Positions 1 to 42,984 of a DNA stretch of 42,984 bases are shown here, piece by piece. The position numbers were made by a program, and so were the translations under genes. The notes beneath the pieces were generated by a model. It had not been told where the DNA came from. It worked only from the letters and a program-made list of their open reading frames with translations, and did not search any database. Positions within the stretch are counted from its first letter, which is position 1. Every line of letters begins with the position of its first letter. This stretch comes from Gammaproteobacteria bacterium (GTDB lineage Bacteria; Pseudomonadota; Gammaproteobacteria; SURF-13): assembly GCA_030655395.1 (NCBI GenBank), contig JAURVQ010000003.1, positions 1 through 42,984 on the forward strand, written 5' to 3'.

Positions 1-214
1 TGCCGGACGACTCCGGGCCGTAGATTTCCACCACGCGTCCGCGCGGCAGACCGCCGATGCCGAGTGCGATGTCGAGACCGAGTGAGCCGGTGGAAACGGC
101 CTCGATGTCGCGCACCGCACCGACGTCGCCCATGCGCATGACTGCGCCCTTGCCGTACTGCTTTTCGATCTGGCCCAGAGCTGCGCTCAGGGCCTTTTTC
201 TTGTTGTCGTCCAT
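1..214 (-). CDS. recA: RecA recombinase, N-terminal part (cut by window edge)
   Basis: RecA forms filaments on single-stranded DNA, drives homologous strand exchange and stimulates LexA self-cleavage. Only the first 71 residues are inside the window. They show the N-terminal helix region ([20 protein letters not shown]), the conserved stretch around MRMGD, then [20 protein letters not shown], and finally IYGPESSG, which is the start of the Walker A loop and is cut by the window edge. The start is the ATG at 214, in line with other RecA proteins. The gene lies 61 bp downstream of suhB on the same strand. I looked for a CTGT-N8-ACAG type LexA operator in that gap and saw none; a diverged operator or promoter farther upstream remains possible. 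Confidence 0.97.
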
Positions 215-275
215 CGCACTACTCCGGTCACATTTCAACGCCAAAGTATCCCACAGATTTTGCCGTCCGGCAGGA

Positions 276-1073
276 CTATTTTTTGATCTGCGCGGTGAGA
301 AACGGGGTGATGGTCTTGAGCAAGGCCTCATGCACCTTGGGCGCGCCCGCCACGATGTTGCCGCTGGCGAGAAACTCATCCCCGCCGCCGAAATCGCTCA
401 CCATGCCGCCCGCCTCCTGAATGAGCAGGGCGCCTGCGGCCATGTCCCACGGTGCGAGGCCAATCTCCCAGAAACCGTCCATACGCCCCGCCGCGACGTA
501 GGCGAGATCGAGCGCGGCGGAACCGGCGCGGCGGATGCCGGCGGTGAGCAGCGTGAGCTCCCGGAACATCTTGAGATAGGCGTCGAGGTGCTCGGTCTTG
601 CGGAATGGAAAGCCGGTGCCGAGCAGCGCGCCGTCGAGGCCCTTGAGCTTCGTCACGCGCAGACGCCGCTCGTTTAACCGCGCGCCGCCGCCGTTGCTCG
701 CGGTGTAGAGTTCCTGGCGCAGCGGGTCGTAGATCACCGCGTGCTCCAGCTTGCCCTTGTGCGCGAGCGCAATGGAAACCGCGAATTGTGGAAAGCCGTG
801 CAGAAAATTGGTGGTGCCGTCGAGGGGGTCGATGATCCACTGGTACTCGTCGCCCTCGTGCGAGCCGCTCTCTTCGGCGAGAATGGCGTGGCTGGGATAG
901 GCCTTGCGGATGACCTTGATGATCTCCTGCTCGGCGAGCAGGTCCACTTCGCTCACAAAATCATTTTTGCTCTTCTGCGAGACCTCGTAAGAGTCCAGAC
1001 GATCCACCGCGCGTGCAATGGTGTTGCCGGCGGCGCGTGCGGCGCGAACCGCGATGTTGAGTAGGGGGTGCAT
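276..1073 (-). CDS. suhB: Inositol-1-monophosphatase family protein SuhB
   Basis: Mg2+-dependent phosphatase of the inositol monophosphatase family; in E. coli SuhB also joins rRNA antitermination complexes. The ATG at 1073 gives 265 residues (E. coli 267). The metal-binding motifs are intact: AEESG at 66-70, [10 protein letters not shown] at 81-90 (Asp82, Asp85) and [15 protein letters not shown] from 209 (Asp210). The reading frame stays open for 23 codons upstream, but that extension is derived from the intergenic repeat and has no family resemblance, so the ATG is preferred. It is divergent from trmJ across a 111-bp gap full of short repeated words. The suhB-trmJ-cysE neighbourhood is common in gammaproteobacteria. 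Confidence 0.95.
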
Positions 1074-1083
1074 TATTACAGTC

Positions 1084-1172
1084 AGTGGCGAGTAACGAGT
1101 GGCTAGTGGCGAGGTATGGCAGAAGATGCTGCCTGACTGCATTATACTTCTTACTCGCCACTCGCCACTAGC
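1084..1172. repeat. Degenerate tandem/inverted repeat in the suhB-trmJ gap
   Basis: The gap between the divergent suhB and trmJ genes is built from variants of the word AGTGGCGAG. The left block (1084-1113) reads AGTGGCGAGTAA, then ACGAGTGG, then GCTAGTGGCGAG. The right block (1151-1172) carries the reverse complements TTACTCGCCACT (1151-1162) and CTCGCCACTAGC (1161-1172). The two blocks could pair across about 37 nt. The block fills the region where both promoters should lie and ends 12 nt before the trmJ start. No gene is seen here. The architecture is like that of the other palindromes in the window, although the word is different. Confidence 0.75.
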
Positions 1173-1184
1173 ACCTTGTCACTT

Positions 1185-1907
1185 ATGTCTTTATCCAGCA
1201 TCCGTATCGTATTAGTGAATACCTCGCACCCCGGCAACATCGGGGCCTGCGCGCGCGCCATGAAGACCATGGGTCTGAGCGCGCTCACTCTGGTGCAGCC
1301 GAAGATATTCCCCAGCGCCGAGGCCGTTGCGCGCGCCGCGGGCGCGGAGGATATCCTGGATAACGCCAGCGTGTGCGATTCGCTGGAGCAGGCCTTGAGC
1401 GGCTGTGTTTTGGTGATAGGGTCGAGCGCGCGTGCGCGCACTATCGAGTGGCCCCTGCTGACCCCGCGCGCGTGCGCGGCGCGGCTGGTGCAAGAGGCGG
1501 CGCACGCGCCGGTGGCGCTGGTGTTCGGGCGCGAGCACTCCGGTTTATCGAACGAAGAGCTGGATCGCTGCCACTTTCTCACGCGCATTCCGGCGAACCC
1601 GGACTTCGCCTCGCTCAATATTGCCTCTGCGGTGCAGGTGTTCGCGTATGAAATTTTTCTGGCCCACGGCGCGCCGCTGCGCGCCGCCGAAGATCACAGT
1701 CCGGTGGGCGCGGAGCAGATGGAGTTATTTTACGCTCATCTGGAGCAGGTGCTGGTGCAGACCGGATTTCTCAATCCGCGTATCCCCAAGAAACTCATGC
1801 GCCGCCTGCGCCGCTTATTCAACCGCGCACGGCCCGATCAAAACGAGATGAACATCCTGCGCGGCATGCTCACCGAGGTCGCGCGCAAGCTGTCCGCAAT
1901 AGAATAG
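1185..1907 (+). CDS. trmJ: tRNA (cytidine/uridine-2'-O-)-methyltransferase TrmJ
   Basis: SPOUT-family enzyme that 2'-O-methylates nucleotide 32 of tRNA anticodon loops using S-adenosylmethionine. The 240-residue product shows the SPOUT signature NTSHPGNIGACARAMKTMGL near the N-terminus, the knot motif LVFGREHSGLSNEEL in the middle, and IPANPDFASLNIASAVQVFAYE, which contributes to the SAM-binding knot. The C-terminal third (FYAHLEQVLVQTGFL...) is the TrmJ-specific extension. The ATG at 1185 is chosen over an in-frame TTG at 1176 because the homology begins just after it. The gene is followed by cysE after 52 bp. Confidence 0.93.
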   Translation: MSLSSIRIVLVNTSHPGNIGACARAMKTMGLSALTLVQPKIFPSAEAVARAAGAEDILDNASVCDSLEQALSGCVLVIGSSARARTIEWPLLTPRACAARLVQEAAHAPVALVFGREHSGLSNEELDRCHFLTRIPANPDFASLNIASAVQVFAYEIFLAHGAPLRAAEDHSPVGAEQMELFYAHLEQVLVQTGFLNPRIPKKLMRRLRRLFNRARPDQNEMNILRGMLTEVARKLSAIE

Positions 1908-1959
1908 CTTGCGTAATGCGAGTAAACTATTGATCAGTCCGCTAAAGAATTAACACATT

Positions 1960-2739
1960 ATGTTTCAACGACTTCGGGAAGATATAGCCTGCATCTTCGA
2001 GCGCGACCCCGCGGCGCGCAACACCTTTGAGGTGCTGACGACCTATCCGGGGCTGCATGCCGTGTTGATGCACCGGGTGAATCATCGCTTGTGGCTTATG
2101 GGATTGAAATGGCTGGCGCGCTGGCTCTCTATTGTCGTGCGCTGGCTCACCGGCATCGAGATTCACCCCGGCGCGGCCATCGGGCGGCGCTTTTTCATAG
2201 ATCATGGCCAGGGTGTGGTGATCGGCGAGACCGCCAAGATCGGCGACGATTGCACGCTCTATCAAGGCGTCACTCTGGGCGGCACGAGTTGGCAAAAGGG
2301 CAAGCGCCATCCCACGCTGATGAATAACGTGGTGGTGGGCGCGGGCGCCAAGGTGCTCGGTCCGATCACGTTGGGCGAGGGCGCGCGCGTCGGCTCCAAC
2401 GCGGTGGTGGTGAAAGATATTCCACCCGGTGCGACGGTGGTAGGCATCCCCGGGAGGGTGGTGAAAAAGCAGAGTGAATCCGGGCTGCAACGGCGCAAGG
2501 ACTTCGCCGAGAAGATCGGTTTCGACGCCTACGGCACCACGCAGGACATGTCCGACCCGGTGGTGAACGCCATCAACGCGTTGCTCGATCATGTGCATGT
2601 GATGGACGCCAGGATGGAGGCGATGAGCGCGGCCATCAAAAATCTGGGCGGCAAGGTGGAGGACATCAAGCTGCCGCAGCTTGAAACCTATGCGGTGGAC
2701 GACAGTCCGCCGGCAAAACAGCCACCGGATTACTCATAA
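1960..2739 (+). CDS. cysE: Serine O-acetyltransferase
   Basis: Transfers acetyl from acetyl-CoA to L-serine, giving O-acetylserine for cysteine synthesis. The 259-residue protein has an N-terminal helical region, then a left-handed hexapeptide beta-helix from about residue 65, with the catalytic segment [20 protein letters not shown] and the loop [14 protein letters not shown]. The C-terminus (about 185-259) is longer and more charged than the regulatory tail of the E. coli enzyme, so cysteine feedback cannot be assumed. The last codons (Tyr, Ser, stop) lie inside the first copy of the 147-bp repeat, which therefore supplies the stop codon. In many gammaproteobacteria iscR follows trmJ/cysE; here it does not. 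Confidence 0.94.
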
Positions 2740-2879
2740 GTCAGTAAGTAAGATTCACTTCCCGCTACGTCCCCGCCCCCGGTTTAGGGGGCGGGACAGG
2801 GTGGGGGTAGATTAAATAGGGTTTTTACTCAGGAGTCACACTATTAAGGTAATGTAACCTTGCCTTGTGACTCCTGAGT
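2732..2879 (+). repeat. 147-bp interspersed repeat, copy 1
   Basis: First of three like-oriented copies (others at 19680 and 21507). It opens with ACTCATAAGTCAGTAA and ends with GTGACTCCTGAGT. The outer ends ACTCATAAGTCA and TGACTCCTGAGT are imperfect inverted repeats (10 of 12). An internal ACTCAGGAGTCAC (2827-2839) is a perfect inverted partner of the right end (2867-2879). The centre has a hairpin with arms CCCGCCCCC and GGGGGCGGG, overlapping a run of four G-tracts at 2787-2807 (GGGGG, GGG, GGG, GGGGG, with loops C, ACA, T). No open frame fits inside. It looks like a small non-coding mobile element of MITE type. It supplies the stop codon of cysE. Confidence 0.9.
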
Positions 2880-2916
2880 TTGGTGACTGCCCCATGATTC
2901 CTATACACTTAGCGCC

Positions 2917-3921
2917 ATGAATCGCTCTGCCCAATCAGCCCGGCGGCGCATGGATGACGTGATACTCCAGCGTATGGCCCGGGCCGTGATCGACACCGAG
3001 GCGAAGGCGGTGGCCGCACTCGCCGCGCGTATCGATGCGAACTTCGTGCGTGCCTGTCAGTACATGCTGGACTGCGAGGGGCGCATCGTGGTGATCGGCA
3101 TGGGCAAGTCCGGCCACATCGGCGGCAAGATTGCGGCGACGCTCGCCAGCACCGGCAGCCCGGCGTTTTTTGTGCACCCCGGCGAGGCGAGCCACGGCGA
3201 TCTCGGCATGATCACCGCCAAGGACGTGGTGCTCGCGCTCTCCAACTCCGGCGAGACCGACGAAATTCTCACCATCGTACCGCTCATCAAACGCCTTGGC
3301 GTGCCGCTCATTGCGCTCACCGGCAACCCGGCCTCCACGCTCGCGCGCATGGCCAGCGTACACATTGACGTGAGCGTGGCGCAAGAGGCCTGTCCGCTCG
3401 GGCTCGCGCCTACCGCGAGCACCACCGCGACGCTGGTCATGGGCGATGCGCTTGCGGTTTCGCTGCTGGAGGCGCGCGGTTTCACCGCCGAGGATTTCGC
3501 GCGCTCGCATCCCGCCGGGCGTCTGGGGCGGCGCCTGTTGCTGTTGATCGCCGATATCATGCACAGCGGCGAACGCATCCCGAAGGTGACGCAGCAGGCG
3601 TCGCTCAGTGACGCGCTGCTGGAGATGACGCGCAAAGGGCTGGGCATGACCGCTGTCGTGGACGCCGATGACCGCCTGCTCGGTATTTTCACCGACGGCG
3701 ACCTGCGCCGCACGTTTGACCATCCGATTGATGTACACACGACACCGATCACCCAGTTGATGACGTGCGGCGGCAAGACCGCGCGCGCCGGAATGCTCGC
3801 CGCCGAGGCGCTGCAACTCATGCAGAAACACAAGATCAACGCGCTGCCCGTGGTCGATGAAAAAGGCGCGCTGGTCGGCGCACTCAACATGCACGATTTG
3901 TTGCGCGCGGGGGTGATATGA
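2917..3921 (+). CDS. kdsD: D-arabinose 5-phosphate isomerase
   Basis: Converts ribulose 5-phosphate to arabinose 5-phosphate, the first committed step to Kdo for lipopolysaccharide. The 334-residue protein has an N-terminal SIS sugar-isomerase domain with VIGMGKSGHIGGKIAATLAST (about 58-78), LALSNSGETDEI and the conserved EACPLGLAPTASTTATLVMGDA stretch. Two CBS domains follow (about 212-270 and 278-334), ending NALPVVDEKGALVGALNMHDLLRAGV. Length matches E. coli KdsD (328). It leads the Kdo/LPS-export operon. A weak promoter-like pair (TTGGTG, 16 nt, TATACA) ends about 10 nt before the ATG and begins at the very edge of repeat copy 1. Confidence 0.96.
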   Translation: MNRSAQSARRRMDDVILQRMARAVIDTEAKAVAALAARIDANFVRACQYMLDCEGRIVVIGMGKSGHIGGKIAATLASTGSPAFFVHPGEASHGDLGMITAKDVVLALSNSGETDEILTIVPLIKRLGVPLIALTGNPASTLARMASVHIDVSVAQEACPLGLAPTASTTATLVMGDALAVSLLEARGFTAEDFARSHPAGRLGRRLLLLIADIMHSGERIPKVTQQASLSDALLEMTRKGLGMTAVVDADDRLLGIFTDGDLRRTFDHPIDVHTTPITQLMTCGGKTARAGMLAAEALQLMQKHKINALPVVDEKGALVGALNMHDLLRAGVI

Positions 3922-3932
3922 CGACAGAGGCA

Positions 3933-4000
3933 AGAGAAAAGATACAAGAGAAAAGATTAAGTATTTTCCACTTTCCTCTTTTCTCTTGTATCTTTTCTCT
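3933..4000. repeat. Perfect 24-bp palindrome between kdsD and kdsC
   Basis: The left arm (3933-3956) is AGAGAAAAGATACA followed by a second AGAGAAAAGA, so it holds one 10-mer twice. The right arm (3977-4000) is its exact reverse complement. The loop is 20 nt (3957-3976). It is strikingly A/T- and purine/pyrimidine-biased against the GC-rich genes. It lies within an apparent operon, 9 nt before the kdsC start, with no T-tract, so it is not a classical terminator. A hairpin in the mRNA here could protect an end or affect kdsC translation; that is inference. Confidence 0.9.
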
Positions 4001-4009
4001 GTATTTAAC

Positions 4010-4531
4010 ATGAAAGACATCCTCGCCAAGGCCGCGCAGATCAAGCTCGTCGTGTTCGACGTGGACGGCGTGCTTACCGACGGCAGCCTCTATCTCGGCG
4101 ACGACGGCCAGGAATACAAGGCCTTCCACTCGCGCGACGGGCATGGCATGAAGATGCTGAAGCGCACCGGCGTGCAGCTCGCGGTGATTACCGGGCGCAC
4201 CTCGCAGGTGGTGACGCATCGTATGACCAATCTGGGCGTGGAGCATGTGTATCAGGGCCATCTGGACAAGCTGCCGGCGTTCGAGGCGCTGCTCGCCAAG
4301 CTTGGCATAGAGGCGCAGCAAACGGCATTTGTAGGCGATGACGTGGTGGACCTGCCGGTGATGCGCCGGGCCGGCCTCGCCATCGCGGTGCAGGACGCGC
4401 ATCCGCTGGTGAAGGCGCACGCGCACTGGCAAACGCCGAGCGCGGGCGGGCGCGGCGCGGCGCGTGATGTGTGCGAGCTCATCATGGAGGCGCAGGGGCA
4501 TCTCGACGCGGAATTGCAACGCTATCTGTGA
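4010..4531 (+). CDS. kdsC: 3-deoxy-D-manno-octulosonate 8-phosphate phosphatase
   Basis: HAD-superfamily phosphatase that removes the phosphate from Kdo-8-phosphate. The ATG at 4010 gives 173 residues. Motif I is VVFDVDGVLTDG, with Asp17 and Asp19 as nucleophile and acid/base, motif II is ITGRTS, and the later motifs end at FVGDDVVDLPVM. It is the short cap-less C0 type, which normally forms tetramers. An upstream in-frame ATG at 3986 lies inside the palindrome arm and is unlikely to be used. The stop codon overlaps the lptC start (TGATG), which suggests translational coupling. Confidence 0.95.
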   Translation: MKDILAKAAQIKLVVFDVDGVLTDGSLYLGDDGQEYKAFHSRDGHGMKMLKRTGVQLAVITGRTSQVVTHRMTNLGVEHVYQGHLDKLPAFEALLAKLGIEAQQTAFVGDDVVDLPVMRRAGLAIAVQDAHPLVKAHAHWQTPSAGGRGAARDVCELIMEAQGHLDAELQRYL

Positions 4532-5133
4532 TGCGCCGCCCGGCCAGATTTCGGCTCAGGCTTCCGGAGCGGCGCACACTGGTGTTGATAGTGTTGCTCG
4601 GTCTGCTGGCGCTGTTGACCCAGTGGCTGCTTAACCTCAATGAGGCCGGGCAGCGCGCCCCCGAGAGCAAGCCGCGTCACGAGCCGGACTACACGATGGA
4701 AAATTTTGTCATCACCGCCATGGATAGCGCAGGCAAGCCCGCCCATCGGCTCCAGGCCCCGCGCATGGTGCACTATGCGGACGACGGCAGCAGCGAGTTC
4801 ACGCGGCCCGATATTACTTTGTATCAGGAAGACGCAGCGCCGTGGGAGGTGCATGCCGAACGCGGCTGGATGTCGCAAGACCACAAGCGCATCCTGCTGC
4901 AGGACGAGGTGCTGATCGAAAACCCGGCGGCGCCGGCGAGCGATGTGTGGCACCTCAAGACGCGCGATCTGACGTTATTGCCGGATGAGGATTACGCCGA
5001 GACGGCGGCACCGGTGACAATCACCGGGCGCACGAGTGAAACCCGTGGGGTGGGGATGCAGGTGTTCATCAAGGAAGGCCGATTGAAATTGTTGTCCAAG
5101 GTGCGAGGCAGGTATGAAACCAAAAAACGTTAG
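4531..5133 (+). CDS. lptC: LPS export system protein LptC
   Basis: Bitopic inner-membrane protein that passes lipopolysaccharide from the LptBFG transporter to periplasmic LptA. The ATG at 4531 gives 200 residues: a basic cytoplasmic stub (MRRPARFRLRLPERR), one membrane segment (about 16-36), then a periplasmic beta-jellyroll region with typical elements such as YTMENFVITAMDSAGKPAH and VHAERGWMSQDHKRILL. The weak sequence conservation is normal for LptC; order between kdsC and lptA secures the call. It overlaps kdsC by one base and lptA by 20 bases. Confidence 0.92.
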   Translation: MRRPARFRLRLPERRTLVLIVLLGLLALLTQWLLNLNEAGQRAPESKPRHEPDYTMENFVITAMDSAGKPAHRLQAPRMVHYADDGSSEFTRPDITLYQEDAAPWEVHAERGWMSQDHKRILLQDEVLIENPAAPASDVWHLKTRDLTLLPDEDYAETAAPVTITGRTSETRGVGMQVFIKEGRLKLLSKVRGRYETKKR

Positions 5134-5650
5134 AGCTGCCCTATTTCTGTTTGGTCTCGGGATGGCGGGCGGCGCGCACGCGCTCTCGTCCGACAAGGAC
5201 CAGCCGCTCAACATCGACGCCGATACGGTCGAAATCGACGACAAGGCCGGGGTGAGTGTTTACAAGGGCAACGTCACCGCCACCCAGGGCACCTTGGTGC
5301 TCGATGCCGACATCGTCACGATCTACAGCCCGCAGCGCGAACTCGACAAGGTGATCGCCGAGGGCAATCCGGCGCGTTATAAACAACGCCCGGATAACAA
5401 GGACGAGGACGTGCGCGCCAAGGCGCAGCGCATGGAATATTACGCCGACAAGGAAAAGCTCATCCTGCTGGAGGGCGGGCATCTGTGGCAGGGGCAGGAC
5501 GAATTCAGCGGCAACCGCATCGAGTACGACACGCGGCGCGACGTGGTGAACGCCAGCATGTCGAGCAGCGGCAAGGAACGCGTACGCATTGTGATCCAGC
5601 CACGCAAGAAAGACCCCGCCGCCCCGGCTCCGGCGCCAGGCAAGCCTTGA
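5114..5650 (+). CDS. lptA: LPS transport periplasmic protein LptA
   Basis: Forms the periplasmic bridge that carries lipopolysaccharide to LptDE. The 178-residue precursor has a short signal peptide ending near GGAHA (about residue 23), then the OstA fold beginning QPLNIDADTVEIDDKAGVSV and the typical YKGNVTATQGTLVLDADIV, with later ARGEG-like and EFSGNRIEYDTRRDVV segments. The tail is rich in Pro and Ala. The start codon lies inside the end of lptC, and lptB follows after 18 bp, consistent with a single operon. Confidence 0.95.
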   Translation: MKPKNVRAALFLFGLGMAGGAHALSSDKDQPLNIDADTVEIDDKAGVSVYKGNVTATQGTLVLDADIVTIYSPQRELDKVIAEGNPARYKQRPDNKDEDVRAKAQRMEYYADKEKLILLEGGHLWQGQDEFSGNRIEYDTRRDVVNASMSSSGKERVRIVIQPRKKDPAAPAPAPGKP

Positions 5651-5668
5651 ACGGCACGGCGCCCTGAG

Positions 5669-6394
5669 GTGAGCCTGCTTTCAGCCCGTCATCTGGTCAA
5701 GCGCTACAAGTCGCGCAGTGTGGTCAACGATGTCTCGCTCGAGGTGCAGAGCGGCGAGGTGGTGGGCCTGCTCGGCCCGAACGGCGCCGGCAAGACCACC
5801 TGCTTTTACATGATCGTCGGCCTCGTCCCCTGCGGCGGCGGCCGGATCACGCTCGATGAATACGACCTCACCCATTACCCCATGCATGCGCGTGCGCGCC
5901 TGGGGGTGGGTTATCTGCCGCAGGAGGCCTCCGTGTTCCGCAAGCTGACGGTGGGCGACAATATTTTGGCGATTCTGCAGACCCGCCCCGACCTCGACCC
6001 GGATGAGCAGGAGCAGACGAAGGAAGGCCTGCTGCGCGAGTTTCACATCACGCACCTGCGCGATAGTCTGGGTCTAAGTCTCTCCGGGGGTGAGCGGCGG
6101 CGGGTGGAGATCGCACGTGCGCTGGCCACCGACCCCAGCTTCATCCTGCTGGATGAGCCCTTTGCCGGTGTCGATCCGCTCTCGGTGCTCGACATCCAAT
6201 CCATTATCAAACACTTGCGCGAACGCGGGATCGGTATCCTGATTACCGATCACAAGGTACGCGAGACCCTCGGCATCTGCGCGCGCGCCTACATCATGAA
6301 TGAGGGCCGGGTGATTGCAGAAGGCACGCCGGAGGCCGTCCTCAACCATCCCCATGTCAAGGAGGTTTATCTGGGCGAAGATTTCCGGCTCTAG
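5669..6394 (+). CDS. lptB: LPS export ABC transporter ATPase LptB
   Basis: Cytoplasmic ATPase that powers extraction of lipopolysaccharide by LptFG. The 241-residue protein uses a GTG start with CTGAGG a few bases upstream; N-terminal homology ([23 protein letters not shown]) supports it. Walker A is GPNGAGKTT (36-44), the Q-loop region is [14 protein letters not shown], the signature is [15 protein letters not shown] and Walker B is [13 protein letters not shown], followed by the switch His in LITDHKVRE. lptF and lptG are not nearby, as is usual. rpoN follows after 89 bp. Confidence 0.97.
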
Positions 6395-6412
6395 TTCAGC
6401 TATTATTAGTTC

Positions 6413-6428
6413 TGGCATGAGATTTGCC
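6413..6428 (+). promoter_or_regulatory. Sigma-54 (-24/-12) promoter upstream of rpoN
   Basis: The sequence TGGCATGAGATTTGCC matches the sigma-54 consensus TGGCAYR-N4-TTGC, with GG at 6414-6415 and GC at 6426-6427 separated by exactly 10 nt. Transcription would start near 6439, leaving a leader of about 45 nt before the rpoN ATG. Seen: the motif and its spacing. Inferred: that rpoN is transcribed, or repressed, by its own product from this site. No enhancer sequence was identified. Confidence 0.6.
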
Positions 6429-6483
6429 GTGACCCTTGTGGAACCTTTGGTAACTCCGCAATCAAGGGCACGGGAAGCAGACT

Positions 6484-7977
6484 ATGAAACAATCTATTCA
6501 ACTCCGCCTTGGGCAGCACCTCACCATGACACCGCAGTTGCAGCAGGCGATACGTCTGCTGCAACTCTCCACGCTTGAGCTGCACTGTGAAATCCAGCAG
6601 GCGCTGGACTCCAACCTGATGCTGGAACTGGACGAGGAGGAGGGCGGCGGTCTGGCCGGCGCGTCACTGGCGCTGCATGAGACCGCTGTGCAGGAGCGTG
6701 CCCAGGTGAACGAAGGGGCGAGCGATGCCGCGAGCGAGTTTGAGGGCAACGCGCCGGACGTCGAGACGATCGACGAGGTGGCGGACACGGGCTGGGAAGA
6801 CTCCCATGAAGCGGGAGAGGCATATCCGCAGACACGCGACCACGACGGGCGCGACTATGAAGCCCAGGACAGCATCGTGGAAACCCTGCGCGATCACCTG
6901 GTGTGGCAGATGCGCCTGACACCCTTTTCCGAGGCGGACATGATGATCGCGGCCAGCATCATTGATTCCGTCGGCGATGACGGTTATCTCACGAGTTCCC
7001 TGGAAGACATTCAGGCCGGCCTGCGTGGTGCGCTCACCGAGGAGGACGCGGCCATGGACGCCATCGAGGCGGTGCTGCACCGCGTGCAGAACTTTGATCC
7101 GGTCGGTGTGGCGTCGCGCGATCTGCGCGAATGTCTCCTGGTCCAGCTCCAGCAATGTGCGTCCGCTACGCCGTTGCTCGCCGCCGCCAGGCAGCTTGTC
7201 AGCGACCATCTGCCGTTGCTGGCCAGCCGCGACTACGTGCAGTTGCGCCGCCGCCTGGGGGGTCTCGGTGAGGATGAGCTGCGCGCGGTGATCGATTTCG
7301 TTCAGCGCCTCAACCCGCGCCCCGGCGAACAGGTGACTGAAAGCCACGCCGAATACGTTCTGCCCGACGTATATGTGAAAAAGCACAAGGGCGTCTGGCA
7401 GGTGCTGCTCAACCCGGGTGTGTCCCCGCGTGTGCGTATCAATAACCAGTACGCGGGCCTGATCCGCCGCGCCGACAGCAGTCCGGATAACGCCACCCTG
7501 AAAAATCATCTGCAGGAGGCGCGCTGGTTTATCAAGAGCCTGCAAAGCCGCAATGAGACCCTGCTCAAGGTCGCGAACTGCATTGTGGAGCGGCAGCAGG
7601 CGTTTCTGGAGCACGGCGAGGAGGCCATGCGGCCGCTCGTGCTGCACGACGTCAGCGAGGCGCTCGGCATGCATGAATCGACCATCTCGCGTGTCACGCG
7701 GCAAAAGTTCATGCACACCCCGCGCGGCATCTTCGAACTCAAGTATTTTTTCTCCAGCCACGTGGGCACCGACAGCGGCGGCGAGTGCTCGGCCACCGCG
7801 ATCCGCGCCTTTATCAAGAAGCTGGTGGCGGCGGAACACACCACCAAACCCCTGAGCGACAGCAAGATCGCCGGCATCCTGGTCAAACAGGGCATTAACG
7901 TCGCACGGCGAACTGTGGCAAAATACCGGGAAACCCTGGCCATTCCCCCGTCCAACGAACGCAGACGGATGGCCTAG
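6484..7977 (+). CDS. rpoN: RNA polymerase sigma-54 factor
   Basis: Alternative sigma factor that recognises -24/-12 promoters and needs AAA+ activators. The 497-residue protein has the Gln-rich activator-interacting region I ([28 protein letters not shown]), a long acidic region II (about 50-130), the core-binding domain, and the C-terminal DNA-binding part with [19 protein letters not shown] and the RpoN box [10 protein letters not shown] near the end. Gene order rpoN-hpf-ptsN-rapZ is the classic proteobacterial one. A sigma-54 type site sits about 57-70 nt upstream, suggesting autoregulation. Confidence 0.97.
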
Positions 7978-8004
7978 GCTGTGTATCCATAAGGAGCCCG
8001 GTTC

Positions 8005-8331
8005 ATGCACATCAGTCTCAGCGGTCACCATGTCGAAATCACCCCCGCCCTGCGCAGCTACCTCACGGGCAAGCTCGAACGCGTACAGCGCCACTTCGAC
8101 CAGGTCACCGAGATGAAGGTGATCCTCTCCGTCGCAAAGCTGCGCCAGAAGGCCGAGGCCACCCTCAATATCAACGGCTCGAGTCTGCATGCGGATGCCG
8201 AAGACGAAGACATGTACGCGGCGATCGACGCCCTCGCCGACAAGCTCGACCGCCAGATTAAAAAGCACAAGGAAAAAATCACCGATCATCATCGCTCCGA
8301 AGGTGCGCTGAAAAACCAGAAGTACGACTAG
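8005..8331 (+). CDS. hpf: Ribosome hibernation promoting factor (short HPF)
   Basis: Binds the decoding centre of the 30S subunit and inactivates ribosomes in stationary phase. The 108-residue protein has the beta-alpha-beta-beta-beta-alpha fold pattern: MHISLSGHHVEITPALRSYLTGKLERVQRHF, then KVILSVAKLRQKAEATLNINGSSLHADAEDEDMYAAIDALADKLDRQIKKHKEK. It lacks the C-terminal dimerisation domain of long HPF, so it is the gammaproteobacterial short form, which acts together with RMF where that is present. An SD-like AAGGAG lies just upstream of the ATG. Confidence 0.95.
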   Translation: MHISLSGHHVEITPALRSYLTGKLERVQRHFDQVTEMKVILSVAKLRQKAEATLNINGSSLHADAEDEDMYAAIDALADKLDRQIKKHKEKITDHHRSEGALKNQKYD

Positions 8332-8379
8332 AACGAGACGCCTCCCGCACCGCTCGATGTAGCTTGAGTCCGTAGTACC

Positions 8380-8841
8380 ATGCAGATTACCGATCTCCTC
8401 GCCCCGCAACGCATTGCCTGCCACGCCCGCAGCGCAAGCAAGAAACGCACGTTCGAACTGCTGAGCGAGCTGCTGGCAGGCGCGCAGCCGGGACCCGATG
8501 CGCACGAAATCTTCGATAGCCTGGTGGCGCGTGAGCGCCTCGGCGGCACCGGTCTTGGCCACGGTGTCGCGCTGCCGCACGGGCGCCTGAAAGGGGCCCA
8601 GCGGCCGATGGGCGCTTTTGTGCGACTCGCAGACGGTGTCGATTTCGATACCCTCGACAAACAGCCGGTCGACATACTGTTCGCCCTGCTGGTGCCTGAG
8701 AACTGCACCGAGGAGCACTTGCAGATACTCGCCCTGCTGGCGCAGATGTTCAGCGACAAGAATCTGCGCGCGGAGTTGCGCGCTGCTGACTCCAGTGAGG
8801 CCCTGTACGAACTGCTGAGCCACTGGCGGCCTGTCGCCTGA
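8380..8841 (+). CDS. ptsN: PTS IIA-Ntr regulatory protein
   Basis: Phospho-acceptor of the nitrogen phosphotransferase relay (EI-Ntr, NPr, IIA-Ntr), which regulates potassium transport and other processes and does not transport sugar. The 153-residue PTS EIIA type-2 domain has the active-site motif GHGVALPHGRL, with His67 as the expected phosphorylation site. It lies 48 bp after hpf and 9 bp before hprK. Confidence 0.95.
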   Translation: MQITDLLAPQRIACHARSASKKRTFELLSELLAGAQPGPDAHEIFDSLVARERLGGTGLGHGVALPHGRLKGAQRPMGAFVRLADGVDFDTLDKQPVDILFALLVPENCTEEHLQILALLAQMFSDKNLRAELRAADSSEALYELLSHWRPVA

Positions 8842-8850
8842 GATGGCCCC

Positions 8851-9393
8851 ATGCCACGGACTGCCGACATGACGCTGCACGGCGTGTTCATGGAGATACT
8901 GGGCCTCGGCGTGCTGGTGTGCGGCGCGAGCGGTGTGGGCAAGGGCGAGCTTGCGCTCGAACTCGTCACACGCGGGCACCGTCTCATCGCCGATGACGCG
9001 CCGGAATTCCACGCCACCGCGGATACAGCGCCGCAAGGCACATGCCCGCCGCTGCTGCAGGATATGCTCGAAGTGCGCGGCCTCGGCGTGCTGAATATCC
9101 GCGCCCTGTTCGGAGTTGCCGCCATCGCACCCCGCGCCGTGCTCGCGCTCAAGGTACACCTGCAACCCAATGCCGTGACTACTTTGCACACCTTCACACC
9201 GGATTATCGCACCTGCACGGTGCTGGGCCGTGACATTCCTGAAGTGACGCTGCCACTCATGCCGGGCCGCAACACGGCCCTGCTCATCGAAACCCTGGTG
9301 CGTGATTTCAAGCTGCGCCGCAGCGGTTATGACGCGGCACAGGATTTTGTCCGGCGTCAACGCGACTTCATGCAGCGTCAGCGCGAGGCATGA
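8851..9393 (+). CDS. hprK: HPr kinase/phosphorylase, catalytic domain only
   Basis: HprK phosphorylates, and dephosphorylates, a serine on HPr. This product has 180 residues against roughly 310 in the usual two-domain enzyme. It begins about nine residues before the catalytic His (LHGVFM, His10) and holds only the C-terminal kinase domain: P-loop GASGVGKG (25-32), LIADD (45-49), the family signature LEVRGLGVLNIRALFG (73-88) and LPLMPGRNTALLIE. The N-terminal domain is absent; ptsN ends directly upstream. The residue after the P-loop lysine is Gly32 (codon GGC) where Ser or Thr normally coordinates Mg2+. HPr (10648) keeps the target Ser46. It overlaps rapZ by 4 bp. Activity is uncertain. Confidence 0.88.
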   Translation: MPRTADMTLHGVFMEILGLGVLVCGASGVGKGELALELVTRGHRLIADDAPEFHATADTAPQGTCPPLLQDMLEVRGLGVLNIRALFGVAAIAPRAVLALKVHLQPNAVTTLHTFTPDYRTCTVLGRDIPEVTLPLMPGRNTALLIETLVRDFKLRRSGYDAAQDFVRRQRDFMQRQREA

Positions 9394-10247
9394 AACTCGT
9401 CATCGTCACCGGGCTCTCCGGCTCCGGCAAGAGCACCGCGCTGCAGGCGCTGGAAGACCTGGGTTACTACTGCATCGACAACCTGCCGGTGGGCCTGCTG
9501 CCCGCCTTTGCCGCCGGGCTTGCGAAAGGGGTGCAGCAGGGTTACGAGAATGCAGCGGTCGGCATCGACGCGCGCACGCTCACCGACGATCTGCACCATG
9601 TGCCGCAACTGCTGGACGAGATCAAGCACGGCGGGTTGGCGTGCGAGATGATATTTCTCGACGCCGGCGACAAGACGCTGCTCAAGCGTTTCAGCGAGAC
9701 GCGGCGCAAGCATCCGCTGTCGCGCCTCGGCATGCCGCTGGCCGAGGCCATCGCCTATGAGCGCAGGCTGCTGGCGCCGATGTTCGCGCGTGCCGACACT
9801 CACCTCGACACCAGCGAGACCAATGTGCATCAGCTACGTGAGCTGGTGCGCGGGCGCATGGAAAAAAAGGGCCGTAGCGCGATGTCGATCCTGTTTCAGT
9901 CGTTTGCCTACAAAAGAGGCATTCCGGCGGACGCCGATTTCGTGTTTGATCTGCGCTGTCTGCCCAACCCGCACTGGCAGGAGGCGTTGCGTCCGCTCAA
10001 CGGCCTCGATGCCCCGGTGGCGGCCTATCTCGCGGCGCAGCCAGCGGTCAACCAGATGGGCGAGCAGATCACGGCGTTTCTCGAGCACTGGGTGCCCGCG
10101 TTCGAGGCGGAGAACCGCAGCTACATGACGGTGGCGCTGGGCTGCACCGGCGGTCAGCACCGTTCGGTATATTTCGCGCAGCGTCTGGCCGATCATTTCC
10201 ATAAAATGCGCGATAATGTATTAATACGGCATCGAGACCTCACATGA
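9390..10247 (+). CDS. rapZ: RNase adapter RapZ
   Basis: RapZ is an RNA-binding protein; in E. coli it directs RNase E to the sRNA GlmZ and so tunes glucosamine-6-phosphate synthase. The 285-residue protein has an N-terminal P-loop domain (GLSGSGKST, 8-16; DNLPVGLLPAF) and a C-terminal domain ending in SYMTVALGCTGGQHRSVYFAQRLADHF, the conserved RNA-binding/phosphosugar-sensing part. It overlaps hprK and the following IIA gene by 4 bp at each end (ATGA), so all three are probably translationally coupled. No GlmZ-like RNA was seen in the window. Confidence 0.96.
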   Translation: MKLVIVTGLSGSGKSTALQALEDLGYYCIDNLPVGLLPAFAAGLAKGVQQGYENAAVGIDARTLTDDLHHVPQLLDEIKHGGLACEMIFLDAGDKTLLKRFSETRRKHPLSRLGMPLAEAIAYERRLLAPMFARADTHLDTSETNVHQLRELVRGRMEKKGRSAMSILFQSFAYKRGIPADADFVFDLRCLPNPHWQEALRPLNGLDAPVAAYLAAQPAVNQMGEQITAFLEHWVPAFEAENRSYMTVALGCTGGQHRSVYFAQRLADHFHKMRDNVLIRHRDLT

Positions 10248-10645
10248 CCATTGGCCTGTTGATCATTACCCACAACCACATCGGCGACGATCTGGTCGCC
10301 ACCGCTACCGCCATGCTGGGCCTGTGTCCGCTGGCCACCGAGGTACTGTCGGTGACGCAGAATGCAGACCCGGAGACGACACTGCGCAAGGCACGTCAGT
10401 CGGTCGCGGCGCTCGATCAGGGTAACGGCGTGCTGGTGCTGACCGACATCTACGGCTCCACGCCGAGCAATATCGCCTGTCACCTGATCGACAGCGGGCG
10501 CGTGCAGGTGATTGCGGGCGTCAATCTGCCGATGCTGATCCGCATCCTGAATTATCCGCAGCTCGGCCTCGCCGAACTCGTGGACAAGGCCATCTCCGGC
10601 GGCAAGGACGGCGTGTTGTACTGCAACCCCGTCTGCGCGGGCTGA
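10244..10645 (+). CDS. PTS mannose-type IIA component
   Basis: A stand-alone EIIA of the mannose family, 133 residues, with active-site motif IITHNHIGDDL (expected phospho-His at His10) and the typical VLVLTDIYGSTPSNIA and VIAGVNLPMLIRIL segments. No IIB, IIC or IID transport subunits are nearby, so it is likely a regulatory phospho-acceptor rather than part of a sugar transporter. The order hprK-rapZ-IIA-ptsH is known from beta- and gammaproteobacteria. It overlaps rapZ by 4 bp and is followed by ptsH after 2 bp. Confidence 0.92.
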   Translation: MTIGLLIITHNHIGDDLVATATAMLGLCPLATEVLSVTQNADPETTLRKARQSVAALDQGNGVLVLTDIYGSTPSNIACHLIDSGRVQVIAGVNLPMLIRILNYPQLGLAELVDKAISGGKDGVLYCNPVCAG

Positions 10646-10647
10646 CC

Positions 10648-10917
10648 ATGCAGCTCCGCGAAGTCGTCATCTGCAACAAGCTCGGTCTGCATGCGCGCGC
10701 GGCGGCGAAATTCGTCACTCTGGCGGCGCAATTCGAGAGCGACATCCGGCTTGCGCGCGGCGCACGCGAAGTCAACGGCAAGAGCATCATGGGCGTGATG
10801 ATGCTCGCCGCCACACAGGGCACCGCACTGCACATCATTGCCGTTGGCGCAGACGAGGACTCTGCGCTGGAGCGCCTGGAGCAACTGGTCGGTGAGCGCT
10901 TTGGGGAGGCCGAGTAA
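10648..10917 (+). CDS. ptsH: Phosphocarrier protein HPr/NPr
   Basis: The 89-residue phosphocarrier transfers phosphate from EI at His15 (motif LGLHARAAAKFV). The regulatory site region NGKSIMGVMMLAA places a serine exactly at position 46, the residue modified by HprK, which fits the upstream hprK gene. In many relatives ptsI (EI) follows directly. Here the next gene, corA, comes 88 bp later, so EI must be encoded elsewhere or be missing. Confidence 0.95.
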   Translation: MQLREVVICNKLGLHARAAAKFVTLAAQFESDIRLARGAREVNGKSIMGVMMLAATQGTALHIIAVGADEDSALERLEQLVGERFGEAE

Positions 10918-10936
10918 CGCGCTTTTCAGTAATGTA

Positions 10937-10965
10937 TTGCCTCGCGTGCGTGGGCCGCTTACCAT
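10937..10965 (+). promoter_or_regulatory. Possible sigma-70 promoter for corA
   Basis: TTGCCT (10937-10942) and TACCAT (10960-10965) are separated by 17 nt, each matching 4 of 6 consensus positions, 40 nt before the corA start. It is the only reasonable promoter-like pair I noticed in the 88-bp ptsH-corA gap. Matches of this quality are common by chance. Confidence 0.3.
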
Positions 10966-11005
10966 GACATAGATGCGGATATGATTTTCAACAGGGTGGG
11001 GCTGC

Positions 11006-11953
11006 ATGATTACCACATTTGTACTGCGTGACGGCCGTCTCGAGCAGCAGCAGATCAGCAGTATAGATGAGCTGGATCAGCAGGCGCTGTGGATCGACCT
11101 CATCCAGCCCACTGAAGAAGAGCTTTCCTGGGTCAAGCAGATATACAGTCAGGCGCTGCCGACGCCCGACGAGGTGGTCGAGATCGAGGCCAGCGCGCGC
11201 TTTTACCAGGACGAAGACGGCCTCCACATTCATTCCTATTTTCTGCACGATTATGAAGACCGTGCGCGCAATATCACGGTGGCCTTCACCCTGAACCAGG
11301 GGCGTTTGTTCACGCTGCACGACGAAGACCTGCTCACCTTCCGCGTCTACCGCATGCGCGCGCGGCGTCAGGCCGGGCTCGCCGATGACGCCATGACCAT
11401 CATGCTCAATCTGTTTGAGATCAAGGTCGAGCGCCTGGCGGACACGCTGGAGCGGTTGCAGGCCGACCTTGAGGTATTGAGCCAGACCGTATTCAGCACC
11501 GCGGAGAAGGACATGGGCGTAGTGCTCACGCGTATTGCGGCGAGCGAGGACATGAACGGCACCGCACGTCTCAGCATGATGGACAAGCAGCGCACACTGT
11601 CGTACCTGTTGCGGCGTGGCGATTTCAGTGCGGTGCAAACGCAGCAGTTGCGCGAGATTCTCAAGGACATCGAGTCGCTCATTGCCCACTCCGCCTTTCT
11701 GTATGAAAAGGTGAACCTGCTGATGGACGCCGGCATGGGTATGATCAACATCGAGCAGAACAAGATCATCAAGATATTCTCGATCGCAGCAGTGGTGTTT
11801 CTGCCGCCGACACTGGTGGCGAGCATCTACGGCATGAATTTCAGGGTGATGCCGGAGCTGGACTGGGCGTGGGGCTATCCGATGGCCATCGTGCTGATGG
11901 TCATATTCGGCGTGGCGCCCTATGTGTATTTCAAGCGCAAAGGCTGGCTGTAG
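11006..11953 (+). CDS. corA: CorA-family divalent cation transporter
   Basis: Homopentameric Mg2+/Co2+ channel of the inner membrane. The 315-residue protein has a large acidic cytoplasmic domain, a long coiled stalk (about 130-250), and two C-terminal membrane helices. The family signature YGMNF (in SIYGMNFRVMPELDW) sits at the end of the first helix, and the second helix ends in VYFKRKGWL. An AGGGTGGGG stretch is a plausible SD. CorA-family members may carry Mg2+, Co2+, Ni2+ or Zn2+; specificity is not readable here. Confidence 0.93.
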   Translation: MITTFVLRDGRLEQQQISSIDELDQQALWIDLIQPTEEELSWVKQIYSQALPTPDEVVEIEASARFYQDEDGLHIHSYFLHDYEDRARNITVAFTLNQGRLFTLHDEDLLTFRVYRMRARRQAGLADDAMTIMLNLFEIKVERLADTLERLQADLEVLSQTVFSTAEKDMGVVLTRIAASEDMNGTARLSMMDKQRTLSYLLRRGDFSAVQTQQLREILKDIESLIAHSAFLYEKVNLLMDAGMGMINIEQNKIIKIFSIAAVVFLPPTLVASIYGMNFRVMPELDWAWGYPMAIVLMVIFGVAPYVYFKRKGWL

Positions 11954-11988
11954 CCGGTGCCCGCACCCGTGCAAACCGGCGACTGACG

Positions 11989-13239
11989 ATGCCCAACGCC
12001 TTTCTGGCCCGTCAGCCCATCTATGACCGGAAACTTGAAGTGTTCGGCTACGAGCTCCTGTTCCGCAGCGGCGAGAGCGGGCATGCGGAGTTCGCCGACG
12101 CCGATCAGGCGACTTCGCAGGTACTGCTCAATGCCTTCATGGAAATCGGTATGGAGAACATCGTCGGCGACCGGATCGCCTTCATCAATCTTACGCGCGC
12201 CTTTATCATGGGCCATTACCCGCTGCCGTTTCCGCCTGGCAAGGGGTGTCTCGAAATACTGGAAGACATCAAGGTGGATGCAGAACTGGTCGAGGCGGTG
12301 CGTCATCTCTCGGGTCAGGGCTATACCATTGCACTCGACGATTTTGTCTATCACGAGACGCTGCGTCCGCTGGTGAAGCTCGCGGACATCATCAAGATCG
12401 ATGTGCTTGCGCTGGATCGCGCCGAGCTGAAACGGCATGTCGCGCTACTGCGCAAATTCGGCGCAAAGTTGCTGGCGGAGAAGGTGGAAACGCAGGATGA
12501 CTACGCGTTTTGCCGCGACATCGGCTTCGATTATTTCCAGGGCTATTTTTTCTGCAAGCCCAAGATCATCTCGGGCAGCCGCATGCCGGCGAACCGCCTC
12601 GTCGCGTTGCGGCTGCTCGCCGGACTGCAAAACCCGGACATCCGTATCGATGAGCTGGATGCCCTGGTGAGCCAGGATGTCACCATGAGCTACAAGCTGC
12701 TGCGTTGCATCAACTCCGCGTTTTACAGCCTGCCGCGCAAGGTGGAGTCGATACGGCAGGCCATCGTCATACTCGGTATCCAGTGGCTGAAGACCTGGGT
12801 GAGCCTCATGGTGCTGGCCAACATCGACGATAAACCACGCGAACTGATGATCACCGCGATGGTGCGCGCGAAGATGTGCGAGCTGCTCGCGGCGGCGGCG
12901 GGGCAGAAGGGTGCGGAGCGCTTTTTCATCGCGGGCCTGTTCTCGGTGCTGGATGCGCTGATGGACCGTCCATTGGAGGAACTGCTCAAGACGCTGCCGC
13001 TGTCGGACGATATCAGCGCTGCGCTGCTGCAGCATCAAGGGCCGCTCGGCCCCACCCTGCACTGTGTGCTCGCCTATGATCGCGGGGACTGGGACGAGGT
13101 ACATTGCCCGGTGCTGAGCACGAGCGAAGTCACCCAGACCTATCTGGATGCCGTCGCCTGGGCGGGGCAGGTGGCGCAGGCATTGTTGGCCGATGATGGC
13201 CCGCCCCCGCCCACCCGCCGGCTGGGCAAGGCTGCCTGA
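11989..13239 (+). CDS. EAL-like / HDOD domain signalling protein (YuxH type)
   Basis: The 416-residue protein (ATG at 11989, 35 bp after corA) has an N-terminal EAL-like domain (about 1-200) and a C-terminal HDOD domain (about 200-400). The EAL part is recognisable but altered: the EAL tripeptide is ELL in FGYELLFRS, with CLEILEDIKV, YTIALDDFVYHETL, LAEKVET and FDYFQGYFFCKP at the usual positions. Several catalytic residues of c-di-GMP phosphodiesterases are missing or displaced, so it is more likely a binding or regulatory protein. HDOD (SYKLLRCINSAFYSLPRKVESIRQAIVILG) is a signalling/protein-interaction domain. Confidence 0.88.
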   Translation: MPNAFLARQPIYDRKLEVFGYELLFRSGESGHAEFADADQATSQVLLNAFMEIGMENIVGDRIAFINLTRAFIMGHYPLPFPPGKGCLEILEDIKVDAELVEAVRHLSGQGYTIALDDFVYHETLRPLVKLADIIKIDVLALDRAELKRHVALLRKFGAKLLAEKVETQDDYAFCRDIGFDYFQGYFFCKPKIISGSRMPANRLVALRLLAGLQNPDIRIDELDALVSQDVTMSYKLLRCINSAFYSLPRKVESIRQAIVILGIQWLKTWVSLMVLANIDDKPRELMITAMVRAKMCELLAAAAGQKGAERFFIAGLFSVLDALMDRPLEELLKTLPLSDDISAALLQHQGPLGPTLHCVLAYDRGDWDEVHCPVLSTSEVTQTYLDAVAWAGQVAQALLADDGPPPPTRRLGKAA

Positions 13240-13256
13240 CGGGTAATAATTGGGCC

Positions 13257-14204
13257 ATGAACGACGCCATGAACAATGATGCCCTGATTCGTGTTGAGCA
13301 TGTGTGGCGCTACTACGGCGCGCTGTGCGCGCTGCGCGACGTGAGTTTCGAGGTGCGGCGCGGCGAGGTGCTGGGCTTTCTCGGTCCCAACGGCGCGGGC
13401 AAGTCCACCACCATGCAGATCATCAGCGGCAACCTCGCGCCCACGCGCGGGCGGGTGTGGATCAACGGCGTCGATATCCTGGACGAGCCCAAGCGCGCCA
13501 AGGCGCACATCGGCTTCCTCCCCGAACAGCCGCCGCTGTACCGCGAACTCACGGTGGATGAATATCTGCGTTATTGCGCGCGCCTGCACCGTATCCCGCG
13601 TGCGCGCGAAAGCAGCGCGCTCGATATTGCCAAGCAACGCTGCGGGCTCACCGGCGTGGGCAGCCGTCTCATCGGTAATCTGTCCAAGGGTTACCGGCAG
13701 CGCGTCGGGATTGCACAGGCCATAGTGCACATGCCCGCCGTGGTGATTCTCGACGAGCCGACCGCGGGCCTCGACCCGATCCAGATACACGAAATGCGCA
13801 CCCTGATCCGCGAGCTGGCCGCCGAGCACAGCGTGATTCTTTCCACGCACATCCTGCCCGAGGTGCAGGCGATCTGCGATCAGGTGCAGATCATCCACCG
13901 TGGTGAGCTGGTGTTGAAGGACAGCATCGAAGGGCTGACGCGACGCATGCAGGGTGCCAGTCTGCGCGTGGGGCTGCGCCAGCCGCCTGCGTTGTCCGCG
14001 CTGGAGGCCATTGCCGGCGTGCACGGCGTCGAGGTGCTCGAGGACGGCGCCTTTCGTTTGTACTGCACCGGACAGGAGGTGGCCGATACGGTGGTCAGGC
14101 ATGCCGTAGAGAAGGGCTGGGGGCTGTACGAGATCAGTCCTGAGCGGTTGTCGCTGGAGCAGATATTCATGGAACTTACGCGCAGCGAGCCGGCGGCGGC
14201 ATGA
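13257..14204 (+). CDS. ABC transporter ATP-binding protein (GldA-like)
   Basis: The 315-residue ATPase has Walker A GPNGAGKST (43-51), a Q-loop near LPEQPPLYRELTV, signature LSKGYRQRVGIAQA, Walker B VVILDEPTAGLDP, and switch His in ILSTHILPEV. An extra C-terminal domain (about 230-315) resembles that of NatA/GldA-type exporters. It heads a four-gene cluster with an ABC-2 permease, a GldG-type auxiliary protein and a DUF4340 protein. Related clusters are linked to gliding in Bacteroidetes, but in proteobacteria the substrate is unknown. Confidence 0.92.
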   Translation: MNDAMNNDALIRVEHVWRYYGALCALRDVSFEVRRGEVLGFLGPNGAGKSTTMQIISGNLAPTRGRVWINGVDILDEPKRAKAHIGFLPEQPPLYRELTVDEYLRYCARLHRIPRARESSALDIAKQRCGLTGVGSRLIGNLSKGYRQRVGIAQAIVHMPAVVILDEPTAGLDPIQIHEMRTLIRELAAEHSVILSTHILPEVQAICDQVQIIHRGELVLKDSIEGLTRRMQGASLRVGLRQPPALSALEAIAGVHGVEVLEDGAFRLYCTGQEVADTVVRHAVEKGWGLYEISPERLSLEQIFMELTRSEPAAA

Positions 14205-14216
14205 CGGAGTAAGCGT

Positions 14217-14975
14217 ATGCAGATATTCACCATTGCCTCACGTGAACTGAAGAGCCTGTTTCTGTCGCCGCTCGCGTGGGCGATACTCGCGGTGGTGCAG
14301 ATCATCATCGCCTATATGTTTCTCATCCAGCTCGACACCTTTGTGCAGTTGCAACCGCAACTCGCCGCGCGCGAGGGCGCACCGGGGCTGACCGATATTG
14401 TGGTCGCGCCGCTGTTCGGCAATGCCGCCATCGTGCTGCTGCTGGTGGCGCCGATGCTGACCATGCGGCTCATCAGCGAAGAGCGGCGCGCGCAAAGCCT
14501 CACACTGCTGTTCAGCGCGCCGCTGTCGATGACCGAAATCATCCTCGGCAAATATCTGGGCGTGATGGCGTTTTTCTTCATCATGCTCGTGCTCATCGCG
14601 TTGATGCCGCTGACCTTGCTGCTGGGCGGCGGCACGCTGGACGCCGGAAAGTTCGGCGCCGGGCTGATGGGGCTCGGTCTCATGATCGCGAGCTTCGCCG
14701 CGCTGGGTTTGTTCATGTCCACGCTCACCAATTATCCGGGCGTGGCGGCGGTGAGCACCTTCGGCGTGCTGCTGTTGTTGTGGATCATCGACTGGGCGGG
14801 CGACAAGGGAACCCAAGCGAGCGGTCTGTTCGCCTATCTCTCGCTGGTGCGCCATTACGAGTCGATGCTCAAGGGCGTGTTCAACAGCGCCGATGTGGTG
14901 TATTACCTGCTGTTCATTGTTACTTTTCTGGTGCTCGCCATCCGGCGGCTGGACGCCGACCGGCTGCAACACTGA
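14217..14975 (+). CDS. ABC-2 type permease (GldF-like)
   Basis: The 252-residue integral membrane protein has about six predicted helices, visible as hydrophobic blocks such as LAWAILAVVQIIIAYMFL, AAIVLLLVAPMLTMRLI, LGVMAFFFIMLVLIALMPLTLLLGG, ASFAALGLFMS and VVYYLLFIVTFLVLAIRRL. The motif RLISEERRAQSLTLLFSAPLSMTEIILGKYLG is typical of ABC-2 permeases. It lies 12 bp after the ATPase gene and 12 bp before the GldG-like gene. It presumably forms the membrane channel with the ATPase. Confidence 0.9.
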   Translation: MQIFTIASRELKSLFLSPLAWAILAVVQIIIAYMFLIQLDTFVQLQPQLAAREGAPGLTDIVVAPLFGNAAIVLLLVAPMLTMRLISEERRAQSLTLLFSAPLSMTEIILGKYLGVMAFFFIMLVLIALMPLTLLLGGGTLDAGKFGAGLMGLGLMIASFAALGLFMSTLTNYPGVAAVSTFGVLLLLWIIDWAGDKGTQASGLFAYLSLVRHYESMLKGVFNSADVVYYLLFIVTFLVLAIRRLDADRLQH

Positions 14976-14987
14976 TTCCCGGCGCTT

Positions 14988-16430
14988 ATGCCGACGCTTA
15001 TGAAAGTCACGCCAAAATCCCATCTTCAAATCAGGCTGCAAAATATCGCCTTCGTCGTGCTGTTCATCGGCGTGATGGGCCTGCTCGCGTGGCTCAGCAC
15101 GCGTTACGTCTATCAGGCGGACTGGACTGCGGGCGCGCGCAACACGCTGTCGGCACCGAGCCAGACGCTGCTCAAGGAGCTGGGCGCGGTGCAGATCACG
15201 GCGTATGCGCGCGAGGACGCCTCCTTGCGCAGGCGCATCAGCGAGCTCGTCGCGCGCTACCAGCGCCACAAGCCCAACCTGCAGCTGGTCTTCGTCAACC
15301 CCGACAGCGCGCCCGAAAAGGTACGCGCGCTGGGTGTCACCGTGGACGGCGAGCTCGTGATCGAGCATGCCGGACGTGTGGAGCATCTGCGCGAGTTGTC
15401 CGAGCAGGCGCTGACCAATGCGCTCGCGCGCGTGGCGCGCGCAGGCGAGCGCAGCGTTGTATTTCTCTCCGGCCACGGTGAGCGCGACCCGCACGGCGAG
15501 GCCAATCACGACCTCGGCCTGTGGGCGCGGCAGCTGGAGATCAAGGGCCTCAAGGCGCACGCGCTCAGCCTCGGCGCCAATCCGCAGATACCCGATGCTA
15601 CCAGCGTGCTGGTGATCGCCGCGCCCCAGACCGATCTGCTGCCGGGTGAGGTGAGGCTGATCCAGGACTACGTGAAGGGCGGCGGCAATCTGCTCTGGCT
15701 CACCGACCCGGAGCCGCTGCATGGACTCAAGCCGCTGGCCGAGCAGTTGGGGGTGGAGTTTGTGCCCGGCGTCATCGTCGATCCCACTGCTCAGTTGCTC
15801 GGCGTCAGCCGTCCCGAGTTTGCCCTGGTGGCGGAATACGGCCCGCATCCGATCACGCGCGATTTCCGCAGCCTTACGCTGTACCCGCGCGCGCAGGGCA
15901 TGGAGTGGAACACGGCCGATGACAGCGCCGGTGACAGCGCCAGCGACAGCACCGGCAACATCGCCAGTAACAGCGCCGGCGGCTGGCGCGGCGCAGCGTT
16001 TCTGGTGACGGGTGCGGCGAGCTGGGCCGAGACCGGCGCGTTAAGCGGCGCCATCAGCCTCGACCCCGGCAAGGGTGACAAGCAGGGTCCGCTCAACATC
16101 GGAGTTGCCCTCGTACGCGACGCACCGGAGGCGGACGCCGGCGCACGCGGCGCGCCGCATGAGCAGCGCATCGTGATTACCGGTGATGGCGATTTCCTCT
16201 CCAACACCTACCTCGGCAACGGCGGCAATCTCGACCTCGGCCTCAACATCATCAACTGGCTCGCGCACGATGACAGCCTGATTTCCATCCCGGCCAAGAC
16301 CGCGCCCGACACCGCACTGCATCTGTCGCGCACCGCCTCGCTGCTGATCGGACTGGGCCTGCTGTTTGTCGTGCCGCTCATGTTGCTGGCGGGCGGGTTG
16401 CTGATCTGGCTGCGACGGCGCAAGCGCTAA
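14988..16430 (+). CDS. GldG-type ABC auxiliary membrane protein
   Basis: The 480-residue protein has an N-terminal membrane helix (about 18-38), a large periplasmic region with the GldG/ABC-transporter-auxiliary fold (ARNTLSAPSQTLLKEL, VVFLSGHGERDP, VIAAPQTDLLPGEVRLIQDYVKGGGNLLWLTDPE, RIVITGDGDFLSNTYLGNGGNLDLGLNIINWL) and a second helix before the basic C-terminus. Residues about 311-333 are a low-complexity insert of D/S/A/G repeats coded by a repeated 12-mer. A second ATG at 15000 is also possible as start. The stop shares one base with the next gene's ATG. Confidence 0.88.
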   Translation: MPTLMKVTPKSHLQIRLQNIAFVVLFIGVMGLLAWLSTRYVYQADWTAGARNTLSAPSQTLLKELGAVQITAYAREDASLRRRISELVARYQRHKPNLQLVFVNPDSAPEKVRALGVTVDGELVIEHAGRVEHLRELSEQALTNALARVARAGERSVVFLSGHGERDPHGEANHDLGLWARQLEIKGLKAHALSLGANPQIPDATSVLVIAAPQTDLLPGEVRLIQDYVKGGGNLLWLTDPEPLHGLKPLAEQLGVEFVPGVIVDPTAQLLGVSRPEFALVAEYGPHPITRDFRSLTLYPRAQGMEWNTADDSAGDSASDSTGNIASNSAGGWRGAAFLVTGAASWAETGALSGAISLDPGKGDKQGPLNIGVALVRDAPEADAGARGAPHEQRIVITGDGDFLSNTYLGNGGNLDLGLNIINWLAHDDSLISIPAKTAPDTALHLSRTASLLIGLGLLFVVPLMLLAGGLLIWLRRRKR

Positions 16431-17314
16431 TGACCACACGCACCTGGCTCAATCTGGCATTGCTCGGCGGCGTGGCGCTGCTGGTGCTGGTCGTCGTCTA
16501 TCAGCCCGGCCTCCACACGGCGCAGCCGTTGCCCAGGCTCACTGCGCTCGTGCCGGCGAACATCACGCATCTCCGCATCGAACGCGACGGCGCCGCGCCG
16601 ATAGCGCTGGAGCGCAAGGCGCAGGACTGGATCATGACCGCGCCGGTGCGCATGCCCGCCAATACCTTCCGCGTCGAGACCGTGTTGCAGGTGGCGCAGG
16701 CGGAGAGCCACGCGCGCATGGACGCCGCCACAGTGCGGCTGGCCGAATTCAAGCTCGACAAGCCGCGCGTGCAGCTGTGGTTTGACGCTACCGAGATCGC
16801 CTTTGGCGCTACCGAGCCGCTCAACGGACGCCGTTACGTGCGCCTCGGCGACAGCGTGCACCTCATCAGCGACACCGTGTATTTCGACCTGATCGGCGAG
16901 TTCACCGCATTTGCCGATAGCGCGCTGCTCGCGCCCCAGAGCCAGAACCGCCTCACGCAGCTTGATCTGCCCGCCCTGCGCCTGGTGCGGGTGGGCGAGG
17001 GCGGCTGGATGCAGGCGCCGAACCGCATGCATGCACCGCCGGAGCCGGAGGTGTCGATGGATAGGGTCAATGCGCTGCTCGATGCCTGGCGCCGTGCGCG
17101 CGCGATCCAGGTGCGCCCCTATGTCACACCCGTGAGCGCTGGCGCGGAGCCGGAGAATGTGATCTTTATTCATCTGGAGGACGCAGAGCAGCCACTGCGT
17201 TTCGATATCGTGAGCCGCACGCCGGACCTGGTGCTGGCGCGGGCCGACCTTGGCGTGCAGTATCATTTTCCGGCGGGCGCCATCCGGAAACTGTTCAGTC
17301 TCGCCGTACCCTAA
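16430..17314 (+). CDS. DUF4340 domain protein, last gene of ABC cluster
   Basis: The 294-residue protein has an N-terminal membrane anchor (about 7-25), then a mostly periplasmic region matching DUF4340 in pattern (ITHLRIERDGAAPIALERKAQDWIMTAPVRMPANTFRVETVLQVA). The end of the preceding gene overlaps its ATG by one base (TAATG), so it is almost certainly co-translated with the GldG-like gene. DUF4340 proteins regularly accompany GldAFG-like ABC clusters. The function is unknown. A weak pair of SD-like purines precedes mutM, which follows after 14 bp. Confidence 0.82.
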   Translation: MTTRTWLNLALLGGVALLVLVVVYQPGLHTAQPLPRLTALVPANITHLRIERDGAAPIALERKAQDWIMTAPVRMPANTFRVETVLQVAQAESHARMDAATVRLAEFKLDKPRVQLWFDATEIAFGATEPLNGRRYVRLGDSVHLISDTVYFDLIGEFTAFADSALLAPQSQNRLTQLDLPALRLVRVGEGGWMQAPNRMHAPPEPEVSMDRVNALLDAWRRARAIQVRPYVTPVSAGAEPENVIFIHLEDAEQPLRFDIVSRTPDLVLARADLGVQYHFPAGAIRKLFSLAVP

Positions 17315-17328
17315 GGGCACCTCTAAAA

Positions 17329-18144
17329 ATGCCTGAATTGCCGGAGGTTGAAACCACACGGCGCGGCATTGCGCGTCATAGTGTGGGGAAAACGGTCGCG
17401 CGCGTGGTGGTGCGCGACGCGCGTCTGCGCTGGCCGGTGCCGCGCACGCTGGGACGCCGGTTGCCGGGGCAGTTGATCGAAGCCGTAGAACGGCGCGGCA
17501 AGTACCTGCTGCTGCGCAGTCGCGCCGGCACGCTGATTATGCACCTCGGCATGTCGGGCAGCCTGCACGTCCTGCCTGCATCCACACCAGCACAAAAACA
17601 CGATCACCTCGATATTGTGTTCACCGATCACACCTGTCTGCGGCTGCGTGATCCGCGCCGTTTCGGCGCGGCGCTGTGGACGGAGCGCGACCCGCTCACG
17701 CATCCACTCTTGAGCCTGCTCGGCCCGGAGCCGTTGGGCGAAGATTTTAACGCGGCTTATATACATCGGCGCGCACGCGGACGACGCACGGCGATCAAGC
17801 AATTCATCATGGACAGCCGGATGGTGGTGGGCGTCGGTAATATCTATGCCAGCGAGGCACTGTTTGCTGCGGGCATCCACCCGGCACGCGCCACGGGCAG
17901 GGTCTCACTGGAACGCTGTGAGCGCCTGGTGTGTTCGATTCGGGACGTGTTGCGGAAGGCGATCGCACAAGGCGGCACCACGTTGCGCGATTTTCGCAGC
18001 AGTGATGGCACGCCCGGTTATTTCCAGCAGCAGCTTGCCGTGTACGGGCGCGATGGCCTGCCGTGTCCGGCCTGCGGGCATCCCGTGCGGCAGCTCAGGC
18101 AGGGGCAGCGTGCAACGTATTATTGCGCGCGGTGTCAGCGCTGA
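17329..18144 (+). CDS. mutM: Formamidopyrimidine-DNA glycosylase
   Basis: Removes 8-oxoguanine and formamidopyrimidines and nicks the abasic site. The 271-residue protein begins MPELPEVETTRRG, giving the catalytic N-terminal Pro after Met removal and Glu3. The conserved Lys of the RRGKYLLLR segment, the HLGMSG motif, the H2TH region VVGVGNIYASEALFAAGIHP, and a C-terminal zinc finger (CPACGHPVRQL...YYCARCQR) are all present, so the enzyme looks complete. Confidence 0.97.
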   Translation: MPELPEVETTRRGIARHSVGKTVARVVVRDARLRWPVPRTLGRRLPGQLIEAVERRGKYLLLRSRAGTLIMHLGMSGSLHVLPASTPAQKHDHLDIVFTDHTCLRLRDPRRFGAALWTERDPLTHPLLSLLGPEPLGEDFNAAYIHRRARGRRTAIKQFIMDSRMVVGVGNIYASEALFAAGIHPARATGRVSLERCERLVCSIRDVLRKAIAQGGTTLRDFRSSDGTPGYFQQQLAVYGRDGLPCPACGHPVRQLRQGQRATYYCARCQR

Positions 18145-18198
18145 GCACGCGTGTCCACCTGCACCATACGGAGCATTTAAGGGGGAAAGAGAATAGAA

Positions 18199-18226
18199 AG
18201 TGTGAGCATTTTGCAATGCTCACACT
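18199..18226 (-). terminator. Hairpin terminator after the cold-shock gene
   Basis: A perfect 12-bp stem, AGTGTGAGCATT with AATGCTCACACT, and a 4-nt loop. On the minus strand it lies about 47 nt after the cold-shock stop codon and is followed by the pyrimidine-rich TTTCTATTCTCTTT. On the plus strand no T-tract follows, so it mainly serves the cold-shock transcript, though it could also slow read-through from mutM. Confidence 0.7.
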
Positions 18227-18273
18227 CAACCTGCGCGCTTATTATTGTTGTTCTAAGCGACTGACGTCAGGCT

Positions 18274-18480
18274 TTAGGCCTTGATAACTACCTTGGTGGC
18301 CTGCATCCCTTTGGGGCCACGCGTGGCTTCGAATTCCACCGCCTGACCTTCGGCCAGGGACTTGAATCCGTCACCCTGTACAGTGGAGTAGTGTACAAAG
18401 ATGTCGTCGCCGCCGTCGGTGGGGGAGATGAATCCAAAGCCCTTGGAATCGTTAAACCATTTCACAGTACCATTTTTCAT
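18274..18480 (-). CDS. Cold-shock domain protein (CspA family)
   Basis: The 68-residue single cold-shock domain binds single-stranded RNA/DNA and melts RNA structures. The RNA-binding motifs are KGFGFI (RNP1) and DIFVHYS (RNP2), followed by [24 protein letters not shown]. The middle of RNP2 has Tyr where Phe is more usual. The gene stands alone; the 183-bp region upstream (18481-18663) should hold its promoter and leader, and includes a small GGCGG/CCGCC hairpin about 35 nt before the ATG. Nothing else was recognised there. Confidence 0.96.
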
Positions 18481-18663
18481 AAATGACTATCTCTTACTCA
18501 TAAATATAGGGCGGAAAACACCGCCGGATTAAATTCCTGCGACTGCAAAAAAACTGTAGTCTCAGGTACTTGTGCACGCACGAAAGGGCATGCTGCGACA
18601 GATAGTATCGAACGCCGCGCGCAAACGCAAGCCTCGGAAACATGCGGCAAGCGGGACGCTTTT

Positions 18664-19668
18664 TCAGGCGCGCGCGTAGGGAAAGGCGATGATCTCGCGG
18701 ATGGCGGTGGCGTTGGAGGCGAGCATCAGCAGCCGGTCAATGCCGAGCGCGACACCGGCACACGGCGGCATGCCGTGCGCGAGTGCCGCGAGCAGATGCT
18801 CATCGAGGGGCATAGTCGGCAATCCTTGCGCTTGCCGCCGTGCGTTATCCCGCTCGAAGCGACGGCGCTGTTCGGCACTGTCGCCCAGCTCATGAAATCC
18901 GTTGGCAAGTTCAATGCCGTTGATGAACAGTTCGAAGCGTTCCGCCAGCGCGCAGGGCTGGCCGGGAGAGGGCGGGCGGATGCGCGCGAGCGCCGCCTGC
19001 GAGGCCGGATAGTCGTGAACAAAATACAGGCGCTGCGGTTCCATGCGCGGCATCACGGCATGGGTGAGCAGCAGGTCCAGCCAGGCGTCGCGCTCATCGA
19101 GCGTGAGGCCCGGCACTTTGCCCACGCCGTGCGCGCGGGCGCACTCCCTGAGGTCGGCGGCGCTGGCGGTGTGGGGGTCAATGCCGGCGTGGCGCAGGAA
19201 CAGCGCGCCGTAACTCACGCGCTCACTCGCTGACGGCTTCGGCCCGTTATTGAGCAGGCCTGTCACCAGCGCCTCGACCTCGTCCATCAGCGCATGGTGA
19301 TCGAAGCCTGGGCGATACCACTCGAGCAGGGTGAATTCAGGGTTGTGCCAGCGCCCGCACTCGCCGTTGCGAAACACCTTGCCGATCTGGTAAATCGGCC
19401 CGCTACCCCCCGCGAGCAGGCGCTTCATGGGGAATTCCGGCGAGGTGTGCAGAAACAGCGGTGCCCCATCCGGTGCATCCGGGCCGGCGTAGTGTGTGGT
19501 GAAGCTGTGCAATTGTGGGTCGGTGCTCGCCGCATGCGAGAGCACCGGCGTGTCCACCTCGAGTACGCCGCGCGTTGCAAAAAATTCCCGGATCGCGGCG
19601 AGGAGCCGCGCACGCAGACGCAGGGTCTCAAGGGTGGCGGCGGGCTTCCATGAGGGGTTGGAATTCAA
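18664..19668 (-). CDS. epmA: Elongation factor P--(R)-beta-lysine ligase
   Basis: Class II lysyl-tRNA synthetase paralogue that attaches beta-lysine to EF-P. The 334-residue protein is only the catalytic domain, with motif 1 region FFATRGVLEVDTPVLSHAA, motif 2 around FRNGECGRWHNPEFTLLEWYRPG, and motif 3 GVALGIDRLLMLASN. The start is TTG at 19668: the N-terminus aligns with E. coli EpmA (SWKP against SWQP), and an in-frame stop lies four codons upstream. That stop is formed at the edge of repeat copy 2, whose end is 11 bp from the start codon, so the element forms the 5' flank of this gene. Confidence 0.95.
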   Translation of the reverse strand: MNSNPSWKPAATLETLRLRARLLAAIREFFATRGVLEVDTPVLSHAASTDPQLHSFTTHYAGPDAPDGAPLFLHTSPEFPMKRLLAGGSGPIYQIGKVFRNGECGRWHNPEFTLLEWYRPGFDHHALMDEVEALVTGLLNNGPKPSASERVSYGALFLRHAGIDPHTASAADLRECARAHGVGKVPGLTLDERDAWLDLLLTHAVMPRMEPQRLYFVHDYPASQAALARIRPPSPGQPCALAERFELFINGIELANGFHELGDSAEQRRRFERDNARRQAQGLPTMPLDEHLLAALAHGMPPCAGVALGIDRLLMLASNATAIREIIAFPYARA

Positions 19669-19679
19669 TGGATGTTGTT

Positions 19680-19826
19680 ACTCATAAGTCAGTAAGTAAG
19701 ACGACACTTCCCGCTACGTCCCCGCCCCCTGTTTAGGGGGCGGGACAGGGTGGGGGTAGGGTAAACAGCGTATTTACTCAGGAGACACATCATTTACGTT
19801 GTCGTCTTACTTTGTGACTCCTGAGT
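19680..19826 (+). repeat. 147-bp interspersed repeat, copy 2
   Basis: Second copy of the family, in the gap between efp and epmA (both minus strand). It starts ACTCATAAGTCAGTAAGTAAG and ends GTGACTCCTGAGT. The hairpin CCCGCCCCCT/AGGGGGCGGG and the G-run pattern (19736-19756) are identical to those of the other copies. The internal inverted arm (19776-19788) is ACTCAGGAGACAC, one base off the right end (19814-19826), where copy 1 is perfect. The copy lies 22 bp after the efp stop and 11 bp before the epmA TTG, so a transcript covering efp and epmA would contain it. Confidence 0.9.
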
Positions 19827-19848
19827 AAGGTGTAGCAGTTCGATGCGA

Positions 19849-20418
19849 TTATTCCTTGACCCGCGACACATACTCGCCGGTACGCGTGTCCACCTTGAGC
19901 AACTCGCCGACCTCGATGAACAACGGCACTCGCACCACGGCGCCGGTCTCAAGCGTGGCAGGCTTGCCGCCGCCGCCGGAGGTATCGCCACGCAGGCCGG
20001 GGTCGGTGTCGCTCACCCGGAGCGTGACAAAATTGGGGGGGGTGACAAACAGCGGTTGCCCGTTCCAGAGCGTGATGGTGCAGACATCCTGTTCCTTGAG
20101 CCATTTTTTTGCGTCAGCGACTGCGTTACTATCAGCAATGTGCTGCTCAAAGGTGTCGGGGACCATGAAGTGCCAGAACTGGCCGTCGTTATAAAGATAC
20201 TGCATGGCGGTGTCGATGATGTCCGCCCCTTCCAGGGTGTCGCCGGATTTGAAGGTGCGCTCAATCACGCGCCCGGTTTTCAGGTTGCGTATCTTGACGC
20301 GGTTGAAGGCCTGCCCCTTGCCGGGTTTTACAAATTCATTTTCGACGATGGCGCAAGGGTCATTGTCCAGCATCACTTTGAGACCGCTTTTGAATTCATT
20401 GGTACTGAACGTCGCCAT
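19849..20418 (-). CDS. efp: Translation elongation factor P
   Basis: EF-P relieves ribosome stalling at polyproline stretches. The 189-residue protein has the three-domain layout. Lys34 in [10 protein letters not shown] is the site modified by EpmA and EpmB and it is present. The C-terminal domain ends with [12 protein letters not shown]. It is divergent from epmB with only 43 bp between starts, so both promoters must be packed there or overlap the genes. EF-P, its ligase and its aminomutase are all here, which argues for the beta-lysylation pathway. Confidence 0.97.
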
Positions 20419-20461
20419 CGTGTCTTTTGCCTCTGCCTAATCCAATAGTGAAAATTTTAAC

Positions 20462-21469
20462 ATGAGTGCCCAGTCTGTGACATCTTTGCCGCTGGCACAC
20501 TGGCAGCGTGAACTTGCGCAGGCCGTCAGCGATCCAGCGCGCTTGTTGCAGATGCTGGAGCTGCCGCCTAGTCTGCTGTCTGCCTCTCGGCTGGCGGCGG
20601 CAGGCTTTTCGCTGCGCGTGCCGCGCGGCTACGTGGCGCGCATGCGCAAGGGCGATGCGTATGATCCGCTGTTGCGTCAGGTGCTGCCGGTGGCCGAGGA
20701 GGCCGTCGAGACAGCGGGGTTCCGTTTCGATGCCGTGGGCGACCTTGGCGCCATGCCGGTGCCCGGCGTATTGCACAAATATCAGGGGCGCGCACTGCTC
20801 GTGGCCACGGGGGCCTGCGCCATCCACTGCCGTTATTGTTTCCGCCGCCACTTTCCGTACGCGGAGGCCAATCCGGCGCAGGAGGGGTGGAGCGCAGCGC
20901 TGGACTATATCGCCGCGGACAGCAGTCTGCGGGAAGTGATTCTGAGCGGCGGCGATCCGCTCAGCCTGAGCGACACACGCCTGTCGGCCTTGTCCGGCGC
21001 ATTGCAATCCATCGCGCACGTGAAAACCCTGCGCATACACACCCGTTTGCCCATCGTGCTGCCGGAGCGCGTGGACGACGCCTTGCTCGGCTGGCTGGCG
21101 GCAAGCCGCCTCCGGCCGGTGATGGTGGTGCATGCCAATCACGCGCATGAAATCGATGCCGCGGTGCGGCATGCGCTCGGACGCCTCGTTGCGACGGGGG
21201 TGGTGCTGTTCAATCAGTCGGTGCTGCTTGCCGGCGTGAATGATTCGGTGCAGGCCCTGGCGGCGCTGAGCGAGGCCCTGTTCGACGCCGGGGTCACGCC
21301 CTACTACCTGCACCTGCTGGATCGGGTGCAGGGCACGGCGCACTTCGAAGTGGATGAGGCGCGCGCGCGTGACCTGATGCACGGGTTGCGCGCCTGCCTG
21401 CCGGGTTATCTCGTGCCGCGCCTGGTGCGCGAACAGGAAGGGATGCCGTTCAAGCTGGTGCTGGCGTGA
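20462..21469 (+). CDS. epmB: EF-P beta-lysylation protein (lysine 2,3-aminomutase-like)
   Basis: Radical SAM, PLP-dependent enzyme that converts (S)-alpha-lysine to (R)-beta-lysine for EF-P. The 335-residue protein has the cluster motif CAIHCRYCFRRHFPY (Cys119, Cys123, Cys126), the SGGDPLSLSD segment, and a C-terminal part (HLLDRVQGTAHFEV) containing residues of the PLP/substrate site. Like EpmB it is shorter than clostridial lysine aminomutases. It is transcribed away from efp. Repeat copy 3 begins 37 bp after its stop. Confidence 0.95.
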   Translation: MSAQSVTSLPLAHWQRELAQAVSDPARLLQMLELPPSLLSASRLAAAGFSLRVPRGYVARMRKGDAYDPLLRQVLPVAEEAVETAGFRFDAVGDLGAMPVPGVLHKYQGRALLVATGACAIHCRYCFRRHFPYAEANPAQEGWSAALDYIAADSSLREVILSGGDPLSLSDTRLSALSGALQSIAHVKTLRIHTRLPIVLPERVDDALLGWLAASRLRPVMVVHANHAHEIDAAVRHALGRLVATGVVLFNQSVLLAGVNDSVQALAALSEALFDAGVTPYYLHLLDRVQGTAHFEVDEARARDLMHGLRACLPGYLVPRLVREQEGMPFKLVLA

Positions 21470-21506
21470 ATGTCATGTAATACTCATTTCTAAGTTGTGA
21501 ATAGTG

Positions 21507-21653
21507 ACTCATAAGTCAGTAAAGAAGACTACACTTCCCGCCACGTCCCCGCCCCCTATTGAGGGGGCGGGACAGGGTGGGGGTAGAGTAAACAGGGTTT
21601 TTACTCAGGAGTCACATCATTAACCTTGTAACCTTATTTCCTGACTCCTGAGT
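21507..21653 (+). repeat. 147-bp interspersed repeat, copy 3
   Basis: Third copy, between epmB and the FimX-like gene. Starts ACTCATAAGTCAGTAA, ends CTGACTCCTGAGT. The internal arm ACTCAGGAGTCAC (21603-21615) pairs with the right end. The G-tract run at 21563-21583 is identical to those in the other copies. The hairpin loop differs (ATTG against GTTT) while the stem is kept. The copy ends two bases before the ATG of the FimX-like gene, so it must supply that gene's ribosome-binding region; no good SD is visible in it. Confidence 0.9.
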
Positions 21654-21655
21654 GG

Positions 21656-23743
21656 ATGAAAAAAGAAAACACGGTGCGTTTGCTCATCGTCGATGACTCC
21701 TCCGACGATGCCGAGATGATGTCCAATTTGCTGCGCCGCGCAGGTTACAGTGTGCGCGTCGCGCGCGTAGAAACGCAGGACGAGGTGGAGGCGGCGATCG
21801 CAGGACAGACGCTCGACCTTATCGTGAGCGTGCCTCGGCTCGCGGAGATGGATGTGCAGCAGGTGCTCGCACGGATACGGGAGTCCGGCATGGATATCCC
21901 GCTCATCGTCGTCACCGGCGGCAATGAAGACCATGGGCCTGCACTGGAGGCGCTGCGCAATGGGGCGCGTGACATGGTGCAGAAGGATCAGGCCGAGCGT
22001 CTGCAGCTTGCACTGATACGCGAACTTTCCGATCTCGACCTGCGCCGCGCCCATCGCATGTGTGAAGCGTCACTGCGCGAAACGGAGAAACGAAATCGCC
22101 TGCTGCTCGACAGCTCGCACGACGCCATTGCCTACGTGCACGACGGAATGCACATCTACACCAACGCCGCTTATCTCTCCATGTTCGGTTATCTCAGTGC
22201 GGAGGAGGTTGAAGGCACGCCGGTGATGGATATGGTGGCGCCCGCCGATCACGCCCGCTTCAAGGATTTTCTGCGCAATTACGACAAGGGCGGGCAGGCC
22301 AGGGAACTCGATCTGCAGGGGCGGGATATCGCAGGCAAGGAGTTCAAGCTCAAGATGGAGTTCAGTCCCGCCAGCATCGAAGGCGAGACATGTACGCAGA
22401 TCATTATCCGCGATCTCTCGCAAAACCAGGAGTTGCAGGAGAAGATCAAGGCGCTCAGCAGGCAGGAACTGCTGACCGGCCTCTATAATCACCAGTATTT
22501 CCTGGAAGAACTGGATCGTGCGGTGGCGCGGGCGGTGAACGGCGAGACGAGCGCGATGCTCTATATCGGCATCGACAACTTTCAGGCGCTCAAGGAAAAT
22601 TCGGGCATTCCTGCGGGCGACATGGTGCTGGGCGATATCGCCACGCTGTTGCGTGAGAAGCTGGAGTCAGGCAGCCTCGCCGCGCGCTTCAGCGACGATG
22701 TGTTCACCATCCTGCTGCAGGGGGGCGATACCGCTCAGGCGCAAACACTGGCGGAGACATTGCGCAAGGCCGTCGAGGAGGCCGTACTCGACGCCGACGG
22801 CCAGCCAGCCACGCTTACCTGCACCATTTGCGTTTGCGCCATCAGCGAGAGTCTCGCGAGCAGCCGTGAACTTCTGCTCGGCATTTCACGCACCTGCACG
22901 GCGGCGCGGAACGCCGGCGGCAACCGGGTACAGGTATACAATCCGGCGGTAGAGGCGCGCATCATCCGTGAAGAGATGCGGCACTGGTCGGTGCAGCTGC
23001 AATCCGCACTCGATGGCAACCGTTTCCGCCTCCTGTATCAGCCGATTATCAGCCTGCGCGGCGGCAGCGAAGAACATTACCAGGTGTTGCTGCGCATGCT
23101 CGATGAACAGGGTAACGAGATGCAGCCCGAGCAATTCATGCCGGGTGCCGAGCAGGTGGCGTTGATGGGCGCGCTGGACCGGTGGGTGATCGAGCGTGCG
23201 GTCAAACTGCTCGCTGCGAGGCGCCAGGCAGGACACAAGACCAGCTTCTTCATCAAGCTGTTTGTGGATACGATGACGGACAAGACGCTGCTGCCGTGGA
23301 TCAGCGAAACCATCAAGGCGGTGCGCCTGGCGGGTGATGGTCTGATCTTCGAGGTGCGTGAGGCCTCCGCAGCGGACAATCTCAGGGAGGCGAAGGAGTT
23401 CGTCAACGGCCTGAAGGAACTGCGCTGCCGCTTCGCGCTCAACCACTCGCCTTCCGGCAGCGGGCCTGCAAACTTTGCCTATCTCAGACATCTCCCGGTC
23501 GACTATCTCAAGATCAACGGCTCCCTCATGCCGGGCCTTGCCGCCAGGCCCGAGAATCAGGAGATGGTCAAGCTGGTCAATGAAACCGCGCGCGGTGCGA
23601 AGATCGCCACGGTGGCCGAATGTGTGGAGGATGCCGCGACGCTTGCGCTGTTATGGCAGTACGGTCTCGATTATGCGCAGGGCTATTACTTCCAGAAACC
23701 GGGTGAGACACTCACTTACGATTTTTCAGGTGACCATGCGTAG
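21656..23743 (+). CDS. FimX-like REC-PAS-GGDEF-EAL protein with degenerate sites
   Basis: The 695-residue protein has four domains: response-regulator receiver (about 7-125), PAS (about 145-260), GGDEF (about 270-430) and EAL (about 440-690). All three catalytic or acceptor sites are altered. The receiver keeps the acidic pair Asp13-Asp14 but has Val59 at the expected phospho-Asp. The GGDEF motif is SDDVF (346-350). EAL is QVL (476-478), and the DDFG segment is replaced by NHSPSG. Pseudomonas FimX (691 residues) has the same architecture and equally degenerate motifs, binds c-di-GMP and controls type IV pili. Type IV pilus genes lie at the right end of the window. Its stop codon is the first three bases of a 63-bp palindrome. 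Confidence 0.85.
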   Translation: MKKENTVRLLIVDDSSDDAEMMSNLLRRAGYSVRVARVETQDEVEAAIAGQTLDLIVSVPRLAEMDVQQVLARIRESGMDIPLIVVTGGNEDHGPALEALRNGARDMVQKDQAERLQLALIRELSDLDLRRAHRMCEASLRETEKRNRLLLDSSHDAIAYVHDGMHIYTNAAYLSMFGYLSAEEVEGTPVMDMVAPADHARFKDFLRNYDKGGQARELDLQGRDIAGKEFKLKMEFSPASIEGETCTQIIIRDLSQNQELQEKIKALSRQELLTGLYNHQYFLEELDRAVARAVNGETSAMLYIGIDNFQALKENSGIPAGDMVLGDIATLLREKLESGSLAARFSDDVFTILLQGGDTAQAQTLAETLRKAVEEAVLDADGQPATLTCTICVCAISESLASSRELLLGISRTCTAARNAGGNRVQVYNPAVEARIIREEMRHWSVQLQSALDGNRFRLLYQPIISLRGGSEEHYQVLLRMLDEQGNEMQPEQFMPGAEQVALMGALDRWVIERAVKLLAARRQAGHKTSFFIKLFVDTMTDKTLLPWISETIKAVRLAGDGLIFEVREASAADNLREAKEFVNGLKELRCRFALNHSPSGSGPANFAYLRHLPVDYLKINGSLMPGLAARPENQEMVKLVNETARGAKIATVAECVEDAATLALLWQYGLDYAQGYYFQKPGETLTYDFSGDHA

Positions 23744-23803
23744 GGTGCATTCCATGCACCATGTTGTTTGCCGCCGTATGTTTGGTGCATGGAATGCACC
23801 CTA
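23741..23803. repeat. Perfect 21-bp palindrome between convergent genes
   Basis: The left arm TAGGGTGCATTCCATGCACCA (23741-23761, shown minus nothing but one base longer than the core GGTGCATTCCATGCACC) is matched exactly by its reverse complement at 23783-23803, with a 21-nt loop. Each arm is itself a small palindrome, GGTGCAT-TCC-ATGCACC. The element fills the whole gap: its first three bases are the stop codon of the FimX-like gene, and its last base touches the stop codon of the DUF1015 gene. It may act as a bidirectional terminator, though it has no T-tracts. Confidence 0.9.
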
Positions 23804-25045
23804 CTAATCAATGACGTGTGACACTAGCCCGTCGGCCAGCTTGGGCTCGAACCAGGTGGACTTGGGCGGCATCATCTCGCCCGCATCGGCTACCGCCATC
23901 AGATCGTGCATGCCGGTGGGAAACAGGGAAAACGCCACCGCCATCTCCCCGCTGTCCACGCGCTTGACGAGCTCGGGCAGGCCACGGATGCCGCCGACAA
24001 AATCGATGCGCTTGTCACGGCGCGGATCGCTGATGCCGAGCACCGGTTCGATGAGGTGCGCGGCCAGCAGGCTGACGTCGAGCCGCGCCACCGGGTCGCG
24101 CTCCGCCATCAGGCCGCTGTTGAGCGTCAGGCGATACCACTGGCCCGGCAGATACATCCCGAACTCACCCGCACGCGCGGGCTTTACCGGAGTGGCGCAC
24201 GTACTCATGCTGAAGCTCTGTTTCACGCGCCGGATAAAATCTTCGCACGTGAGACCGTTGAGATCGCGGATCACGCGGTTGTAGTCGAATATCTGCATCT
24301 GGTTGTCGGGAAAGATCACGCTGAGGAAATAGTTGTAGCTCTCCACGCCCGTGTGGCCGGGGTTGGCGGCGCGGCGGCTGGCCGCGATGCGTGATGCCGC
24401 CGCCGCGCGGTGATGGCCGTCGGCGATGTAAAGCGTGGGCACCGCCTCGAACGCGGCGGCGAGGTGCAGGCCGATTTCCGCATCACGCACTACCCAGAGT
24501 GCGTGGCGCACGCCGCCGTCGGCGGTGATATCAAATTCGGGCGCAGCGGCGCTGATGGTGCGCACGATGGCGTCAACGGCGTCTGAATGGCGGTAGGTCA
24601 GCAACACCGGGCCGGTCTGGGCGTTGAGCGCGTCGATCTGGCGCACGCGGTCGTCTTCCTTGTCGGGACGGGTGAGTTCATGGCGCCGGATGTGTCCGTT
24701 GTCGTAGGCCGCGACCGATGCGGCGGCCACGATGCCGGTCTGCACATGGCGGCCCATGATCAGCCGGTAGACGTAATAGCACGCCTTCTTGTCGCGCTGC
24801 AGCACGCCCTGTTTGATGAGCGCGGCGAAGTTCTCCGCGCCCTTCGCGTAGACCGTGGGACTGTAGGGATCAACGTCCGGCGCCAGGTCGATTTCGGGTT
24901 TTGAGATGTGCAGGAAGCTCAACGGACGTCCGGCGGCACGCGCACGTGCTTCGTCGCTGCTCAGGACATCATACGGCGGCGCCGCGACATCCGCCGCGCG
25001 CTCCGGCACCGGACGTAGCCCGGTGAATGGACGAATCAAAGACAC
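23804..25045 (-). CDS. DUF1015 family protein
   Basis: The 413-residue soluble protein matches the DUF1015 family: start SLIRPFTGLRPVPERAADVAAPPYDV, the block IRRHELTRPDKEDDR (about 119-133), and YIADGHHRAAAASR with DGHHR at 209-213. The DGHHR motif resembles the nucleotide-binding motif of the ParB/sulfiredoxin superfamily, which includes free serine kinases, so nucleotide binding is a reasonable guess; function is not established. The gene stands alone, convergent with the FimX-like gene, and a long palindrome lies just upstream of its start. Confidence 0.85.
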   Translation of the reverse strand: MSLIRPFTGLRPVPERAADVAAPPYDVLSSDEARARAAGRPLSFLHISKPEIDLAPDVDPYSPTVYAKGAENFAALIKQGVLQRDKKACYYVYRLIMGRHVQTGIVAAASVAAYDNGHIRRHELTRPDKEDDRVRQIDALNAQTGPVLLTYRHSDAVDAIVRTISAAAPEFDITADGGVRHALWVVRDAEIGLHLAAAFEAVPTLYIADGHHRAAAASRIAASRRAANPGHTGVESYNYFLSVIFPDNQMQIFDYNRVIRDLNGLTCEDFIRRVKQSFSMSTCATPVKPARAGEFGMYLPGQWYRLTLNSGLMAERDPVARLDVSLLAAHLIEPVLGISDPRRDKRIDFVGGIRGLPELVKRVDSGEMAVAFSLFPTGMHDLMAVADAGEMMPPKSTWFEPKLADGLVSHVID

Positions 25046-25072
25046 GCATCACCCCTTTTTATAGTTTGATAC

Positions 25073-25145
25073 TCAACGCAAAGACGCTAAGACGCAAAGG
25101 TTTTTTTAACGCACTTATCTTTGCGTCTTAGCGTCATTGCGTTGA
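25073..25145. repeat. 27-bp palindrome built from octamer repeats
   Basis: The left arm (25073-25099) is TCA followed by ACGCAAAG, ACGCTAAG, ACGCAAAG, so three tandem octamers. The right arm (25119-25145) is the reverse complement with one mismatch in 27. The loop is 19 nt and includes TTTTTTT. It lies between htpX (stop at 25176) and the DUF1015 start (25045), 27 bp upstream of the latter on the minus strand. Loop and arm lengths closely resemble the palindromes at 3933 and 23741, although the words are unrelated. Confidence 0.9.
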
Positions 25146-25170
25146 ATTGTTAGTAGTTGAATTGTTAGTG
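25141..25170 (+). repeat. 15-bp tandem duplication
   Basis: GTTGAATTGTTAGTA (25141-25155) is followed at once by GTTGAATTGTTAGTG (25156-25170), one base different. It overlaps the end of the octamer palindrome and ends 5 bp before the htpX stop codon. It looks like a recent slippage or repair duplication at the palindrome's edge. Confidence 0.85.
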
Positions 25171-25175
25171 CAAAA

Positions 25176-26066
25176 TCAGGCCCGCCACTCTCCACCTTGC
25201 AGCGCTGCGATGCGTTCCTCCAGCGGCGGGTGTGACATGAACAAACGCTTGAGGCCGTCGCCGGGGCCGCCGGAAATTCCAAACGCAGCCAGCTGATCCG
25301 GCAGCGGGGCCTGGTGGGAGAGCTTGAGCTTTTCCAGCGCGGCGATCATCTTGTTGGGCCCTTCGAGGCGCGCGCTGCCGGCGTCGGCGCGGAATTCACG
25401 CTGCCGGCTGAACCACATCACGATCATGGAGGCCAATATCCCCAGCACCAGTTGAGCGGCCATCGTCGTGACGAAGAAACCCACGCCGTGCCCGCGATCA
25501 TTTTTGAGTATTACACGATCCACCACATGGCCCACCACCCGCGACAGGAAGATTACGAAGGTGTTGACGACGCCCTGGATCAGCGCCAGCGTCACCATGT
25601 CGCCGTTGGCCACATGGCTGATCTCATGCCCCAGCACCGCCTCAACTTCGTCTTTGCTCATGGCGTGCAACAGGCCTGTGCTCACGGCGACCAGGGCGCT
25701 GTCGCGGCTCATGCCGGTGGCGAAGGCGTTGGGTTCGGAGGCGTCGAAGACGGCGACCTCGGGCATGCCGATACCGGCTTTTTGCGCCTGGCGCCTGACG
25801 GTCTCCAGCAGCCAGCGCTCGGTGGGGTCAGCCGGTTCTTCGATTACCCTGGCGCCCGTCATGCGCTTCGCGCTCCACTTGGAGATCGCGAGTGAGATGA
25901 ACGATCCGCCCATGCCGAATACGGCGGCAAAGATCAGCAGCCCTTGCAGATTGAGGCCGCCGCCCTGCTGTTCAAGGGCGGTATCCACGCCCAGCAGCTG
26001 CAGCACGATGCTGAGGACAAACACGACGGCAAGGTTGGTGAGCAGGAACAAAATAATGCGTTTCAT
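25176..26066 (-). CDS. htpX: Membrane zinc protease HtpX
   Basis: Heat-shock-inducible inner-membrane metalloprotease that degrades misfolded membrane proteins. The ATG at 26066 gives 296 residues (E. coli 293). It begins with membrane helices ([22 protein letters not shown]; about 42-60), then the zinc motif HEISH (147-151) inside [16 protein letters not shown], and two further helices (about 158-180 and 190-215). It ends [13 protein letters not shown], as in other HtpX proteins. A sigma-32 type promoter sits about 34-63 nt upstream, and an AGGGAG SD precedes the ATG. Confidence 0.96.
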
Positions 26067-26099
26067 GTACGACTCCCTGGGGATTGAGTTCTGCTGAGT

Positions 26100-26129
26100 T
26101 AGATGGGGTGGAGGGCGGCAAAGTTCAAT
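26100..26129 (-). promoter_or_regulatory. Sigma-32 heat-shock promoter of htpX
   Basis: On the minus strand ATTGAAC (-35 region, 26129-26123) is followed, 15 nt after ATTGAA, by CCCCATCTA (26108-26100). The -10 matches the sigma-32 consensus CCCCATNTA at every fixed position, and the -35 matches CTTGAA in five of six. Predicted transcription start is near 26092, 26 nt before the htpX ATG. HtpX is a known heat-shock protein in E. coli, which fits. Only the sequence match is seen; induction is inferred. Confidence 0.7.
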
Positions 26130-26175
26130 GGCCAACGGCTACACATAGCGCCCTAAAGTCAGGGCGCCGTTGGCC
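26130..26175. repeat. Nested palindrome upstream of the htpX promoter
   Basis: GGCCAACGGC (26130-26139) pairs exactly with GCCGTTGGCC (26166-26175). Inside, GCGCCCT (26148-26154) pairs with AGGGCGC (26161-26167) around a 6-nt loop. The outer arm touches the -35 element of the htpX promoter. It could be an operator-like site, an extruded cruciform or a remnant of a mobile palindrome. It has no T-tract on either side. Confidence 0.8.
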
Positions 26176-26227
26176 GATAACCTGAATATAGCAAGGTTAC
26201 TCTCCCAACGACCTTTCTATATTTTAT

Positions 26228-26256
26228 CAGGCTGGGTTATTCCCGGCCTGTTTTTT
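26228..26256 (+). terminator. Plus-strand terminator-like hairpin next to parC end
   Basis: CAGGCTGGG, loop TTAT, then TCCCGGCCTG and TTTTTT: a 9-bp stem with one G-T type mismatch and a T-tract on the plus strand. No plus-strand gene lies upstream (htpX and parC are both minus). On the minus strand the hairpin follows the parC stop directly, but with the A-tract before it and only AT-rich sequence after it, so as a parC terminator it is imperfect. Confidence 0.5.
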
Positions 26257-28510
26257 ATTTGTCTTCCGTACCCATCCTCTCCACACGCTGTAGCCCGCGC
26301 GGCAGTTTCAAGCCGCGTCGCCCGCGTTCGGTCTGATAATGGGTGAGGTCGGCGGGCTTGAGCGTGAGGTGACGCTGGCCGGCATGCAGCGTGAGGCTCG
26401 CGCCTGCGGGCACTGCGGCTACGGCCACCACAAATTCCTCGCGCTCTGCGCGCCGCGCCGTGGGGATGCCGATGATCTTGATGCCCTTGCCTTTGGCGAG
26501 CAGTGGCAACTCGGCCAGCGGATGCACCAGCAGATGACCTTCGCGCGTGACGGCGGCGACCCGGTCGCTCTGCATGTCGGACACGCGCGCAGGCGCGAGC
26601 ACCGCCGCGCCCTTGGGCACGCTGAGCACCGCCTTGCCGGTTTTGTTTTTGCTGTAGAGGTCACCCAGTTTGGCGACGAAGCCGTAGCCCGCATCGCTTG
26701 CCAGCAGATAAAGATCGTCGGGGTTGCCCAGCAACACGCCCGCGAAGCTCGCACCGGGCGGGGCTTGCAGCCGACCGTTGAGTGGCTCGCCCTGGCCGCG
26801 TGCCGAGGGCAGGGTGTGCGCGGGCAGGGTATAGCAACGCCCCGTCGAGTCAATGAACACGGCAAGCTGATTGCTGCGTCCCCTGGCTTCGGCCATGAAG
26901 GCGTCGCCGGCTTTGTAATTCAGTTCACGCGCAGCTATGTCATGGCCCTTGGCCGCGCGCACCCAGCCCTGCGCGGAAAGCACCACGGTGACCGGTTCGG
27001 TGGGGATGAGTTCGGTTGCGGCGATGGCCTGTGCCGCCGCGCGCTCCACCAGCGGTGCACGCCGCGCATCGCCGTAACGCTCGGCGCACTCCGTGAGTTC
27101 CTTGTGCAGCAGTGTCTTCATGCGTGCCTTTGAGGCCAGCGTCTTTTCCAGCGAGTCGCGCTCGGTGGCGAGCTCTTTCTGCTCGGATTTGATTTTGACT
27201 TCTTCCAGCTTGGCGAGGTGGCGCAGTTTCAGTTCCAGTATCGCCTCGGCCTGCGCGTCGCTCAGCTTGAAGCGTTTCATCAGCACCGGTTTGGGCTGGT
27301 CTTCGCGGCGGATGATGGCGATGACCTCGTCGATATTCAGAAACGCGATCAGCAGGCCGTCGAGCAGGTGCAGGCGCGCCAGTATCTTGTCCAGACGGTA
27401 TTGCAGGCGGCGGCGCACGGTCGTGGTGCGGAACTCCAGCCATTCAACCAGCACCTCGCGCAGGTTTTTCAGCACCGGGCGGCCGTTCAGGCCGATCATG
27501 TTCATGTTCACGCGGTAGCTGCGCTCGAGATCGGTGGTGGCGAACAGGTGCGCCATCAGCTCATCCATATCGACGCGATTGGAGCGCGGCACGATGACGA
27601 GCCGTGTCGGATTTTCATGGTCGGATTCGTCGCGCAGGTCTTCCACCAGCGGCAGTTTCTTGGCCAGCATCTGCGCGGCGATCTGCTCCAGCACCTTGGC
27701 GCCGGAGGTCTGGTATGGCAGGGCGGTGATGATGATGTCGTTGCCTTCGCGTTCATAGCGGGAACGCAGACGTACAGACCCCGTGCCGGTTTCATACAGG
27801 CGCAGAATGTCCGCGCGCGGCGTGATGATCTCGGCCTCGGTCGGGTAGTCCGGCCCCAGCACGTGTTCGCACAGTTGCTGCACGGTGGTCCTGGGCTCGT
27901 CGAGCAGACGGATGCAGGCGCTGGCGATCTCGCGCGCATTGTGTGGCGGGATATCGGTAGCCATGCCGACGGCGATGCCGGTGGCGCCGTTCAGCAGTAC
28001 ATTCGGCAGGCGCGCGGGCAGCAGCGCTGGCTCTTCCAACGTACCGTCGAAGTTCGGCGTCCAGTCCACCGTGCCTTGTCCGAGCTCGTTCAACAATACT
28101 TCGGCATACGGTGCGAGCCGCGCCTCGGTGTAGCGCATCGCGGCGAACGAGTGCGGATCATCGAGCGAGCCCCAGTTGCCCTGGCCGTCGATGAGCGGAT
28201 AGCGGTAGGAGAACGGCTGCGCCATCAGCACCATCGCTTCATAGCAGGCGCTGTCGCCGTGCGGGTGGAACTTGCCCAGCACGTCACCCACGGTGCGCGC
28301 GGACTTTTTGTGCTTGGCGGCGGCGGAAAGCCCCAGCTCGGACATGGCGTAGACGATGCGCCGCTGCACCGGTTTGAGACCGTCGCCGATGTGCGGCAGG
28401 GCACGGTCGAGAATCACGTACATGGAATAATCCAGGTAGGCCTTCTCGGTAAAGGTGCGCAGCGGCAGGCGTTCGACGCCTTCGTAGTCCATTTCGATAG
28501 TCTTGGTCAT
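26255..28510 (-). CDS. parC: DNA topoisomerase IV subunit A
   Basis: Catalytic subunit that decatenates chromosomes. The ATG at 28510 gives 751 residues (E. coli 752); an in-frame TTG three codons earlier is less likely. The N-terminal breakage-reunion domain has the quinolone-region motif [19 protein letters not shown] (with Ser and Glu at the usual resistance positions, apparently wild type) and the active-site Tyr in [15 protein letters not shown]. The C-terminal domain is a beta-pinwheel of about 250 residues. parE is not adjacent. The start overlaps none of the divergent DUF167 gene; 28 bp separate them. Confidence 0.96.
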
Positions 28511-28538
28511 GGCGCTCAATAGTTTCTATAATCAGGGT

Positions 28539-28751
28539 ATGCGGCGCTACACGGAAAAGCCCGGCGGTGTCACGTTCAGCGCAAGGATACAGCCGCGCGC
28601 GGCGAAGAATCAAATCAGCGGCGTGCTGGAGGTGCCGCGCCGCCGCATTGCAATTGTCGGGGGCGCCACGTCCCGCAACAAGATGATACACGTCAAAGGC
28701 ATGGATGCGGCGTATTTGAAGACGGTTTTGAAAACCAGAGAGGTTGAATGA
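28539..28751 (+). CDS. DUF167 (YggU) family protein with internal deletion
   Basis: The 70-residue product matches both ends of the DUF167 family: VTFSARIQPRAAKNQISGV corresponds to the N-terminal half, and VPRRRIAIVGGATSRNKMIHVKG to the C-terminal half. The family's best-conserved middle, with the APPVDGxAN motif (about 30 residues), is missing in frame. Normal members have 95-100 residues. So this is either a degraded but open gene or a shortened variant. The ATG at 28539 is preferred; the frame is open upstream into the parC start region. It overlaps the next gene by 4 bp. Function of the family is unknown. Confidence 0.75.
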   Translation: MRRYTEKPGGVTFSARIQPRAAKNQISGVLEVPRRRIAIVGGATSRNKMIHVKGMDAAYLKTVLKTREVE

Positions 28752-29626
28752 TGAAAAGTCATGCTAGATCAAGATGGGTGCTGTTATGTGCAACGATTTT
28801 CATTTCTGCCGCAGTGCACGCCGCGACGGTGACTCCGTTATGGACGCTGGACGGATTCAAGAACCCCGAGTCCGTGGTGTATGACGCAAAGCGTAAAGTG
28901 CTCTATGTCTCGAACGTCAACGGTGCCCCGCCTGAAAAAGATGGCAATGGCTTCATCTCGCGCGTCTCACCCGACGGGAAGATGCTGGACGCGGAATGGG
29001 TGCAGGGCCTGAACGCGCCCAAGGGCCTCGCCATCAGCCGCGACAAACTCTACGCCACCGACATCGACAGCTTGATCGAAATCGATCTCAAAACCGGCGC
29101 GATCAGCAAACGCCATGCGGCGCCGCAGGCAAAATTCCTGAATGACGTCGCCGCAGATCAGGCGGGTAATATTTATGTGTCGGACATGATGGATGACGCG
29201 ATCTACCGCCTCTCCGGCGGCAAGTTTGAGTTGTGGCTGAAGGACGCCAGGCTGGAATCCCCCAACGGCCTGTATGCCGAACCGGGGCGGTTGGTTGAAG
29301 GGGCGTGGGGCGTGATGACCGACGGTTTCAACACCAGGGTGCCGGGGCATTTAAATGTCATTTCGCTGCGCGATAAAAAAATAGCAAGCCTGGGTGACGG
29401 TGCGCCGGTCGGCAATCTCGACGGCGTGGAAGGTGACGGTCACGGCGCCTATTATGTCACTGACTGGATGGCGGGTAAGCTGCTGCACATCAATGCTGCC
29501 GGCAAGACGGAGCTGCTGTTGCTGCTTGAGCCAGGCAGCGCCGACCTGACGTACGTCAAGAGCAGGAAGTGGCTGTTTGTTCCCATGATGAATACGCACC
29601 AACTGCGCGCCTATCGCGTGCAATGA
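28748..29626 (+). CDS. Exported SMP-30/NHL-like beta-propeller protein
   Basis: The 292-residue protein starts with a signal peptide (basic KSHARSRW, hydrophobic VLLCATIFISAAVHA, cleavage after about residue 25). The rest is a repeated blade pattern (ESVVYDAKRKVLYVSNVNG, GLAISRDKLYATDIDSLIEIDLKTG, FLNDVAADQAGNIYVSDMMDDAIYRL, DGVEGDGHGAYYVTDWMAGKLLHIN), typical of SMP-30/gluconolactonase or NHL six-bladed propellers. Asn and Asp at blade tops (FLNDVA, NLDGVEGD) resemble the metal site of gluconolactonases. Two adjacent ATGs (28748, 28751) are possible. Substrate unknown. Confidence 0.82.
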   Translation: MMKSHARSRWVLLCATIFISAAVHAATVTPLWTLDGFKNPESVVYDAKRKVLYVSNVNGAPPEKDGNGFISRVSPDGKMLDAEWVQGLNAPKGLAISRDKLYATDIDSLIEIDLKTGAISKRHAAPQAKFLNDVAADQAGNIYVSDMMDDAIYRLSGGKFELWLKDARLESPNGLYAEPGRLVEGAWGVMTDGFNTRVPGHLNVISLRDKKIASLGDGAPVGNLDGVEGDGHGAYYVTDWMAGKLLHINAAGKTELLLLLEPGSADLTYVKSRKWLFVPMMNTHQLRAYRVQ

Positions 29627-29714
29627 ACGCAGCGTATGTGCGTCTTTTAATGATTTGAGTTGCGGCTGCTCTGTCTTGCGTTGGTTTTTATAACTACAGT
29701 AGCTGGTGGCGGGG

Positions 29715-30779
29715 CTATACGTGATACGGCGTGCTCAGCTTGTGTACGGCATCCACAAAGGCGGCGGCGTGATCGGGGTTGACGTGCTGATGGATGCCGT
29801 GGCCGAGATTGAATACGTGCCCGCTGCCGGGGCCGTAACTGGCGAGAATGGTTTCCACCTCGGTACGGATGCGCGCGGGTGAGGCGTAGAGTACGGACGG
29901 ATCCATATTGCCTTGTAGCGCCACTTTGTCACCCACGCGCCTGCGTGCGTCGGCAAGGTCGGTGGTCCAGTCGATGCCGAGCGCGTCGCAACCCGTTGCC
30001 GCCATCGCCTCCAGCCACTGGCCGCCGTTCTTGGTGAACAAAATCACCGGCACGCGGCGACCCTCGTGTTCGCGCGTGAGCCCGCGCACGATCTGTTCCA
30101 TGTAACGCAGCGAAAATTTCTTGTAATCACGCGGCGTGAGCACGCCGCCCCAGGTGTCAAATACCATCACCGCCTGCGCGCCCGCCGCGATCTGTGCATT
30201 GAGGTAGACCGTCACCGCGCGTGCGAGCAGGTCCAGTAGCTGGTGCATGACCTTGGGCTCGTCAAACAGCATGCGCTTGATGTGCGCGAACTCCTTGGTG
30301 CCCGCGCCTTCCACCATGTAGGTGGCGAGCGTCCACGGGCTGCCCGCGAAGCCGATGAGCGGCACGCGCCCGTGCAGTTCACTTCGGATCAGGCGCACCG
30401 CATCCATCACGTAACGCAGCTCGCCTTCCGGATCGGGCACGGCCAGCGCGGCGACATCCTGCGCCGTGCGCACCGGGCTCTTGAAGCGCGGGCCTTCGCC
30501 TTCGGAAAAATACAACCCCAGCCCCATCGCATCGGGGATGGTGAGGATGTCGGAAAATAATATCGCGGCATCGAGCGGGAAACGATCGAGCGGTTGCAGC
30601 GTGACTTCGCAAGCCAGCTCCGGTGTCTTGCACAGCGCCATGAAGTCGCCCGCCTTTTTGCGCGTGGCGCGGTATTCGGGCAGATATCTGCCCGCCTGGC
30701 GCATCATCCACACCGGTGTGACATCCACGGGCTGGCGCAGCAGGGCGCGCAGGAAACGGTCGTTTTTGAGTGGGGTCAT
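29715..30779 (-). CDS. hemE: Uroporphyrinogen decarboxylase
   Basis: Decarboxylates uroporphyrinogen III to coproporphyrinogen III in haem synthesis. The 354-residue TIM-barrel protein begins [38 protein letters not shown], which contains the conserved [11 protein letters not shown] substrate loop, and has the [17 protein letters not shown] and [16 protein letters not shown] motifs. In Pseudomonas-like genomes hemE directly follows gltD; here a toxin-antitoxin pair lies between. The 88 bp after its stop hold no convincing terminator. Confidence 0.96.
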
Positions 30780-30789
30780 AAAGAGGTGG

Positions 30790-31191
30790 TTACTTACGCG
30801 GTTTTTTGTTCGGTTTGAAGGCCTGTTTAAGCCATTGCGAAAATTCGGCTTCGCTTAACTTGCCTGCGGCAAGCGCCGTGATGATTTCTACCACTTCTAT
30901 TTCATTCACCAAAGGATGAAGACCATTGTCCATCAGGAACACCGCAGTAGTGAGGAAGGCGGTGCGCTTGTTACCGTCTATGAACGGATGATTCTTGGCG
31001 ATGCCATAGCCATACGCAGCGGCAAGCTCGTGCAAGGTCGGCGCGCCATAGCTTAGCAGGTTTTCAGGCCGGGCCAGCGCAGACTCAAGCAAACCCGCAT
31101 CGCGCACACCATCGCTGCCGCCAAAAGTGGCAATGCACTCCCTATGCAGTGCGAGCGCCACATGCTGCGCCACCCAGCGGGGTTTTTTCAC
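30790..31191 (-). CDS. doc: Doc-family (Fic fold) toxin
   Basis: The 133-residue protein is a death-on-curing type toxin. The Fic motif is [10 protein letters not shown] (68-77), which fits HxFxDGNKRT with its catalytic His68, so it is probably active. Doc of phage P1 phosphorylates EF-Tu and blocks translation. Other Doc features are seen: [18 protein letters not shown] and [11 protein letters not shown]. It overlaps the antitoxin gene by 4 bp (ATGA), antitoxin first, as is typical. The stop is 10 bp from the hemE start. Confidence 0.93.
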
Positions 31192-31412
31192 TTCGCCAGT
31201 TCGCGCAGCGCATTGCGGTAACGACGCATCACCTGCCGCCCCAGCTTCATCTGGCGTTCAAAATCGGGATCGTACGCGGTGATTTCATAACCATTGGGCG
31301 TTTCCACCAAAAATACTTGATCGCCTTTTTCGGCGTGTAATTTTCCCAAGGCTTCCTTGGGCAGGATCACGCCGGTGGAGTTACCGATTGCGGTGAGTTT
31401 CGCTTTAATCAT
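31188..31412 (-). CDS. AbrB/MazE-type antitoxin paired with Doc
   Basis: The 74-residue protein has the AbrB/SpoVT swapped-hairpin DNA-binding domain: KAKLTAIGNSTGVILPKEALGKLHAEKGDQVFLVET (about 3-38). The C-terminal part (about 45-74, FERQMKLGRQVMRRYRNALREL) is an amphipathic helix that could cover the toxin. Gene order and the 4-bp overlap with doc identify it as antitoxin and probable autorepressor. Phage P1 Doc uses the unrelated Phd fold, so this pair is a hybrid type also seen in other genomes. Confidence 0.9.
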   Translation of the reverse strand: MIKAKLTAIGNSTGVILPKEALGKLHAEKGDQVFLVETPNGYEITAYDPDFERQMKLGRQVMRRYRNALRELAK

Positions 31413-31443
31413 GGCGGGTAGCCTCTCATGTTATAACAAGGGC

Positions 31444-37393
<5,950 letters not shown>

Positions 37394-37415
37394 GAGTTGT
37401 ATTCATCAATTCTTT

Positions 37416-37470
37416 AGACCCTTGCGCAGTCGCGGCGTTCGCCGGGACGATCTCGGCACGCAAAGGGTCT
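37416..37470 (-). promoter_or_regulatory. Structured 5' leader of gltB
   Basis: CGCAAAGGGTCT (37459-37470 on plus) and AGACCCTTGCG (37416-37426) form a long stem with one extra base. A second hairpin, CGGCG-TT-CGCCG (37433-37444), lies inside. If transcription starts near 37467, as the upstream promoter predicts, the mRNA begins at or within this structure. There is no T-tract, so it is not a normal attenuator; protection of the 5' end or a role in translation are possible. The SD of gltB is weak. Confidence 0.5.
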
Positions 37471-37473
37471 GCC

Positions 37474-37502
37474 AGTATAGCGCTGGCGGGTTTTTGGCTC
37501 AA
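37474..37502 (-). promoter_or_regulatory. Sigma-70 promoter of gltBD
   Basis: On the minus strand TTGAGC (37502-37497) and TATACT (37479-37474) are separated by exactly 17 nt, matching 4/6 and 5/6 of the consensus. It sits in the 131-bp gap between dgt and gltB, 80 nt upstream of the gltB ATG. It implies gltB-gltD is a transcription unit of its own, separate from the aroK-aroB-dgt genes upstream. Confidence 0.65.
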
Positions 37503-37524
37503 TGCGAACAACGCGAAAAGCGTG

Positions 37525-38673
37525 CTACGACGATTCTGCGGGGTCGAACAGGCGGTGATATTCGGTGATGGCGTAGCGGTCGGTCATGCCGGCGACGTAG
37601 TCCGCCACCGCGCGCGAGCGTCCGGATTTTCCGGTTTCATGTTCCAGTGTCGTGGCGCGGGCGGCGAACTCCGGCGGCAGCAGGCCCGGCTCCACCATGA
37701 AGGCCTCGAACAGCGCGCGTACCGTGCGTGCCGCCTTGGTGGTCATGCGTGTGACGCGAAAATGCCGGTACAGATGCTCGCGCAGGAAACGCTTCAGCTC
37801 CAGGCCCTGGCGGCGCATCTCCGGGCTGAAGCCGATGAGCGGTTCGCTGTGCACGCGCACCGCGTCGATGTCGGCGGGCGACGCCGCGTTCAGGGCGGCG
37901 CGGCTGGTCTCCACCAGATCGACGATCTGGCGGTTGATCAGGCGGCGCACCGTTTCGTGAACCGCGCGCCGTTCAGCCAGCGCAGGATGGGCGTGCAGTA
38001 CCTCAGCGTATTGCGCGTGGAAAAGCTCGACGGCGTTAAGCTGCTCGAGACTGATGAGCCCGGAGCGCAGGCCGTCATCCACGTCGTGACTGTTGTAGGC
38101 GACCTCGTCCGCGAGGTTGGCGAGCTGCGCCTCAAGGCTCGGCTGGTGTTTGTGCAGAAAACGCAGGCCCAGTTCGCCCAGCTCTTTTGCCTTGGTCAGT
38201 GAACAATGCTTGAGGATACCCTCGCGCGTCTCGAAGGTGAGGTTCAGTCCCACAAAACCGGCGTAGCGCTCTTCCAGTTCGTCCACCACGCGCAGCGATT
38301 GCAGGTTGTGCTCGAAGCCGCCGAATTCGCGCATGCAGTCGTTGAGGGCGTCCTGACCGGCGTGGCCGAACGGCGTGTGGCCGAGGTCGTGCGCGAGCGC
38401 GATGGCCTCTACCAGGTCTTCGTTGAGCGCGAGCGCGCGCGCCACCGAGCGCGCGATCTGCGCCACCTCGATGGAATGCGTGAGGCGGGTGCGGAACATG
38501 TCGCCTTCATGGTTGACGAACACCTGCGTCTTGTATTCCAGGCGGCGGAACGCGGCGCTGTGGATGATGCGGTCGCGGTCGCGCTGAAACTCGCTGCGGT
38601 ATGATGGCGCGGCCTCCGCATGGCGGCGTCCACGCGACTGTTCGGGATGTGCGGCGTAAGACGCGAGTGTCAT
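37525..38673 (-). CDS. dgt: dGTP triphosphohydrolase-like protein
   Basis: HD-domain enzyme that splits dNTPs into deoxynucleoside and triphosphate. The 382-residue protein has the segment [43 protein letters not shown], the HD motif [17 protein letters not shown], and [17 protein letters not shown]. It is the shorter (dGTPase-like, type 2) form. It overlaps aroB by 4 bp (ATGA). In Pseudomonas the position between aroB and gltB is taken by damX. Confidence 0.94.
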
Positions 38674-39752
38674 GCGGTGCGACAGGCGTCCAGCGTGGCG
38701 CGCAGGAGTTGTGGATCGAAGTCCGCGCTGATGACGGCTTGGCCGATGCCCTTGAGCAGAATCAAGCGCAGTTTGCCGCCGCTCACCTTTTTATCCACCG
38801 CCATGAGGTCGAGAAACTGCTCGCTGCCGATCTGCGCGGGCGCGCGCACGGGCAGGTGCGCGCGCACGAACAAGGCCTCGATACGATGCTGGTCTGGTGC
38901 GGAAATCCAGCCGAGACGGCAGGAGAGATCGGCGGCCAGCGCCATGCCGGCGGCAATCGCCTCGCCGTGCAGCCAGGCGCCGTAACCGAGGCCGGTCTCG
39001 ATGGCATGACCGAAGGTATGGCCGAAATTGAGCAGCGCGCGTTCGCCGCTTTCACGTTCATCGCGCGCCACCACATCGGCCTTGTTGCGGCACGAGCGCT
39101 CGATGGCGAACGCAAGCGAGGCGGGGTCGCGCGCGCGCAAGGCCTCGATATTTTTTTCCAGCCAGACAAAAAATTCAGCATCGCGGATGAGACCGTATTT
39201 GATCACCTCGGCAATGCCGGCGCCGAGTTCGCGCTCCGGCAGCGTGTTCAGCGTATCGGTGTCTGCGATTACGCAACGCGGCTGGTAAAACGCGCCGATC
39301 ATGTTCTTGCCCAGCGGATGATTCACGCCGGTCTTGCCACCGACGGAGGAATCCACCTGCGCCAGCAGCGTGGTCGGAATCTGGATGAAATTCACGCCGC
39401 GCTGGTAACAGGCCGCGGCAAAGCCGGTGAGATCCCCGATCACGCCGCCGCCGAGGGCGATCAGCGTCGTGCTGCGGTCGTGGCGGTTTTTGAGCAGGGC
39501 AGTGAAGATGGTATTCAGCGTGTCGAGGGTTTTGTATTTTTCGCCATCGGGAAGAATCACTGAATCGCAGTGAAAGCCGATGAGCGCAGTCAGCGTCTTG
39601 TCGAGATATAACGGCGCGACCGTTTCATTGCTCACCACCATCACCTGCTTGCCGGCGATGTGGGGCGCTATGATGTCGCTGCGGCCCAGCAGGCCGGGGC
39701 CGATGCAGATCGGGTAACTGCGCGATCCGAGATCAAGTTGAAGCGTGGGCAT
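38670..39752 (-). CDS. aroB: 3-dehydroquinate synthase
   Basis: Second step of the shikimate pathway: DAHP to 3-dehydroquinate, using NAD+ and a divalent metal. The 360-residue protein has the NAD-binding segment [42 protein letters not shown], the [34 protein letters not shown] stretch, and the metal His of [12 protein letters not shown]. It follows aroK after 69 bp on the same strand. Confidence 0.97.
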
Positions 39753-39821
39753 GAGTGTGGCGCTGCATGTCGTTAAGCGTTGATTTTAGGGCGCGCTTTA
39801 TTGTACGCCAATCGGTGCGGG

Positions 39822-40349
39822 TCATGTCCTGAGATGGCGCATGATGTCATTCACTACGCTCGGTGTACGGCGGCGGTGGGTTTCGACCACAAGATCGGCG
39901 ACCTCGCGATAGAGCGGGTCACGTTCCTGTATCAGCTGTTCAAGCCGTACGCGCGGATTTTCCGTTTGCATGAGCGGGCGGTGTGTGTCCCTGCCGATAC
40001 GTTTGAGCAGGTGTTCGATCGGTGCGTGCAGATAGATCACCGTACCGTGCGTGGCGAGCGCGGCGCGATTGGCAGGGTCGAGGATCGCGCCGCCGCCGGT
40101 GGCGAGGACGGCGTTCTCGTGTCGGACCAGTTCCGCGATCATGTTTTTTTCGCGCGCCCGAAAGCCGGCCTCGCCTTCCAGTTCGAAGATGAGCGGGATG
40201 CTGGCGCCGGTGCGGCGTTCGATTTCATGGTCGCTGTCGTGGAAGCTGAGGTGCAGTCGCCGCGCGAGTTCGCGCCCGACGGTGGTCTTGCCCGCGCCCA
40301 TCGGGCCGACCAGGAACAGATTTCCGTGCTTGAGTGGGATGGCGGTCAT
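39822..40349 (-). CDS. aroK: Shikimate kinase
   Basis: Phosphorylates shikimate with ATP. The ATG at 40349 gives 175 residues, the usual family size. The P-loop is GPMGAGKTT (15-23), then FHDSDHEIERRTGASIPLIFELEGEAGFRAREKNMI, and VLATGGGAILDPANR, all substrate-binding motifs. A GTG at 40403 would add 18 residues with no family resemblance (PVQRALDFPTDTGKDAG). No strong SD precedes either start. pilQ ends 72 bp upstream. Confidence 0.95.
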   Translation of the reverse strand: MTAIPLKHGNLFLVGPMGAGKTTVGRELARRLHLSFHDSDHEIERRTGASIPLIFELEGEAGFRAREKNMIAELVRHENAVLATGGGAILDPANRAALATHGTVIYLHAPIEHLLKRIGRDTHRPLMQTENPRVRLEQLIQERDPLYREVADLVVETHRRRTPSVVNDIMRHLRT

Positions 40350-40421
40350 GCCGGCATCTTTGCCGGTATCGGTGGGGAAATCAAGCGCCCGTTGAACGGG
40401 CACCGCGTGCCACGGATATGA

Positions 40422-42593
40422 TTATTTCAGGCTCAGGTTATCCTCCAGTATCTTGGGCGTGACGAAGATCAGCAGTTCGTTTTTGTTGTTTTTATTGAGC
40501 TCCTGTTTGAACAAAAAGCCGATATAGGGCAGATCACCCAGGAACGGCACGCGCTGTGTGTCTTTGCTGGTGGTCTGTTCGTACACGCCGCCCAGCACGA
40601 TGGTTTCGCCGTTATCCACCAGCACCTGGGTGGAGACCTGCTTGGTGTTGATGGCTGGCACTGAGGAGCCGGCGAGGACGACGATCTCGCCGCGCGAGTC
40701 CTTGTTCACCGTGAGGTCCATGATGATGTGGTTGTCCGGTGTGATCTGCGGCTTCACCTTGAGCGAGAGCACCGCCTTCTTGAACGATACGGTGACGGCG
40801 CCGCTCGAACTCGCTTCCAGATACGGAATCTCCTCGCCCTGTTCTATCAGAGCCTCTTTCTGGTTCGCCGTGACCACGCGCGGATTGGAGATGACCTCAC
40901 CGCGTTTTTCCTTCTGCAGCGCGGAGAGTTCCAGCTCCAGCAAGGTGCCAAACGGCAGCCGTGCGATGGCCAGGCCTATCGAAGGGCCGGTGACCGGCAG
41001 GTTCACGTTGAGCCGATCGACCGGGATGATGTTGGTTGCCGCGGAGTTGTTCGAGTTGCCGAAGGGGAGGTTGTTGATCAGATTGGTGGTGCCGTTGATC
41101 GTGCCGGCGGTCGTTACCTTTTCTCCCAGCGTGGCATCCGCGTTGGAGTTTTTGCTCACGCCGAACTTCACTCCCAGATCCTTGCTGAAGTTGTCGTCCG
41201 CGATCACCACGCGCGATTCGATCATCACCTGGCGCTGTGCCACGTCAAGCGTGGTGACCAGCTTTCTGACTTCGGCCAGCTTGTCCGACACGTCCTGCAC
41301 CAGCAGCGTGTTGGTGCGCTCGTCGACCGCGACATTGCCGCGCGGTGAGAGCAGCGAATTTTCCTTGGCCTTGAGCAGCGCGGCGAGGTCTGAGGCCTTG
41401 GCGAAGTTGATACGGATGAACTCCGAGCGCAGCGGGGCCAGCTCGGCCACCTGTTTCTGTGATTCCAGGTCGAGTTTTTCGCGCGCCGCGACCTCCTCAC
41501 TCGGCGCCACCTGGATCACGTTGCCGTTCTGGCGCATGGCGAGTCCCTTGGTCTTCAGGACAATGTCGAGCGCCTGGTCCCACGGCACGTTCTTCAGGCG
41601 CAGGGTGAGGTTGCCCTGCACGGTGTCGCTCGCCACCATATTGAGACCGGTGAAATCGGCAATCAACTGCAGCACCGCACGTACTTCTATGTTCTGAAAA
41701 TTAAGCGAAAGCTTTTCGCCGGTATAGCCCTTTTCTTTTTTGGCGACTTCCTGCTGTTCCTTGGTGAGCGGCTTCACTTCTATGGTGAATACATTTCCCG
41801 ACTGGTATGCGAGGTGCTCGAACTCACCTTGCGGTGTGATGGTCATGCGCACATGGCTGCCGAGCGTGGCGGTTTCCACCGTCTTTACCGGTGTGGCGAA
41901 GTCGATCACATCGAGGCGCCGCTCCAGATTCTCGGGCACGCTGCTGTTCAGGAAGTCGGCCAGTATCTTGCCGCCTTCCTCGCGGATGTCCACGCCGGTG
42001 GCGGGGTCGGACAGGGTCACCAGGATACGGCCTTCGCCGCTCTCGCCGCGGCGGAAGTCGACATTATTGAGGGCATGCCGGGACGCGCCCGTGGCCGGTG
42101 GTGCCGACGTCGGGGAGCCTTTTGCGAGTGCCGTGTCAGGAGCGCTTTCCAAGGTGAGGTAAACCGTGTTGCCTTCGATGCGCGTTTCGTAGGCGGCAGG
42201 CTGCGCCATGTTTAGCACCACGCGCGTGCGGCCCTTGGCCTCGACCACGTTGAAGCTCTTCGCCAGCCCCACTCCGATCGGCTGACTGCTCTTGCCAATC
42301 TTGTGGGTGGTGTGCGGAAAATCGAGCACGATGCGCGCCGGGTTGTCGATGGTGAAGCTGATCGGCTGCGGCGGCGCGCTGTCCATGCTGAGCTTGAGTT
42401 GCACGCGATCACCGGGCAGCGCCGTGATGCTGATGTCTTGCAGTGTAGTGGCGGGTGCTGCGGGCTCCGCGGCGAAGGCCGGTGCCGCGACGAGTCCGGT
42501 GGCGAGCATGAGCCCGAACATGCGAGCCAGAATGGGCCGCCTGCGTCCGTAGATGCCGGTGTTGGTGGTGGTGTGCATAGCTGTCAGGGTCAT
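40422..42593 (-). CDS. pilQ: Type IV pilus secretin PilQ
   Basis: Outer-membrane secretin through which the type IV pilus leaves the cell. The 723-residue precursor has a signal peptide (cleavage near VAAPAFA, about residue 41), AMIN domains for cell-wall binding (about 50-260; TLQDISITALPGDRVQLKLS, RVVLNMAQPAAYETRI), an STN domain (LSLNFQNIEVRAVLQLIADFTGLNMVAS), a secretin N-domain and the C-terminal pore domain (VISNPRVVTANQKEALIEQGEEIPYLE, ETIVLGGVYEQ, VPFLGDLPYIGFLFK). It overlaps pilP by 4 bp (ATGA), so the two are co-translated. Confidence 0.96.
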   Translation of the reverse strand: MTLTAMHTTTNTGIYGRRRPILARMFGLMLATGLVAAPAFAAEPAAPATTLQDISITALPGDRVQLKLSMDSAPPQPISFTIDNPARIVLDFPHTTHKIGKSSQPIGVGLAKSFNVVEAKGRTRVVLNMAQPAAYETRIEGNTVYLTLESAPDTALAKGSPTSAPPATGASRHALNNVDFRRGESGEGRILVTLSDPATGVDIREEGGKILADFLNSSVPENLERRLDVIDFATPVKTVETATLGSHVRMTITPQGEFEHLAYQSGNVFTIEVKPLTKEQQEVAKKEKGYTGEKLSLNFQNIEVRAVLQLIADFTGLNMVASDTVQGNLTLRLKNVPWDQALDIVLKTKGLAMRQNGNVIQVAPSEEVAAREKLDLESQKQVAELAPLRSEFIRINFAKASDLAALLKAKENSLLSPRGNVAVDERTNTLLVQDVSDKLAEVRKLVTTLDVAQRQVMIESRVVIADDNFSKDLGVKFGVSKNSNADATLGEKVTTAGTINGTTNLINNLPFGNSNNSAATNIIPVDRLNVNLPVTGPSIGLAIARLPFGTLLELELSALQKEKRGEVISNPRVVTANQKEALIEQGEEIPYLEASSSGAVTVSFKKAVLSLKVKPQITPDNHIIMDLTVNKDSRGEIVVLAGSSVPAINTKQVSTQVLVDNGETIVLGGVYEQTTSKDTQRVPFLGDLPYIGFLFKQELNKNNKNELLIFVTPKILEDNLSLK

Positions 42594-42984
42594 TTCTTAC
42601 CCCCCTCTGTGGTTTCTTCGCTGAGTGTCAATGAGGCCGGACGCTCGATCCAGCCGCCTTGCCCGTTTTCGATGAGTTCGATTAGTTCGATGCCTTGGTC
42701 GGTGATTTTGGTGATGTGCCCTTCGTTCTGGCCCAGATAGTTGCCCGGCTTGACACGGTACACGGAGCCGTCCGGCGCCTTGATGAGCGACCATTCTTCT
42801 CCCGCGCGGCCGAGATTACCAACCAGACGCAGGGTATCCAGCGGAAAACCCTCCAGGGCCTCTTTATGGCGATTGGGATTGGGGCGCGGGCCGGCCTTGG
42901 CCGACACCGCCGCGGGTTCCAGCGAGGGCGTGAAGGGGTCGCGCAGGTTTGCGGGATAGGCGTAGGTTTCGTAGGGTTTGATCT
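42590..42984 (-). CDS. pilP: Type IV pilus lipoprotein PilP (start outside window)
   Basis: Inner-membrane lipoprotein that links the PilMNO complex to PilQ. About 131 C-terminal residues are visible. The PilP signature IKPYETYAYPANLRDPFTPS at the window edge leads to the C-terminal beta-domain: LEGFPLDTLRLVGNLGRAGEEWSLIKAPDGSVYRVKPGNYLGQNEGHITKI. The lipobox and first part lie beyond the window. An internal GTG at 42907 is not the real start because the conserved residues extend upstream of it. Confidence 0.93.
   Translation of the reverse strand, partial: IKPYETYAYPANLRDPFTPSLEPAAVSAKAGPRPNPNRHKEALEGFPLDTLRLVGNLGRAGEEWSLIKAPDGSVYRVKPGNYLGQNEGHITKITDQGIELIELIENGQGGWIERPASLTLSEETTEGGKK

Follow-up and report, generated by a model that had tools for sequence, protein, structure and literature searches.

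We analyzed a 42,984-nucleotide stretch of DNA from a member of the Gammaproteobacteria (hereafter, the window), in which a gene for a single-domain HPr kinase/phosphorylase, hprK (8851 to 9393, forward strand; 180 aa), was identified through its Pfam domain (PF07475), an AF2 model, and a structural match in the PDB. The gene belongs to the conserved operon lptA-lptB-rpoN-hpf-ptsN-hprK-rapZ-EIIA(Man)-HPr, where it is preceded by ptsN, encoding EIIA-Ntr (8380 to 8841; TIGR01419, 149.5 bits, above the cut-off), and followed by rapZ (9390 to 10247; PF03668 and PF22740), a gene for a mannose-family EIIA (10244 to 10645; PF03610), and, three genes downstream of hprK, the gene for HPr/NPr (10648 to 10917; PF00381), all on the forward strand. 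The latter protein, the presumed substrate, carries His15 and Ser46 (NGKS46IMGVMML), in agreement with an earlier sequence-only reading of this DNA, according to which HPr keeps Ser46, and the same serine is present in all 6 genomes of the window's family. HPr kinases normally phosphorylate HPr, which senses sugar and nitrogen. Enzyme I is of the ptsP type, and its gene lies elsewhere in the genome. In the genome of the window, ptsP ends at the edge of contig C61 (base 7512), and the gene is complete in relatives; because the contig end cuts ptsP, its apparent absence is an assembly effect, and a PTS broken through a missing Enzyme I was ruled out.

The PF07475 (Hpr_kinase_C) match spans residues 6 to 169 of the protein (175 bits, E = 1e-51; cut-off 33.3), and the match to the equivalog TIGR00679, which is a full-length model, covers model positions 131 to 298 with a score of 196.1, below the cut-off of 240. 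Profile searches for Hpr_kinase_N, the N-terminal domain of the two-domain form, returned no match in the gene or anywhere in its genome, bearing out the earlier claim that the protein lacks this domain, and there is no space for it upstream, because hprK begins 9 bp past the end of ptsN. No second, intact HprK was found elsewhere in the genome. The single-domain architecture had been described as known mainly from alphaproteobacteria and as unusual in a gamma-type neighborhood. The alphaproteobacterial truncation is real, but the form is also common in Gammaproteobacteria: truncated HprK was published for both alphaproteobacteria and Coxiella in 2008 (PMC2405797), a search of the literature for gammaproteobacterial single-domain HprKs other than that of Coxiella yielded nothing more, and the N-terminal domain is missing from 38 of the 175 HprK loci outside the window's family (about 23 families; nearly all loci from the same class as the window), a frequency at which the architecture of the window protein is unremarkable. 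In the phylogenetic tree, in which several long single-domain branches are themselves unreliably placed, the window's family forms one clade (91/69) among gammaproteobacterial HprKs, its monophyly not being firmly shown, and the presumed alphaproteobacterial HprKs form a separate clade (100/98). This separation lends no support to the suggestion that the single-domain form points to alphaproteobacteria or to a transfer from that group; the loss of the N-terminal domain in the family looks like one of several such losses within Gammaproteobacteria. The HprK/P of Lactobacillus casei (L. casei) from which the first 127 residues are missing retains its activities and regulation (PMC2937029).

The distinctive feature of the window protein lies in its P-loop, GASGVGKG (residues 25 to 32; 8923 to 8946), which aligns with residues 155 to 162 of the L. 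casei enzyme and departs from the Walker A pattern GxxxxGK[S/T] at the last position. As the sequence-only reading had it, the residue after the P-loop lysine (K+1) is glycine: codon 8944 to 8946 reads GGC and places Gly32, which is followed by Glu, at the position of the Mg2+ ligand Ser162 of L. casei (PMC9399212). The same residue is encoded in separate assemblies of 2 further species of the window's genus (GGC in both G002 and G003) and of 1 species from another genus within the family (GGT in G001), which rules out the sequencing error at position 8944 that had been raised as a possible cause. At K+1, all 175 non-family HprK loci, most of them by far from the same class as the window, have Ser; GKS was likewise found in the loci retrieved across the phylum, apart from one remote, presumed alphaproteobacterial match with GKT. 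When 369 genomes of the class, drawn evenly, were scanned for the DNA pattern of GxSGxGKGE, HprK-type matches were obtained only in the 4 GKG genomes of the family, the remaining matches being located away from HprK loci and many of them representing simple G/A repeats. The P-loop comparison in relatives that had been proposed as a check was hereby carried out, and neither the scan nor the 175 non-family loci contained a full-length GKG enzyme or any GKG HprK outside the family. Judged from these alignments, the altered residue lies far beyond chance expectation, and the K+1 glycine is real, fixed in the clade, and exceptional. The third genus of the family, g3 (G004 and G005), carries GKSA and falls between the 2 GKG genera in the operon tree, so that GKG would reflect either 2 gains or 1 gain followed by a reversion.

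The AF2 model of the protein (pLDDT 92.7; 96 to 98 in the P-loop blocks) predicts an intact HprK/P fold, with the best PDB match being L. casei HprK/P (TM 0.89 to 2QMH and 0.88 to 1KKM), followed by other HprK/Ps, including that of Coxiella. The active site of the L. casei enzyme comprises His140, Lys161, Asp179, and Arg245, with Ser162 and Glu204 serving as Mg2+ ligands, and residues 266 to 271 (K3-loop) are responsible for dephosphorylation (PMC9399212). The window protein retains His10, Lys31, Asp49, and Glu74, the counterparts of His140, Lys161, Asp179, and Glu204, respectively. The Asp48-Asp49 pair (8992 to 8997), corresponding to the catalytic base Asp178-Asp179 of L. casei, is invariant in the 175 loci; both the window and genus g1 retain the HprK signature EVRGLG (9070 to 9087), which includes the second Mg2+ ligand Glu74, with the window segment LEVRGLGVL agreeing at every position with (I,L,M)E(I,V)RG(I,L,M,V)G(I,V)(I,L,M); and the K3-loop PLMPGR (9253 to 9270) is present as well. 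In the flexible loop (9169 to 9198), the alignment shows that the equivalent of the catalytic Arg245 is missing, the corresponding residues being His113/Thr114. Among class-wide HprK loci, counted with shared ancestry ignored, an Arg245 equivalent is found in 124 of 131 full-length versus 15 of 38 single-domain loci; across the class, the loss of this residue is strongly tied to that of the N-terminal domain (e.g., L012, L063, L074, and L123). Because Arg245 is missing from most single-domain forms, its loss accompanies this architecture, and it is the glycine that is specific to the clade. Domain and fold place the protein within the HprK family, but its P-loop falls outside the Walker A definition of that family, and its activity is better described as putative than as that of a standard HprK/P; it is a true HprK whose P-loop has lost an Mg2+ ligand, a rare change specific to the clade.

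Among 10 operon genes, hprK displays the highest dN/dS (0.38 between the window and G002 and 0.28 between the window and G003, versus 0.05 to 0.24 for the others), with an excess of replacement changes over its neighbors (Fisher p = 0.005 and 0.0008). Amino-acid distances place hprK at 2 to 4.6 times the rate of 5 operon neighbors within the family, versus 0.6 to 1.1 times the operon-neighbor rate outside it. Only 3 changes fell in conserved columns, where 15.6 were expected (G003, locus L003), a deficit that signals clear purifying selection on the conserved core of the family's hprK, although such selection alone does not discriminate between a kinase and an HPr-binding protein. Since evolution is faster and the changes avoid conserved columns, the constraint on hprK has been loosened with the core kept; a pseudogene was ruled out by the open frame, dN/dS below 1, and the protection of conserved columns. 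The loosening goes further in the sister genera (g3 and that of G001). In g3 (L005 of G005 and L006 of G004), hprK encodes GKSA for GKSE, QGLG for RGLG, and GYS for GRN, and Ser46 of HPr is retained. The hprK of G001 carries, in frame at the K3-loop, a dispersed repeat roughly 70 bp long (L243, 3113 to 3193); related repeat copies are present in all 6 genomes of the family, with 7 to 45 matches in each (e.g., C100:4278-4347 in G000, the genome of the window).

On balance, we consider it probable that hprK of the window encodes an HprK that is structurally intact and binds HPr but whose Mg-ATP kinase site is weakened, leaving it of low activity or differently tuned. The gene product is the single-domain HPr kinase/phosphorylase belonging to a regulatory (Ntr-type) PTS; its fold as well as its HPr-handling and catalytic residues (His10, Lys31, Asp48/Asp49, Glu74, the signature, and the K3-loop) are mostly retained, and in this clade glycine replaces one of the 2 Mg2+ ligands of Mg-ATP, Ser162. 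The most likely consequence would be weaker binding of Mg-ATP and slower ATP-dependent phosphorylation of HPr at Ser46, whereas HPr binding and the phosphate-using reactions may depend less on the Ser162 position, a combination that would argue for a low-activity or retuned HprK rather than a pseudogene. We infer the biochemical effect of Gly32 from the sequence, and altered catalysis is a sound expectation because the glycine removes a known Mg2+ ligand; any effect on activity could also stem from the Arg245 position, since the equivalent of that residue is missing too.

Conversely, HprK activity might be untouched, because adenylate and other NMP kinases, which are efficient enzymes, normally carry Gly at K+1; the residue arose independently in several NMP kinase lineages, in which the missing K+1 hydroxyl is proposed to curb wasteful hydrolysis of ATP and make the kinase more specific (PMC9599734). 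A fully active HprK, in which the glycine is tolerated or even advantageous, would be consistent with the conservation of the other core catalytic motifs and of HPr Ser46 and with purifying selection on conserved columns, but the invariance of Ser in all 175 loci outside the family makes this extension of the NMP kinase analogy somewhat unlikely. NMP kinases, moreover, usually carry Thr after the K+1 glycine (GKGT), whereas the window protein has Glu. In addition, when the equivalent Ser161 of Mycoplasma pneumoniae is mutated, the kinase activity and the binding of ATP are reportedly impaired (PMC11204831, citing Steinhauer 2002).

The joint loss of the Ser162 and Arg245 equivalents, the position of hprK as the fastest-evolving gene of the operon, and the changes in the sister genera (GKSA, QGLG, and GYS in g3 and the repeat at the K3-loop in G001) would all fit a pseudokinase that controls the PTS by binding alone, with HPr and perhaps phosphate as its ligands, and without ATP-dependent phosphorylation; we nevertheless judge this unlikely, given that genus g1 retains Lys31, Asp48/49, Glu74, and the K3-loop, none of which would be needed for pure binding. 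An enzyme biased toward phosphorylase activity, in which the Pi and PPi reactions persist and the ATP-dependent kinase is lost, could be reconciled with the intact K3-loop and with the binding of Pi and PPi at the P-loop of HprK/P (PMC2937029) but is highly improbable, because without a kinase there would be no substrate for dephosphorylation, no second HprK was found in the genome, and the proteobacterial HprKs tested are poor phosphorylases (PMC2937029). A bolder reading, which we put forward tentatively, is that of a naturally occurring HprK lineage that has given up the Mg2+ ligand of its Walker A motif, a step that NMP kinases took separately, and that now acts as a pseudokinase binding HPr or as a kinase whose preference for metal or phosphate donor has shifted.

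Returning to the favored reading of an HPr-binding HprK with a weakened kinase site, the altered protein belongs to a single family of uncultured bacteria, and the novelty resides in the glycine substitution, the single-domain shape being ordinary. The substitution occurs naturally, is fixed in the clade, and affects a residue that is otherwise invariant in the sample and is a known Mg2+ ligand in HprK, and comparison of the window HprK with its GKS relatives would constitute a clean test of the need of a P-loop protein kinase for the Walker A hydroxyl. In the regulatory PTS that the operon represents, the genes of the His-phosphorelay stay conserved while the branch for Ser phosphorylation is apparently loosening.

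Among known systems, the catalytic domain of L. casei HprK/P (1JB1, 1KKL, 1KKM, and 2QMH) resembles the window protein in its fold (TM 0.89), His140, Lys161, Asp178/179, Glu204, signature, and K3-loop, whereas the window protein has Gly in place of Ser162 and no Arg245 equivalent. The HprK of Coxiella burnetii, whose structure has been solved (PDB 3TQF), is likewise a single-domain gammaproteobacterial protein devoid of the Arg245 motif, with 33% to 35% identity in the structural alignment, but it retains GKS where the window protein has GKG. The truncated HprKs of alphaproteobacteria, such as Brucella and Agrobacterium, also lack the N-terminal domain and are associated with an Ntr-type PTS including EIIA-Man and NPr (PMC2937029); however, the window's family falls outside the presumed alphaproteobacterial clade (100/98), the 7 presumed alphaproteobacterial loci sampled carry GKS or GKT rather than GKG, and the alphaproteobacterial proteins, unlike the window protein, are devoid of the C-terminal conserved region (PMC2937029). 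Finally, adenylate and other NMP kinases share the K+1 glycine of the P-loop (PMC9599734) but belong to a different P-loop class, and the likeness is one of analogy, with no kinship claimed.
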